Below, in pieces: positions 1 through 64,000 of a stretch of DNA of 64,000 nt. A program made the position numbers and the translations under genes. The stretch is from contig NZ_JAJQYA010000009.1 in NCBI RefSeq assembly GCF_021729155.1, positions 1-64,000 of the forward strand. Reading direction: 5' to 3'. This DNA is from Membranihabitans marinus (lineage in GTDB: Bacteria > Bacteroidota > Bacteroidia > Chitinophagales > Saprospiraceae). Numbering within the stretch: the first letter of the stretch is position 1; the number at the start of each line of letters is the position of its first letter. Under the pieces are notes generated by a model. It ran no database searches and was not told where the DNA came from. It saw nothing but the letters and a program-made list of their open reading frames with translations.

Positions 1-1053
1 TGAAAGATGTCAGTCATGGATCATGAATGTTCAAATTTCAGTTATGACCATCATTGACATCGATGCTTAATGGGAAGTTGAGGGGAGATATTGATTTTGA
101 CCCTAGAGTTGGAATTCGACAGAAAAACAGCCATAGATTTGAAAGCTTAAGCAGTAGTTAGAATAGTCGACTGAAGATGGTCTTATGGCTAGTGTAGAGG
201 TTTTAAATGATTGATCTTAATAACTAGTGTTCATATATGAATGATGTCAGTCATGAATCTGCAGTGTTCAAATTTCAGTTATGACCATCATTGACATCGA
301 TGCTTAATGGGAAGATAAGTGTTGGCTTAGATTTTAATCCTAGAGTTGGAATTCGACAGAAAAACAGCCATAGATTTGAAAGCTTAAGCAGTAGTTAGAA
401 TAGTCGACCGAAGATGGTCTTATGGCTAGTGTAGAGGATTTAGATGATTGATCTTAATAACTAGTGTTCATAGATGAAAGATGTCAGTCATGAATCTTGA
501 GTGTTCAAATTTCAGATAAGGCCATCATTGACATCGATGTTTAATGGGAAGATGAGGGTAGATATTGATTTTGACCCTAGAGTTGGAATTCGACAGAAAA
601 ACAGCCATAGATATGAAAGCTTAAGCAGTAGTTAGAATAGTCGACTGTGGATGATCTTATGGCTAGTGTAGAGGATTTAGATGATTGATCTTAATAACAG
701 TTTTAATAGATGAATGATGTCAGTCATGGATCATGAATGTTCAAATTTCCGATATGACCATCATTGACATCGATGCTTAATGGGAAGTTGAGGGGAGATA
801 TTGATTTTGACCCTAGAGTTGGAATTCGACAGAAAAACAGCCATAGGTATGAAAGCTTAAGCAGTAGTTAGAATAGTCGACTGTGGATGATCTTATGGCT
901 AGTGTAGAGGATTTAGATGATTGATCTTAATAACAGTTTTAATAGATGAATGATGTCAGTCATGAATCTGCAGTGTTCAAATTTCAGATATGGCCATCAT
1001 TGACATCGATGCTTAATGAGAATTTGCGAGTAGACATAGATTATGACCCGAGA
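1..1053. repeat. 237-bp tandem repeat, about 4.4 copies
   Basis: Five copies of one unit begin at 1, 238, 475, 711 and 947, giving periods of 237, 237, 236 and 236. The fifth copy stops matching at about 1053. Each unit starts with TGAAAGATGTCAGTCATG or TGAATGATGTCAGTCATG and contains CATCATTGACATCGATGC and GGAATTCGACAGAAAAACAG. Copies differ by scattered substitutions. All three plus frames are closed by a stop inside each unit, so the array is not coding on that strand, and no long minus-strand frame is present. The array starts exactly at the window edge, so more copies may lie upstream. No function is recognised. Confidence 0.93.
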
Positions 1054-1376
1054 GTTCTGACTTAAAATTTAAGTGAAGATTTTTAATGAGTTTCGAATTG
1101 ACCGTAACTATAGAATAGATACAGAACTTGAGTCGGGGAAGTTATTGAAATGAATACATACGAAAATCGGACCATCATATAGGTTGAATGTAAAAACAGT
1201 GTGAGATCTCTCAATGATGAGTAGGAATAAGCTGTAAATTCCTAATTATTTTAACTGGCTATGCCTATGTAGCAAGCACAGGTAAAGGGAGTTTCAGCTT
1301 ATTCTTTTCATTTGGTTAGAGATCAATATTAAACCAAACGAAGTTTATATTAACCAAATGAAATTGCCTTTTAAAT
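1054..1376. other. Intergenic stretch, no feature recognised
   Basis: Non-repeated DNA between the tandem array and the IS21-like relic. Short complementary words occur (CATTTGGTTAGAG and ATTAACCAAATGAAA around 1309-1362), which could form a weak stem. No gene, RNA gene or promoter of the TAnnTTTG type is evident. Confidence 0.4.
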
Positions 1377-1643
1377 ATTCCGGACTAAGCTGACCCAATA
1401 AATCCGGAACGCAAAAGAGCGGATATAACTGGATGGCATGGCAAAGAAACATGACAGTCCGGCAGATATTGACTCAGGTAGGCAAAAACAAGGAAAAGAG
1501 ATCGAATAGGATCAAAATACCTGCTTATTTGAATAGATAAGCTAATATTTATCCGGACCATGTTGACCCAGCTGAAAAATAATCCGGACCATATTGACCC
1601 ACCCCCAAATATTGGGGGAATTAATCCGGACCATATTGCCCCC
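1377..1643. mobile_element. Decayed IS21-like element ends
   Basis: Three direct copies of an approximately 20-bp motif, ATCCGGACCATATTGACCCA or close variants, lie at 1551-1570, 1582-1601 and 1624-1643. A diverged fourth (ATTCCGGACTAAGCTGACCC) is at 1377-1396. Several spaced copies of a terminal repeat at each end are typical of the IS21 family, and in Bacteroidota these repeats commonly carry a CCGGA...TTGACCC core; this is family knowledge from memory. No istA or istB gene lies between them, only a 35-codon open frame at 1433-1540, so this looks like an internally deleted remnant. A perfect hairpin, CCCCCAA-ATA-TTGGGGG, lies between copies at 1602-1618. Confidence 0.5.
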
Positions 1644-1745
1644 CTTGTGAGTAGTTTTTGTTTTTTTATTTACAAATTATTACAATATGTAAATCAAAAA
1701 TGATGGCAGGAAAACCAAGGACTATAAGTAAATACTATTTATGTC

Positions 1746-1766
1746 ATCATAAAACGTAATTCGTAT
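1746..1766. repeat. Solitary terminal inverted repeat
   Basis: The word ATAAAACGTAATTCGTAT closely matches the right ends of the two inverted-repeat-bounded elements at 51842-52121 (ATAAAATGTAATTCGTAT) and 54344-54484 (ATAAAACGTAATGGGTAT). No matching left end (ATACGAATTAC) was found upstream in the window, so this is a lone end, a relic, or the end of an element whose other end is outside the window. Confidence 0.55.
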
Positions 1767-1816
1767 AAGCCTTGAAAGGACGACATAATCAAAAAAATAA
1801 ACCTATTATGATAAAC

Positions 1817-1852
1817 AAAGGGTTGAATGTATTGCGATACATTCAACCCTTT
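1817..1852. terminator. Terminator after sucD
   Basis: A perfect 16-bp stem (AAAGGGTTGAATGTAT) with a TGCG loop lies 42 bp past the sucD stop. It would end the minus-strand carA-eno-divIC-sucD transcript. The T-tract on the minus side is weak, and ATTTTAT follows on the plus side, so it may act in both directions. Confidence 0.8.
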
Positions 1853-1894
1853 ATTTTATATCAAAAAATGATTAGAAATTGATAAGCTAATATC

Positions 1895-2773
1895 TTATCC
1901 TTGACCATTCATTATTTTAGCCATAGTCTCACCGATATCAGCTGGAGATTTAACCACAGTAATACCGCATTCTTCCATGATTCTCATCTTGGCTTCTGCA
2001 GTATCATCGGCACCACCGATAATAGCACCTGCATGTCCCATAGTACGACCTTTAGGAGCTGTTTGACCTGCTATAAAACCAACGACAGGTTTATTGCCAT
2101 TCTCTTTATACCATCTTGCTGCATTGGCTTCAAGATTTCCTCCGATTTCACCGATCATTACAATTCCTTTGGTTTCTGGATCATTCATAAACAATTCAAT
2201 GGCATCTTTAGTAGTTGTCCCAATGATAGGGTCCCCGCCAATACCTATTGCTGTAGAAATACCCAAACCAGCTTTTACTATTTGATCTGCAGCTTCATAA
2301 GTCAATGTACCAGACTTGGAAACAATACCGATATTCCCTTTTTTGAAAACAAAACCTGGCATAATACCTACTTTCGCTTCCTCTGGTGTGATAACTCCTG
2401 GACAGTTAGGACCTACTAATCTACAATCGAAATCCTCAGCATAGGCTTTGGCCTTTACCATATCTTGTACAGGGATACCTTCTGTGATAGCTATAATAGT
2501 TTTGATACCAGCATCTACTGATTCCATAATAGCGTCAGCAGCAAATGCAGGGGGTACAAAAATAATAGATACATCAGCACCAGTCTCAGTAACGGCATCC
2601 GCAACTGTGTTAAATACTGGACGATCTAAATGCGTTTGACCTCCTTTACCTGGAGTTACCCCTCCTACCACATTTGAACCATATTCAATCATCTGGCCAG
2701 CGTGAAAGGTACCTTCGGTTCCGGTAAATCCTTGAACTATAATTTTTGAATTTTTATTGACTAATACTGACAT
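1895..2773 (-). CDS. sucD: Succinyl-CoA ligase, alpha subunit
   Basis: Catalyses the substrate-level phosphorylation step of the TCA cycle, succinyl-CoA to succinate, with the beta subunit SucC, which is not in this window. The 292-residue protein has the N-terminal CoA-binding Rossmann segment ([11 protein letters not shown] near residue 15), the GPNCPG motif near residue 121, and the GHAGAI motif near residue 245 with the phosphorylated histidine. Length is normal for the family. It is the last gene of the carA operon, starting 5 bp after the divIC-like stop. Separation from sucC is common in Bacteroidota. Confidence 0.97.
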
Positions 2774-2778
2774 ATGGA

Positions 2779-3093
2779 TTAATTCTTTTCAATAATGAAG
2801 ACATCTTCATCACTTTGTTTTAAAAAATATTTTTCTCTAGCGTATTTCTCAAGATTACTATTGAGGTCGTCTCGAGCTTCTTTTGCCCGCTCAATCTCTT
2901 CTTCATAATACTTTTGATCCTGCTCCAATTGACTAATCTCTTGAGACAATTCCCACTGTATCAACAATCTATTCTTATCAAAAAATAACATCCACACTCC
3001 AAAAGCCAAAATAGCCAAAATGTATTTATTAATTAATACTGGAGGTATTTTATCAATTAGATCTAAAAAGCCCGAATACAGTTTGCGTATCAT
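2779..3093 (-). CDS. FtsB/DivIC-type septum formation initiator
   Basis: A 104-residue bitopic membrane protein. One membrane helix lies at about residues 24-40 ([15 protein letters not shown]), followed by a coiled coil at about 48-90 rich in Glu, Lys and Gln. This is the layout of the DivIC/FtsB family, which links the divisome to FtsQ and FtsL. It sits directly after enolase, the same neighbourhood ftsB has in many bacteria, which supports the call. Family members are very diverged, so the match rests on architecture and context. Confidence 0.85.
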
Positions 3094-3129
3094 AATGGTG
3101 AAATTTCCTCAATATAAGAAATATTCCTT

Positions 3130-5534
<2,405 letters not shown>

Positions 5535-5592
5535 AGATATTTAATTCTCTCTTTTAATATGAACAATCATTCTCGTTCTCACAAAATTCATA

Positions 5593-5600
5593 CAAATATA
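5593..5600 (-). promoter_or_regulatory. Promoter -7 element for carA operon
   Basis: On the minus strand this reads TATATTTG, a full match to the Bacteroidota -7 consensus TAnnTTTG. It lies 59 bp upstream of the carA start and just past the rplQ terminator, so carA-eno-divIC-sucD is likely its own transcription unit. Confidence 0.65.
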
Positions 5601-5628
5601 AACAAAAAAAAAGCCGGTAAAAACCGGC
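5601..5628 (-). terminator. Terminator of the ribosomal superoperon after rplQ
   Basis: On the minus strand a GCCGGT stem with a TTTT loop and an ACCGGC arm is followed by a long T-run (the A-run at 5604-5612 on the plus strand). It begins 10 bp past the rplQ stop and is a textbook intrinsic terminator. Confidence 0.85.
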
Positions 5629-5637
5629 CTTAAAAAA

Positions 5638-6129
5638 TTATTCTTCTTCTTTAAGATTATCAACCACAGTCGGTGCAGCCGCTGCAGCAGCTTTAGCACC
5701 ACCACCACTTCGACGGCTTCTCCTTGTCTTTTTCTGACCTGGAGTATTTCCATCTTTCAAATTGTAATCAGTGTTGAAATCCACAAACTCTATTAATGCC
5801 ATTTCAGCACCATCACCTTTTCTAAAACCGGTTCTAATCACTCGTAAGTAACCCCCAGGTCTATCAGCAATAGCTGTTGAAATTGGACCAAAAAGTTCTT
5901 TAATGGCTTCTTTATCATTAAGATAACTGAAGACTACCCTTCTTGAGTGAGTAGTATTAGTTTTTGATTTAGTGATAATAGGCTCAGCATATTTTCTCAA
6001 TGCTTTTGCTTTGGCCAAAGTAGTATTGATTCTTTTATGGGTAATCAATGCTATTGCCATGTTCTTTAAAGTAGCCGCTCTATGCGATTTATTTCTACCT
6101 AAATGATTGAACTTCTTTCCGTGTCTCAT
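5638..6129 (-). CDS. rplQ: Ribosomal protein L17
   Basis: Large-subunit protein near the peptide exit tunnel. The N-terminal core begins [12 protein letters not shown], the L17 signature. The 163-residue chain is about 35 residues longer than the E. coli protein; the extra C-terminus is rich in Lys, Arg and Ala and ends in acidic residues, a usual Bacteroidota extension. It is the last gene of the alpha operon. Confidence 0.98.
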
Positions 6130-6203
6130 CTTTATTACAATTTATTTTCTTCGCAACACTGAGCAAAACTCTAAGTAATTGCAAATAATATTTTAATTAA
6201 AAT

Positions 6204-7202
6204 TTAATCTTCGTCAATTTTATATGAAGACAAATCCATACCAAAAGTTAGATTCTTAGTATCCAATAGTTCTTCGATTTCAACCATTGATTTCTTACCA
6301 AAGTTTCTAAACTTCATCAATTCGTGCTCCTCATACCTTACCAATTCTCCAAGAGTATTGATCTTAGCCGCTTTTAAACAATTGTATGCTCTTACTGAAA
6401 GATCGAGATCTTCCAATGAAGTTTTCAACAATTTTCTCATGTGCAATACATGCTCATCGACTATATTATCATCAGATTTGGAATCTGTTTCGAAAGTAAT
6501 ATTCTCATCAGTTATCAATAACAAATGCTGAATCAATATCTTAGAAGCTTCTTTTATAGCATCTTCGGGATGAATACTTCCATCGGTCTTGATTTGAATA
6601 TTTAATTTCTCATAATCCGTTCGTTGACCTACACGAGTATTCTCGATACTGTATTGAACATTTTTTATTGGAGTATAAATAGCATCCACTGGAATCACAC
6701 CAATAGGTGCATCTTTTGGTAAATTCTCCTCAGCAGGAACATAACCTCTTCCCTTAGTTACTGTAAACTCAATTTCCAAGTTTACAGAAGGATCCATTCT
6801 ACATATATGTAGATCGGGATTGGTTACTTTAAATACATTCGTATGATCTTCAATATCACCAGCTTTGAATTCTTCTTTACCTTTAATCGTTAGGTAAATT
6901 TTTTCTTCTCTTAAATCTGGATCATCGATTTTCTTCTTAAGTCTAATTTGCTTAATATTTAATACGATTTCTATTACATCCTCTACCACCCCTTTGATCG
7001 TACTAAACTCATGATCTACACCGGCGATTCTTACAGCTGAGATTGCAAAACCTTCCAACGACGACAACAATACTCTTCTCAAGCCATTGCCTATAGTCTG
7101 TCCAAATCCAGGCTCTAATGGCTTAAATTCGAATTGACCATCGTAATCATCGGCTTTTTGCAATAATATTTTATCTGGTTTCTGAAAATTAAGCAGGCTC
7201 AT
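6204..7202 (-). CDS. rpoA: RNA polymerase alpha subunit
   Basis: Assembles the RNA polymerase core and contacts promoter UP elements and activators. The 332-residue protein has the N-terminal dimerisation domain ([14 protein letters not shown] near residue 37) and a C-terminal helix-hairpin-helix domain from about residue 255 ([22 protein letters not shown]). It sits between rpsD and rplQ as in most bacteria. A strong hairpin lies in its leader at 7236-7257. Confidence 0.99.
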
Positions 7203-7235
7203 AAAACGTTTTTTAAATTAGCTTAAACAATGAAA

Positions 7236-7257
7236 GGCAAAGGCACGAGCCTTTGCC
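7236..7257 (-). promoter_or_regulatory. Intercistronic hairpin between rpsD and rpoA
   Basis: A perfect 9-bp stem (GGCAAAGGC / GCCTTTGCC) with a 4-nt loop lies 21 bp after the rpsD stop and 33 bp before the rpoA start. It has no strong T-run on the minus strand, so it looks like an attenuator, RNA processing site or stabiliser, not a full terminator. Confidence 0.6.
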
Positions 7258-7278
7258 AATAAATCCTATAACCTTTAA

Positions 7279-7890
7279 TTACTTAGAGTACAATTCAACA
7301 ATCAATTGCTCATTAATATTTTCAGGAATATTATCTCTTTCAGGTCGAGTTAAGAAACTACCCTCCATTTTCTCTGGATTCCATTCCAACCAAGGGAATT
7401 TTCTAACATCAGCCTTTGCATTAACCGTATTTACAATTACATCCAAGCCTTGTGACTTACCTCTTACAGTAACTACATCACCGGGTTTTAATTGACAAGA
7501 AGGGATATTTGTCACTACACCATTCACCACTATGTGTTTATGGGTAACCAATTGACGCGCTGCTCTACGAGTAGGAGCAATTCCCAATCTGTATACAGTA
7601 TTATCCAATCTTGATTCCAACAATTGAAGAAGAACAGCACCTGTTACTCCTCTAGATTTATTAGCTTCTTCAAACAAGTTTCTAAATTGACGCTCTAATA
7701 CGCCATAAGTATATTTTGCTTTTTGCTTCTCCATCAATTGCATAGCGTAGTCAGACTTCTGCTTTCTACGTTTTCCATTCCCGTGTTGTCCAGGAGGAAA
7801 TTTTCTACGCTCAAAATATTTATCAAATCCGAACAAAGATTGTCCGAATGCTCTTGATTTTTTTGTTTTTGGTCCAGTATATCTTGCCAT
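7279..7890 (-). CDS. rpsD: Ribosomal protein S4
   Basis: Primary 16S rRNA-binding assembly protein of the small subunit and, in E. coli, autoregulator of the alpha operon. The 203-residue protein begins [13 protein letters not shown] and carries the S4 RNA-binding domain at about residues 92-155 ([23 protein letters not shown]). No zinc-binding cysteine cluster is present, so it is the zinc-independent form. Confidence 0.99.
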
Positions 7891-7922
7891 TAGAAATTTT
7901 CTTTACTTTATTTTATATAAGA

Positions 7923-8303
7923 TTATACTCTTCTTCTTTTCGGAGGTCTACACCCATTGTGTGGAAGTGGGGTAACATCTGTAATCTTTCTTATCTTAAT
8001 ACCCAATCCATCGATAGCACGAATGGCAGCTTCTCTACCAGCACCAGGACCTTTTACAAAAACTTCTGCTGATCTCATGCCCGCATCATAAGCCACTTGT
8101 CCAGCATCCGCTGCAGCAATCTGCGCTGCATATGGAGTATTTTTCTTACTTCCTCTAAAACCAGCTTTTCCAGCAGAACCCCACGAAATCACAGAACCCG
8201 CTTTATTGGTCATCGTTACAATTATATTGTTGAAGCTCGCTTGAATATATACATATCCTTCCGGCTCTACATGTAACTTCTTTTTCTTTTTAACTTTTGC
8301 CAT
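7923..8303 (-). CDS. rpsK: Ribosomal protein S11
   Basis: Small-subunit platform protein next to the E-site. The 126-residue protein has the typical core [15 protein letters not shown] and the C-terminal signature [19 protein letters not shown] Lys-rich N-terminus (KVKKKKKLH) precedes the core. It lies between rpsM and rpsD. Confidence 0.99.
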
Positions 8304-8339
8304 AATCCTATATATCTAATAATAAAATAGATCTAATTT

Positions 8340-8717
8340 CTATTTAACAGCTTTCTTTTTATTAGCAACTGTTTTCTTTCTTCCTTTTCGAGTTCTTGCA
8401 TTGGTCTTAGTTCTCTGACCATTTACAGGTAGTCCTCTACGATGACGCAAACCTCTATAACTGGCGATATCCATCAAACGTTTAATATTCAATTGCACTT
8501 CAGAACGCAATTCTCCTTCTACCTTGAAACCATTTTGGATGTAGTTCACTATCTCACGAATATTATCATCAGTCCAATCTTGAACTTTAATATTCTCATC
8601 CACTCCTACTTCACTTAAGATTTCTTTAGCTCGACTTGGACCTACCCCGTATATGTACGTTAATGCTATAACGCCACGTTTGTTTCTAGGTAAATCTACT
8701 CCAGTTATCCTTGCCAT
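8340..8717 (-). CDS. rpsM: Ribosomal protein S13
   Basis: Small-subunit head protein contacting P-site tRNA and the 50S bridge. The 125-residue chain starts [14 protein letters not shown] and includes the conserved [22 protein letters not shown] tract, with a basic tail. It is followed by rpsK after 36 bp. Confidence 0.99.
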
Positions 8718-8728
8718 AATAAATTATT

Positions 8729-8845
8729 TTAACCTTGTCGTTGTTTAAACTTAGGATTCTTTTTATTAATGATATATACCCTACCTTTTCTCTTCACGAT
8801 CTTACAATCTGCAGATCGCTTTTTTACTGATGCTTTAACTTTCAT
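8729..8845 (-). CDS. rpmJ: Ribosomal protein L36
   Basis: A 38-codon gene between infA and rpsM. Its translation starts [20 protein letters not shown] and ends NPKFKQRQG, the L36 signature. Only one of the four zinc ligands of the classic form (Cys14) is kept; the others are replaced, so this is a zinc-independent variant. The start ATG is 5 bp from the infA stop. Confidence 0.97.
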
Positions 8846-8850
8846 ATCTT

Positions 8851-9069
8851 TTACTTATATCTATATGTAATTCTCCCCCTAGTCAAATCGTATGGCGACA
8901 TTTCTACCGCCACCTTATCACCAGGCAAAATTCTAATATAATTCATTCTCATCTTTCCCGAAATTGTAGCTACTATAAGATGGTCGTTTTCTAACCTAAC
9001 CCGAAACATTGCATTTGACAACGCTTCTTCAATAATTCCATCTTGTTTTATAAGTCCTTGTTTAGCCAT
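8851..9069 (-). CDS. infA: Translation initiation factor IF-1
   Basis: Binds the 30S A-site during initiation. The 72-residue protein is a single S1-like OB fold, beginning [11 protein letters not shown], with the conserved [16 protein letters not shown] strand and the ending GRITYRYK. It is placed in the map-infA-rpmJ-rpsM order common to many bacteria. Confidence 0.99.
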
Positions 9070-9108
9070 AAATTTTTTGATTCGGAGTGCAAATATCGTT
9101 CTTTTTAA

Positions 9109-9915
9109 TTAGAAATCAAGTAGATTTATATTATTTTTTATATTTTCTTCGACTTTAGCGTGACTAGACAGAATATCTGCCTGATCTACTCCCACTGCAA
9201 TGGTATGTTCAAAATGTGCTGAAGCTAAACCGTCCCTAGTGCGAATTGTCCAACCATCATCATCTTGATATATATCTTTCTTGCCGAGATTTACCATAGG
9301 TTCAATGGCTATTACTAAGCCTTTTTGCAATCTAATCCCCTTTCCTCTCTTGCCATAATTAGGCACCTCTGGAGCTTCATGCAAATTTTTACCCACACCA
9401 TGTCCAACCAATTCTCGAACGATACTATAACCGTGCTCACGTTCCGTCACTTCTTGTATCCGAGCTCCTATATCTCCAATTCTATTACCGATAATGGCCT
9501 TTTCTATACCTTTATAAAGAGATGCTCTAGTCACTTTTAATAACTCCACCACTTCTGGCGTCACTTCTCCTATAGCAAAAGTATATGCAGCATCACCATA
9601 GTATCCTTCCGAAACCGATCCACAATCTACTGATACTATATCACCAGATTGAAACACATAATCACCGGGAATACCATGAACTACTATATCATTGTACGAT
9701 ACACATAGTGTTCCAGGAAAACCACCATAACCTTTGAATCCAGGTACAGCATTGTGATCTCTTATCACCTGCTCTGCGGCGGCATCAATATCTAAAGATG
9801 TCAATCCAGGTTTCAAAATAGAGGCTACATGAGCTAATGCTTCTGAAACAATAAGACAGTTTTTTCTTATTAACTCAATTTCTTCCTCTGTTTTGTACTG
9901 AACTATTTTACTCAT
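9109..9915 (-). CDS. map: Type I methionine aminopeptidase
   Basis: Removes N-terminal methionine from nascent proteins. The 268-residue pita-bread fold protein shows the metal ligands in order: Asp in VDCGS, Asp in YYGDAAY, His in GHGVGKNLHEAP, Glu in AIEPMV and Glu in HFEHTIAV. There is no N-terminal SH3-binding or zinc domain. It lies 11 bp after secY. Confidence 0.99.
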   Translation of the reverse strand: MSKIVQYKTEEEIELIRKNCLIVSEALAHVASILKPGLTSLDIDAAAEQVIRDHNAVPGFKGYGGFPGTLCVSYNDIVVHGIPGDYVFQSGDIVSVDCGSVSEGYYGDAAYTFAIGEVTPEVVELLKVTRASLYKGIEKAIIGNRIGDIGARIQEVTEREHGYSIVRELVGHGVGKNLHEAPEVPNYGKRGKGIRLQKGLVIAIEPMVNLGKKDIYQDDDGWTIRTRDGLASAHFEHTIAVGVDQADILSSHAKVEENIKNNINLLDF

Positions 9916-9926
9916 ACTATATACTC

Positions 9927-11291
9927 CTACAAATCTGATCCAATGGTCTGCATTGAACTACTTCGACCTTTAATTTTACCAGATTTAACCAAACCGTCGT
10001 ATTTACGCATCAATAGATATGATTCTATTTGCTGTAAAGTATCTAAAACTACACCTACTATAATTAATAATGATGTCCCTCCAAAGAAATATGCAAACAT
10101 TTGATTCACACCAAACAATTGGATAATAGAAGGCAATATCGCAATGGCACCTAAAAAGATAGAACCAGGAAGAGTCACTCTTGTAGTCACTGCATCAATA
10201 AAATCTTGTGTAGGTTTACCGGGTTTTACACCAGGAATAAAGGCATTTTGTCTTTTTAAATACTCGGCATATTGTTTAGGATTAACCAACAATGCAGTAT
10301 AGACATATGTGAATACTACTACGAGTATAAAATATACAATGTTGTAAGGAGCAGATGAAATATCTGTCAATTTGGCCATTATACCTTCATTACTTGTTGT
10401 TTGACCCACTACATACTGAGATATAGTAGATGGTAAAAACATCAAAGCTTGGGCAAAAATGATTGGCATTACACCAGCCGCAGCCACTTTTAATGGAATA
10501 TAATCTCTCGCTCCTTGTACTGGTATGTTACTACTTCTACCCACCATACGTTTAGCGAATTGAATAGGTATTCTTCGCACACCCTGTACAATCAATACAC
10601 TGGCCATAGTTATAGCAAACAATACGGCGATTTCAATGACAAAGAACAACAATCCTCCACCAGCCATTTGGCTAGTAATCTCAAAGAAAAATGCTTGTGG
10701 TAGTGTTGCGATTATACCGATCATTATCAAAAGCGATATACCATTCCCAATTCCTCTATCGGTAATTTTCTCACCCAACCACATTGCAAAAATGGTTCCT
10801 GAAGACAAAATAATGATATTAGAAATCCAGAAAATTGATTCAGCTAAATGTGGATCGATAGCTCCTTGACTTTTAATCCAACTAAGATATGCTCCTCCCT
10901 GAACCAAGGTAATGGCCAAAGTAAGTAATCTAGTTATTTGACTTAATTTTTTACGCCCAGATTCACCTTCCTTTTGTTGTAACTTTTGAAAATAAGGAAC
11001 TGCAAATCCCAAAAGTTGAACAATAATCGATGCCGTTATATAAGGCATAATCCCCAACGCAAAAAGAGCGGCTCTGTTAAAGCCACCTCCTGCAAATGCG
11101 TTAAGCATACTTAATATATCTGTTGGTGCTGAATTAGAAGTTACTGCTTCTAAAACTTCTCTATTGACACCAGGTAACAATATAAAGCTACCCAATCTAT
11201 AGACACCCAATATCAAAAGTGTAAAAAGAATACGATCCCGCAACTCTTTTATCTTCCAAATATTCTTAATTGTAGTAATGAATCGTTTCAT
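9927..11291 (-). CDS. secY: Sec translocase channel subunit SecY
   Basis: The protein-conducting channel of the inner membrane, partnered with SecE and SecG. The 454-residue protein has about ten hydrophobic helices and SecY signatures such as GIMPYITASIIVQLL (plug/TM2 region) and the cytosolic loop VQGVRRIPIQFAKR. It follows rplO in the spc operon by 8 bp. Confidence 0.99.
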   Translation of the reverse strand: MKRFITTIKNIWKIKELRDRILFTLLILGVYRLGSFILLPGVNREVLEAVTSNSAPTDILSMLNAFAGGGFNRAALFALGIMPYITASIIVQLLGFAVPYFQKLQQKEGESGRKKLSQITRLLTLAITLVQGGAYLSWIKSQGAIDPHLAESIFWISNIIILSSGTIFAMWLGEKITDRGIGNGISLLIMIGIIATLPQAFFFEITSQMAGGGLLFFVIEIAVLFAITMASVLIVQGVRRIPIQFAKRMVGRSSNIPVQGARDYIPLKVAAAGVMPIIFAQALMFLPSTISQYVVGQTTSNEGIMAKLTDISSAPYNIVYFILVVVFTYVYTALLVNPKQYAEYLKRQNAFIPGVKPGKPTQDFIDAVTTRVTLPGSIFLGAIAILPSIIQLFGVNQMFAYFFGGTSLLIIVGVVLDTLQQIESYLLMRKYDGLVKSGKIKGRSSSMQTIGSDL

Positions 11292-11299
11292 ATACGTAG

Positions 11300-11749
11300 T
11301 TATTCATAAAGTTTTGCAGAACCTCCTTTAGCTTCGATAGCTTCTTGAGCAGCTTTAGAAAAAGCGTGGACATTTACTTCCAATGCAGCAGTTAATTCTC
11401 CATTAGACAAAATCTTCACTTTCTCTGTTCGTTGAATATATCCTTTTTCTTTAAGAAAAGGTACATCTATAGTTGTTACACCAAATTTATCAGCAATAGC
11501 CTGAACTTCAAAAAGATTAAATACGTTGTACTCCTGTCTATTAGGATTTTTAAATCCTCTTTTAGGCAAACGCATTTGAAGTGGCATTTGCCCACCTTCA
11601 AAACCTCTCTTACTTTTGTAACCAGATCTAGACTTAGCACCTTTGTGACCTCTAGCAGCTGTACCACCTTTACCACTACCTTCACCACGTGCAATTCTTT
11701 TTCTCTTTTTTACCGATCCTTTTACAGGCTTCAAATCATGCAATTCCAT
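11300..11749 (-). CDS. rplO: Ribosomal protein L15
   Basis: Late-assembly 50S protein. The 149-residue chain has the Gly/Arg/Lys-rich N-terminal tail (RIARGEGSGKGGTAARGHKG) and the globular GFEGGQMPLQMRLPKRGF segment. It lies between rpmD and secY. Confidence 0.99.
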   Translation of the reverse strand: MELHDLKPVKGSVKKRKRIARGEGSGKGGTAARGHKGAKSRSGYKSKRGFEGGQMPLQMRLPKRGFKNPNRQEYNVFNLFEVQAIADKFGVTTIDVPFLKEKGYIQRTEKVKILSNGELTAALEVNVHAFSKAAQEAIEAKGGSAKLYE

Positions 11750-11774
11750 TTCTTTACTATTTTTAGATGGCTAA

Positions 11775-11954
11775 TTACTTTTCTACTACTTCGACCAAAT
11801 GCGCAACCTTATCGATCATACCTTTGATGTTGCTATTTAATTCATGCTCCACAGAAGCATTTATTTTTCTTAACCCAAGTGCCTGTAAAGTAGCCTTCTG
11901 CTTTTTACTTCTATCTATCGCACTTTTGACTTGTGTAATCTGTACTTTAGCCAT
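11775..11954 (-). CDS. rpmD: Ribosomal protein L30
   Basis: A 59-codon gene between rpsE and rplO. The translation begins MAKVQITQVKSAID and contains TLQALGLRKIN, the L30 core pattern, ending VAHLVEVVEK. Length and position match bacterial L30. Confidence 0.96.
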   Translation of the reverse strand: MAKVQITQVKSAIDRSKKQKATLQALGLRKINASVEHELNSNIKGMIDKVAHLVEVVEK

Positions 11955-12007
11955 TTGTTTGTTGTTTCAATTTTAAAAATACCTTCTACCAGATATAAAA
12001 GAAAATA

Positions 12008-12526
12008 CTATCCTTCTTTATGAAAAAGCTGATCAATGGTCAAACCTCTTTCCTTCGCGATGGCATATGGATCTCTAAGATTAACCAATGCATCAATAGT
12101 CGCTTTCACTACATTATGTGGATTTGAAGATCCTTGTGATTTTGACAATACATTGTGTACACCAGCGATCTCCAACACTGCACGCATAGCACCTCCGGCA
12201 ATTACACCGGTACCATCAGCTGCTGGTTTGATCAAGACTTTTCCCGCACCAAATTTTCCTTTTTGTGTATGAGGAATAGTACCATTTAACAATGGAAATT
12301 TAATGAGATTTTTCTTAGCATCTTCTACAGCTTTAGCGATACTTTCAGATACATCTCTAGCTTTACCTAAACCATATCCTACTACACCTTTTCCGTCTCC
12401 CACTACTACCAATGCAGAAAAACTAAAAGTACGTCCCCCTTTGGTAACCTTAGCTACCCGATTAAGGCTAACTACTTTCTCATTTAATTCAGTCGCTTCT
12501 GCTGGATTTACTTTGTTGATTGCCAT
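12008..12526 (-). CDS. rpsE: Ribosomal protein S5
   Basis: Small-subunit protein at the mRNA entry channel, important for fidelity. The 172-residue protein has the double-stranded RNA-binding-like N-domain ([34 protein letters not shown]) and the C-domain tract [17 protein letters not shown]. Confidence 0.99.
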
Positions 12527-12548
12527 CTTTGACTATTGTAATATTTAC

Positions 12549-12902
12549 TTAAAATTTTAGTCCACCTTCTCTAGCACCTTCTGCTAGGGACTTAATCCGA
12601 CCGTGATATAAATAACCACTTCTATCAAATACGATAGACTCTATGTTGGAAGCTTTCGCTCTTTCAGCCAAAAGTTGACCTACAGCTTTCGCTTGATCTA
12701 CTTTATTGCCTGTTGATTCAAAACTCTTCTCATTGGATGAAGCTGCAACCAAAGTTACTCCTTCGCTATCATTAATAATCTGACAAGAGATACCCTTATT
12801 TGATCTATATACAGCCAATCTTGGTCTTTCAGCTGTTCCAAAGGTACGTTTTCTAGTCCGAGCCTTAATTCTAGTTCTTCTCCCTACTTTCGTTAATTTC
12901 AT
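12549..12902 (-). CDS. rplR: Ribosomal protein L18
   Basis: Binds 5S rRNA in the central protuberance. The 117-residue protein has a basic N-terminus, the [17 protein letters not shown] strand and the C-terminal [23 protein letters not shown] signature. Confidence 0.99.
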
Positions 12903-12930
12903 TATACTACCTTTTTGTAGTTATTGATTA

Positions 12931-13485
12931 TTATTTCGCTGCTGTTTTACCAGCTTTTCTTCTTACATATTCATCAGAATATCTGATACCTTTTCCTTTG
13001 TATGGTTCAGGTTTTCTAAAGCTTCTGATTTTAGCGGCTACCATACCTAGAAGTTGTTTGTCACAACCTTCTAAAATGATTGCTGGACTCTTTCCTTTTT
13101 CAGTCGTAGTAGTTACTTTCAATTCATCGGGAACATAAAAGTAAATTGGGTGAGAATAACCCACTGCAATCTCCAATAAGTTACCTGAATTGCTCACTCT
13201 AAAACCTACACCGACTAACTCAAGTACTTTTTTGTACCCTTCAGAAACACCTATCAACATATTATTGATCAATGCATTTGACAGACCGTGTAATGCTTTA
13301 TGTCGAATCTGTTCAGTAGGTCTAGCTACTTGAACTGTCTTTTCATCGATAGAGATCTCTAAGTCCGTGTCAATTTGTTCTGACAATTCTCCTTTTGGTC
13401 CCTTTACTTTAACCAAGTTTCCTTTGGAAACCTCGATCTTAACATCTTTCGGTATTTCTAAAACACGTAGTCCTATCCTTGACAT
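12931..13485 (-). CDS. rplF: Ribosomal protein L6
   Basis: 50S protein near the factor-binding site. The 184-residue chain contains two L6 repeats and the C-terminal signature IRSFRKPEPYKGKGIRYSDE. It lies between rpsH and rplR. Confidence 0.99.
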   Translation of the reverse strand: MSRIGLRVLEIPKDVKIEVSKGNLVKVKGPKGELSEQIDTDLEISIDEKTVQVARPTEQIRHKALHGLSNALINNMLIGVSEGYKKVLELVGVGFRVSNSGNLLEIAVGYSHPIYFYVPDELKVTTTTEKGKSPAIILEGCDKQLLGMVAAKIRSFRKPEPYKGKGIRYSDEYVRRKAGKTAAK

Positions 13486-13508
13486 AATACAATAATTTGA
13501 ATCTTATT

Positions 13509-13913
13509 TTAATATACGAAACACAATACCTCTCCACCCAAGTTTTTACTTCTGGCTTCGTGATCGGTCATCAAACCGTGTGAGGTAGAAATAATAGCAA
13601 TGCCCAAACCATTAATTACTCTAGGAATATCGCTTGCTCCCTTATATATTCTCAAACCTGGTTTACTCACTCTTTTAAGTGATTTAATCACAGGTTCGTT
13701 GTTCGTTTTTGAATATTTCAATGCAATACTGATGGTACCTTGTTGTCCTTCAGCTTCGTCGAATTTGTAACGATATATAAAACCACTGTTATATAACACC
13801 TCAGTCATTCCCTTCTTAACCTTAGATGCAGGAATAGTCACTACTTTATGACCTGCCATCTGGGCATTACGAATTCGAGTTAAATAATCTGCTATTGGAT
13901 CTGTTACTGCCAT
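13509..13913 (-). CDS. rpsH: Ribosomal protein S8
   Basis: Primary 16S binder and, in E. coli, translational repressor of the spc operon. The 134-residue protein begins with the [16 protein letters not shown] helix and ends with the [18 protein letters not shown] signature near the C-terminus. Confidence 0.99.
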
Positions 13914-13933
13914 AATTTAATTAATTTTTAGAA

Positions 13934-14203
13934 TTACCAGCTCGCTTTTGTTATGCCAGGAATCTTACCATTTAAAGCCATTTCTCTGAAAGTTACACGA
14001 TTGATACCGAACTTTCTCATATATCCTTTGGGTCTACCAGTTAATCTACATCTATTGTGCAATCTAACAGGTGAAGAGTTCTTAGGCAATTTATCCAAAG
14101 TTTCCCAATCTCCTTCTTCTTTTAATCTCGCTCTTAAATCGGCATATTTATCAACCAATCTCTGACGTTTAACTTCTCTTGCTATTAATGATTTCCTAGC
14201 CAT
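13934..14203 (-). CDS. rpsN: Ribosomal protein S14, zinc-independent type
   Basis: 30S head protein. The 89-residue form has the long N-terminus and [19 protein letters not shown] tract but lacks the paired CxxC zinc ligands of the short type. It sits between rplE and rpsH. Confidence 0.99.
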
Positions 14204-14208
14204 TATAA

Positions 14209-14757
14209 TTATTTTTTAAAAGGTATTCCAAAAGCTTTAAGCAGAGCCAAAGCTTCAGCATCAGTTTTAGCTGTGGTTACAAATGTGATATCCATACCTC
14301 CAATTCTTGATACTTTATCAATATTGATCTCAGGGAATATGATTTGCTCAGTTACACCTAAAGTGTAGTTTCCTCTTCCATCAAAACTCTTATCACTTAC
14401 TCCTCTAAAATCTCTTACACGAGGTAAAGCAACAGATATCAATCTATCTAAAAATTCGTACATTTTATCATCTCTCAAGGTTACTCGAGCACCGATAGTC
14501 ATACCTTCTCTCAATTTGAAATTGGAAATAGACTTTCTCGCTTTTGTAGCAACTGCTTTTTGACCGGCAATTGTAGTCATCTCTTCGATGGCTACATCTA
14601 CTACCTTTTTATCTTGAGTTGCTTGCCCCAATCCCTGATTGATACAAATCTTTGTCAATTTTGGAACTTCCATTACACTGGAATACTCAAATTGTTCTTT
14701 GAGTTGAGGTATGATTTCCTCTTTATAAAACTTCTTTAATCTTACTGTATAACTCAT
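14209..14757 (-). CDS. rplE: Ribosomal protein L5
   Basis: 5S rRNA-binding protein of the central protuberance. The 182-residue chain has the signature [13 protein letters not shown] and [16 protein letters not shown]. The ATG at 14757 shares one base with the TGA of rplX; a GTG one codon upstream (14760) is possible but less likely. The overlap implies coupling. Confidence 0.98.
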
Positions 14758-15086
14758 CACTTAATGATTTCCCCTGATTTTTTAGAATAACGTACCAACT
14801 TGTCCCCTTCTAACTTTCTACCTACTTTAGTAGCTTCACCAGACTTAGGGTCGATCAACATCACATTAGAAATATTTATAGGAGCAGGTTGCTCAACAAT
14901 ACCTCCAGGTGAATCATTAGTTGGTTTTTGATGCTTCTTTACAATATTTACCTCTTCTACCAACACTCTGCCTTTCTCTGGAAATATTCGCATCACTTCT
15001 CCTTGAGTTCCTTTATAATCACCGGCGATCACCATTACCTGATCCCCTTTTTTGATTTTCCACTTCGGTGCAAATCTCTTTTTCAT
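14757..15086 (-). CDS. rplX: Ribosomal protein L24
   Basis: Assembly initiator of the 50S subunit. The 109-residue protein has a KOW motif ([23 protein letters not shown]) near residue 13 and the conserved [10 protein letters not shown] segment. It lies between rplN and rplE. Confidence 0.99.
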
Positions 15087-15096
15087 AATACTCTTT

Positions 15097-15465
15097 TTAT
15101 AACACTTCTGGTGCTAATGATACAATTCTCATGTGATCAGCTTCACGCAATTCCCTTGCCACGGGGCCGAAGATACGAGTACCTCTAGGCTCTCCACCTG
15201 CATTTAACAACACTACTGCATTGTCATCAAATCTTATATAGGAACCATCTCTTCGTCTGATTTCTTTTTTTGTTCGAACGATAACCGCTCTTGAAACCGT
15301 ACCTTTTTTGACAGCTCCACTGGGAGTAGCTGCTTTCACAGTCACCACTATCTCATCTCCTACTCCAGCATAACGTCTTTTAGATCCTCCTAAAACACGG
15401 ATACACAAAACCTCTTTGGCTCCTGAATTATCTGCTACTTTTAATCTACTTTCCTGTTGTATCAT
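15097..15465 (-). CDS. rplN: Ribosomal protein L14
   Basis: 50S protein at the subunit interface. The 122-residue chain begins [19 protein letters not shown] and has RGDG-like loop residues [14 protein letters not shown], both strongly conserved in L14. Confidence 0.99.
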
Positions 15466-15494
15466 TTCTAATGAAATTTTAACGCACTAAAAAA

Positions 15495-15764
15495 CTATTT
15501 GGCTTTCTCCAGCACTTCTACTAAACGCCATCTTTTTTTCTTACTCAAAGGACGGGTTTCCATAATTCGGACTGTATCTCCAATATTACACTCATTACTC
15601 TCGTCATGAGCGGTAAACTTTTTCGATTTCTTTACAAATTTACCGTATATAGGATGCTGTAGACGTCTCTCCACAACAACAGTAATGGTCTTATCCATTT
15701 TATCACTGCTTACTACTCCTACTTTTACTTTTCTGAGATTTCTCTCTTCCATAATATTGTTCAT
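15495..15764 (-). CDS. rpsQ: Ribosomal protein S17
   Basis: 16S-binding OB-fold protein. The core begins [20 protein letters not shown] and includes the [23 protein letters not shown] signature. Two start codons are possible: the ATG at 15764 (89 residues) and an ATG at 15752 giving MEERNLRKV (85 residues), which fits the usual length better. Confidence 0.97.
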
Positions 15765-15780
15765 TTAATCACTTTAAACT

Positions 15781-16041
15781 TTATTTCGCCGAACGTCTGG
15801 CAACAATTTTTGACCTTTTAGCCAATTGACTGGCATCCATCGCAGCTATCTCACGAGCTCTCAACTCGGTCTGAATTCGCGCAATATTTCTTCTAAGCAC
15901 TCTGATTTCCATTGGACTATCAATACCTCTTGTAGAGTGATCAAATCTCAATTGCACTAATTTGCTCTCGGTGCCTTCTAATTCAGCTTCTAGATCTACT
16001 AACGCTAAATCTTTATAATCTTTTGGATCTACTGTTGACAT
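15781..16041 (-). CDS. rpmC: Ribosomal protein L29
   Basis: Peptide-exit-tunnel protein. At 86 residues it is about 20 longer than the E. coli protein, with an acidic N-terminal lead and an Arg/Lys/Ala C-tail. The core LEAELEGTESKLVQLRFDHSTRG and VLRRNIARIQTELRAREI match the L29 helical hairpin. Confidence 0.96.
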   Translation of the reverse strand: MSTVDPKDYKDLALVDLEAELEGTESKLVQLRFDHSTRGIDSPMEIRVLRRNIARIQTELRAREIAAMDASQLAKRSKIVARRSAK

Positions 16042-16051
16042 ATCCTATATT

Positions 16052-16474
16052 TTACTGAGTCCTTAAATCTTTTCTGACACTAAATTTTGTCATAATAGGC
16101 AATTTCTGTGCGGCTAATCTTAACGCCTCTTGTGCTACTTCTTCAGAAACACCATCCAATTCAAACAGGATCCTGCCTGGTCTAACAACGGCAACATAAT
16201 GTGAAAGAGCACCCTTACCTTTACCCATCCTTACCTCTTGAGGCTTAGCAGTAACAGGTTTGTCTGGAAATATTCTAATCCACACCTTACCCTCTCTCTT
16301 CATATACCTAGTCATAGCTACCCTTGCAGACTCAATCTGTCTATTGGTAATCCATCCAGGTGTAGTAGCTTTCAAAGCAAATGATCCAAAATTGATAGTA
16401 CTCCCCTTACGTGCGATACCCGTATTTCTTCCTTTTTGCTGCTTTCTATATTTCGTCCGCTTTGGCTGTAACAT
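16052..16474 (-). CDS. rplP: Ribosomal protein L16
   Basis: Late 50S protein near the A-site. The 140-residue protein starts [16 protein letters not shown] and has the [24 protein letters not shown] signature. A likely internal promoter (16520-16527) precedes it in the unusually wide 97-bp gap after rpsC. Confidence 0.99.
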
Positions 16475-16519
16475 GACTATATTTATTTAATATTTCACTC
16501 CCTTTACTCAAAAGTTTTG

Positions 16520-16527
16520 CAAAGGTA
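16520..16527 (-). promoter_or_regulatory. Internal promoter -7 element before rplP
   Basis: The minus strand reads TACCTTTG, a full TAnnTTTG match, 46 bp upstream of rplP inside the rpsC-rplP gap. The wide spacer in an otherwise tightly packed operon supports a real internal promoter. No clear -33 TTTG is visible. Confidence 0.5.
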
Positions 16528-16571
16528 CAATCTTTAAAAGATAATTAATAATTAATTCTTATAAATCTTAC

Positions 16572-17282
16572 TTACTTTCTTCTTTTCTTTCTGCCTCCTT
16601 GGTGGCCTCCCTGCTTGTTCTTCTGAGACATTCCCACTAATGGAGAAAGATCTCTCTTACCAAGTACTTCACCTCTACAGATCCATACTTTCACACCCAA
16701 CTTACCATATATAGTTTGAGCTTCCACTAAAGCGTAATCTATATCAGCTCTAAAAGTATGCAATGGAGTTCTTCCATCTTTGTACTCTTCAGATCTTGCC
16801 ATATCGGCTCCGTTCAAACGACCGGCGATTCTCACTTTAATTCCCTCTGCTCCTGCTCTCATGGTAGATTGAATAGCCATCTTGATTACACGACGATAAT
16901 TCATACGTGCTTCCAATTGCTTGGCGATAGATTCACCAACGATATAGGCATTCAATTCAGGTTTTCTTATCTCTACAATATTGATCTGAACATCTTTTCC
17001 GGTCAATTTCTTTAACTCGGCGCGAATGCTATCTACCTCAGAACCTCCTTTACCAATAATAATTCCTGGTCTAGATGTAGTAATAGTAACAGTAATTCTC
17101 TTAAGTGTTCGCTCAATAATGATGGCAGCTATTCCTCCTTTATGTACCCTTGCTCGAAGATAACGACGTATCTTTTCATCTTCTACCACTTTATCTGCAA
17201 AATCTTTGTCGGCGAACCAATTTGAATCCCAACCTCGAATTATGCCTAATCTATTACCAATTGGATTTGTCTTTTGACCCAT
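16572..17282 (-). CDS. rpsC: Ribosomal protein S3
   Basis: 30S head protein at the mRNA entry. The 236-residue protein has the KH domain ([17 protein letters not shown] near residue 75) and the C-terminal domain ([15 protein letters not shown]), with a basic tail ending GGRKKRRK. Confidence 0.99.
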
Positions 17283-17303
17283 TATTCTTTATTTGGTTTT
17301 TTT

Positions 17304-17702
17304 TTAATTTTCTTCTGCTTCTTCCCCAGAATTATCTTCTACTGCCGTCGATTCCAACGGTATTCGATTTTCTACTATCAACGTTACGTGATTAGAACGT
17401 TTTCTCACTCTGTGAGCCCTACCATGGGGGGCAGGCCGAATTCTCTTCAACATCCCAGCCTCATTAGAGAAAACCGTCTTAACATATAATTGGAAATCTT
17501 CAGCACTATTGCCATTGCTCTTATACTCCCAGTTTGAAATGGCAGATATCAACAATTTTTCAATCCACTCCGATGCTTCTTTGTTAGTGAAGCGACAAAT
17601 ATTTAAAGCTTCGTTTACGTTTTTGCCTCGGATATTATCTACCAATAATCTCATTTTTCTGGCAGACATCGGACAATTCTTTAGCTTAGCTACTGCTTCC
17701 AT
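17304..17702 (-). CDS. rplV: Ribosomal protein L22
   Basis: Lines the peptide exit tunnel; its loop is a known macrolide site in the family. The 132-residue protein has the RPAPHGRAHRVRKRSNHVTLIVE signature followed by an acidic tail (EDNSGEEAEEN) that is an extension relative to E. coli. Confidence 0.99.
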   Translation of the reverse strand: MEAVAKLKNCPMSARKMRLLVDNIRGKNVNEALNICRFTNKEASEWIEKLLISAISNWEYKSNGNSAEDFQLYVKTVFSNEAGMLKRIRPAPHGRAHRVRKRSNHVTLIVENRIPLESTAVEDNSGEEAEEN

Positions 17703-17753
17703 CTTTTTATTTAATTTAAACGCTCTTTTAAAATCAGGTAACTATACCTTTAT

Positions 17754-18023
17754 TTACTTCTTACGATTACCGCCGTGACCTCTAAAGTTTCTGGTCGGTG
17801 AAAATTCTCCTAATTTATGACCTACCATATTCTCTGTCACAAAAACAGGAACAAAGGTTTTACCATTGTGTACTGCGATGGTTTCACCTACCATATCCGG
17901 AATTATCATCGAAGCTCGAGACCAAGTCTTAATTACAGTCTTCTTATTAGACTCCTTAGATTTCTCCAATTTCGTCAAAAGCTTATGATAAATATAGGGT
18001 CCTTTCTTAATTGATCTAGGCAT
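17754..18023 (-). CDS. rpsS: Ribosomal protein S19
   Basis: 30S head protein. The 89-residue chain starts [11 protein letters not shown] and has the [14 protein letters not shown] and [17 protein letters not shown] signatures. Confidence 0.99.
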
Positions 18024-18032
18024 AGTTATTGA

Positions 18033-18857
18033 CTATTTTTTCTTCCTTGAAATGATTAATTTGTTAGATGCTTTTTTCACATCTCTAGTTTTTTGTCCTT
18101 TGGCCATAATACCAGTTCTCGATCTAGGATGTCCTCCAGAAGAACGGCCTTCACCACCACCCATTGGGTGATCGACAGGGTTCATGGCTACACCTCTTAC
18201 TCTAGGTCTTCTACCTTTCCATCTGTTACGTCCGGCCTTACCCATGATAACATTCGAGTGAACAGGATTTGACGTAGATCCTATCGTTGCTCTACATACA
18301 GACAATATTCTTCTCGTCTCACCTGAAGGCAATTTAACCACTACATATCGGCCTTCTTTACTCACCAATACAGCAGATGTACCAGCACTACGTACCAACT
18401 GGGCACCTTTACCCGGTGACATTTCAATGCCATAAATCACTGTACCTAAAGGAAGATCCTTCATCTCTAAAGTATTTCCAATCTCAATTGGTGCTTTAGA
18501 ACCCGACATTACCGTATTACCCACTTTCAAACCATTGGGTGCTATAATATATCTTTTCTCTCCATCAGCATATACAACCAAAGCTATAAATGCAGATCTA
18601 TTGGGATCGTATTCTATCGTCGATACTTTTGCAGGAATATTATCTTTGTCCCTTTTGAAATCGATGATTCTATATTTTGTCTTATGACCACCACCTCTAT
18701 TTCTCATGGTCATTTTACCTGTTCTATTTCTACCCCCGATACGGTTTTTTCCAACCGTCAAACTTTTTTCTGGAGTATCAGTCGTTACTTCATCGAAGGT
18801 ATTTCCCATTCGATGACGCATCCCAGGTGTTACCGGTTTAAACTTTTTAAGTGCCAT
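18033..18857 (-). CDS. rplB: Ribosomal protein L2
   Basis: Core 50S protein needed for peptidyl transfer. The 274-residue protein has the N-terminal RNA-binding domain ([18 protein letters not shown]) and the C-terminal catalytic-site tract containing [18 protein letters not shown], with the conserved histidine. Confidence 0.99.
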
Positions 18858-18897
18858 TTAGACTAAATTTTTCTTTCTTGTTAAATACTATTCAATA

Positions 18898-19194
18898 CTA
18901 TAATTCGCCAAAGAGATCGATACTCTCACCTTCTGATAAGGTCACAATTGCCTTTTTGTATGAAGACTTTCGTCCCTTTTGCAAACCACCTCTTGTAAAT
19001 TTAACTTTCAATTTACCTGGTAAAATAGACGTATTGATCTTATCTACATTCACTTTGTACATTTCTTCAACCGCTGCTTTGATTTCTATCTTGTTAGCTG
19101 TCTTATCTACTACAAAACTCACTTTGTTGAACTGATCATTCAACTGATCAGATTTTTCTGTAATAAGAGGCTTTATTAAAACTCGCTTTGCCAT
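18898..19194 (-). CDS. rplW: Ribosomal protein L23
   Basis: Exit-tunnel rim protein and docking site for trigger factor and SRP. The 98-residue protein has the LIKPLITEKS start, the VNVDKINTSILPGK strand and a conserved basic loop. Confidence 0.98.
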   Translation of the reverse strand: MAKRVLIKPLITEKSDQLNDQFNKVSFVVDKTANKIEIKAAVEEMYKVNVDKINTSILPGKLKVKFTRGGLQKGRKSSYKKAIVTLSEGESIDLFGEL

Positions 19195-19225
19195 TGTTCT
19201 ACATTTTTTCTTCTAATCAAAAATA

Positions 19226-19849
19226 TTATTCCGCAGTTGAGATACCGTTAAGAGCACTTTCTGCAAATAAAAGTACATTGGCATTCATAATCTCATAAGT
19301 ATTCAAGTTACGTGCTTCCACCACTTGTACTTTAGGAAAGTTTCTTCCACTTAGGTACAAGTTTTTGTCGTAGTCACCAGTCACCAACAATACTTTTTGC
19401 TCGCTTACTTTAAGATTTTTCAAAACCTCAACAAATGATTTTGTAGACGGCTTATCAAAGGTAAAGTCCTCAACAACACTTACATTTCCTCCCAATGCTT
19501 TTGAAGACAATGCGCTATTTCTAGCTACTTTCTTCAATTTTGCATTCAATTTAGAATTATATGCTCGTGGTCTCGGTCCAAATACTCGACCTCCACCTCT
19601 AAACAAAGGATTCTTGATATCACCTGCTCTTGCAGTACCCGTACCCTTTTGTTTTTTAATCTTTCTAGTAGAACCAGCTACTTCACTTCTTTCCTTAGCC
19701 TTGTGTGTACCTTGTCGTTGATTCTTCAAGTAATGTTTCACTGCCAAGTATACAGCATGCTCATTGGGCTCTACAGCAAATATATTCTCAGGAAGTTCAA
19801 TCGATCTTCCCAATGATTCTCCATTTGTATTTAAAACATCAATTTTCAT
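19226..19849 (-). CDS. rplD: Ribosomal protein L4
   Basis: Exit-tunnel protein and, in E. coli, autoregulator of the S10 operon. The 207-residue protein has the tunnel-loop tract KKQKGTGTARAGDIKNPLFRGGG near residues 68-90. It starts 6 bp after rplC. Confidence 0.99.
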   Translation of the reverse strand: MKIDVLNTNGESLGRSIELPENIFAVEPNEHAVYLAVKHYLKNQRQGTHKAKERSEVAGSTRKIKKQKGTGTARAGDIKNPLFRGGGRVFGPRPRAYNSKLNAKLKKVARNSALSSKALGGNVSVVEDFTFDKPSTKSFVEVLKNLKVSEQKVLLVTGDYDKNLYLSGRNFPKVQVVEARNLNTYEIMNANVLLFAESALNGISTAE

Positions 19850-19855
19850 GCTCGC

Positions 19856-20476
19856 TTACTTTTCAATAATTACTAATGATCCTTTGTGTCCTGGTACAGC
19901 ACCTTTGACAACCAAAATATTTTGCTCAGCGTGAATTTTAAGAACTCTCAAATTCTTCAATTTCACTCTATCTCCACCAGTTCTCCCAGCCATTCTCATG
20001 CCTTTGATTACTTTGGAAGGATAGGAAGAAGCACCCAATGATCCTGGAGCTCTTTGTCTGTTGTGCTGACCATGAGTAGCATCACCAACACCGGCAAAAC
20101 CATGTCTCTTAACAACCCCTTGAAAACCTTTACCCTTGGAAGTTCCTACAACATTTACAATGTCGCCTTCCAACAATACGTCTTCGATAAGGATTTCATC
20201 ACCCAGCTCTTTTTCACCTGAGAAATCTCTAAATTCGACAACATGTCGCTTAGGCACACTATTGGCCTTCGCAAAATGCCCTTGAAGGGGCTTTGTCGTA
20301 TTTTTTTCTTTTTTATCGCCAAATCCTAATTGAATGGCATTATAACCGTCTGAACTTTGGGTTTTTACCTGTGTTATCACACAAGGTCCAGCCTCTATTA
20401 CTGTACAAGCAACATTTTTACCTGATTCATCATATATGCTTGTCATCCCAACTTTACGCCCTAATATTCCGTTCAC
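19856..20476 (-). CDS. rplC: Ribosomal protein L3
   Basis: Early 50S assembly protein reaching the peptidyl transferase centre. The 206-residue protein starts [17 protein letters not shown] and has the [14 protein letters not shown] and [17 protein letters not shown] signatures, with the conserved glutamine that is methylated in relatives. Its leader carries an 18-bp palindrome. Confidence 0.99.
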
Positions 20477-20514
20477 TTTTCTGGAATTTAATTTCTTTAA
20501 TAAATTACTTCATT

Positions 20515-20532
20515 TGTGTAGAATTCTACACA
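20515..20532. promoter_or_regulatory. Perfect 18-bp palindrome in the rplC leader
   Basis: TGTGTAGAATTCTACACA lies 39 bp upstream of rplC in the 115-bp gap after rpsJ. A perfect palindrome with no loop is typical of a dimeric regulator site, but it could also fold as a short hairpin in the transcript. Confidence 0.45.
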
Positions 20533-20591
20533 GATTCCGCAGCCAATAAACAACCTTAAACTAATACTCTCTCAGAAGATATGAACTAAGA

Positions 20592-20900
20592 TCAAGTAAG
20601 CTTTACCTGGATGTCAACACCACTAGGTAACTCTAATCTTGATAATGCGTCTACTGTCTTCGGAGTAGGGGTATAAATTTCTATAAGGCGCTTATGGGTA
20701 CGCAATTGGAACTGCTCACGAGACTTTTTATTTACGTGCGGAGAACGAAGCACAGTAAACACTTCTTTTTTCGTTGGCAGCGGAATCGGACCCGTTACGA
20801 CTGCACCGCTACTTCGAACGGTTTTTACGATCTTCTCTGTAGATTTATCTACCAAATTGTGATCGTATGAGCGTAACTTTATCCTAATTTTCTGATTCAT
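20592..20900 (-). CDS. rpsJ: Ribosomal protein S10
   Basis: 30S head protein that also binds NusB in antitermination. The 102-residue chain starts [14 protein letters not shown] and has the [28 protein letters not shown] signature. In this genome it joins the str genes directly to the S10 cluster. Confidence 0.99.
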
Positions 20901-20963
20901 AACCTAATATAATTAACAAAGAACTTTCAAAAATATTTAAAACTAATCTTACTTACTTACTAA

Positions 20964-23099
20964 CTACACTTTAACCTCACCCTTAGCTTTGGCAATAATA
21001 GCCTCACTAATACTTGAAGGTACAGGTGCATAATGCGAGAACTCCATAGATGAAGTCGCTCTACCCGATGTGATGGTACGCAACTGTGTTACATAACCAA
21101 ACATCTCTGACAAAGGCACATCTGCTTTGATAATGGTAGCATTGTTTTTAATGTCTTGCCCCTTGATCAAACCTCTTCGTTTGTTCAAATCACCAATCAC
21201 TGAACCTGTATATTCATCGGGAGATGTAACTTCCAATTTCATAACTGGCTCCAACAATACCGGCTTACATTTTGGCGCTGCCTCTCTAAATCCTTCTTTA
21301 GCACACAATTCAAATGCAATCGGTTTTGAATCCACTGCGTGAGTACTACCATCATACACTCTTACTTTCATGCTATCGATGTTGTACCCGGCCAAAACAC
21401 CATTGTCCATCATAGCTGTAAATCCTTTCTGCAATGAAGGAATCAATTCTTTTGGAATAGAACCCCCAACAATAGCATTTACAAACTGCAACTTAACTTT
21501 TCCACTTTTGAACTCGTCGCTTTCCAAGAATTCCTCATCTGCTGGCCCAATTTCGAATTCGGCATCTGCAAACAAACCAGAACCCCCAGATTGCTTCTTC
21601 AACTTCTCTCTGTGAGATATAGTCTCAGTCAAAGCTTCTTTATAACTTACTTGTGGCGCTCCTTGATTGGCTTCCACTTTAAATTCACGTCTTAAACGAT
21701 CGATAATGATTTCCAAGTGCAACTCACCCATACCTCTAATGATGGTTTGATTGGACTCTTCATCGTATTCAACTTTGAAAGAAGGATCTTCCTCGGCCAA
21801 CTTAGCCAAGCCCATTCCCAATTTCTCCATATCTTTTTGTGTCTTAGGCTCAATTGCCAATCCAATTACTGGATCGGGGAAAGTAATACTCTCCAAAACA
21901 ATCGGATGACCTTCTTGACACAATGTATCTCCCGTTTTGATATCTTTAAATCCTACAGCAGCAGCTATATCACCAGCTTCTACTCTATCGATTGGATTTT
22001 GCTTATTAGAGTGCATTTGATACAATCTCGAAATACGCTCTTTCTTACCAGATCTTGTATTCAATACATAAGAACCAGCATCTAATGCTCCAGAATAAGC
22101 TCTAAAGAATGCCAATCGACCTACATATGGATCGGTAGCAATCTTAAATGCCAAAGCTGCAAAAGGTTCGTTAACATCTGGCTTTCTCAATTCTTCTTTC
22201 TCCGTATCTGGATTGAAACCCTCAATCGCTTCTACATCCATTGGAGAAGGCAAGTAAGAACAAACACCGTCCAATACCGCCTGTACACCTTTGTTTTTAA
22301 AGGCAGAACCACAGAACATTGGAATAAATTTACGATCGATCACACCTTTTCGGATGGCCGCTCTCAATTCATCGGCACCTATAGATTCAGGATCTTCAAA
22401 ATACTTCTCCATCAAAGAGTCATCGTATTCCGCTACTGATTCCAATAATTTCTCTCTGTATTCAGCAACTGTATCCACTAAATCTTCAGGAATATCAATT
22501 ACTTCATAAGTCATTCCTTGATCGGCTTCGTTCCAGATTCTAGCTTCATTGGTGATCAAATCAACAACACCTCTAAAAGTCTCTTCCGCTCCGATAGGAA
22601 TCTGCATAGGCACTGGATTAGCACCCAACATTTCTTTTACTTGGCGAACAACCTCAAAAAAGTTGGCACCTTGTCTATCCATTTTATTTACGAATCCCAA
22701 ACGAGGAACTTTATAACGATCAGCTTGACGCCATACAGTCTCAGACTGAGGCTCCACACCACTAACCGCACAGAACAAAGCTACCACACCGTCCAAGATA
22801 CGCAATGAACGCTCCACTTCCACTGTAAAATCAACGTGTCCAGGAGTATCAATGATATTAATAGTATAATCGTCTTCTTTCCAGATCCAATTGGTCTTAG
22901 TCGCCGCAGAAGTAATGGTAATACCTCTCTCTTGTTCTTGCTCCATCCAGTCCATTGTAGCAGCACCATCGTGTACCTCTCCAATTTTGTGACTAAGTCC
23001 TGTATAATACAATATACGCTCAGAGGTAGTTGTTTTACCCGCATCAATGTGGGCTGCAATACCTATGTTTCTTGTATACTTTAGATCTTTATTTGCCAT
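20964..23099 (-). CDS. fusA: Elongation factor G
   Basis: GTPase that drives ribosomal translocation and recycling. The 711-residue protein shows the P-loop AHIDAGKT (16-23), DTPGHVDF (84-91), NKMD (138-141) and all five EF-G domains, ending in the usual position. It stands between rpsG and rpsJ in the str operon. Confidence 0.99.
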
Positions 23100-23135
23100 G
23101 ACAATCTCTTCTGTTTAAATGTTTATTATTTTTAA

Positions 23136-23603
23136 TTACACTCTAAAGTGTGCAAATGCTCTATTTGACTCAGCCATTCTATGCGTATCTTCTTTACGCT
23201 TCACCGCTGCGCCCTCTCCTTTGGCTGCTGCCATCAATTCTGCAGCAAGTTTCTCAGAGAAACTTTTACCATTTCGTTGTCTAGCAAACTTAATAACCCA
23301 CTTCATACCAGTAGCCACTTTTCTCTTAGGTCTGATCTCAGTAGGGATTTGAAAAGTAGCTCCACCTATTCTACGGCTTCGCACCTCAACCTGTGGCATT
23401 ACAGTATCCAACGCCTTTTTCCAAGTCTCATAACCACCTTCCTCTGTTTTCTCATCGATGATATCCATCGCATCGTAAAACAATTTATATGCCAAGCCTT
23501 TTTTACCAGCCCACATCATATTGTTCACAAACATTGTCACCACAGTATCCTTGTATCGTGGATCCGGCTCTACTATTCTTACTTTTGGTTTTCTTTTCCT
23601 CAT
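23136..23603 (-). CDS. rpsG: Ribosomal protein S7
   Basis: Primary 30S head assembly protein contacting E-site tRNA. The 155-residue chain has the DPRYKDTVVTMFVNNMM start region and the VEVRSRRIGGATFQIPTEIR hairpin signature. Confidence 0.99.
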   Translation of the reverse strand: MRKRKPKVRIVEPDPRYKDTVVTMFVNNMMWAGKKGLAYKLFYDAMDIIDEKTEEGGYETWKKALDTVMPQVEVRSRRIGGATFQIPTEIRPKRKVATGMKWVIKFARQRNGKSFSEKLAAELMAAAKGEGAAVKRKEDTHRMAESNRAFAHFRV

Positions 23604-23623
23604 TTCAATTCAATTAACTTGGA

Positions 23624-23998
23624 TTAAGATTTTGGCCTTTTCGCGCCATATTTAGATCGAGACTGCAATCTGCCTTCAACACCAGCAGTATCCAACGCTC
23701 CTCTCACAATTTTATATCGTACACCAGGTAAATCTTTTACCTTACCTCCACGCACCAATACAATTGAGTGCTCTTGAAGATTGTGTCCCTCACCCGGAAT
23801 ATATGCAATCACCTCAATACCATTAGTCAACCTCACTTTCGCTACTTTACGAAGCGCCGAGTTCGGTTTCTTTGGCGTAGTGGTATATACCCGTGTACAA
23901 ACTGCTCTTTTCTGCGGACACGAATTCAAGGCTCTAGACTTACTCTTCACCTGAATTTTCTTCCTTCCTTTTCTTACTAATTGATTTATTGTTGGCAT
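23624..23998 (-). CDS. rpsL: Ribosomal protein S12
   Basis: Decoding-centre protein. The 124-residue chain starts [14 protein letters not shown] and has [16 protein letters not shown] and [18 protein letters not shown]. The lysine in the first motif is the residue seen in streptomycin-sensitive S12. It is the first gene of the superoperon, with a promoter at 24068-24075. Confidence 0.99.
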
Positions 23999-24067
23999 AC
24001 TAACTCAAATGCTTATTTTTTTTATTGATTTTGCTTCCTACAGACACCACGTCCCCGAAAGCGATTG

Positions 24068-24075
24068 CAAAGATA
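24068..24075 (-). promoter_or_regulatory. Promoter -7 element for rpsL and the ribosomal superoperon
   Basis: The minus strand reads TATCTTTG, a full TAnnTTTG match, 70 bp upstream of rpsL. It is the only such match in the gap between rpsL and the dacB-like gene. No clear -33 TTTG is seen at the expected distance. The rest of the 329-bp gap up to 24327 holds only the hairpin at 24136-24151. Confidence 0.6.
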
Positions 24076-24135
24076 ATTTAATTATTCAGAATAAAAAATT
24101 TACCTCGAAAAAAATATTTAATTCGCTGAATTCTA

Positions 24136-24151
24136 ACCCTTAAAGAAGGGT
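24136..24151 (-). terminator. Possible terminator of the dacB-like gene
   Basis: A hairpin, ACCCTT stem with a 4-nt loop, lies between the dacB-like stop and the rpsL promoter. There is no immediate T-run on the minus strand (a TTTT lies on the plus side), so its direction is uncertain. Confidence 0.4.
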
Positions 24152-24327
24152 CTTTTCACCCTGAATGAACATATATAAAATAGAATATATTTTACACCAT
24201 AACAGGATTAACACATATATATACGGAATAATTCCAATCACACCATCATTTATTTTCCATCACCATAGACTTCATAGACAGTATTCTTTGGATTATTGTT
24301 TTTCACCAAATTCATGATTTAACACTT

Positions 24328-25638
24328 CTAATGCCTAGCTATCTTGGATAGTATCTGAGCCATAGATCGCTTAATATCAGTGCTGGAGCCTATAAAATTG
24401 TTGTTCATAAAGGAAAAAATATATTTATGCCCTCCCTGGGTCAATATATATCCGGACAAGCAAAATACCCCACTCATGCTACCTGTCTTAGCGTATACTG
24501 TTATACTATTTTCATCCACGACCGCAGCAGGATCATATTTATTAAGATCCACTACGGGAAAAACTTTAAACAAGCCATCATTATTGTGGTTTTGATATAG
24601 TTGTCCCAGAACAAAACAAAAGAAATTAGGACTCATTAAATTATATCGAGATAAGCCAGATCCATCCACCCATCTTATTTTGCCTTTCCAAGAACTCCAC
24701 TCCGAATCCAATATCCTTCCAATTGCTTCATATCCCGTCTCCATATTCCCCCATCCCGCAGATATATTTATCAGCAATTGCTCAGCCAGAAAATTGTCGC
24801 TTACCTTCATCATTTTTTTCACAACACTATCTCTATTACTTCCTGGCAAAATATTCCATTTGGAAACCATCCAATCGGCTTCGGACACAGATCCAGCTAG
24901 TAAATTTTGCCCCAACTTCTGCTTTAAAACACTTAATAGCAGATCTTCATCCCACTTAAAGGGGATTTTTCTATCTGATATTTGACCTTTGTCGGGAGAA
25001 TAGACATTATATATATTCTCGTCCTCCAATCGATTGATCCCCTTACCACCACTATTTATATAATTAAAAATAAAATTATGGTTTAGTGCATTGTCATTGT
25101 TCCATGAAGTAAGATTACATTGGATAGGCCATATCGCCCGCTCGGCTGAATAATAATATGGATAATCATCCCAGGACCAACCCGGGCCCCAACGCTTAAG
25201 ACCAGATGGACCACGGACATATTGAATGTGATTTTGTTCTTCCAAAAACTCCATAATGACATCTTCCTTTTCATCATCACACATAAAGCCCGGATCTCCC
25301 ATTCCTCGAACATAGGTAGAATCATCCATTTTGAAATATTGTAATCCATGTAAATTTTCAGGCAAATACTCTAATGCGGCGTAACATGTTAAGATTTTAG
25401 TATTGGAAGCTGGCAATAATCGATGATTGGGCTGATAACCATATAACATTTCCATAGTCTCGGCATCGTAAAGTGCAAAACCCGAATGAAGATCACCGCG
25501 ACCAAAACTATCTTGAAACATTTTATCTATTTCACGCCATTTTTTGTCAACTCCACTGAAGTGTTTCGCCGATGTACAAGAAGTTAAACCGTACAGTCCA
25601 CATATTATATAGACCCATACCATGTACATTCTCACCAT
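24328..25638 (-). CDS. PBP4-type D-Ala-D-Ala carboxypeptidase/endopeptidase lipoprotein (S13)
   Basis: A penicillin-binding enzyme that trims peptidoglycan cross-links or stem peptides in the periplasm. The 436-residue protein has a lipobox LTSC (Cys21) after a hydrophobic stretch, then the three active-site motifs in order: SNTK (Ser78-Lys81), SDNF near residue 287, and KTGS near residue 390. This is the DacB (S13) pattern. Length is slightly short for the family. It is transcribed away from the M14 peptidase gene, with 35 bp between the starts. Confidence 0.88.
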   Translation of the reverse strand: MVRMYMVWVYIICGLYGLTSCTSAKHFSGVDKKWREIDKMFQDSFGRGDLHSGFALYDAETMEMLYGYQPNHRLLPASNTKILTCYAALEYLPENLHGLQYFKMDDSTYVRGMGDPGFMCDDEKEDVIMEFLEEQNHIQYVRGPSGLKRWGPGWSWDDYPYYYSAERAIWPIQCNLTSWNNDNALNHNFIFNYINSGGKGINRLEDENIYNVYSPDKGQISDRKIPFKWDEDLLLSVLKQKLGQNLLAGSVSEADWMVSKWNILPGSNRDSVVKKMMKVSDNFLAEQLLINISAGWGNMETGYEAIGRILDSEWSSWKGKIRWVDGSGLSRYNLMSPNFFCFVLGQLYQNHNNDGLFKVFPVVDLNKYDPAAVVDENSITVYAKTGSMSGVFCLSGYILTQGGHKYIFSFMNNNFIGSSTDIKRSMAQILSKIARH

Positions 25639-25673
25639 AAATTGTATATTTTAGCTATAAATTAGATCATTAG

Positions 25674-27137
25674 ATGACAAAGATAATATTACCTTTTGTA
25701 TTTATATGTATACTGTATTTCCCCCTACCGACCATGGCCCAAAGCCAATGGCCTACCCTATCTCAACTAGAAAAGGAATACCATAAATACAAAGTTGAAG
25801 AAATAAATAGTAGAAAATTTACGATCTCAGATATCGAACCTTTACTCAAAAGAGCTGGTCGAGAATCCAATATGACCATAGACATCCTAGGCCGTAGTGT
25901 TGAAAATCGTCCTATATATAAAATGTCCTACGGTCACGGACCTATTAAAATATTGTATTGGTCGCAGATGCACGGAGATGAATCAACTGCCACTATGGCC
26001 CTGTTAGATTTTTTCCGTTGGTTGAGTCCCCAAAACAGTGAACACAGTGACATTCTTGAAGAAATCAGCAAAAAATACACCCTGTATTTTGTTCCGATGT
26101 TGAATCCTGATGGCGCGGAAAGATTTCAAAGAAGAAATGCCCTAAATATAGATTTAAATCGAGATGCAATCAGAACGACGAGTCCTGAAGCTAAGTTGCT
26201 TAAAAATTTGAGAGACAGCCTTCAACCACAGTTCGGGTTTAATCTTCACGATCAGAGCATCTATTATAGAGCCGGACTAGACGGCGACCAAGTAGCCCTC
26301 GGTTTTTTGGCTCCGGCATACAATCATTCCAAGGACATCAATGGTGTGCGATTTACCGCTATGCAGGTTATAGCCAGTTTATACGACAGCCTTCAATATG
26401 AATTGCCCCGCCAAATCGCCAAATACGATGACACTTTCGAACCTCGAGCCTTTGGAGACAACTTTCAAAAATGGGGAACTTCAACCATTTTAATCGAATC
26501 TGGTGGTTCAAAAAACGATCCTCAAAAACAGTATTTACGCAAGATCAATTTCTTCACCTTTATCAAATCCTTGGAAATTATTCACCGGGATCTCTATTTA
26601 ACTAAATCTATAGTTGATTATGAAAAAATCCCCTTTAATCAGCACAAAATGCTGGATTTAATCATAGAGAATCTCAAGTATCAATACCGCGGAAAAACCT
26701 ATGAAATAAATATCGGATACAGTAAGGGGAACAAAAACAACGCCTACATCAATGATATAGGGGACCTCAGTGTATATTCTGGTTTTGACAGCTTCGATGC
26801 AAGTCCATATATGGCCCATGTCCCGAAAGTATCACCCCATATACATATCAATCGCAGCGATTTTGCTAAGTCAGACTGGGCATCGGCCGTCCAAGATGGG
26901 ACACTGCATTTTATCGTCCAACAAGGCGGACCCAAATTGCCGGACTATTTCCCCATACAGTTTTATACCGACATCAAGAGCAGTAGTTCTGACAAAAAGT
27001 TTAAACCTTATAATATCGGGGAAAATCCAACCATCGTATTATCGAAAAACAACCGTCCAGAATACGTTGTCTCCAATGGAAAAATATACTCCATTGAGTC
27101 CATTATAAAGGAAATGAAATCTATCCTAACAAAGTAA
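25674..27137 (+). CDS. Secreted M14-family zinc carboxypeptidase
   Basis: A 487-residue exported peptidase. The signal peptide ends near MAQS (residue 23). The zinc-binding set is visible: HGDES (His and Glu), then the NALNIDLNRDA segment, His in NLHDQS, and a candidate catalytic Glu in ILIESGG. The C-terminal third (from about residue 310) is a family-specific region of unknown role. Substrate is not known; it may act on peptides or peptidoglycan stems. Its 3' end overlaps the convergent LD-carboxypeptidase gene by 17 bp. Confidence 0.88.
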   Translation: MTKIILPFVFICILYFPLPTMAQSQWPTLSQLEKEYHKYKVEEINSRKFTISDIEPLLKRAGRESNMTIDILGRSVENRPIYKMSYGHGPIKILYWSQMHGDESTATMALLDFFRWLSPQNSEHSDILEEISKKYTLYFVPMLNPDGAERFQRRNALNIDLNRDAIRTTSPEAKLLKNLRDSLQPQFGFNLHDQSIYYRAGLDGDQVALGFLAPAYNHSKDINGVRFTAMQVIASLYDSLQYELPRQIAKYDDTFEPRAFGDNFQKWGTSTILIESGGSKNDPQKQYLRKINFFTFIKSLEIIHRDLYLTKSIVDYEKIPFNQHKMLDLIIENLKYQYRGKTYEINIGYSKGNKNNAYINDIGDLSVYSGFDSFDASPYMAHVPKVSPHIHINRSDFAKSDWASAVQDGTLHFIVQQGGPKLPDYFPIQFYTDIKSSSSDKKFKPYNIGENPTIVLSKNNRPEYVVSNGKIYSIESIIKEMKSILTK

Positions 27138-28134
27138 TGCTTCCTCGACTGGTATCCAATTCGGCCATTTGTCCGACAGGAAGGACACATTGATTGGATA
27201 CATGCCCTATAGAATAACCACTGACAATAGGACATGGTATATCCTTAACCCAGTCCAATAATACTTCTTCTACGCTTTGACTATCAGGAGGAGGATTACA
27301 ATCGGTAAACTGTCCAAAAACTATAGCAGCTGCTTCCCTCAATCGACTCGCTTGTTTGAGTTGTATCAACATTCTATCCAATCGATAAGGTCTTTCACCT
27401 ACATCTTCGATAAATATAATTTTATCGGCAAAATCTGGCAAATAACCACTGCCACACATGGAAGATAAAATAGATAGATTGCCACCGATTAATCGACCTT
27501 TAGCCTTTCCGGCTTGGATCACGGAATAACTCTGAACATTGTCCATGGGATGATTGAATGAATATATTTCGGCTGTTTTAGAGGTAGAAAAAAGAATATT
27601 TTCAATTTCCCTCCTTGCATAATCTGTCATCTCCGAACTAGCTACAGGACCGTGATAGGTGATCAGCCCTGTCCTGTGATATATAGCATTTAGTAAAGCG
27701 GTAATATCACTATATCCCAACAAAATTTTGGGATTATTTTTTACTAAATTATAATCCAATCTCTCCAACAACCGATTCGTCCCATAACCTCCGCGAACAC
27801 ACCATATTGCATCGATGCTAGGATCAGCGAACATAGCGTGAAAATCCTCTAACCGCTGCTCATCCGTGGCAGCTAAAAAACCATTTTTTGAGCGTAAATA
27901 CTTTCCTTCTACGACCGTTAAATCCCAGGATTCAATATTCTCAATAGCTTTTTGAATTTTTTCTTCACTTGAGGCACTGGCGGGAGCGATCAATCCTATT
28001 CTTGCCCCAGAAAACAATTTATTAGGAAAAATATCTTTACTTGGCGACATCATTTTACTCGATTTACTACCTACGCAGGACATCATAGATACTGCACCAA
28101 AGGCCATTAAATAGTTAAAATTTCTTCGCTCCAT
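27121..28134 (-). CDS. LD-carboxypeptidase (S66), predicted exported
   Basis: Cleaves the L-D bond of muropeptide tetrapeptides in peptidoglycan recycling. The 337-residue form from the ATG at 28134 begins MERRNFNYLMAFGAVSMMSC; a TTG 8 codons upstream is less likely. S66 motifs: IGLIAPAS near the start of the domain, RGGYGTNRLL, the nucleophile Ser in GYSDITALL, and the catalytic His in GHVSNQ. The twin Arg followed by a hydrophobic stretch and Cys resembles a Tat lipoprotein signal, whereas E. coli LdcA is cytosolic. It lies 13 bp after the T9SS protease gene. Confidence 0.87.
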   Translation of the reverse strand: MERRNFNYLMAFGAVSMMSCVGSKSSKMMSPSKDIFPNKLFSGARIGLIAPASASSEEKIQKAIENIESWDLTVVEGKYLRSKNGFLAATDEQRLEDFHAMFADPSIDAIWCVRGGYGTNRLLERLDYNLVKNNPKILLGYSDITALLNAIYHRTGLITYHGPVASSEMTDYARREIENILFSTSKTAEIYSFNHPMDNVQSYSVIQAGKAKGRLIGGNLSILSSMCGSGYLPDFADKIIFIEDVGERPYRLDRMLIQLKQASRLREAAAIVFGQFTDCNPPPDSQSVEEVLLDWVKDIPCPIVSGYSIGHVSNQCVLPVGQMAELDTSRGSITLLG

Positions 28135-28147
28135 CTTACTACATAGA

Positions 28148-30622
28148 TTATTGGACAATATACTTCAAGATTTTTCGGTTCGCATCAAACTGACAGGATA
28201 TCAAATAAAGACCTGGTTTGAGATTGAGTGAAAAATTTACTGATGTTTCGTCTTTGCCTATATCTGATTGCCATAGACGTTGTCCTTGAATATTATATAC
28301 TTCAACCAAGCCTGTAGTGCTTCGATTTTCGGGCAAGTCCAAGCTAATGTTTTTGCCATTTCCCGGATTGGGATATACAGCGAATGTCGATTCTGAGTCG
28401 TTGATCGGCTCCACTTTTACAATGTCGGAATAATAAATCTCTCCGTATTCATTTTCAATTTCCAATTTATAGAAAGTTGTGGAGTTGTTCCGCGCTTGAA
28501 TCATGTTCTGTGGGATAAAATTTGTCTTATTGGTGGGTAAATTATAGGCGATAGTTTGATATTCATTGTCATCAAAACTATACTGTAAATTCACACTGGC
28601 CACCGAATTCCCCACATCTGGAATTTCCCAATTTAGAACAGGACTATCCTTGCCTCCTTTTCCAAAGAAATTGACATCTAAGTATTTCTTTTGCTTTTTG
28701 ACGATGGTGAAATTATACTTGTTGAAAGCGTATATTTCATATAGATTTTTATTGATAGAAGCCGATATTTTCACCCTTGCTCTGGAGGTCTCTATGTAGG
28801 GAAAATACACATTGGCAAAACCAGAGTTGGCCACTTGTTCGGCCAATACATAAGGAAAGGTTTCACCGCCATCCACACTCAACAGAATATCTACCTTGTT
28901 ATAAGGCATATAAATATTGTTAATACTGGAAGAATTCCACCTTATTGTACTAGCTGTTCTGTATCGACCGTTTGAACTTTCCGCATCTAATTCGATTCTA
29001 CTGCCATCTTTGGGCAACAATACCTCCAAAGCTGGTTTATCGACTACCCTTATTTGTACTTCTTGACAACTCACATTTTCTGGTGTCCGAGTAGTAAGTC
29101 TCATCGTAATATTTCTAGGCGTCTCGGCATACACATCGCCAGCTGTCTCTTGCTGACTAATCTGAACACCTAGGCTAGGCAGCGACCTTATATGTCCCAA
29201 CAAACCCGGCGCATGACTACTGTACATGGGTCCGTCTTCAAAGTGACCTGCCAACATACCATCGCTTTCCACATCAGTAGGCCATTCATTCTTGGTGTCG
29301 TATTGTTCCCAATTGTATAGATATAATAAGTCCCCTTTGGCTTTCAGATCGAAGGCCGTGTGCAAGGGTACATAAAAATCGTAGGGTATTTCTACTTCTG
29401 GTTTTTCAGCCCGCGGCATTCGAGATCCACATGTACGATAAAAATTAAGATGTTTGATCATCTCATTGAGACTATGGCTGTGGAAATAAAGATCGTCGGC
29501 AAATGGATCGGCATCGGCATAATCCACACAACTACCTTGATATCTCATCAATGAATTGCCCAATCCCGGTTCAAATCCATGCCCTGGGGAAGGAGCTACA
29601 TTTTCACAGTTTTGCGATGTCCCATAATAAGTGTGATGAGCACCTAAGGTATGAGCGACTTCATGGGCGAGCACCCTAAGATTAAACCCTATATCATTGG
29701 GCTTTCCAGAGGCTGTCCAACCACTTCCCTTTTGGCCCGATTTACAAGCACTTCCAATGTAAGCCACCCCTTCAGCTTCCATTCGATTGCCAGGCAATCG
29801 ATGAAGCACATGACCGATATCGAAATCGTATTTATTTTGGCTATTAAAGAAAGTTTTACTCTGTTCAACCACAGAAGCAGCATTGGGATCAAAGGCATCG
29901 GTTGAAGCTTGATTATACCATAAGTCTTCACTTAATTGAAGATAAAATTGCAGATTCAACTCTCTTGTATACAGTACATTTAAAGCCAATACATGATTGA
30001 CCACCGATTGTTTCACCTTTTCCTTGTTGTCGAAATAAGAAGACCACTCCCCTGTACAAGCCAGTAGTAAGGTCATTCTAATTTTGGAAAATGATTTCTC
30101 TTGACAGATTAAACTTTGCCCACCAGAACGCAAAGAAACATGGGTTTCTTCTCCATCATTGAGACACTGAAAACTTCCTTCATTTTGCTGAGATTGAGCA
30201 GAAGATCTTACAAAGAAATTGAGTTGATCTTCATAGGGCTGAATGGTATAAAATTTATTTTTATAAAAATAAGTTAAAAATAATATTCCACTGTTCTCAT
30301 AGCCATATATGAGGTCGCCATATTGATTTTTGCCTTGAAAAAAATCGAAACTGTCATCTCGTTCTCCCTTGGGAGCCCATAGTTCAAATGTCTCAATATT
30401 GAATTCTATGGTATCACCTGCAGCGTGAGGCACCTTGAGTATCGTGGCATTTAACGATCGACTATGTAATTGAGCTATTGAAATTTGCCATGCAGAAGCC
30501 TGCCATTGAAAAGTGTCAATTTTAAGATTATCTTTGTCTTGTGCAAATAGTCCTTGTGCTATTAATAAGATTAATAGAACACTACATAGATGCAAAGATT
30601 TATATATTAAACTATTTTTCAT
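28148..30622 (-). CDS. T9SS-secreted metzincin-type metalloprotease
   Basis: An 824-residue secreted protease. Signal peptide at residues 1-28 (cleavage after LFAQ). The zinc motif HEVAHTLGAHH is at 320-330, the HExxHxxGxxH pattern of metzincins such as M12B; the M12B assignment is inferred. A long middle region is likely beta-sandwich, and a C-terminal type A sorting domain of the type IX secretion system covers about 745-824 (FAVYPNPGNG ... GLYLISCQF). It follows the unknown lipoprotein gene by 3 bp, in one operon with lpxH and ald. Confidence 0.9.
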   Translation of the reverse strand: MKNSLIYKSLHLCSVLLILLIAQGLFAQDKDNLKIDTFQWQASAWQISIAQLHSRSLNATILKVPHAAGDTIEFNIETFELWAPKGERDDSFDFFQGKNQYGDLIYGYENSGILFLTYFYKNKFYTIQPYEDQLNFFVRSSAQSQQNEGSFQCLNDGEETHVSLRSGGQSLICQEKSFSKIRMTLLLACTGEWSSYFDNKEKVKQSVVNHVLALNVLYTRELNLQFYLQLSEDLWYNQASTDAFDPNAASVVEQSKTFFNSQNKYDFDIGHVLHRLPGNRMEAEGVAYIGSACKSGQKGSGWTASGKPNDIGFNLRVLAHEVAHTLGAHHTYYGTSQNCENVAPSPGHGFEPGLGNSLMRYQGSCVDYADADPFADDLYFHSHSLNEMIKHLNFYRTCGSRMPRAEKPEVEIPYDFYVPLHTAFDLKAKGDLLYLYNWEQYDTKNEWPTDVESDGMLAGHFEDGPMYSSHAPGLLGHIRSLPSLGVQISQQETAGDVYAETPRNITMRLTTRTPENVSCQEVQIRVVDKPALEVLLPKDGSRIELDAESSNGRYRTASTIRWNSSSINNIYMPYNKVDILLSVDGGETFPYVLAEQVANSGFANVYFPYIETSRARVKISASINKNLYEIYAFNKYNFTIVKKQKKYLDVNFFGKGGKDSPVLNWEIPDVGNSVASVNLQYSFDDNEYQTIAYNLPTNKTNFIPQNMIQARNNSTTFYKLEIENEYGEIYYSDIVKVEPINDSESTFAVYPNPGNGKNISLDLPENRSTTGLVEVYNIQGQRLWQSDIGKDETSVNFSLNLKPGLYLISCQFDANRKILKYIVQ

Positions 30623-30625
30623 AGC

Positions 30626-31462
30626 TTATTTTAACTTTGAATAATCTTCTACAATTAAATTAAATCCTTCACTATCCTTTAGATAATAGACTTTCCCATC
30701 TTTAAAAATAAAGATGTCTACCATTTCTTCCGGTATTGATTGGTTAATTTCCACCGTAAAAATCTCAGCATTATTTTTATCAAGTTCCAAGATAAACCAT
30801 TTTTTTTCATTTTGAAAGTAGCCAAGGTTATTTGAATCGAATTGCATAGGCAATGCTATGTCCTTTATTCTTTTTTTAATAATCATTTGCCCAGTACTGT
30901 CAAATCCAAAGACCCCTAGATTTTTATCTACCAAATACAATATATTATTGACTATAGTCAGTTGGTCTATATGTAAACCGGGAATGAGAAAATCCAAATT
31001 CTGGCTTTCAACCAATTTTTCAAAAGTCATGGTCCAACATTGAATTTTCCTCTCTTGGGGATTGTACAGCCATATGGTTTGATTGTTTCCCAAAGCGGCA
31101 TTGGGGATATGGTAATTAAAATGGGAAGTAAAGTCGAGATTTGTTATTTCGTTGAGATAGCGATCTAATATAACCATTTGTTGATAATCTGAATTAAATG
31201 CAAAAAACCTCAATTCATTTTGCAAACCATAGGTCGTCATTGGCCAATGTAAGTCGTAGGAATAAAACTGTTCTGAGTTATTATTCACCTTTATTAAAGA
31301 GCGATTGTTTTTGAGAATATAAGCTGATTCTTGATCGTCAACAGCTAGTAAATGGACGGATTCGCTAGACCACTTTTCCCCGGTCAAACCTCCACAACAG
31401 AATAGACTATACAATAAAAACAGTGTGCTAAGGTTTCGAATGAAGTGCTCTTTGATTACCAT
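30626..31462 (-). CDS. Unrecognised lipoprotein, possible beta-propeller
   Basis: I do not recognise this family. The likely start at 31462 gives 278 residues with a hydrophobic leader and a Cys pair (LFCCGG) that could be lipidated; a GTG- or ATG-like start further upstream (31501) would extend it. The body repeats short strands with aromatic and hydrophobic residues (VHLLAVDD, AYILKNN, WLYNPQ, ILYLVDK), as in beta-propellers. The 5' end overlaps the lpxH 3' end by 35 bp, so they are co-transcribed. Confidence 0.7.
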   Translation of the reverse strand: MVIKEHFIRNLSTLFLLYSLFCCGGLTGEKWSSESVHLLAVDDQESAYILKNNRSLIKVNNNSEQFYSYDLHWPMTTYGLQNELRFFAFNSDYQQMVILDRYLNEITNLDFTSHFNYHIPNAALGNNQTIWLYNPQERKIQCWTMTFEKLVESQNLDFLIPGLHIDQLTIVNNILYLVDKNLGVFGFDSTGQMIIKKRIKDIALPMQFDSNNLGYFQNEKKWFILELDKNNAEIFTVEINQSIPEEMVDIFIFKDGKVYYLKDSEGFNLIVEDYSKLK

Positions 31463-32189
31463 ACTGATAAAGATAAAACTTTTCTCCATCGAATACACCA
31501 TAAGTATCGTGATGCAACCAATCGCCTATGTTAAAGTAGAAAGAATGTTGATTGGATAAATCATGGCAGATGGGCAAATGCCTATGCCCAAAGATAAAAA
31601 AATCTATATCAGGATTTGCCCTAGATTTGGACTCACTGTATTGAACCAACCACTCCTTATCAGCGCCTAGAAATTGAGGTGATACATGTTCTTGTGCCCG
31701 ACTCGTCTTGCTCCAATAATTGGCAATTCTATAGGATAAATCTGGATGGATTTGTCGGTAACAAAACTGAAGAAAAGGATTGTGGAAAATTTTTTTCAAT
31801 CTTTTGTAACCGTGGTCGCCAGGGCCAAGTCCGTCTCCGTGACCTATAAGAAAATTTTTTCCATAATGACTTACCCTTATCGGGGCTTTGTGAACAGGGA
31901 TGCCCAATTCTTCGGGGAAGTAATCGAACATCCATACATCGTGATTTCCAATAAAAATATCTATCTGAATACCGCTGTCTTTTAAGGCGGCCAATTTTCC
32001 TAAAAACCGAATGAAGCCCTTGGGCACAAAGTGATTGTATTCAAACCAATAATCAAATAAATCACCTACTAGATATAAGTGACTTGCATCTTGGGATATA
32101 TCATCCAACCACTGAATGATTTTCGTCTCTCGGACTTTGGAATCTTGAATACCCAGATGAAAGTCGGATGCAAAATAAATTTTTGACAT
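31428..32189 (-). CDS. lpxH: UDP-2,3-diacylglucosamine diphosphatase
   Basis: Hydrolyses UDP-2,3-diacyl-GlcN to lipid X and UMP in lipid A synthesis. The 253-residue calcineurin-like phosphoesterase has the metal motifs SDFHLG (Asp9, His11), GDLFDYW, GNHD and GHRHLP. It lies 10 bp after ald on the same strand. LpxH versus the related LpxG cannot be settled fully by eye, but length and motifs favour LpxH. Confidence 0.9.
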   Translation of the reverse strand: MSKIYFASDFHLGIQDSKVRETKIIQWLDDISQDASHLYLVGDLFDYWFEYNHFVPKGFIRFLGKLAALKDSGIQIDIFIGNHDVWMFDYFPEELGIPVHKAPIRVSHYGKNFLIGHGDGLGPGDHGYKRLKKIFHNPFLQFCYRQIHPDLSYRIANYWSKTSRAQEHVSPQFLGADKEWLVQYSESKSRANPDIDFFIFGHRHLPICHDLSNQHSFYFNIGDWLHHDTYGVFDGEKFYLYQYGNQRALHSKP

Positions 32190-32199
32190 AGTTTGTTAA

Positions 32200-33306
32200 T
32201 TAACTCACCCATTCATCTAAGGGAAGACTAAAGGTTTCTGCCACCGCGGGGTGAACTACCTTTCCGTTAATAATATTCAGACCGGATTTGAGTTCTTCAT
32301 TCAATTCACAAGCTTTCTCCCAACCTAGATCTGCCAATTGGATGGCATATGGCAAAGTAGAATTGGTCAATGCTATGGTGGATGTCTGCGGTACAGCCCC
32401 AGGCATATTAGCTACACAATAATGCACTACGTCGTCGATGACAAAGATGGGATCTTCGTGTGTAGTGGGCGTACATGTCTCGATACACCCTCCTTGATCA
32501 ACCGCCACATCTACGAGTACGGTACCGGGCTTCATGTCTTTGAGCATATCTCTGGTGATCAGGTTGGGCGCCTTGGCTCCTGGAATAAGAACAGCCCCAA
32601 CAATAAGGTCGCATTCGGGAATGAGCTTTCTTATATTGTATTCGTTGGAATATAGGGTTTTTACATTGGCGTCCATCACGTCGCAGAGATAGCGCAACCT
32701 TTGCATATTGATATCTAGAATAATGACTTCGGCATTGAGCCCTGCCGCCATTTTGGCTGCTTGAGTCCCTACTATGCCTCCGCCTAGGATGAGAACTTTA
32801 CCTGGTGCTACACCGGGCACTCCACCCAATAAGACCCCCTTCCCTCCCATGGGACGTTCCAAATACTTGGCTCCTTCTTGAATAGCCATTCTTCCTGCGA
32901 CTTCCGACATGGGAATGAGTAGTGGCAAAGATCCATCGGCCGCTTGAACCGTTTCATAAGCCAGACAGATGGCTCCGCTCGCTATCATGGCTTGCGTCAG
33001 GGTTTCGGAAGAAGCGAAGTGAAAATAGGTAAAGACGAGCTGACCCTTTTTAATCAATTGATATTCTGCCTCAATGGGTTCTTTTACTTTTATGATCATT
33101 TCCGCAGCAGCATAGACATCACCGATTTCGGGTAATATTTGAGAACCAGCCTGTTGATAGTCAGCATCAGTAAATCCAGAACCCAAGCCTGCGCCTTTTT
33201 GGACGTAAACGGTATGACCTCTCTTGGTCAATTCAAAAGCACCGGCAGGTGTAAGGGAAACTCGGTTTTCATTGGTTTTGATTTCACTAGGTATTCCAAT
33301 AATCAT
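32200..33306 (-). CDS. ald: Alanine dehydrogenase
   Basis: NAD-dependent interconversion of alanine and pyruvate plus ammonia. The 368-residue protein has the conserved catalytic Lys74 (VKEP) and His96 (YFHFA) and the nucleotide-binding GGGIVG loop at 175-180. It has a full-match promoter at 33353-33360. Confidence 0.97.
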   Translation of the reverse strand: MIIGIPSEIKTNENRVSLTPAGAFELTKRGHTVYVQKGAGLGSGFTDADYQQAGSQILPEIGDVYAAAEMIIKVKEPIEAEYQLIKKGQLVFTYFHFASSETLTQAMIASGAICLAYETVQAADGSLPLLIPMSEVAGRMAIQEGAKYLERPMGGKGVLLGGVPGVAPGKVLILGGGIVGTQAAKMAAGLNAEVIILDINMQRLRYLCDVMDANVKTLYSNEYNIRKLIPECDLIVGAVLIPGAKAPNLITRDMLKDMKPGTVLVDVAVDQGGCIETCTPTTHEDPIFVIDDVVHYCVANMPGAVPQTSTIALTNSTLPYAIQLADLGWEKACELNEELKSGLNIINGKVVHPAVAETFSLPLDEWVS

Positions 33307-33352
33307 GGTCGAGAAGAATTTAAAGTTGTTCTGGAATTATAAATTAAAGCTA

Positions 33353-33360
33353 CAAATATA
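33353..33360 (-). promoter_or_regulatory. Promoter -7 element for ald
   Basis: The minus strand reads TATATTTG, matching TAnnTTTG, 47 bp upstream of ald. It would drive ald-lpxH and the genes behind them down to the LD-carboxypeptidase. Confidence 0.6.
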
Positions 33361-33455
33361 ATGGCTTAAGCCGATACTATAAGATTAGATTTTAATATGA
33401 CAAGAAATTTTCTATTTTTCCTTACAAAAAATCGATATCCATAAATGATAAATGA

Positions 33456-33463
33456 TACTTTTG
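33456..33463 (+). promoter_or_regulatory. Promoter -7 element for serC
   Basis: TACTTTTG, a full TAnnTTTG match, 35 bp before the serC start. It is divergent from the ald promoter about 95 bp away. Confidence 0.6.
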
Positions 33464-33497
33464 CAACAGAATACAAAATTTTTCAAATGTACCAATT

Positions 33498-34568
33498 ATG
33501 AAAAAACACAATTTTTTTGCAGGACCTGCAATATTAGCCGAAGAGGTTAAACAAGAAGCAGCCAAGGCGGCTCTCGAATATCAAGGAATAGGATTGTCTT
33601 TGATGGAGATATCGCATCGATCGCCAGAATTTACGGCCATAATAGACGAAGCGAGAGATCTGGTTAAAGAACTATTAGAGGTGCCGGAAGGCTACCAAGT
33701 TTTATTCCTACAAGGAGGAGCCAGCCTACAGTTCTATATGACAGCACTCAATCTATTGGACAGCAGCAAGACTGCGGCATATGTGGACACTGGTTCTTGG
33801 TCGAGCAAAGCCATTAAAGAAGCCAAGCGATGCGGTAATGTAGAGGTAGTTGCCAGCTCAAAAGATAAAAATTACAACTATATTCCCAAAGACATAGCGG
33901 TTCCAGCGAATGCCCAATATGTACATATCACTACGAACAACACCATATTTGGGACACAGTTCCAATCGATTCCCGATTTTGACCAACCCATTGTAGCCGA
34001 TATGTCATCAGATATTTTCTCAAGACCTATCGACGTATCCAAGTACGACATCATTTACGCAGGTGCGCAAAAGAATTTAGGACCTGCAGGTTGTACCTTG
34101 GTTATTGTAAAAGAAGGCGCTTTGGGCAAGGTAAGTAGAGAATTACCTTCGATGTTGGATTATTCCATCCAAATCAAATCTGGTTCATTGTTTAATACAG
34201 GACCGGTATTCCCTATTTACGTATGTTTATTGACATTGAGATGGTTGAAACAACAAGGGGGTATTGCCGGAACTCAGGTGAGAAATGAGTTGAAAGCGAT
34301 GGCATTATACGAGGAAATCGATCGCAATCCATTGTTTGTAGGCACAGCCGCCAAAGAAGACAGATCGAGAATGAACATTTGTTTCTTACTCAACGATCCC
34401 TCAATGAGTGATGCATTTTTAGCAGACTGTGCTGCAGCAGGTATTGTGGGAATTAAAGGACATAGATCAGTAGGTGGATTTAGAGCGAGTACTTATAACG
34501 CTATGGATAAATCCAGTGTAGATGTATTGATTCAAGTAATGCAGGATTTCGAAAAGAAAAACATGTAA
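33498..34568 (+). CDS. serC: Phosphoserine aminotransferase
   Basis: PLP enzyme of serine synthesis (3-phosphohydroxypyruvate to phosphoserine) that also serves pyridoxal synthesis in some bacteria. The 356-residue protein has the class V fold with the PLP lysine Lys192 in [11 protein letters not shown], and conserved LQGGAS and GFRAS segments. serA is not adjacent, although the two are paired in many relatives. A strong terminator follows. Confidence 0.98.
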
Positions 34569-34595
34569 TTCCAGTCAATAATAAATATATCATAT

Positions 34596-34633
34596 GGAGA
34601 CTGTTTCCCCGCGGAGGCAGTCTCCTTTTTTTT
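34596..34633 (+). terminator. Terminator of serC
   Basis: Stem GGAGACTG/CAGTCTCC with a 14-nt loop, then eight T residues. It lies 27 bp after serC. Confidence 0.95.
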
Positions 34634-34649
34634 GTCCATATTTTGATGG

Positions 34650-34725
34650 AGAATGGTTAGTTGTTAGTGGTTAATTGTTAGTGGTTAATTATTAATGGTT
34701 AATGGTCAATGGTCAATTATTAATG
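34650..34725. repeat. AT-rich low-complexity repeat
   Basis: Degenerate copies of GGTTAATTGTTAGT and GGTTAATGGTCAAT in tandem border the left side of the hairpin modules. Similar tracts border the modules at 35219-35262, 58150-58277 and 58985-59025. Confidence 0.75.
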
Positions 34726-34747
34726 TGAGCGAGCATGACTGAACGAA

Positions 34748-35030
34748 ATACGAAGTATCCAATCGACTAAATGTCGATTGGGTGAAGGAACCGAGGGTTC
34801 CATCCCTCGGGTGGGTTGACAAAAGCACCAGAGCCCGTTAATCGATCTCTGGCGAGAACGACAGAATACAGTGCGAAGTACCCAATCCATTAAATAGGCA
34901 TATGATGAGGATGACCGAGCAAAATCCGAAGGATCAAAGGTCGTAAATCGACCTTTGGCGAGGGAACCGGAGCCACTGTGCTCCGGGTGGGTAGGCCAGG
35001 GCGAGTGAAGTCACAGCCACTGTGCTGTGA
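34748..35030 (-). repeat. Modular hairpin repeat block, copy 1
   Basis: Read on the minus strand this holds two full three-hairpin modules and extra hairpins. Module a: hairpin 1 at 34967-34986 (stem CCGGAGC, loop ACAGTG), linker TTCCCTCGCC, hairpin 2 at 34936-34956 (stem AAAGGTCG, loop ATTTA), hairpin 3 at 34924-34934 (stem ATCC, loop TTC). Module b: hairpin 1 at 34791-34810 (stem CCGAGGG, loop ATGGAA), linker TTCCTTCACC, hairpin 2 at 34759-34781 (stem CCAATCGAC, loop ATTTA), hairpin 3 at 34748-34758 (stem ATAC, loop TTC). Another ACAGTG-loop hairpin (stem TCACAGC) is at 35011-35030. Stems differ but stay complementary; loops and linkers are conserved. A degenerate module lies between. Confidence 0.85.
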
Positions 35031-35059
35031 CGAGACTGCATATAAATTTAAATCAGTGA

Positions 35060-35167
35060 CTAGTGACTAGTAGCTAGTGACTAGTTGCTAGTAGCTAGTA
35101 GCTAGTAGCTAGTTGCTAGTAGCTAGTTGCTAGTAGCTAGTTGCTAGTTGCTAGTTGCTAGTAGCTA
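35060..35167. repeat. CTAGTWG heptamer array, 15 copies
   Basis: Fifteen in-phase 7-bp units plus a partial one: CTAGTTG, CTAGTAG and CTAGTGA. All variation is at positions 6 and 7. The palindrome CTAG thus recurs every 7 bp for 108 bp. Confidence 0.95.
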
Positions 35168-35284
35168 ATGACTTAATTTAACCGCAGGGAATGGAAGCCT
35201 TCATTCCCAAGTCAAAACCATTGATAATTAATAATTGACAATTAATAATTAATAATTAAAATATGCCTTTCTCCTCCACAAAAA

Positions 35285-35313
35285 AAGGCCATTCCCCTGA
35301 TGGGAATGACCTT
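35285..35313 (-). terminator. Terminator of aspS
   Basis: On the minus strand the hairpin AAGGTCATTCCC / GGGAATGGCCTT (one mismatch) is followed by a run of T. It lies 25 bp past the aspS stop. Confidence 0.92.
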
Positions 35314-35338
35314 AATATATTTTGAACAAAATGTAAAT

Positions 35339-37111
35339 CTAAGCCTTTTCTAAATCTACTACATTGAGATTCAATTCTTTTAGTTGAAGATCATCGATAC
35401 TGGCTGGCGCATCTATCATCACATCCCTTCCAGTATTGTTTTTAGGAAAAGCTATGAAGTCTCGTATTGATGATACCCCATTCATGACGGCACATAATCG
35501 ATCCAAACCAAAGGCTATACCCCCATGTGGTGGTGCTCCAAATTCAAAGGCATTCATTAAAAAACCAAATTGCGCCTCGGCTTCTTCTGGTGTAAATCCA
35601 AGCAACTCAAAGTTTTTACTCTGCAAATCTCTATCAAATATCCGAATAGATCCACCACCTATCTCCGATCCATTGATGACCAAATCATAAGCATCGGCCT
35701 TAATGTTTTCTAAAACACTTCTGTCCTTAGATGCCATTTTGTCGATATCATTCAAACTCGGTGCAGTAAATGGATGGTGCATCGCATGGAATCTATTCAT
35801 TTCTTCATCCCACTCCAACAACGGGAAGTCCACTACCCACAACGGTTTGAAATCTCCTGGTTTTATAAGATCATGTCGTCGTCCCAACTCCAATCTCAAT
35901 TCACCTATTTGTTTTCTCGTCTGATCCAATTCACCACTTAATATAAACAGGATGTCGCCTTTTTGTCCACCAGCTGCTTCTATCCAGGTTTTCAATGTAG
36001 CGTCATCATAAAATTTTCCGATGGTAGATTTTATACTATCATCGTTTTTCCACTGAACATATACCAATCCCTTGGCTCCGATCTGAGGTCGCTGTACCCA
36101 TGAAGTCAACTCCTTCATATTTTTATTGGAATATTCATCGGCTTTGCCAGCCAATACAATTCCAGCAACTAAATCCGCGGAATCGAATACGGAAAATCCT
36201 GCTCCCTTAGCCGAATCATTAAATGAATTAATCTCCATTCCAAACCTTAAATCAGGTTTATCAGAACCGTATTTGGCCATAGCCTCATCGTAAGTCATTC
36301 GGGGGAATTCACCCAATGACACATTGATCATTTTCTCAAAAAGATGAACGACTAATCCTTCAAATGTCCGAAGAATATCCTCCTGATTGACAAAGGACAT
36401 TTCGCAGTCAATCTGAGTAAATTCCGGTTGTCGATCCGCTCTTAAATCTTCATCCCTAAAACACTTGACTATCTGGAAATATTTATCCATCCCAGCTACC
36501 ATAAGGATTTGCTTAAATGTCTGAGGCGATTGAGGCAAGGCGTAAAACTGTCCGGGATTTAATCTAGACGGTACTACAAAATCGCGTGCACCCTCAGGGG
36601 TACTCTTAATCAATACCGGAGTCTCTATCTCTAAAAACTCTTGTTCATCCATATACTTTCTGACCTCAATAGTCAACTTACTTCTAAATCTCAATTGATC
36701 TTGGACTACCGGTCGTCTGATATCCAAATAACGGTATTTCATCCGTAAATCCTCTCCACCATCGGTATCGTTTTCTATGGTAAAAGGAGGCAATTTGGCA
36801 CGATTTAAAATAGTTAAATCTGTAACTACTAATTCTACATCTCCAGTAGCTCGATCGGGATTCTTACTCGATCGCTCTCTTACTTTACCAGTTACTTTGA
36901 TCACATCTTCGCGATTAAGTCCACGGGCTTTTTCACAGAGACCGCGATCGGTGTCCATATTAAAAATTAATTGAGTGATTCCATATCGATCGCGCAAATC
37001 GATAAAGGTCATTCCTCCAAAATCTCGCTTTGTGGCCATCCAACCACTTAACGTTACTGTCTGATCAATATGTGTGGATCTTAAGGCTCCGCAATGATGA
37101 GTTCGATACAT
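35339..37111 (-). CDS. aspS: Aspartyl-tRNA synthetase
   Basis: Charges tRNA-Asp. The 590-residue protein has an N-terminal OB anticodon-binding domain, the class II catalytic core with motif 2 ([18 protein letters not shown]) and motif 3 (GIAFGLDRL), and the bacterial GAD insertion. The presence of the insertion and length point to the bacterial type. Whether it is discriminating is not determined here. Confidence 0.98.
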
Positions 37112-37136
37112 AGGATTAATTTTCTTTAATTTCGGA

Positions 37137-37144
37137 CAAAATTA
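37137..37144 (-). promoter_or_regulatory. Promoter -7 element for aspS
   Basis: The minus strand reads TAATTTTG, matching TAnnTTTG, 26 bp upstream of aspS. Confidence 0.55.
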
Positions 37145-37242
37145 TAAACTAATCTTTGGATTATTAGTTTTACCACTAATTAAAATCATTCAAAATAAGA
37201 TGGAGGATGAACTTTGCATTTCCTAAAATTGTAAATTGAATG

Positions 37243-37250
37243 TATATTTG
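37243..37250 (+). promoter_or_regulatory. Promoter -7 element for hemA
   Basis: TATATTTG, a full TAnnTTTG match, 40 bp before hemA. A TTTG lies upstream at 37213-37216 but at a longer spacing (26 bp) than the usual one of about 19. Confidence 0.55.
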
Positions 37251-37289
37251 TCTCCCTAATGATGAGATGCACACTATTTTGACCAATCT

Positions 37290-38549
37290 ATGATTAGTAA
37301 TTATAAAATATTGACGTTAAGTTATGAAGATGTTACATTGGATAAAATCCCAATGTACATGGTATCTTCTGAGCATTCTGATGAAGAAAGAACCAAACTT
37401 TCTCAGCTAAAAAATTTGCTCGATGTTCAGGAGTTATACTACCTCAATACATGCAATCGCGTGTTGTACTTGGTCTATAGTCAGCACAGTGCCGAGCGAT
37501 TGATGCAGCGAGTCAAACCATTGGTATACGCCGCTGGTCACAAAAACACGGAAAACATCTCTGATTTAAGTCCCAAAATCTATGAAGGCGAAGAAGCCGT
37601 CAATCATTTCTTCGAAGTGGCCTCGTCTCTCAATTCTATGGTTGTAGGAGAACGAGAAATCATTAGACAAGTAAAGGAGGCCTATGAAAAATGTCTCGAC
37701 TACGGATTAACGGGAGATCATCTCAGAATACTATATCAAAGCTGTATCCAAACGGGCAAAGCCGTCTATTCTCACACGAGAATCGGAGAGAAAGCCGTAA
37801 GTGTAGTGGCATTGGCCATGAAAAAAATGCGCCAAATGGGTCTTTCTGAGACCGATGAAGTCATTCTCATCGGTGCAGGGCAAAGTATCAAAAACGTCTG
37901 TAGATTTTTGGCGGAATGGGGAGTCACCAAAATCAAAATATTTAATCGCAGTCTATTCAATGCCCATAAATTAAAAGAAATCTGCCCAACTGCTGAATTC
38001 TATCCACTGTCTGAAATTCATTTACACAATTTAGATGTAGATTTTTTCATTTCGTGCACCGGCGCCAGCAATCCAGTACTCACTCCAGAAATCATAGCTA
38101 CAGCGACCCAGTCAAAAGGATTAACCAAAACCAAAGGAATGCTGGATTTGGCCATTCCCAACGATATTCACAGCGACATCTTTAAAGAGTACCCCAAGAT
38201 CAGACTGATTGAAGTAGAATCATTGAGATCACTCGCTCAAAAGAATATTAATTTTAGAAAAAAGGAAATTCTTAAGGCCAAAGAAATCGTCGATCAGCAA
38301 ATAGCTGAATTCAAAGAAAAAATGCACCGACGATTTATTGAAAAAGCTTTTCACGATATTCCAAGTCTTATTCACGAAGCCAAGGACAAAGCCATCAACG
38401 AAGTATATAGACAACGGATGGACGACTTAGATCCAGAAACCCAAGACTTAATTCACGAAATGATGGATTACATGGCTAAAAAGTGCATCAGTATTCCCAT
38501 GAAAACAGCTAAGGAAAAGTATAGCTTTATTAGAAAATCCTTATCTTAA
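37290..38549 (+). CDS. hemA: Glutamyl-tRNA reductase
   Basis: First committed step of C5-type tetrapyrrole synthesis, reducing glutamyl-tRNA to glutamate-1-semialdehyde with NADPH. The 419-residue protein has the catalytic Cys55 in NTCNR, the GEREIIRQVKEAYE helix, the NADPH loop IGAGQS near residue 192, and a C-terminal helical dimerisation domain. hemC does not follow, although it often does in relatives. Confidence 0.96.
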   Translation: MISNYKILTLSYEDVTLDKIPMYMVSSEHSDEERTKLSQLKNLLDVQELYYLNTCNRVLYLVYSQHSAERLMQRVKPLVYAAGHKNTENISDLSPKIYEGEEAVNHFFEVASSLNSMVVGEREIIRQVKEAYEKCLDYGLTGDHLRILYQSCIQTGKAVYSHTRIGEKAVSVVALAMKKMRQMGLSETDEVILIGAGQSIKNVCRFLAEWGVTKIKIFNRSLFNAHKLKEICPTAEFYPLSEIHLHNLDVDFFISCTGASNPVLTPEIIATATQSKGLTKTKGMLDLAIPNDIHSDIFKEYPKIRLIEVESLRSLAQKNINFRKKEILKAKEIVDQQIAEFKEKMHRRFIEKAFHDIPSLIHEAKDKAINEVYRQRMDDLDPETQDLIHEMMDYMAKKCISIPMKTAKEKYSFIRKSLS

Positions 38550-38589
38550 CCTTCGATTTACGCTTATTCAGTAAAGAATAATATTTGTT

Positions 38590-40152
38590 ATGCTGGTAAA
38601 GACTTTTGCTAGCGCTTTAGAAGGCGTCGATGCTATTCGCATTACCATTGAAGTAAATATTGGTGGTTCCGTAGTAGGTTCTAAACTGGCCTATTTCCTA
38701 GTCGGCCTACCGGACAATGCCGTCAAGGAAGGTTATCAGAGAATAGAATCTGCCATCAAATCCGTCGGCAAGTTCATGCCCAGACAAAAGGTTGTTGTCA
38801 ATATGGCTCCGGCAAATATCAGAAAAGAAGGCAGTGCTTACGACTTGCCAATAGCCCTCAGCATACTGGGTTCTACTAAACAGGTGTCTTCCAAACATTT
38901 TGACCAATATATGATGATGGGAGAACTGGCATTAGATGGAGGAATCCGCCCCATTCGCGGTGCCTTACCCATGGCCATATTGGCTCGTAAACTCAAATTC
39001 AAGGGCATCATTCTACCCTATGCCAACGCTCGAGAAGCCGCTATAGTAAATGACTTAGATGTATATGGAGTAAAATCTCTTGATGAAGTAATCGATTTTT
39101 TTGAAGATTCCAATAGACTGCGTCCAACCGTAGTCGATACCAGAGATGAGTTTTTCCATAATTACAATCAATACCAAGTAGATTTTGTAGATGTAAGAGG
39201 ACAGGAAAATATTAAACGAGCCCTCGAATTGGCAGCAGCCGGAGGACACAATGTATTGTTGATTGGCCCTCCAGGAGCAGGTAAAACCATGATGGCCAAA
39301 AGATTGCCGACTATTCTACCTCCACTTACATTGGCAGAAGCCCTTGAAACTACCAAAATTCACAGCGTGGCAGGTCTTCTCAACGAAAACGCTTCTTTGA
39401 TTAAGACCAGGCCATTTCGATCCCCCCATCATACCATTAGTGATGCCGCTTTGGTCGGAGGAGGATCGAATCCCCTGCCTGGTGAGATCTCACTATCCCA
39501 CAACGGGGTGTTGTTTTTGGATGAATTACCAGAATTTCACCGTTCTGTATTGGAAGTAATGAGGCAACCTTTGGAAGACCGAAAAATCATAATATCCAGG
39601 GCCAGAATGACGGTGGAATATCCGGCTTCATTTATCCTCATCGCTTCTATGAATCCCTGTCCCTGTGGGTTCTTAAATCATCCCGAAAAAGACTGTGTCT
39701 GTACACCGGCAGCCATCCAAAGATACCTCAACAAGATCTCCGGTCCCCTACTCGATCGTATCGATTTACATGTGGAAGTCACCCCGGTATCATTTGATGA
39801 AATAACCTCTAGCTCTCATACGGGAAAAACCAGTGCCGAAATAGCCGAACGAGTCATTAATGCTAGAAAAAATCAACAAGAACGATTCGCCAAATACGAA
39901 CTAGATATCCTCTGCAATGCGGAAATGCCGCCTAGAATGGTGAAACAATTGTGTAAAATAAATAAGGCCGGAGCTACGTTATTACGAGCAGCAATGGAAA
40001 AACTTCAGCTATCCGCTCGTGCCTACGATCGAATACTCAAAGTAGCTCGAACCGCAGCAGACTTAGACAATAAAGAAGACATCGAAATAGGTCACTTGGC
40101 AGAAGCCATTCAATACAGAAGTTTAGATAAAGAAAATTGGGGAAATTTATGA
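38590..40152 (+). CDS. comM: YifB/ComM-family AAA ATPase
   Basis: A hexameric helicase of the Mg-chelatase-like family; in Vibrio, ComM promotes branch migration during natural transformation. The 520-residue protein has an N-terminal Lon-protease-like domain, the P-loop GPPGAGKT near residue 225, a Walker B LFLDELPEF, and a cysteine cluster NPCPCGF...CVC. Its stop overlaps the next gene's start (ATGA). A role in DNA uptake in this organism is inference. Confidence 0.94.
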   Translation: MLVKTFASALEGVDAIRITIEVNIGGSVVGSKLAYFLVGLPDNAVKEGYQRIESAIKSVGKFMPRQKVVVNMAPANIRKEGSAYDLPIALSILGSTKQVSSKHFDQYMMMGELALDGGIRPIRGALPMAILARKLKFKGIILPYANAREAAIVNDLDVYGVKSLDEVIDFFEDSNRLRPTVVDTRDEFFHNYNQYQVDFVDVRGQENIKRALELAAAGGHNVLLIGPPGAGKTMMAKRLPTILPPLTLAEALETTKIHSVAGLLNENASLIKTRPFRSPHHTISDAALVGGGSNPLPGEISLSHNGVLFLDELPEFHRSVLEVMRQPLEDRKIIISRARMTVEYPASFILIASMNPCPCGFLNHPEKDCVCTPAAIQRYLNKISGPLLDRIDLHVEVTPVSFDEITSSSHTGKTSAEIAERVINARKNQQERFAKYELDILCNAEMPPRMVKQLCKINKAGATLLRAAMEKLQLSARAYDRILKVARTAADLDNKEDIEIGHLAEAIQYRSLDKENWGNL

Positions 40153-40664
40153 ATATAGAAAAAAAATACGCCCTAGGTTTAATCATTACCGTAGCGGCCA
40201 TATTCTTGGCAAAATATTTATCCGAACAAAATACCGTAATGGTTGGGGATAAGGCCATGAATTTTACTTACACCAATATGGAAGGACGAGAAGAACAATT
40301 ACTCGATCAATCGGCCAGCTATACCCTACTAGATTTCTGGGCCTCATGGTGTCAGCCCTGTAGATTGGGGAACAAAAAACTAGTAAACATCTATAAAAAT
40401 TCTCAGCCCAATGATTTAAAAATTATATCCATTGGTATAGAGAAGGATAGCCTAGAATGGGAGACAGCTATCGAGGAAGACTCATTGCCCTGGGACGACC
40501 AATACTCCAGTTTTACCATGTTCAACGATCGGATAGTAGATGGATACAAAGTGACTACTACCCCCACCTATTTTCTCATCGATAAAGATGAAAACATCAT
40601 AGCCAAATCTCATGATCTTGAAGATATAAAGTCAGTGCTCGTCAAAAAAGACATCATACACTGA
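40149..40664 (+). CDS. TlpA-like membrane-anchored thioredoxin
   Basis: A 171-residue thiol-disulfide oxidoreductase. One N-terminal membrane anchor (about residues 7-24) exports the domain to the periplasm, and the active site is WASWCQPC (Cys68, Cys71). The ATG at 40149 overlaps the comM stop by 4 bp; an in-frame TTG at 40137 is less likely. It probably acts in envelope redox or cytochrome c biogenesis; the partner is unknown. Confidence 0.9.
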   Translation: MNIEKKYALGLIITVAAIFLAKYLSEQNTVMVGDKAMNFTYTNMEGREEQLLDQSASYTLLDFWASWCQPCRLGNKKLVNIYKNSQPNDLKIISIGIEKDSLEWETAIEEDSLPWDDQYSSFTMFNDRIVDGYKVTTTPTYFLIDKDENIIAKSHDLEDIKSVLVKKDIIH

Positions 40665-40693
40665 CAATTTGTCCCATATTTTTGAATGGCAAG

Positions 40694-40700
40694 TACTTTG
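40694..40700 (+). promoter_or_regulatory. Possible promoter of grpE
   Basis: TACTTTG lies 28 bp before grpE with a TTTG at 40668-40671, spacing 22 bp. The -7 element is one base shorter than TAnnTTTG, so the match is imperfect. Confidence 0.35.
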
Positions 40701-40728
40701 CACCACTATTAGCAAAAACGGATAATAC

Positions 40729-41268
40729 ATGAAGGATAATATAGAAGAAATGCAAGATCCCATAGATCAAGGGCAGGAAAATACTATTCCCGAAAATGAA
40801 GCTGTAACAGATACTGACCCTCTCGAGGAATTACAGGCGGAATATCAAGAACTAAAGGATAAATACTTGCGTTTGTTTGCAGAATTCGACAACTTTAAGA
40901 AAAGAACCCTAAAAGAGAAAATAGAAATGTCCAAAATGGCAGGACAAGACGTCATAAAGTCACTTTTGCCTGTATTGGATGATTTTGATAGGGCTAAGAT
41001 GATTGCCGAACAACCCGACAGCAATGAAACCTTTAGTGAAGGAGTAAAGTTGGTATACCAAAAAATACACTCCGTACTTCAGAGCAATGGTTTAAAAGTA
41101 ATGGAAATTGAGGACTCACAATTTGATCCGGAATTACACGACGCCATTACCGAAATCCCTGTGGAGGACGAAAACATGAAGGGCAAAATCGTAGATGTGA
41201 TAGAAAATGGATACTATCTCAACGATAAAATAATAAGACACGCAAAAGTAGTAACCGGAAAAAAGTAA
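40729..41268 (+). CDS. grpE: GrpE nucleotide exchange factor
   Basis: Releases ADP from DnaK. The 179-residue protein has an acidic, disordered N-terminus, a long coiled-coil helix (about 33-90, [20 protein letters not shown]) and the C-terminal beta domain ([13 protein letters not shown]). dnaK is not in the window; dnaJ follows after 4 bp. Confidence 0.97.
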
Positions 41269-41272
41269 GATT

Positions 41273-42439
41273 ATGGGGAAGAGAGATTATTATGAGGTTT
41301 TGGGCGTGGATAAGTCAGCGGATGAAAAAGAAATAAAAAAAGCTTATCGGAAAATAGCGATGAAGTTTCATCCCGATAAAAATCCAGACAATCCAGAAGC
41401 TGAAGAAAAATTTAAAGAAGCGGCCGAAGCATATGAAATACTCAGTGATGCAGACAAAAAAGCCAAATACGACCGATATGGTCATGCCGGAGTGAATGGT
41501 CAAGGTGGATTTGGATCAGGTGGCATGACTATGGACGACATCTTCGACAATTTTGGTGACATTTTCGGTGGTGGAGGTAGTCCATTTGGCACCTTCTTCG
41601 GAGGTGCTCAAGGTGGAGGAGGCAGAACCAGCAGAGGAAGTCGAGGATCCAACCTGAGAATTAAGGTTGCTCTAACCCTGGAAGAAATAGCCAGTGGAGT
41701 CAGTAAAAAAATAAAAGTTAAAAAACAACTAAAGTGTAAAACCTGTCATGGTTCAGGAGCCAAAGACGCTGGCTCTGTAAGTACTTGTGGTACTTGCGGT
41801 GGTCATGGAGTGGTTCGCCAGGTAAGAAATACCTTCTTAGGTCAAATGCAGACCACAGCTACCTGCCCTACTTGCAACGGTAGTGGTGAGATCGTAAAGG
41901 ACAAATGTACTACCTGTAAGGGAAGTGGACATACCTATGGCGATGAAACGGTAGAAATAGATATTCCCGCAGGTGTAGAAGCCGGCATGCAGCTGTCCTT
42001 GAGAGGAAAAGGAAATGCTGGAGCCAATGGAGGTCCTGCAGGTGACTTACTTGTTTTGATCGAGGAAAAACCCCATGCCACCCTAACTCGAGATGGCAAT
42101 CAAATCATATATGAACTCTACCTCAATTTTGCGGATGCCGCTTTGGGCACGAGCATAGAAGTACCTACTTTACAAAACAAAGTTAAGATCAAGGTTCCCG
42201 AAGGAACACAGTCAGGTAAAATATTTAGGTTAAAAGGAAAAGGCTTACCCAATGTCCAAAGCTACGGCTCTGGTGATCAGTTGATCCATGTAAATGTTTG
42301 GACACCTAAAAACCTTAGTGCTGAAGAAAAAGCACTGTTGGAAACCATGAGAACGATGAAAAATTTTGATCCGACTCCGGGTAAAAACGACAAAGGCTTT
42401 TTTGATAAAATGAAAGACTATTTTAATGGTAAAACATAG
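41273..42439 (+). CDS. dnaJ: Chaperone DnaJ (Hsp40)
   Basis: Delivers substrates to DnaK and stimulates its ATPase. The 388-residue type I protein has the J domain with HPD at 33-35, a Gly/Phe-rich linker (about 75-125), four CxxCxGxG zinc motifs (about 155-210, first CKTCHGSG) and the C-terminal substrate domain. Its 3' end overlaps gldH by 14 bp. Confidence 0.98.
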
Positions 42440-42905
42440 GCTCTATATCGCAGGCATTGCCCTAATCATGAGTTTGTGTTCATGTAATCAAGATATAATA
42501 GCAGATCATACATGGGAGTTGTCGCCAGACCATTGGCATCACTCCCATGTTCTTGAAGACAGTTGGAACTTAACCGATAGCTCAAAATACTACAGGTTAT
42601 ACCTCAACCTAGACCACAGTAACGAATTTGCCTATCAAAATCTATACTTAAAACTTCAGCTAGAAAGTCCACAATCCCAGATTATCGATGAGACTACCTC
42701 TATCCAATTGATGGATGTCAGAACAACACAGTGGATTGGCGAACAAAAAGGTAGTGAATTAATCCATCTTAAAACCACGATCCGAGATAGCCTATTGTTA
42801 AAAGATGATGGTCAATATCACATTGTGATAGGCCAATATTCGAGAGATTCCCTACTTCAGGGCATTGACAGAATCGGATTTGAACTAGAAGCTCTCTCTC
42901 CCTAA
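42426..42905 (+). CDS. gldH: Gliding motility lipoprotein GldH
   Basis: A 159-residue lipoprotein (lipobox ending at Cys20 in SLCSC) of the GldH family, which is needed for gliding in Flavobacterium and linked to T9SS secretion. The [26 protein letters not shown] and [10 protein letters not shown] stretches match the family pattern from memory. The start lies inside dnaJ. Conservation does not prove gliding here. Confidence 0.85.
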
Positions 42906-42911
42906 ATAAAA

Positions 42912-42946
42912 AAAGGATAAATGTGAAAAATCAGCATTTACCCTTT
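42912..42946 (+). terminator. Terminator after gldH
   Basis: Stem AAAGGATAAATG/CATTTACCCTTT (one mismatch) with an 11-nt loop, 6 bp after the stop. It lies in a tail-to-tail gap without a hairpin module. Confidence 0.75.
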
Positions 42947-43014
42947 CTTAAAACTACCAGCTGTCCTTTAGACGGTGGAATTATTGAAAGTCACATTTAA
43001 GTTTAAAAATTTAT

Positions 43015-44574
43015 CTATTCTTTTACTTGATCTACCATAGGACGCCTTTCGTTATTTAACAATTCACAGGCAGTTCCAAATATCAACTCAACTATCGTAG
43101 TCATTTTTTCGAACTCTATCTTTTCTATGGTATCAGTAGGCCGGTGATAATCCTCGTGGACACCGGTAAAATAAAATATTACAGGAACATTGTTTTTGGC
43201 AAAATTATAATGATCCGATCGATAGTAAAAACGATTGGGGTCGGCTTCATCATTGTATTTATAGTCTAAAAAAAGTTGAGTGGTTTTAGTATTCACCTCT
43301 TCATTGATTTTATGTAAATCTGAACTCAATTTATCAGAACCAATAATATAGACGTAGTATGGATCGTCTTCGTGAAACTTATCCCTTCTCCCTATCATAT
43401 CTACATTGAGATTGACAATGGTATTGTCCAAAGGATAAAGGGGATGATCGGTATAAAATGCGGATCCCAACAAACCCTTCTCTTCGCCATTGGCAAATAA
43501 AAACAAGACAGAGCGCGCTGGAAAATCACTATTGTTTTTGGCCAGTAAACTCAATACCCGAGACATTTCCAATACCGATGAGGTTCCTGAACCATCGTCG
43601 TCCGCCCCATTAAAAATATCTTTGCCTCGAACACCCAAATGATCAAAATGAGCTGATATCACTAAGATTTCATTTCTGAGAACGGGGTCTTTTCCTTCCA
43701 TAAATCCTACTACGTTGGGAACGTATTCGTATTTGGTCAATTTATGCATTTTCAATTCCACCTTTTTACTGATTACTACAGGGGAGGTATTGTTGCGCCG
43801 TTGTTCGTATTTACTCTTTCTATATGCCAATATATTGGATTGGTACCTGGCCATGATAGCAGTAGCCATGCCCGGCGATATATATATGATATTGGTTCGT
43901 CCTACCTTCGGCAAATTGGTGGTCACTGAGGGACTTAAAAGCAGTGGTCGATACCTGGCCAATCTGGATGCAAAATGCTCGGAGATCACCAATATCACAC
44001 GAACACCAGCTTCTGATGCTGCCTTTATTTTTGTATTTTCTAAACCAGAACCACTATATGAATTGCTGTCATCAGGCTGACCTTCATGGATCATCACCAT
44101 CTTATTGGACAAATCCATTGACGAAAAATCATCAATGCGGTCATTATTCAGTCCATAGCCCAAATACACTATTTCCTGATCTTGAAAACTGGGCAGATTA
44201 GGGTTCTCAGAAGGCAGGGCATAAAAGTCCTTATTTGCTTCAAATTCCCGACCTCCCAATACCATGGACAATTCTTGCCATGTCTGCTTATACAAGGGGA
44301 AGTATTGAAAATAGTCCCTAGTATTATTTGGGGTCTCGTAACCAAATTCATTCAATTTTTTAGCTAAAAAGGCTGCAGCCTTTTTATTTCCAGCTTGACC
44401 TGTTTCTCTGCCTTCAAATTCATCCGATGACAATATCGATAAATATTTGTAAATAGAGTCTTGGGATATATTCTGAGTAAAGTGGGTCAATTCCATAGGA
44501 CTGTATTGCAACATTTGTCCCTCGGATTGGGAAACGGTCACCAAAAGAATCAATAATAGATATAACTTATTCAT
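43015..44574 (-). CDS. Secreted M28-family aminopeptidase
   Basis: A 519-residue exported peptidase. Signal peptide about residues 1-20. M28 zinc ligands are visible: His and Asp in SAHFDHLG, Asp in NGADDDGSG, Glu pair in NGEEKGLLGS, Asp in NVDMIGR and His in HEDYHRPTDT. A PA-like insert region lies before the catalytic domain. It probably degrades peptides in the periplasm or outside. It faces gldH tail to tail. Confidence 0.92.
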   Translation of the reverse strand: MNKLYLLLILLVTVSQSEGQMLQYSPMELTHFTQNISQDSIYKYLSILSSDEFEGRETGQAGNKKAAAFLAKKLNEFGYETPNNTRDYFQYFPLYKQTWQELSMVLGGREFEANKDFYALPSENPNLPSFQDQEIVYLGYGLNNDRIDDFSSMDLSNKMVMIHEGQPDDSNSYSGSGLENTKIKAASEAGVRVILVISEHFASRLARYRPLLLSPSVTTNLPKVGRTNIIYISPGMATAIMARYQSNILAYRKSKYEQRRNNTSPVVISKKVELKMHKLTKYEYVPNVVGFMEGKDPVLRNEILVISAHFDHLGVRGKDIFNGADDDGSGTSSVLEMSRVLSLLAKNNSDFPARSVLFLFANGEEKGLLGSAFYTDHPLYPLDNTIVNLNVDMIGRRDKFHEDDPYYVYIIGSDKLSSDLHKINEEVNTKTTQLFLDYKYNDEADPNRFYYRSDHYNFAKNNVPVIFYFTGVHEDYHRPTDTIEKIEFEKMTTIVELIFGTACELLNNERRPMVDQVKE

Positions 44575-44721
44575 CTGCTATACTTTTTTTCAAAATAAGG
44601 ATTATTTTCTGAATCTAACTATAATCCACCTATTTGCATACATTTTCAAGCTTAAAATCAATAGATGTTAGTCTAAAATAGAAATCAATGATGCTAAAAG
44701 AGGTCTTCCTTAAAACACAAA

Positions 44722-44753
44722 AAAGGATCCTATCGGCAAGATAGAATCCTTTT
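44722..44753 (-). terminator. Terminator of the GT117 gene
   Basis: On the minus strand the stem AAAAGGATTCTATC pairs with GATAGGATCCTTTT (one mismatch) and is followed by TTTTG. It lies 32 bp past the stop. Confidence 0.88.
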
Positions 44754-44784
44754 TAATAATTTGAACGGAACTAATTATTTGATG

Positions 44785-47700
44785 TTATTCATTAATTTGA
44801 AATCCAGACAAATCGGTATAACTACCGAGTCTTGAATGCAATTTTTCCAACAAGTCGGGATCTTTGGTTCTCACTACAAAATTAGCCAAACTAGGAATAG
44901 TCGTCTCCCATCTCTCCTTCTGCCCCTCAAATCCTGCATTTAATGCAGAATTGCTCAAAGTACTGTAAAACGAGAGCTGCTCGTCATACCGATCGATCAA
45001 CTTATTCAAAGGCTCAAGTGCCAATTCAGTTTTGTCTAAATCCAATAAACTATTGACGTATATCATTATACTTGGGTCGTAGGGGAAGTTATAATCCGGA
45101 AACACTTCGAAAAACTTATTGATAAAGTCCACTCCCATGTTCTGGTATTTAAGCTTCTCTTCCTCAGAGCTAGCCTGTCTATAATTTTTAATACATTCGT
45201 TAACCGACAGTCTAAACATGGTTTGCATGGCATATACTGTACCTCTAAATCCAGGAGCTACGTTTTGATCGTATTTATCTAATCCCCCCCACTTAAATTT
45301 AGTCATTACATTTTCGTAGACCTGATCCAGATTGACCATATTGTTGCCTTGTACCGGGACAAATCTACTACCTAAACCTTCTATTCTAAAATATTTATCC
45401 AGTCCGTACAACTGTTCTTTGGGCGCAGTAATTGCCCAATAAATAGGTCTCTCTTGCCAATTGCTAGATATGATATCCAAGACAGCCATCTGACCTTTGT
45501 TGAGATATGGATATTCTTGTTTAAATGGTATTTCACCGGAAATCCGAGTAACCACTTGACCTTTATCCGAAGGCGTAATCATATTTTTTATGGCTTGACT
45601 CGCCGTATCGACATTGATATAAAACTTATTGGTGGGAAGATAACTTTCCAACTGACGATTTCCCGTCGAGGTGGGATGATCTTCGGCTGCAAAATTCAAG
45701 ATTTGATCCAATGGTCTAGGACTATCTTCTTTATAAGGCAGATTATTGCGCTTAGATCCTCTAAAGTCATCGCGATCGAAAGTAAATTTAATGGCCTCTG
45801 ATTCGTTGACTTTTCGACGCAATCCATTGATATACCAATCAACTGGTATAAGACTTAAATTGACCACCCTCACATCGGGTCTCAGCCCTTCTACTTCTTG
45901 TGCATACCACAGAGGATAGGTATCGTTGTCTCCATAGGTAAATATGATGGCATTCGGAGCGCAACTCTCCAAAAAGTTGGTTGCATAATCTCGTGCACCG
46001 TGAAGCTTGCTTCTATCGTGATCATCAAAATTGTTAATAAGCATGACCAATGGAGCTACCAATACAAAACCTCCCGATAAAAACACACCACCTTTGTCCC
46101 CTATTTTCGATTTTATAATCTCGTATATGGCTGGAACGGCTAAACCAATCCAAATGGCAAAAGCAAATAAAGATCCAACCAAAACATAATCTCTTTCTCT
46201 GGGTTCAGCTGGTGGTTGGTTGGAATAAACAATGATACCTATACCTGTGATTATAAAAAAGGATAAAAGTGTAAGAAACTCTCCCTTATTTTTCTTCATC
46301 TGCCAAAACAAGCCAATGAGTCCAAAGATAAAAGGCAGATAGAAATAGTAATTCCTATTCTCGTCTTGTTTAACCGTCATAGGATCCTTGGAATAGTCAT
46401 AGTATCCCAATTTTACGACCTTGTCGAGGAAGGGAATACCGGATACCCAATGACCATCGGTCCAATCCCAGGGCAGGTAGCCTTGGGTTCCATTTAATCG
46501 GCCTACAAAATTCCACATAAAGTACCGGCCGTACATCCAGCCCAATTGATATCGGACTAAAAAATTGAAATTGTCGGCTGAGGTAGGAGAACCATTCTTC
46601 CGTTTCATCCAATAATTTCTATAGTAAGGTATGTCTTTGGGTTGACTCGATGACATTCTAGGGAAGAGGACATTATCCTTGTCATTGTAGACATAGCTGA
46701 GTTTTTGACTGGTTATTTCGTATTTGTCTCCTACGAAGCCATAGCGATCTTCTACTTTCATATCCACCGGCTTGGCATCGAATTGTGGACCTTTTAGAAT
46801 GGGTCGCTCTCCGTATTGTTCCCGGTTAATATAGGGAATTAAAGAAAATACATTGTCGGGATCGTTCATATTGATCGGTGGCTCTGCTCCAGCTCTCACG
46901 ACTACGACCAAAATAGTGCTGTATCCAATGATGACCAACATCAAGGCCACCAAGGCTCTTTCTAAAATATAATTCTTTTTCTTCCACGCATATCGCAGAC
47001 CGAAATAAAAACCGGCAACCAATAAAATCAACAATGGAATGAGTCCACTGTGAACAGGTAATCCAAAAGAATTGACCAATAACAATTCAAATTTTGACCA
47101 AATGATTGGCAATCCGACAATTACTCCTTTTTGAATCACAATTAAGCTAACCAAACCACCGAGGGTGGCCAAAACCAAACCCCAAAATGAGATTTTCTTA
47201 GTTTTCTTAAAATAATATAATAATGCCAATGTAGGCAATGCCAATACCGAAAGTAAGTGTACCCCAATGGAAACACCTATGGCAAAATAAGCCAACATTA
47301 GCCATTTGTCTAAATCAGGGTCATCTGGTGAACTATACCATTTTACACCGGACCAAAGGGTCAACATGGTAAAAAATGTAGATAGTGCATACACCTCTCC
47401 TTCTACGGCAGAAAACCATACCGAAGTGGCAAAACCACCGCAAAGTCCTGCGACAACACCACCAAAAAACAAGACCAATGATTGAGTTTGGTCGGCTTCA
47501 ACATCTCGTCCCAACCATGCCATTTTACCCAATCGAAAAGCGATCCATGCCGTAAATGTAGCAGCAAAAGCCGTGGACACTGCCGACAATAGATTCACGG
47601 CAAAAGCGATACCAGAAGGGTTAGATGAAAACAAATCACCGACGATAGCAAATAGGCGACCGACCAATAGAAACAATGGAGCACCTGGTGGGTGAACTAC

Positions 47701-47844
47701 TTGCAACTTATAGGCTCCAGCAATAAATTCTCCAACATCCCAGAGAGATCCAGACCTTTCTGTAGTCATCGCAAATACGACAAAGGTAATCGCAAATACG
47801 ACCCAGCCGGAAAGATTCTTAAAATTAATGTAATTGTTCTTCAT
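44785..47844 (-). CDS. GT117/DUF2723 integral membrane glycosyltransferase-like protein
   Basis: A 1019-residue membrane protein with about 12 hydrophobic helices up to residue 620 and a soluble C-terminal part with TPR-like helices (about 860-1000). The start motif GSLWDVGEFIAGAYKLQVVHPPGAPLF is typical of DUF2723, annotated as glycosyltransferase family 117, a GT-C type enzyme with the acidic and HPP residues in the first loop. In Bacteroidota this family is linked to general protein O-glycosylation; the exact substrate here is unknown. Confidence 0.88.
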   Translation of the reverse strand: MKNNYINFKNLSGWVVFAITFVVFAMTTERSGSLWDVGEFIAGAYKLQVVHPPGAPLFLLVGRLFAIVGDLFSSNPSGIAFAVNLLSAVSTAFAATFTAWIAFRLGKMAWLGRDVEADQTQSLVLFFGGVVAGLCGGFATSVWFSAVEGEVYALSTFFTMLTLWSGVKWYSSPDDPDLDKWLMLAYFAIGVSIGVHLLSVLALPTLALLYYFKKTKKISFWGLVLATLGGLVSLIVIQKGVIVGLPIIWSKFELLLVNSFGLPVHSGLIPLLILLVAGFYFGLRYAWKKKNYILERALVALMLVIIGYSTILVVVVRAGAEPPINMNDPDNVFSLIPYINREQYGERPILKGPQFDAKPVDMKVEDRYGFVGDKYEITSQKLSYVYNDKDNVLFPRMSSSQPKDIPYYRNYWMKRKNGSPTSADNFNFLVRYQLGWMYGRYFMWNFVGRLNGTQGYLPWDWTDGHWVSGIPFLDKVVKLGYYDYSKDPMTVKQDENRNYYFYLPFIFGLIGLFWQMKKNKGEFLTLLSFFIITGIGIIVYSNQPPAEPRERDYVLVGSLFAFAIWIGLAVPAIYEIIKSKIGDKGGVFLSGGFVLVAPLVMLINNFDDHDRSKLHGARDYATNFLESCAPNAIIFTYGDNDTYPLWYAQEVEGLRPDVRVVNLSLIPVDWYINGLRRKVNESEAIKFTFDRDDFRGSKRNNLPYKEDSPRPLDQILNFAAEDHPTSTGNRQLESYLPTNKFYINVDTASQAIKNMITPSDKGQVVTRISGEIPFKQEYPYLNKGQMAVLDIISSNWQERPIYWAITAPKEQLYGLDKYFRIEGLGSRFVPVQGNNMVNLDQVYENVMTKFKWGGLDKYDQNVAPGFRGTVYAMQTMFRLSVNECIKNYRQASSEEEKLKYQNMGVDFINKFFEVFPDYNFPYDPSIMIYVNSLLDLDKTELALEPLNKLIDRYDEQLSFYSTLSNSALNAGFEGQKERWETTIPSLANFVVRTKDPDLLEKLHSRLGSYTDLSGFQINE

Positions 47845-47866
47845 TGAATTGATATTCGATTTGGCT

Positions 47867-47874
47867 CAAATTTA
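47867..47874 (-). promoter_or_regulatory. Promoter -7 element for the GT117 gene
   Basis: The minus strand reads TAAATTTG, matching TAnnTTTG, 23 bp upstream of the start. Confidence 0.55.
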
Positions 47875-48298
47875 CTAAAATACTTATTGGTTCACAATTT
47901 TAAATGGACTATCCTTTTTTATTGTAATAACTCTATAAATAAACTTAAAAATAACACGATTATTGGCTGTTCACAATTTTGTTTTATTTCATCTTATTCC
48001 CCTCTACTTTATTTGCCTTTAATCATTATACTTCAGACCGTTAAATCGTTTATCTTTCAATGAATAAATTCTTGTGACGAACAACTTTTTTCATTATAAT
48101 ATATAAGATAATAGAAAACACCGGCCTAATCTAATCCAATAAAATATGTACAATACCCAGAGAAATATGGATTGTATGGCTAGTAATTACTACATTTTCC
48201 CTAATATTGAACAAAGTTATTACTATAGGGGTTAGATTATTCATTCTGTCGAATAGATGAATAATAAACATCCATAGGTAGATAGAAAAAATAATGAT
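47875..48298. other. Intergenic gap, divergent genes
   Basis: AT-rich spacer between the GT117 gene and the small membrane protein gene. It holds one imperfect inverted repeat at 48236-48265 (ATTATTCAT ... ATGAATAAT with an inner TTC/GAA pair) ending 33 bp before the plus-strand gene. A 29-codon frame at 48145 has no support. Nothing else is seen. Confidence 0.5.
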
Positions 48299-48484
48299 AT
48301 GATATTAAAATGGTTAATAGTTGGAGCCGTTATATGGTTCTTCTACAATCGGTTTAAACGCAACACCTACCTTGAAGAACGTCGAAAAGAAGAATTTCGC
48401 CTGAAAAATGAGGCCGGAAGACAATCCAAAGAATCAGTTAACGCTGATAATGACGAATATATAGACTACGAAGAGGTTGAATAA
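48299..48484 (+). CDS. Small bitopic membrane protein
   Basis: Sixty-one residues: one N-terminal membrane helix (MILKWLIVGAVIWFFYNRF) followed by a charged, Glu/Asp-rich tail ending YIDYEEVE. The layout resembles small DUF4834-type proteins of Bacteroidota, but I cannot confirm the family. It is followed by the pseudouridine synthase gene after 3 bp, so they are co-transcribed. Confidence 0.75.
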   Translation: MILKWLIVGAVIWFFYNRFKRNTYLEERRKEEFRLKNEAGRQSKESVNADNDEYIDYEEVE

Positions 48485-48487
48485 TTC

Positions 48488-49153
48488 ATGGATTACCACG
48501 AACTTATTTTCGCCAATGAATCTCTGGTAGCCGTTCACAAGGAAGCTGGTATACCCTGCCAATCCAAGTCTGAACATCCATTACCATTGGACAAAGCCCT
48601 GCCTTTACTCTTGGGTGAATCTTTACAACTATTAAATCGTATAGACCAAGTCGTAAGTGGTTTGGTCTTATTTCAACGATTAGGTGACAATTCTAAAAAA
48701 ATAGCAGTACATCATATTGTCAAAAAACAATATATCGCCATAGTAGAAGGAGTGGTAGAAGAACACAAAGGGCAGTTAATGCATTATCTAAGGAGAGATG
48801 GTCGCAAAAACAAAAGCTTTGAAGACAGAAAATCTGGCAAGAAATCCATCCTCAAGTACGAAAAAATCATCCAATTAGAACGATATACTATTCTCAGTAT
48901 CCATATAGAGACCGGGAGATTTCACCAAATAAGAGCTCAAATGAGTTTAATCGGTCACCCAATCAAGGGAGATGTCAAGTATGGAGCTAGAAGAAAAAAC
49001 AAAAATCGATCAATAGATTTACATAGCTATAGTTATCAGTTGATCAGCAATGGTGATACCATGACGATAACCGATGGAAGATTCCCTGAGAGTAATTTAT
49101 GGACAATTGCAAGTAATTTTTTATTAAAAAATCAAAACCATGGAACAGAATAA
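48488..49153 (+). CDS. RluA-family pseudouridine synthase
   Basis: Isomerises uridine in RNA. The 221-residue protein has the catalytic aspartate Asp53 in LNRIDQVVSGLVLF; the usual motif is HRLDxxTSG, so His is replaced by Asn here. The GRFHQIRAQMSLIGHPIKGDVKYG segment is conserved. There is no S4 domain. Target RNA cannot be assigned. It overlaps thiL by 14 bp. Confidence 0.9.
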   Translation: MDYHELIFANESLVAVHKEAGIPCQSKSEHPLPLDKALPLLLGESLQLLNRIDQVVSGLVLFQRLGDNSKKIAVHHIVKKQYIAIVEGVVEEHKGQLMHYLRRDGRKNKSFEDRKSGKKSILKYEKIIQLERYTILSIHIETGRFHQIRAQMSLIGHPIKGDVKYGARRKNKNRSIDLHSYSYQLISNGDTMTITDGRFPESNLWTIASNFLLKNQNHGTE

Positions 49154-50171
49154 ACGAACAAGTATTGAAAAGTTAGGTGAGTTTGGTCTCATCAGTCATC
49201 TGACCCAGTCTGTAGTAACTCATCAACCTACTACGGTTAAAGGTATCGGTGACGATGCTGCCGTTATAAAAAATAAAGAGGACAACACCGTAATATCTAC
49301 CGATATGTTGGTCGAAGGCATCCATTTTGACCTGGCCTACCACCCACTCAAACACCTAGGTTACAAAGCCGTAATCGTCAACCTATCCGATATATATGCT
49401 ATGAATGCCATCCCTACACAAATAACGGTATCCATTGCTATATCGAACCGATTTAGTGTAGAGGCATTAGAAGAGTTATACGATGGTATTCGCGCAGCTT
49501 GCGACGCTCATCAAGTCGATTTAATCGGTGGTGATACCACATCTTCGCTAAAGGGTTTGATTATCAGTATCACTGCATTGGGACAGGGACCAAGTGAGCG
49601 ACTGACTTATCGAAATACAGCCAAGCCTGGAGACCTTCTTTGCGTTACAGGAGATTTAGGAGGTGCCTACATGGGTTTACAACTATTGGAAAGAGAAAAG
49701 CAGATATTTTTAGAAAATCCAGACATAAAACCAGACTTAGAGGATCAAACCTATTTGGTTCAGCGTATTCTTAAACCAGAAGCTCGAAAAGACATAGTGA
49801 ATCACTTCCACCAACATGAATTCATGCCCACTTCCATGATAGATATTAGCGATGGACTGGCATCGGAAATATTCCACCTCTGCGACCAATCCAAAACCGG
49901 CGCCATTGTCGAAGAAGTCAATATTCCTATCGCCAAAGAAACTGAAACTATGGCTTTCAATTTTAGAATTGATCCCCTCGTAGCGGCATTGAATGGAGGT
50001 GAAGACTATGAATTGCTATTTACTGTAAAAAAAGAAGACCATAGCTTTGTGATGAAAATGGTCGATGCCTCAATTATTGGAGAAATTGTTGAACCCGAAC
50101 AAGGTATTCATTTACATAGTAAAAATGGCAAAATTCATAAATTACAGGCTCAAGGATGGAAACATTTTTAA
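49140..50171 (+). CDS. thiL: Thiamine-monophosphate kinase
   Basis: Phosphorylates thiamine monophosphate to thiamine pyrophosphate. The 343-residue protein has the GIGDDAAVI motif and the metal-binding VIVNLSDIYAMNA and GGDTTSS segments, then DISDGLASE. It has no TPP riboswitch in front; it depends on the upstream small-protein/rluA transcript. Confidence 0.97.
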   Translation: MEQNKRTSIEKLGEFGLISHLTQSVVTHQPTTVKGIGDDAAVIKNKEDNTVISTDMLVEGIHFDLAYHPLKHLGYKAVIVNLSDIYAMNAIPTQITVSIAISNRFSVEALEELYDGIRAACDAHQVDLIGGDTTSSLKGLIISITALGQGPSERLTYRNTAKPGDLLCVTGDLGGAYMGLQLLEREKQIFLENPDIKPDLEDQTYLVQRILKPEARKDIVNHFHQHEFMPTSMIDISDGLASEIFHLCDQSKTGAIVEEVNIPIAKETETMAFNFRIDPLVAALNGGEDYELLFTVKKEDHSFVMKMVDASIIGEIVEPEQGIHLHSKNGKIHKLQAQGWKHF

Positions 50172-50479
50172 ATTTTTATTGAAAATAACAATTTTCCTGC
50201 AAAATATAAAGTTTTAATAATAATTTTCTATATATTGCAAAAGCAATGATATCGAAATCCTTAGATAGAAGGACAACTTAGTTGAAATGCGAACATCCTT
50301 CCATTTGTAAAATGGAATAAACGTTGATTCTATTATAAAGCGAATTAATAATTCTATATAAATTGATAATTCACTTATAATTCGGAGATTAATGTTTTAA
50401 ATAGGAGAAGAAAGGTAATAGTTTAATTTACTGCGCAGGATTTGATACAATAATTGGAAAAACTTAAAATTGAAAAAGA
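50172..50479. other. Leader region of the HTH-like gene
   Basis: A 308-bp AT-rich gap. It contains a perfect hairpin at 50299-50317 (TTCCATTT-GTA-AAATGGAA) and a smaller one near 50237 (TTGC-AAAA-GCAA). No full TAnnTTTG promoter is found; TATATATTGC at 50230 is the closest. Confidence 0.5.
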
Positions 50480-51433
50480 ATGGAACTCCAGAAAAAGCTA
50501 ATCGCAGAATTACAGAAAAAGCACTCTAGATCTGAGTTGGTCAAAGACTTTGTTGATCTTTTGGACATCTCTCAAAGTGCAGCCTACAATAAAGTAAATT
50601 GTACGAGTGAACTTACACTTAGTGAGTACAGTAAAATATCTATCCAATACAGAATACACACATTTGAAATTGGCAGTATCATCTCTGCTGATTTTCCATT
50701 TTTAAAGGAAGAAAACAGAAGTTTCAATGATCTTATTAAGTTACTCATTGAAGATTATAGGTTATATATCAATGATTACGGTACTCCCATTATCAGATAT
50801 TACAGCAACCTAATTCCTTTGCAAATACTGATTAATTACCCTAAAATTTTTCAATTTACTGTATTTGTCTGGTTGGAAAATATCAATTCTCAGTTTAATA
50901 CTTCATATAAGCAATACAACAAGATTGATTTTCAAGATTCCTACAAAGAGGAATTTGACAACTTCCAAACTTTGACTAAGATATATGAATACTGTGATAT
51001 TCATACCTTCTTGTCTCCCAACATCTTTCAGACTTATTTCAAATTACTAGAATACCACCTAGAATTAGATACCATAACCTTGGATCAAGTCTTAGAAATA
51101 AAGAATGAGATGAGAATCTTCTTGGCAGACTTTGAAAAACAATGTCAAGATAAAGATGCCAAACACAAATTCTACATCCACGAATTAAATATTAATTCAG
51201 TGATGTTCCAAGTACAAGATAAACACACTTATATGGTGATGAATTCACCTATATATTTTAGAGTGGAAAACAAAGACTTCAATTTCTACATCAAGAAATG
51301 GTTTGATCAAATCGAGAGTAGATCTATTCCAATTAGTAATATTAATGAAAAAGTACGAAGAGGAATTATCAAAAACATGAAGAATTCATCTGAGAAATTC
51401 TTTACAAAAATCGAGTTGCTCAATGCAGATTAA
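50480..51433 (+). CDS. Unrecognised protein with N-terminal HTH-like segment
   Basis: A 317-residue cytosolic protein. Residues 18-60 (VDLLDISQSAAYNKVNCTSELTLSEYSKIS) look like a small helix-turn-helix as in Cro/BetR types. The rest is mostly alpha-helical with many aromatic and charged residues and no known enzyme motif; no membrane segment or signal peptide is seen. It stands alone with a good terminator. A regulatory role is inference. Confidence 0.75.
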   Translation: MELQKKLIAELQKKHSRSELVKDFVDLLDISQSAAYNKVNCTSELTLSEYSKISIQYRIHTFEIGSIISADFPFLKEENRSFNDLIKLLIEDYRLYINDYGTPIIRYYSNLIPLQILINYPKIFQFTVFVWLENINSQFNTSYKQYNKIDFQDSYKEEFDNFQTLTKIYEYCDIHTFLSPNIFQTYFKLLEYHLELDTITLDQVLEIKNEMRIFLADFEKQCQDKDAKHKFYIHELNINSVMFQVQDKHTYMVMNSPIYFRVENKDFNFYIKKWFDQIESRSIPISNINEKVRRGIIKNMKNSSEKFFTKIELLNAD

Positions 51434-51490
51434 TCCAAATAAATTCTAATATCAGACCAAAGACCGATTGTTTTTAAAATATTTCCTATA

Positions 51491-51531
51491 AAAAGTCAAT
51501 TCCTCCTTATAAACAGGGATTGACTTTTTTT
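51491..51531 (+). terminator. Terminator of the HTH-like gene
   Basis: Stem AAAAGTCAATTCC pairs with GGATTGACTTTT (one bulged T), followed by TTT. It lies 57 bp after the stop. Confidence 0.9.
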
Positions 51532-51841
51532 ATTACAATAAACTACAATACAGAGATATACAAATATCACATTAGATTTCTATCTTTATAAGAAATAAAC
51601 TAATGAAAAAACACTATTCCACAAGTCCAAACAGGACAATATAGGGCATTTTATCACCTCCATAACAATGTCCTCCCAATTCAAAAAATAGGAAAGACCT
51701 CAATACTAATCCTAGACCTAAACATAATCTACCACTATTAATAAAATGCAAACATCAACATAGTATTGTTATGAGACATCAAATCCAAGAGCACATGACT
51801 ATTTCTAACCTTTGTAAGACTAAACGCTGAAATTGGATATA
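51532..51841. other. Intergenic gap left of the mobile element
   Basis: AT-rich DNA between the terminator and the inverted-repeat-bounded element. No gene, promoter or repeat is recognised. Confidence 0.5.
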
Positions 51842-52121
51842 ATACGAATTACATTTATAATTTATAAGCTTACCCACCCACGCCACGGGGGCTTTCCCAC
51901 CCGAAACACGGAGGTTTCGTTTCCCTCGCCAAAGGTCGATTTACGACCTTTGATTGCTCAAAGAGCAATTTTGTTCAGTCGTAGCCTCGTCAAACGGCCA
52001 ACCCTCCCGTGAGACTGAGCTCACGGCTCCTTCGCTGAAAGTCGATTTACGACTTTCAATACTACGCATCCTGCTCAGTTGTCTCGAAATCTTTTCCGTC
52101 ATTATAAAATGTAATTCGTAT
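51842..52121 (+). mobile_element. MITE-like element with hairpin modules, copy 2
   Basis: A 280-bp element with terminal inverted repeats ATACGAATTACATTTATAAT (left) and ATTATAAAATGTAATTCGTAT-type right end. Inside are two modules on the plus strand. Module a: hairpin 1 at 51902-51919 (stem CGAAAC, loop ACGGAG), linker TTCCCTCGCC, hairpin 2 at 51931-51951 (stem AAAGGTCG, loop ATTTA), hairpin 3 at 51954-51968 (stem TTGCTC, loop AAA). Module b: hairpin 1 at 52007-52026 (stem CCGTGAG, loop ACTGAG), hairpin 2 at 52037-52057 (stem GAAAGTCG, loop ATTTA), degenerate hairpin 3. No transposase, so non-autonomous. No target duplication is clear. Confidence 0.75.
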
Positions 52122-52630
52122 AACAAGGCCAATTAACTCCTTTTGAGAATGTAAATACTTATTTCTAATTATATAATTATGAGATTCCCAGATTAATAGA
52201 GGATTGAAAAATAATATATAAAAACAATTAATAGTTTCCATCCATTTTCCTAGGAAGACATCCTACCATATAACTCATCCTGAGGACAACGGTCAAAAAG
52301 GCAGTCAAAGCGTTATTCAACAAAGCAAGAATTCCCCGTATAGCCTATTCCACAGCCACTACAACCTTTCTAAAAAGGAAGACTATTGTTATCCCTTGTA
52401 CAGGGAAAAGAGAGAATTATAGCTATCTCCTTTAAATTAACCTTAGGCAAATAGAAACATTAGATTCTATATATTTACAAGCCCCAAATAACACCTATTT
52501 CAGCAACTCCTATTTTGTTTAAATTAACCTCTCACTATGCATTTCATAAGAAATATCGAACATTACAGTGTCGACATTAAATATTCACAAGATTCAAGAC
52601 TAGGTGGTGTAGAGGAATGGAATATCTAAA
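52122..52630. other. Intergenic gap right of the mobile element
   Basis: About 500 bp between the element and the trmB stop. No gene, hairpin terminator or repeat is recognised. Confidence 0.5.
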
Positions 52631-53320
52631 TTAAGGTTGGTAACTACAGGATACGTATTTAATCGTCTTGCCATTGGCCAAATGCATTTTCTCGTAATAA
52701 GTCTGAATATCTAAGACCGATCTTTTCTCCAAAGCATATACATCGGGAATATCTGTATCCAATTCGTAGTTTACGTGTTCTTCAAAACTTTCCAAGGTAT
52801 ATTTATACAGGGTATCGTCATCTGTTTTTAGATGAACCTTACCCCCATTGACCAATATTTGGGAATACCGGTTGAGGAAAGCAGGTGAAGTCAATCGTCT
52901 ATTGGCATCGGAATTTCTTAAAAAAGGATCGGGAAAAGTAATCCAACATTGTGACACCTCTCCTTCTTGAAAATAATTTTGAATAAATTCGATTCTAGTG
53001 CGCAAAAAAGCCACATTATTCAACTCTTGATCCAAGGCAGAAGTAGCTCCTTCCCAAATTCTATTCCCCTTGATATCGACTCCGATAAAATTGTGATCTG
53101 GATTTTCTTTGGCCAATGCCAAGGTATAATCTCCCTTGCCACAGGCCAATTCTAAAACAATGGGATTATCGTTTTTAAAATAATCGAGATTCCATCTTCC
53201 TTTAGGTTTCCATTTGTCATCATTGTTCCGATAAACCTGTCCATCAAACAAATCAAAGGCCTCAAAAACATTGTTAAAAAGTGTTATTTCTGAAAATTTC
53301 CTTAGTTTATTCTTCCCCAT
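52631..53320 (-). CDS. trmB: tRNA (guanine-N7)-methyltransferase
   Basis: Makes m7G46 in tRNA with SAM. The 229-residue protein has the SAM-binding ELACGKGDYTLALA loop and the VDIKGNR, FPDPF and LKTDD motifs of TrmB. A full-match promoter lies at 53347-53354. Confidence 0.95.
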   Translation of the reverse strand: MGKNKLRKFSEITLFNNVFEAFDLFDGQVYRNNDDKWKPKGRWNLDYFKNDNPIVLELACGKGDYTLALAKENPDHNFIGVDIKGNRIWEGATSALDQELNNVAFLRTRIEFIQNYFQEGEVSQCWITFPDPFLRNSDANRRLTSPAFLNRYSQILVNGGKVHLKTDDDTLYKYTLESFEEHVNYELDTDIPDVYALEKRSVLDIQTYYEKMHLANGKTIKYVSCSYQP

Positions 53321-53346
53321 ACGTTATACCTTATAATTTGTCCCTA

Positions 53347-53354
53347 CAAAATTA
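53347..53354 (-). promoter_or_regulatory. Promoter -7 element for trmB
   Basis: The minus strand reads TAATTTTG, matching TAnnTTTG, 27 bp upstream of trmB. Confidence 0.5.
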
Positions 53355-53397
53355 ATAACTTTATTAAAGAAAGTAGGAATGGCATTCTAGTACTTTT

Positions 53398-53405
53398 TAT
53401 ATTTG
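53398..53405 (+). promoter_or_regulatory. Promoter -7 element for the outer-membrane protein gene
   Basis: TATATTTG, a full TAnnTTTG match, ends only 14 bp before the ATG at 53420, which implies a leader of about 5-10 nt. Confidence 0.55.
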
Positions 53406-53419
53406 CAAAAAATTTGACT

Positions 53420-54289
53420 ATGGCTCTTAAAAAATCATCCTTATTCCTGTTTTTTATTTTATTGGTATCGATACAATCTCAAGCCCAAGAATTTTCATTT
53501 GGATTCAAGGCTGGACTGACCAATACCAAGAATGACGGCCCTATAGAAATAGGAAGCAATGGCGAAAATCTGGAATCGATTAATGCCAAAAGCGCATTTA
53601 TCCTTTCTCTTTTAACCAATATTAGATTTACCGATGAATTTTCCCTTCAAGGCGAATTGATGTACAATCAGAAGGGGTACAACTACAATTACAATGGTCC
53701 TTCATACGCCATTGTAAGAACAGCAACGGATCGAACCTTTTATTTTAATGGCAATCGCGATTACAGCCTAAATGTGAACAATACCTACTTCCAAATTCCT
53801 CTATCGGTTTCGTACAAATTTTTCAACCGAATTGAATTGCAAGCCGGTGTATATGGAAGTTTATTGGTGCAGTCCACAGGAACTGGAGAGGTGAAATACA
53901 ACGACATTCCCGAGGTGAGTGGTGAATTGGTTCAAACCCTGAGTTACAATTTCAACAAAGACAATGCAGGTCAAGCCAGTCCCAGCAGTCAGCAAGTAAC
54001 GATCAACAACGATGTTCATACCATATCATCCCAAGTCGGAGCTTATTACGATTATTCTAGCGTTGACAAGTCTTTCTTTAACAAGATCGATGCTGGTTAT
54101 CATGTGGGACTTAATTTTTACATCAATCAAAGTCTGTTTATCGGGGCTAGATATTCCCTCAGTGCATTGGACAATACCAGAGCGGAAGTTGACAGAACCT
54201 TTACCCAACTTCAGAACAATGAATTGATCTTCAAAGACGATGAGGATAAATTCCAAACGCTGGAGTTTTCAATAGGATTCTCCTTCTAA
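53420..54289 (+). CDS. PorT-like outer-membrane beta-barrel protein
   Basis: Exported beta-barrel of 289 residues. Signal peptide about 1-22 (cleavage after QSQA), then repeating amphipathic strands (FSFGFKAGLTN, FSLQGELMYNQKGYN, LNFYINQSLFIGARYSLS) ending in the aromatic FSIGFSF typical of outer-membrane proteins. It fits the PorT/OMP beta-barrel group. The ATG at 53420 is chosen over a TTG two codons earlier. Cargo or role is unknown. Confidence 0.85.
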   Translation: MALKKSSLFLFFILLVSIQSQAQEFSFGFKAGLTNTKNDGPIEIGSNGENLESINAKSAFILSLLTNIRFTDEFSLQGELMYNQKGYNYNYNGPSYAIVRTATDRTFYFNGNRDYSLNVNNTYFQIPLSVSYKFFNRIELQAGVYGSLLVQSTGTGEVKYNDIPEVSGELVQTLSYNFNKDNAGQASPSSQQVTINNDVHTISSQVGAYYDYSSVDKSFFNKIDAGYHVGLNFYINQSLFIGARYSLSALDNTRAEVDRTFTQLQNNELIFKDDEDKFQTLEFSIGFSF

Positions 54290-54343
54290 TTCGTATAATA
54301 TACCCATGAAATACCAGAGGCATTTGGTATAGGAATAAGTATA

Positions 54344-54484
54344 ATACCAATTACGTTTCTAATAGATAAGCTCACCCACCCACTACACGGAAGTGAACGA
54401 GCATGACAGAATGAAGTTTCACGAAGTGCAACTACGTTCAGTCATTCAAAAATCTTAACCGACATCATAAAACGTAATGGGTAT
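54344..54484. mobile_element. Short MITE-like element, copy 3
   Basis: A 141-bp element with terminal inverted repeats ATACCAATTACGTTT (left) and AAACGTAATGGGTAT (right), two mismatches. After the left end it shares ATAAGCTCACCCACCCA with the element at 51842. The internal hairpins are degenerate. A TAATTCGTAT word at 54287-54296 overlapping the upstream stop resembles another element end. Confidence 0.7.
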
Positions 54485-54511
54485 AAGATCTGATTTCGCC
54501 GAAATCAGATC

Positions 54512-55681
54512 TTATTTTTTGGGCAGACGTATAGCAAAGGTAGTTCCTTCATCTAGCCCACTTTTCTTTACAAATATTTTGCCTTCGTGATAGTTTTCTA
54601 TAATGCGTTTGGCCAAAGACAATCCCAATCCCCAACCTCGTTTCTTGGTAGTATATCCCGGTTCAAAAACCGTCTTTTGATTTTGTGAAGATATTCCTTT
54701 CCCGGTATCGCTCAATTCTATTTCCCAATAATTATCCTCTTGATGAATGGTCGTGGTTATGGTACCTTTTCCAGACATGGCATCTAAAGCATTGCGCATC
54801 AGATTTTCGATAACCCAGTTAAAAAGATGGCTATTGATTTTGGCCATTATCACCTCTTGTTGACTTTCATTGATCAAGCTAAAAGTTATTTTTCTAGAAG
54901 CACGCTTTTCCATGTACTCCATGGTCTTTTTAATTTCATCGAGAATATTGGTATCCACTAAATTGGGGGCGGCTCCGATCTTAGAAAATCGATCTGCAAT
55001 AAGTTCCAAACGACCGACATCATTTTCCAATTCGTGAATGATATCGAGTTGTTCTTCATCGACTTCACTGGCTTTTAGATGTTCCAACCAAGCAATAATA
55101 GCAGAAATGGGCGTCCCCAATTGATGAGCTGTTTCTCTAGCCATACCTACCCAAACTCGATTTTGCTCCGCACTTCTACTCGTACTAAAACCCAGATATC
55201 CAATAAATACATAGGCCGCCAACAGCAATAAAATAATAAGGGGAAGTAGGGATAGTAGTTGATATTGGATCGGTGGAGCATAATAAAGACGATGTACAAA
55301 GCCCACTCCTTCGATGGAAAGCGGTTTTTCATCTGAATTTTTCATTTTCAGAAGTTGCTTTTCTAAGTATCCGGGGTTTTGAACCTTGGAATCAGGAAAA
55401 TTTAAAGAATTTAAAATCTGATCCTGTTCATTGACTATAATAATTCTGACATTGTTATTTCGACTGATTACATCGGTCTCAAAATTGACATCTTTATCAC
55501 TATTGTCTGGATCCTTGCTAATACTCTCATAGGCTACCGCAAGGTTTTCCATGTTGATTTTCAACACTTTCTTCAATTCGTTGGCTAAAAAGAAGGTATA
55601 AAAAATCGTAATAACGACGATAACTATGCCCGCAAAAACCAAGTTTAATTTCCAACGATTCTTTTTCTGATATATATCCAT
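54512..55681 (-). CDS. Orphan sensor histidine kinase
   Basis: A 389-residue membrane kinase. TM1 is at about 13-34, a periplasmic sensor of about 105 residues follows, TM2 is at about 140-163. The HisKA region has the phospho-acceptor His186 in ARETAHQLGTP, and the ATPase domain has NLMRNALDAM, DTGKGIS and GWGLGLSLAKRI. No HAMP is obvious. No response regulator gene is adjacent, so the partner is unknown. The signal is unknown. Confidence 0.93.
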   Translation of the reverse strand: MDIYQKKNRWKLNLVFAGIVIVVITIFYTFFLANELKKVLKINMENLAVAYESISKDPDNSDKDVNFETDVISRNNNVRIIIVNEQDQILNSLNFPDSKVQNPGYLEKQLLKMKNSDEKPLSIEGVGFVHRLYYAPPIQYQLLSLLPLIILLLLAAYVFIGYLGFSTSRSAEQNRVWVGMARETAHQLGTPISAIIAWLEHLKASEVDEEQLDIIHELENDVGRLELIADRFSKIGAAPNLVDTNILDEIKKTMEYMEKRASRKITFSLINESQQEVIMAKINSHLFNWVIENLMRNALDAMSGKGTITTTIHQEDNYWEIELSDTGKGISSQNQKTVFEPGYTTKKRGWGLGLSLAKRIIENYHEGKIFVKKSGLDEGTTFAIRLPKK

Positions 55682-55754
55682 AAATTGTAAAACAATTTTA
55701 TACTAAACGATTGATCGGATAAGTTGTTATTCCTTCCTATCTTTACATCCAATT

Positions 55755-56813
55755 ATGATAACTATAGATCCATTAGACACCATAGATATTCGTGATCTCA
55801 CCATCGGTGAAATTACTAATTATCTTATAAAAATCGGGGAACCAAAATTTAGAGCCGCACAAATACATCAATGGTTGTGGAAACACGGTGCTATTTCTTT
55901 CGATGAAATGACGAATTTACCCCATACACTTCGGGAAAAGTTGTCGAATGAATTCAGTATTTTGAACATTCATGCCGATATTATTCAGAAAAGTGTGGAT
56001 GGCACGGTGAAGTTTCGATACGTGCTCAAGGACGACCACAAAATCGAAAGTGTACTCATCCCCGTTGTTGGTGAAAATCGATTTACCGTATGCGTTTCTT
56101 CTCAGGTCGGCTGTAGCCTTTCCTGCAGTTTTTGTGCCACAGGACAGATGAAGCGAAAACGCAATCTATCCGCCACAGAAATATATGAACAAGTGTATAA
56201 GGTCAATCAATACTGCCTCAATGAATACCAACGACCATTGACCAACATCGTATACATGGGTATGGGAGAACCATTGTTGACCTACAAGAATGTTAAGAGA
56301 AGTATAGACTTGATCAACGACGAATCCGGTCTGGGTATGTCGACGAAACGAATCACTATCTCCACAGCAGGTATAGCCAAAATGATTCGCAAAATAGCCG
56401 ACGATGGGCTCAAATGCAAACTGGCCTTATCTCTTCATGCTGCTATGGACCACAAACGATCACAGATAATGCCTATCAACGATAATGACTCCATTGATGA
56501 GTTGATAGAATCCTTAAAATACTATTACCAAATCACCAAAAACAGGATTACTTTTGAGTACATCCTATTCGACCAATTTAATGATTATCAAGAAGATGCC
56601 GATGCATTAGCTCAATTGTGTAAACATTTTCCCGTCACCGTCAACATCCTTGAATACAATCCTGTAATGGGAGTTGACTTGGTAAAATCAAGCACCAATC
56701 GTTTCGAAAATTTTGTAAAAATGATGGCTCATCACGGAGTCAATGTTACCGTACGCAGAAGCAGAGGCAAAGATATCGATGCAGCATGCGGTCAGTTGGC
56801 CAATAAAGAATAA
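55755..56813 (+). CDS. rlmN: 23S rRNA/tRNA adenine C2-methyltransferase RlmN
   Basis: Radical-SAM enzyme that methylates C2 of A2503 in 23S rRNA and A37 in some tRNAs. The 352-residue protein has the cluster motif CSLSCSFC (Cys120, Cys124, Cys127) and the second catalytic Cys345 in AACGQL, needed for the methyl-cysteine mechanism. TATCTTTA just upstream (about 55738) is a one-mismatch -7 element. Confidence 0.97.
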   Translation: MITIDPLDTIDIRDLTIGEITNYLIKIGEPKFRAAQIHQWLWKHGAISFDEMTNLPHTLREKLSNEFSILNIHADIIQKSVDGTVKFRYVLKDDHKIESVLIPVVGENRFTVCVSSQVGCSLSCSFCATGQMKRKRNLSATEIYEQVYKVNQYCLNEYQRPLTNIVYMGMGEPLLTYKNVKRSIDLINDESGLGMSTKRITISTAGIAKMIRKIADDGLKCKLALSLHAAMDHKRSQIMPINDNDSIDELIESLKYYYQITKNRITFEYILFDQFNDYQEDADALAQLCKHFPVTVNILEYNPVMGVDLVKSSTNRFENFVKMMAHHGVNVTVRRSRGKDIDAACGQLANKE

Positions 56814-56880
56814 TGACCAGCTGTATAAGATTATAGAAATAAATTTATCAACTATTCGTTTTACTCCAAAATGTTTATCT

Positions 56881-57684
56881 GTGACTCACAAAATATATAT
56901 AATTACTTGGCTTATGGTATTCTCTCTTACCTTGGGGAAGGCTCAAAAAGGATTTGAAGCCGGAGCCTGGTTGGGTGCCAGTTTTTATTTTGGTGATCTC
57001 AATCCCAATTATGACCTCACCCATCCCGGTGTAGGAGGCGGGGGCATTGTTCGATATAATTTTAACGATCGAATCAATCTAAAATTTGGGATAAACTATA
57101 TACACGTTCATGGAGATGACAATTATTTTGACAATAGTTTTCAACAAAATAGGGGACTTAATTTCAAGTCCAACGTCCTCGATATAACCAGTGAATTAGA
57201 ATTCAACTTTTTCTCTTTTGAGCCCGGGAGTCAAGATCATTATTATACCCCATTTCTAAGTGCAGGTTTTGGTATATTTAAATTCAATCCCAAAGCCACC
57301 TACGATGGTGAAACCATGGAATTGCGCTATTTGGGTACAGAAGGTCAAAATCTAGACGACGAATATTATGACACCAAATTATCGGGAGCCCTATCTGGTG
57401 GATTTAAATACGCTATAAACAGTCGATGGATCTTGCAATTTATCGTAAGTACAAGATTTTTGACTACGGATTATCTCGATGATGTAAGTACTACTTATCC
57501 CGATGTATTGGTGGTTCAATCCATGAGAAACATCGATAATATAGCCAAATTTATTGACCCTACCGACACTTCATATCCAGGTAAACAAAGAGGAGACAGC
57601 GTAGGGATGGATAGCTATTCTTATTTTGGCATTGGACTGACCTATTACTTCGGAGGCCTACAATGTCCAGATATCAGTCGTTAA
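56881..57684 (+). CDS. DUF6089-family outer-membrane protein
   Basis: Predicted outer-membrane barrel of 267 residues from a GTG at 56881, which gives a signal peptide ending LGKA. The open frame extends back to 56743 inside rlmN, but that start is unlikely. Family features are GAWLGASFYFGDLNPNY near the N-terminus and the C-terminal aromatic strand YFGIGLTYYFGG. Role is unknown; members are widespread in Bacteroidota. Confidence 0.8.
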   Translation: MTHKIYIITWLMVFSLTLGKAQKGFEAGAWLGASFYFGDLNPNYDLTHPGVGGGGIVRYNFNDRINLKFGINYIHVHGDDNYFDNSFQQNRGLNFKSNVLDITSELEFNFFSFEPGSQDHYYTPFLSAGFGIFKFNPKATYDGETMELRYLGTEGQNLDDEYYDTKLSGALSGGFKYAINSRWILQFIVSTRFLTTDYLDDVSTTYPDVLVVQSMRNIDNIAKFIDPTDTSYPGKQRGDSVGMDSYSYFGIGLTYYFGGLQCPDISR

Positions 57685-57716
57685 ACTTTATTGTATTAGA
57701 GACAATCAAAACCCCC

Positions 57717-58127
57717 ATGATAAAACAACAATCCATCATTTTGCCTCCACTCGGTAGAGGATTTCATTTGGTAACCGACAATATAATGCAACAACTCGGT
57801 CCATTGCCCAATTGTGGATTACTCCATCTATTTATTCAACACACATCGGCAGGGATCTGCATCAATGAAAATGCTGATCCAACGGTATTGCATGATTTTG
57901 AAATCATTTTCAATCAATTGGTACCAGAAAATATCAAGGGCATCCGCCACACCTATGAAGGACCGGATGATATGCCAGCCCATATCAAATCCACTCTGAC
58001 TGGTCATGAATTAACGATTCCGATCACTAACCACCAACTCAATTTAGGTACTTGGCAGGGTATTTATTATTGCGAATTCAGAAACCACAGATCGTCACGT
58101 CATCTCATAGCAACCATCTATAGTTAA
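57717..58127 (+). CDS. YjbQ/UPF0047 family protein
   Basis: A small 136-residue protein with the HTSAGICINENADPTV motif and C-terminal GTWQGIYYCEFRNH segment of the YjbQ family, some members of which show thiamine phosphate synthase or metal-linked activity. The ATG at 57717 gives the usual length; an open frame reaches back to 57663 inside the OMP gene. Function here is not established. Confidence 0.9.
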   Translation: MIKQQSIILPPLGRGFHLVTDNIMQQLGPLPNCGLLHLFIQHTSAGICINENADPTVLHDFEIIFNQLVPENIKGIRHTYEGPDDMPAHIKSTLTGHELTIPITNHQLNLGTWQGIYYCEFRNHRSSRHLIATIYS

Positions 58128-58149
58128 TCTGGGAAGGTCTAATACTCCG

Positions 58150-58277
58150 ACATCATTAAACCATTGATAATTAACCATTAACAATTAGTTACTAGCTACT
58201 AGTCATTAACAATTAATCACTAACCATTGATATTTAACCATTAACAATTAGCCATTGATAATTGATAATTAACAAAT
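58150..58277. repeat. AT-rich low-complexity border
   Basis: Degenerate repeats of CATTAACAATTA and ACCATTGATAATTAA between yjbQ and the hairpin block, like the borders of copy 1. Confidence 0.7.
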
Positions 58278-58290
58278 GGGTGATTTAAAT

Positions 58291-58780
58291 TTAAATGCAG
58301 TGTCATCGCAGCACAGTGGCTGTGACTTCACTCGCCGTAGACCGATTTACGGGCTTTTCCCACCCATCCACGACACAGTGGTCGTGGCTCCTTCAAGCAA
58401 TTATATTATTACTGTGACAAGTACTTAAACTTGTCAATTTAAATGCAGTATCGTCGCAGCGCAGTGGCTGCGACTTCACTCGCCCTAGACCGATTTACGG
58501 GCTTTTCCCACCCATCCACGACACAGTGGTCGTGGCTCCTTCAAGCAATTATATTATTACTGTGACAAGTACTTAAACTTGTCAATTTAAATGCAGTATC
58601 GTCGCAGCGCAGTGGCTGCGACTTCACTCGCCCTAGACCGATTTACGGGCTTTTCCCACCCATCCACGACACAGTGGTCGTGGCTCCTTCAAGCAATTAT
58701 ATTATTACTGTGACAAGTACTTAAACTTGTCAATTTAAATGCAGTATCGTCGCAGCGCAGTGGCTGCGACTTCACTCGCC
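58291..58780 (+). repeat. 148-bp tandem repeat of hairpin modules
   Basis: Units start at 58291, 58439, 58587 and 58735 with a strict 148-bp period; the last is partial. Each contains a hairpin with stem TCGCAGC and loop GCAGTG (the first copy has loop ACAGTG and one G-T pair), the linker CTTCACTCGCC, a degenerate ATTTA-loop hairpin, a hairpin with stem CCACGAC and loop ACAGTG, and the inverted repeat TGACAAGT ... ACTTGTCA. The three full copies are almost identical, so the amplification is recent. Confidence 0.93.
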
Positions 58781-58990
58781 ATGGCCTACCCACCCGGAGC
58801 ACAGTGGCTGAAAAACTATCGAATTACGGGGCAATCACGCCTCGGCACAGTGGCCTACCCACCCGAAACACGGAGGTTTCGGTTCCCTCACCATTGATCC
58901 ATTAAGGATCAATGATGCTGCGCATTTTGTTCGGTCATCCTCGCCAAAGGTCGATTTACGACCTTTGATCCTTCGGATTTTGCTCGGTCA
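58781..58990 (+). repeat. Modular hairpin repeat block, copy 4
   Basis: After one degenerate ACAGTG-loop module, a full module has hairpin 1 at 58863-58882 (stem CCGAAAC, loop ACGGAG), linker TTCCCTCACC, hairpin 2 at 58893-58913 (stem ATTGATCC, loop ATTAA) and hairpin 3 at 58915-58925 (stem ATGC, loop TGC). A second hairpin 2 lies at 58946-58966 (stem AAAGGTCG, loop ATTTA) with hairpin 3 at 58968-58978 (stem ATCC, loop TTC), followed by TTTGCTCGGTCA. Confidence 0.85.
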
Positions 58991-59027
58991 CATTAATAAT
59001 TAACCATTGACAATTACTAATTAAATC

Positions 59028-60368
59028 CTACTCCTTATAAAACAACCACTTACCCAACTCCCTAAAGCTGGCCTTTTTCCCGTACATTAATATACCCACT
59101 CGATATATTTTACCCGATATCCACACCATAAACACCACAGCCACTACCAAAAAAAACAGAGACATCACTATCTGCCACCACGGAGGATTAAACGCCAGCC
59201 GGGCTGGCATAACAATAGGAGAAAATAAAGGAAATATACTAGACCATATCGCCAAACTGCTATCCGGCACTCGTATGGTCGTCATCATTATATAAAAAGC
59301 CATTAAAACAGGAATGGTTATCGGAAGGATAAGAGACTGGCTATCCTGCATATCATCACCCACAGCTGATCCCACAGCCGCAAACAGAGATGAATATATC
59401 AAATACCCCCCTATAAAATAACATATAAATAATACCACCAATTTAAACCACTGAATCTCCTGAACCTCTTGCATGACTTGATATACCATATACTCCACTT
59501 CGTCGGGAGAAATAGAACCCGTTCGGTTAAGATTTTCGATGGTTTCCATATCGGTTTCAAAACCAAAAAACATATTGCCTATCAACACCAAGCTGGGAAT
59601 AAGCAATATCCAAGATAAAAACTGTATCAATCCGATTAATCCAACACCCAGTATCTTGCCCATCATGAGTTCAAAGGGCTTAACTGAGGATATAATAACT
59701 TCTACGATGCGGTTGGTCTTCTCCTCCATCACACTTCGCATGACCATTGATCCATTGATAAAAACTATTAAATACATTATAAAACCCATAGCCATTCCCA
59801 ATCCAGCACCCAAATAGGAACTGAACTCAGAAGACCGGCCTACCTCTTCCCCCGACGGATTAGATGAATCCGTACTTATGGCCGTAGTTTCTATAGTAAC
59901 CCTGGTGTCCAACTGATCTAATTGAACTTGAGAAATATTCATTTCCTTTAATTTGAAATTTTTTATCTCCCTTTGGATAATAGACTTGAGGTTGGTCAAT
60001 TTTTCAATATCCAAATTTTTATCTGAATAATAGGTCACCGTAATTTCATCTACAGCTACATTTTGAATTTTGGGTATCCACAATATTCCATCATAGGCCT
60101 CGCTGGAATGACTCCTCAGTGTCCTAATATCCTCCTTTGAAAAACTAAAATAAAGATTGGACTGATCTTTAATACTACCGTTAAACAAATTGGCTTGATC
60201 GACGATGAGAATACTTTTCTCGTCATCCCCATTATACCCCATAATCAACCCAACCACGACTATAAAGATCCCTAAAATCAGAGGCCCCAACAAGGTAGCC
60301 AACCAAAATTTCCTATTTTTTACTCGAATTAAAAATTCCCTCCTCGCAATTAATAAAATCTTCTTCAT
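59028..60368 (-). CDS. ABC-2 type transporter permease (NatB-like)
   Basis: Membrane subunit of an ABC exporter. The 446-residue protein has TM1 at about 22-44, a large extracytoplasmic loop (about 45-180), then five more helices (first about 187-209). This is the NatB/YhaP-type layout. It follows the ATPase gene by 55 bp on the same strand. Substrate is unknown; NatAB relatives move Na+ or other ions, or drugs. Confidence 0.88.
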   Translation of the reverse strand: MKKILLIARREFLIRVKNRKFWLATLLGPLILGIFIVVVGLIMGYNGDDEKSILIVDQANLFNGSIKDQSNLYFSFSKEDIRTLRSHSSEAYDGILWIPKIQNVAVDEITVTYYSDKNLDIEKLTNLKSIIQREIKNFKLKEMNISQVQLDQLDTRVTIETTAISTDSSNPSGEEVGRSSEFSSYLGAGLGMAMGFIMYLIVFINGSMVMRSVMEEKTNRIVEVIISSVKPFELMMGKILGVGLIGLIQFLSWILLIPSLVLIGNMFFGFETDMETIENLNRTGSISPDEVEYMVYQVMQEVQEIQWFKLVVLFICYFIGGYLIYSSLFAAVGSAVGDDMQDSQSLILPITIPVLMAFYIMMTTIRVPDSSLAIWSSIFPLFSPIVMPARLAFNPPWWQIVMSLFFLVVAVVFMVWISGKIYRVGILMYGKKASFRELGKWLFYKE

Positions 60369-60423
60369 GTTAAATTTTTATGCTGGTATCAACCTGCTGA
60401 AGTGTCTAAAATGTCAAACCCAA

Positions 60424-61353
60424 TTATGCATTGTGAACCATGGGCTTCACTTCACTAGGTGCTGTAACCAGTTTGATAAAAATATCATTGATAGACGGTA
60501 ATATTTCGTGAAATTCCTTTAAGTAGTATCCTTCATCTAACCATTTCTTCATCTGGATATTGGCCGCAGCCAAATCTTCAAACTGCAGAACCAAGGCTGA
60601 ATCATTATCGTTTTGCATGATCTCTATATCATTTGACACCACAGGCAACTGATTAGATGAAAAAGTAAATTGAAAGATATTGTCTTTGTGCTGCTGCTTA
60701 ATCTCTTCAATGCCTCCAGTTAATACCAATCTGCCTTGATTCATCAACACAATCTCCTCACACACTTCCTCCACTTGTTCCATTCTATGAGTCGAAAATA
60801 ATATCGTAGTACCATCTTCCTTCAACCGCAAAATCTCCTGTTTCATCATATTGGTATTTACAGGATCCAAACCACTAAAAGGTTCATCCAATATCAACAG
60901 TTTGGGTTGGTGGAGTATAGTAGCCACAAATTGGACCTTTTGTTGCATCCCTTTTGAGAGATCTTGAATTTTCTTTTTTTCCCATCCCTCCATGTTAAAT
61001 CGATCGTACCACTCTTGAATTCTCAATCTGACCTCCTTTAATGACAATCCTTTTAACTGTCCCAAGTATTCAAGTTGATCTTGAACATTCATTTTCTTAT
61101 ACAAACCCCGTTCCTCCGGCAAATAACCAATTTCGGACTGATGTTCGCGATTCAATTCATGCCCCATAAAGGATATTTCGCCTTCATCTGCTGCTGTAAT
61201 AGAATTAATGATGCGAATCAATGAAGTTTTGCCCGCACCATTGGGTCCTAGAACACCAAAAATTATACCTTCACGTACATTAAATGAAATTTTGTCCACT
61301 GCGGTATAATTTCCATATGATTTTGAAACATTTTTTATCGATAAGGTGTCCAT
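60424..61353 (-). CDS. ABC transporter ATP-binding protein
   Basis: ATPase partner of the permease. The 309-residue protein has Walker A GPNGAGKT (36-43), the signature LSKGMQQK (about 133), Walker B LLILDEPFSGLD and a switch His in STHRMEQ. The C-terminal extension of about 90 residues is typical of NatA/DrrA-type exporters. Confidence 0.94.
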   Translation of the reverse strand: MDTLSIKNVSKSYGNYTAVDKISFNVREGIIFGVLGPNGAGKTSLIRIINSITAADEGEISFMGHELNREHQSEIGYLPEERGLYKKMNVQDQLEYLGQLKGLSLKEVRLRIQEWYDRFNMEGWEKKKIQDLSKGMQQKVQFVATILHQPKLLILDEPFSGLDPVNTNMMKQEILRLKEDGTTILFSTHRMEQVEEVCEEIVLMNQGRLVLTGGIEEIKQQHKDNIFQFTFSSNQLPVVSNDIEIMQNDNDSALVLQFEDLAAANIQMKKWLDEGYYLKEFHEILPSINDIFIKLVTAPSEVKPMVHNA

Positions 61354-61437
61354 ATTTCAGTATTTTCACGTATAAATATATAGTTAGTTCTCTATTTAAT
61401 TTTAGAACTCTTGATTTTTTTAAAAAAAACCAATCTT

Positions 61438-62109
61438 ATGAAAACCAGTATTTTTAGAATAAGCTTATGTTTAATCGCTTTTTTATTTGTGCAAAACAGT
61501 TTTGCACAAGATATCTCAGAACGCTCTGCCGAGAGTGATGAAGGTCCTCACAATGCATATATTATAGTCATCGATGATCTCAATGAGAAAGTAGCCACCG
61601 ATGTATGGGAAGACTTTATTAAGGATCACAAAAGCAAAATCAAACGCATTCGCAAATCAAAAGTGAAAATCGCTGAAGAAGTAGAAATCCCAGGTCTATC
61701 GGGTAAGGTTCACGTAAAATCTGAAATAGAAGGTTTAGGTAAATCCACTGAACTCAAATTGTGGTTTATCCAAAATGGTACTTATTTGTCCTCTACCGAC
61801 CAACCGGAATCCTATGACCACATCGACCGATTTATCGACAATTATTTCCTAGCCTTAGATGTCGCTGAAGTAAAAGTAGAAATCGAAAACGAAGAAAATA
61901 TTTTGAAAAACTTGGAGAAAGATCTCGACAAGTTGAAAAAAGACAATGACAAACTACACAAAGAAATCTTAAAGGCTGAGGAAACCATTCGTTTGGCCAA
62001 AGAAGACATCGAGACCAACTTGGCCGATCAAAAAACAATGGAGAATAAAATAGAAGATCAAAAGAAAATGGTAAACCAAACCAAAGACAAACTTTCGAAG
62101 ATCCAATAA
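61438..62109 (+). CDS. Unrecognised exported coiled-coil protein
   Basis: A 223-residue exported protein from the ATG at 61438 (an in-frame TTG at 61411 is less likely). Signal peptide about 1-23 (cleavage after SFAQ). A mixed domain (about 40-130) is followed by a long coiled coil (about 140-223) rich in Lys, Glu and Asp. I do not recognise the family. It stands alone with its own terminator. Confidence 0.8.
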   Translation: MKTSIFRISLCLIAFLFVQNSFAQDISERSAESDEGPHNAYIIVIDDLNEKVATDVWEDFIKDHKSKIKRIRKSKVKIAEEVEIPGLSGKVHVKSEIEGLGKSTELKLWFIQNGTYLSSTDQPESYDHIDRFIDNYFLALDVAEVKVEIENEENILKNLEKDLDKLKKDNDKLHKEILKAEETIRLAKEDIETNLADQKTMENKIEDQKKMVNQTKDKLSKIQ

Positions 62110-62140
62110 GACACATTTAACTATGTAACAATTTCTTCAT

Positions 62141-62168
62141 AAGCCGTTCATTTTGAACGGCTTTTTTT
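62141..62168 (+). terminator. Terminator of the coiled-coil protein gene
   Basis: Perfect 10-bp stem AAGCCGTTCA/TGAACGGCTT with a 3-nt loop, followed by TTTTT, 31 bp after the stop. Confidence 0.95.
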
Positions 62169-62169
62169 A

Positions 62170-62609
62170 TTTCTAATCCCCAACACCCCGGGGTTATCCA
62201 CAATTCCACAATAACAGAAATTAAAAAATATTAAAAATAATAAGGGGAATAAGTTTTTTATTTCAAGAATCTTTACCAATAACCAATCACGGCATTACAT
62301 ATTATACATAATTATATGTAACAATTTTTTAACATTGCTTTTCCTACTATATTCCACTCAAGTAAATCAATAAATTACGTAATGATAAAGATCATATATA
62401 TGATGATATGTCATTGAAAACGAAAGATTAAATATCTTATACCCAGATCATTCCATTCATCTAGTCAATGTGGATTATTTAAACTTATTCACGCAAAAAA
62501 GAAACTAATTAACATCAAAATGTGTATTAACTAACAGGAATTATTCATTTATCAACATTAAACCAACAAATGAAAAACAGAATGAAAAAAAAATCATATT
62601 AGATTATAT
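62170..62609. other. AT-rich gap, candidate replication origin
   Basis: A 440-bp very AT-rich gap. It has a perfect DnaA box, TTATCCACA, at 62194-62202, directly after the palindrome ACCCCGGGGT. One-mismatch boxes are TGTGGATTA (62469-62477, reverse) and TTATTCACG (62485-62493); TTATACCCA near 62437 and TTATCAACA near 62552 are weaker. An A/T-only tract follows the first box. The ribosomal superoperon is transcribed away from here to the left and dnaB to the right, as expected for leading strands on both sides. Unproven. Confidence 0.35.
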
Positions 62610-62617
62610 TAGATTTG
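62610..62617 (+). promoter_or_regulatory. Promoter -7 element for dnaB
   Basis: TAGATTTG, a full TAnnTTTG match, 32 bp before the dnaB start. No clear -33 element. Confidence 0.5.
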
Positions 62618-62649
62618 TTCCATTGCATTATATGTAAAAAAAATATTAC

Positions 62650-64000
62650 ATGTCTGAACCCACGAACTCTGTTAAAAAATTAAATACCAAACGCCTCAAA
62701 GCCATACGTCCTGAGAGCGACCCTCTAAAAGCAGGATATGGGAAGGTACAACCTCAAGCTATAGAATTAGAAGAGGCAGTATTAGGAGCATTAATGCTGG
62801 ATAGAGAAGCCATGCCCAATGTTATCGACTTATTGCGGCCTGAGAGTTTTTATATCGAAGCCCACCAAACCATTTTTAGGGCTATGCAACAATTATTTAA
62901 TCAAACCAAACCCATAGATTTACTTACCCTGCACGAAGAACTCTTGCAAATGGGTGAATTGAAAAATATAGGAGGAGCCACTTATCTAACCGAATTAACC
63001 GAAAAAGTAGCCTCAGCTGCCAATATCGAATTTCACGCTCGGATTATCGCTCAAAAACACATTAAGAGAGAATTGATAAGAGTATCGACCATGACTATCG
63101 AAAACTCATACGACGATACCATGGACGTATTTGAACTATTGGACGAATCCGAAAGAAGTTTATTTGACATTACTCAACAAAACCTTAATCGAAGTTATGA
63201 ATCGCTAAGTACATTGGCCGGTAAAGCACAACGCAAAATGGAAGAATTGGCTTCCAAAAACGAAAGTGTAACTGGGGTACCATCAGGTTATAAAGATTTG
63301 GACAAAATCACCTCGGGCTGGCAACCTTCTGATATGATTATCGTAGCAGCTCGTCCAGGTATGGGTAAGACATCATTTACCCTGGCTTTGGCCAAGAACT
63401 CAGCCATGATGTACAACAAAGGGGTGGCCTTCTTTTCACTGGAGATGTCCGATGTTCAGCTAACCCAGAGATTGATAGCCATGGAATCGGGAGTGAGTAT
63501 TAGTAAACTTAGAAATGGTAAACTCGAAGAAGATGAATGGAAACGATTTAACCAAGCTGTTGAAAAACTAAGTGAAGTTCCCATTTATATCGATGATACT
63601 CCAGCCATTAATATATTTGAACTCAGAGCCAAGTGTCGGCGATTAAAAATGAAGCACGACATCCAGATGGTTATGATTGATTATTTGCAGTTGATGACCG
63701 GCGGTGGAGACAAGAAAAATGGAACCCGTGAGCAGGAGATTTCTTCGATATCTAGAGCCCTCAAAGGTATGGCCAAGGAATTGAACATACCAGTAATTGC
63801 ACTTTCTCAGCTATCGCGTGCCGTCGAAACCCGTAGCGCAGATAAGCGTCCACAACTTTCCGATCTTAGGGAATCTGGAGCCATCGAGCAAGATGCGGAT
63901 TTAGTTTCCTTTATCTATCGTCCAGAATATTACGATATCATGACCGATGAGTCTGATCAAAGTTTGGAAGGTATTGCTGAAATTATCATTGCCAAACACA
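62650..64000 (+). CDS. dnaB: Replicative DNA helicase DnaB (5' part)
   Basis: Hexameric helicase of the replication fork. The frame runs from ATG 62650 to the window end (450 codons, no stop), so the 3' end is missing; about 50-70 residues are probably lost. The N-terminal primase-binding domain (PQAIELEEAVLGALMLDREAM) and the RecA-like domain with Walker A RPGMGKTS (about 235-242), the DDTPAIN segment, MVMIDYLQLM and SQLSRAVE are present. No intein is seen up to the cut. Confidence 0.98.
   Translation, partial: MSEPTNSVKKLNTKRLKAIRPESDPLKAGYGKVQPQAIELEEAVLGALMLDREAMPNVIDLLRPESFYIEAHQTIFRAMQQLFNQTKPIDLLTLHEELLQMGELKNIGGATYLTELTEKVASAANIEFHARIIAQKHIKRELIRVSTMTIENSYDDTMDVFELLDESERSLFDITQQNLNRSYESLSTLAGKAQRKMEELASKNESVTGVPSGYKDLDKITSGWQPSDMIIVAARPGMGKTSFTLALAKNSAMMYNKGVAFFSLEMSDVQLTQRLIAMESGVSISKLRNGKLEEDEWKRFNQAVEKLSEVPIYIDDTPAINIFELRAKCRRLKMKHDIQMVMIDYLQLMTGGGDKKNGTREQEISSISRALKGMAKELNIPVIALSQLSRAVETRSADKRPQLSDLRESGAIEQDADLVSFIYRPEYYDIMTDESDQSLEGIAEIIIAKH

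What the first reader, a model, noticed from the sequence alone, without database searches (positions are those of the whole stretch)
51842..54484. Hairpin modules carried by inverted-repeat-bounded, transposase-less elements
The 280-bp element at 51842-52121 and the 141-bp element at 54344-54484 share terminal inverted repeats with the core ATAC..ATTAC.TTT and the next inner word ATAAGCT(T/C)ACCCACCCA. Neither has a transposase, so they look like MITEs mobilised in trans. This gives a mechanism for spread of the hairpin modules. Copies 1 and 4 lack these ends, so modules can also move or amplify without them.
Basis: partly seen in the sequence, partly recalled or inferred. Interest (0 to 1): 0.62.

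Follow-up and report, generated by a model that had tools for sequence, protein, structure and literature searches.

The report
Transposase-less jumping hairpin elements (MITEs)
The two short pieces are real members of a small, transposase-less jumping-DNA family with many copies in this bacterium, some of which carry folded hairpin units as passengers; relatives in other genera keep the middle of the basic element constant while its ends, which usually matter for jumping, differ.

Summary
Both elements belong to a MITE family: the terminal word has 148 exact genome matches against 4 for a reversed control, and a canonical 161-bp form has at least 34 full-length copies. The true unit is TAC...GTA with a 3-bp TWA target duplication: 31 of 34 strict pairs match, and same-genome empty sites agree, including two for module-bearing elements. 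The 280-bp element has a 97% sister elsewhere with another target triplet and is absent between the same genes in two congeners. Corrections: the "inner word" is the tail of a hairpin module, not terminal repeat; 53 of 78 top-scoring modules have no detectable end within 900 bp by two tests, so MITE carriage explains a minority. No intact autonomous partner was found. Module stems covary with few G-T pairs, which favours DNA over RNA pairing.

The parts
51840..51842 (.). left copy of 3-bp target duplication (TAA)
   Evidence: sequence; TSD rule
51843..52120 (+). module-bearing MITE, 278 bp without TSD
   Evidence: ends; 97% full-length sister at C11:366916-367195 with TTA flanks
51843..51856 (+). 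left terminal inverted repeat TACGAATTACATTT
52107..52120 (-). right terminal inverted repeat
51896..51980 (-). hairpin module 1 (three stems)
   Evidence: R1 82.8 bits
52002..52080 (-). hairpin module 2
   Evidence: R1 77.6 bits
52121..52123 (.). right copy of target duplication (TAA)
54342..54344 (.). left copy of target duplication (TAA)
54345..54483 (+). short MITE, 139 bp; by eye holds remnants of a module (start ATGACTGAACGTAG and tail GTGGGTGGGTGAGCTTAT on the - strand) but no module scores
54345..54358 (+). left terminal inverted repeat TACCAATTACGTTT
54470..54483 (-). right terminal inverted repeat TACCCATTACGTTT
54484..54486 (.). right copy of target duplication (TAA)
1752..1766 (-). 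unpaired end of the same family
34737..34815 (+). free module (copy 1)
34913..34991 (+). free module (copy 1), no terminal repeat near
58858..58936 (-). free module (copy 4), no terminal repeat near

Best explanation
Both elements are non-autonomous DNA transposons (MITEs). Shown: a unit TAC...GTA inserts precisely at a TWA trinucleotide and duplicates it; the canonical 161-bp form is a long imperfect palindrome with a centre conserved across genera; in many copies the part between the end arms is replaced or extended by one to several 80-bp hairpin modules, nearly always in one orientation; some module-bearing forms have themselves multiplied. Inferred: a DDE transposase of the IS5 / PIF-Harbinger kind, acting in trans and now lost, decayed or not assembled, moved them; modules were captured from a separate family of hairpin repeats and ride along. 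Inferred too: module stems are kept complementary at the DNA level, by cruciform or single-strand recognition or by template switching between arms, rather than as RNA.
For: 148 ends against 4 in the control. At least 34 full-length 161-bp copies at 83-100% (40 of 214 candidates scored). 31 of 34 strict pairs, formed among the 136 TWA-preceded ends, have matching flank triplets where independence predicts about 18, P about 2.5e-6. Empty sites: C53 GACTTA[159]TTACTGG against GACTTACTGG in a paralogous stretch, 99% over 157 bp; C24 and C27 module-bearing CAATCTAA[241 or 318]TAATATAAC against CAATCTAATATAAC. 33 of 53 elements bear modules; subtypes in 2 to 4 copies. 70 of 71 module hits in 31 orientable elements face one way. 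Gene order orf-trmB-barrel is kept in G001 and G002 with neither ends nor module in the gap; barrel-HK in G001 holds no module and only one three-mismatch end-like word without a partner. Module stems B and C: 97.1% paired, covariation 0.772 against 0.216 shuffled; G-T 19 of 1958 cells, A-C 6.
Against: No intact transposon with these ends was found: no zero-mismatch pair over 850 bp except pairs that span neighbouring elements or ends; of seven pairs of 775-3175 bp I read the ORFs of three, and one holds an IS110-type (DEDD) fragment, not a DDE gene. Two IS5-like genes were found: the C76 gene has no end upstream but one decayed end about 200 bp downstream, so it may be a relic parent or a chance neighbour; the C15 fragment starts at a contig edge and could not be tested. 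PF13359 and PF13612 were not searched. 3 of 34 pairs have unequal triplets, and a further apparent empty site (C27 161-bp copy) matches poorly at the junction. Some paralogous empty sites could be later deletions. G-T slightly exceeds A-C, so a weak RNA contribution is not excluded; the commonest mismatch is A-G (49 cells).
Confidence: 0.85

Rival explanations
1. The hairpin module, not the terminal repeats, is the main mobile unit; ends and modules meet because modules enter MITEs.
For: 53 of 78 top-scoring modules have no detectable end near; modules occur in G001, G002, G011 and G015, in the first three of which the 161-bp form matches only in its centre and in G015 not at all.
Against: 70 of 71 module hits inside elements share one orientation, unlike independent insertion; module-bearing elements show clean TWA empty sites at the MITE ends. 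Module borders were not tested for empty sites.
Confidence: 0.35
2. Elements spread by homologous recombination or segmental duplication of intergenic DNA.
For: Duplicated flanks exist around some copies (C53, C24, C27).
Against: The four 237-bp, two 307-bp and two 280-bp copies show different outer flanks in the 8 bases printed.
Confidence: 0.05
3. Modules are structured RNAs (terminators or small RNAs) kept for RNA function.
For: Strong covariation.
Against: G-T only 1.0% of cells, while RNA helices usually hold several per cent or more (recalled); no Rfam match at E<=1 in window 51700-54600.
Confidence: 0.12
4. The conserved centre of the 161-bp form is a terminator, promoter or host-factor site under selection in its own right, not part of the mobility signal.
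For: By eye, an inverted repeat with T runs on both sides (sequences).
Against: Conservation extends into letters outside the inverted repeat (AGGC.AAAAACGCAG, AACGAAG).
Confidence: 0.4

Closest known systems
BrickBuilt MITE of Porphyromonas gingivalis (PMC4596501; abstract, and passages)
   Same: A Bacteroidota MITE-like element that, in its authors' words, has trapped a repeat, propagating itself and the repeat; intergenic, 19 copies in one strain.
   Different: Passenger is a 23-nt tandem repeat without spacers; here 80-bp multi-hairpin modules with covarying stems. Sequence relation not tested.
MITECca01 of Cardinium (PMC9769881; passages)
   Same: High-copy Bacteroidota MITE (169 copies there).
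   Different: Likely derived from an IS982-family parent (ISCca4) in the same genome; here no intact parent found.
IS5 / PIF-Harbinger type elements (TSD rules recalled; PMC4482050 seen only as abstract start)
   Same: 3-bp TWA/TNA target duplication.
   Different: No intact transposase with these ends identified.
REP/REPIN and GTAG/CGTC-tagged palindromes (PMC3116915, PMC3733652; abstract starts only)
   Same: High-copy palindromic repeats.
   Different: Modules hold several stems with conserved linkers GACYGA, GARGGAACC and GGGTGGG; stems vary between copies. RAYT gene not searched.

Membership tests
MITE | short, inverted terminal repeats, many copies | tested here: met
MITE | target site duplication | tested here: met
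   31 of 34 pairs; empty sites
MITE | no transposase gene inside | tested here: met
   no ORF of 80 aa or more overlaps either window element
MITE | autonomous relative with the same ends | tested here: inconclusive
   no intact one found; one possible relic; draft of 78 contigs, some families not searched
IS5 / PIF-Harbinger derived MITE | 3-bp TWA or TNA duplication | tested here: met
IS5 / PIF-Harbinger derived MITE | ends match an IS5-type transposon | tested here: inconclusive
   C76 IS5-like gene has one decayed end downstream and none upstream; C15 fragment untestable at a contig edge
REP/REPIN | RAYT (Y1) transposase in the genome | not tested
Rfam RNA family | match to a covariance model | tested here: not met
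   none in the window elements; two weak hits below gathering score in loci L211 and L129

The most novel reading that the evidence does not exclude
An inside-out MITE superfamily: across Saprospiraceae and other Chitinophagales a roughly 155-165-bp palindromic element keeps a ~50-nt centre while its inverted-repeat arms and tips are replaced, staying complementary within each element. The constant part would then be the apex of a hairpin that the mobility machinery or a host factor reads, the stem only needing to pair, and hairpin modules would be plug-in replacements for that apex.
Probability: 0.35. Interest if true: 0.75.

Novelty: new variant of a known kind. Interest (0 to 1): 0.55.

Why it matters
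Ordinary MITEs keep their ends, which the transposase reads, and let the middle drift. A family that keeps the middle and changes the ends would point to a different way of recognising DNA for transposition, and a constant core makes the family easy to track. The module-bearing copies show how MITEs pick up and spread structured passenger DNA.

Tried and rejected
Autonomous element with the same ends: strict pairs under 1.5 kb, relaxed pairs up to 4 kb in the fetched stretches, and two Pfam transposase families gave no intact one. In the list of 47 pairs, seven of 775-3175 bp were dropped; ORFs were read in three of them, one an IS110-type fragment. Rfam: nothing above gathering score. Phage and plasmid records: no match for the 280-bp element in phages or the 161-bp form in plasmids. 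IMG/VR: no core match and three end matches; one has a one-mismatch partner 1 kb away with unequal flank triplets, the others none near. The stem inside the core is not a perfect covarying stem: 14 of 41 rows pair fully.

Limits of the core result. The core was found by pattern, so its 35 searched letters are conserved by construction; fairer figures are the 15 nt upstream of the pattern (0.75, 32 genomes; the two nearest letters were fixed in the loci) and the first BLAST, where the matches in relatives fell in the middle of the element. The within-element tip identity of 0.89 is inflated, since tips were chosen as the best-matching pair with at least 11 of 14; the cross-arm test (25 of 32) is the better one, though it too used the best-scoring element per genome. 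TNA flanks were found for 11 of 28 elements with clear tips against 1-3 in controls, in part because the script often picked arms short of the tip.

First count corrected: one search used exact ends only and gave 61 of 78 modules without an end; a profile of the ends (0 hits in 80,000 control bases) gave 54; 53 fail both.

Full report
What is there. The window lies in a 5.4-Mb draft genome of 78 contigs. Same-order genome G025 has contigs of the same numbers and lengths as a record titled uncultured Chitinophagales bacterium, so the order is probably Chitinophagales; named records with the core are titled Saprospiraceae, Chitinophagales or Bacteroidetes. The end word ATACNNATTACNTTT has 148 exact matches in the genome and 4 for the reversed control. 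A 161-bp canonical form has at least 34 full-length copies at 83-100% (only 40 of 214 candidates were scored). Of the 148 ends, 65 are preceded by TTA and 71 by TAA. In 34 strict pairs among these 136 ends, 31 have the same triplet on both sides, where independence predicts about 18. The element is therefore TAC...GTA and the target a duplicated TWA.

Empty sites. Joining flanks and searching the fetched sequence gave a filled and an unfilled version at C53 (canonical form; GACTTA[159]TTACTGG against GACTTACTGG, paralogous stretch at 99% over 157 bp) and for module-bearing forms at C24 and C27 (CAATCTAA[241 or 318]TAATATAAC against CAATCTAATATAAC at C66 and C24). A fourth candidate (C27 canonical copy) matched poorly at the junction.

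The window copies. The 280-bp element has a 97% full-length sister at C11, flanked by TTA instead of TAA. In both congeners searched the gene order orf50480-trmB-barrel is kept, at 52-79% protein identity, and the gap holds neither these ends (up to two mismatches) nor a module. At the 141-bp site, G001 keeps barrel-HK with a 390-bp gap without a module and with only one three-mismatch end-like word and no partner; in G002 the gap is 2.1 kb and no module was found there.

Modules. A 78-86-nt unit reads GACYGA-stem A-stem B-RYGARGGAACC-stem C-GGGTGGG. The 41 aligned units are 40 that differ by at least 7% out of 81 nearly full-length hits (of 137 hits in all) plus one from the window. On them stems B and C are 97.1% paired and covary far beyond shuffles and slides on the cell-based measures; the counts of pairs and pair types exceed shuffles only weakly, and hardly or not at all on 123 distinct rows fitted to the model, where 96.3% of cells pair (150 of 212 matches aligned). 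Stem A was not counted. G-T makes 19 of 1958 cells and A-C 6. RNA helices normally tolerate more G-U (recalled), so I favour pairing at the DNA level; this is inference. At least 78 units score in this genome (the number scored is capped), 48 in G001, 16 in G002, 28 in G015, 7 in G011; 9 of 60 genomes searched, this one included, have a match.

Modules and ends. With exact ends only, 61 of the 78 have none within 900 bp; with a profile of the ends, 16 have ends on both sides, 8 on one side, 54 none; 53 fail both tests, 8 of them within 900 bp of a contig end. Of 53 extracted elements (40 of the 47 pairs, which required equal triplets, plus 13 added by hand), 33 carry modules, 18 have the core and no module, 2 neither. 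In 31 orientable module-bearing elements 70 of 71 module hits face the same way, which speaks for few capture events and later exchange, not repeated random insertion.

The conserved centre. With the 161-bp form as query, 11 of 40 genomes searched, this one included, had matches; in the relatives they fall in the middle of the element. A core pattern with up to 2 mismatches is in 20 of 396 genomes of the order, 17 of 164 genera, this one included, with no control match. In 33 labelled elements position-wise identity is 0.83-0.90 in the core windows and 0.28-0.35 at the outer positions, background 0.273; two of the 33 labels, MAG78 and G160, are probably the same genome and were merged later. 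The 15 nt upstream of the searched letters average 0.75 over 32 genomes; tips average 0.30 between the 28 with clear tips, four having none. Arm-to-arm scores exceed the 99th percentile of cross-element scores in 25 of 32.

A possible parent. One IS5-like gene (DDE_Tnp_1_2 with DUF772) at C76 has a decayed end of this family about 200 bp downstream, facing the gene, and none upstream. It may be a relic of the parent or a MITE that landed beside an unrelated gene.

Reading. The finding is a MITE family with passengers, a kind known from Porphyromonas (BrickBuilt, PMC4596501). What is unusual is the conserved-centre, variable-end pattern and the module architecture. My searches of the paper library showed no title or abstract start describing it; the library covers open-licence papers only and I opened three of the papers.

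Noticed in passing
window 1752-1766 (-): A third exact end of the same family, without a strict partner; flanking triplet TTA read outward-in on its own strand.
   Followed up: partly
window 34646-35265 and 58148-59053: Free module arrays are flanked by 7-bp-periodic tandem repeats (TAGTNAC and TTAATGG types); three 148-bp-spaced tandem units at 58288-58780.
   Followed up: no
window 1-1056: Head-to-tail copies of a 237-bp repeat, 86-94% alike.
   Followed up: no
L047 (C76:123813-127238): An IS5-like transposase gene with a decayed MITE end (and, by eye, a module) directly downstream; a possible relic parent.
   Followed up: partly
L106 (G004): A single module next to what reads as the end of an RHS-type gene (by eye, not scanned).
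   Followed up: no
L128-L146, L209-L238: Order-wide palindromic elements with one constant centre and unrelated tips.
   Followed up: yes
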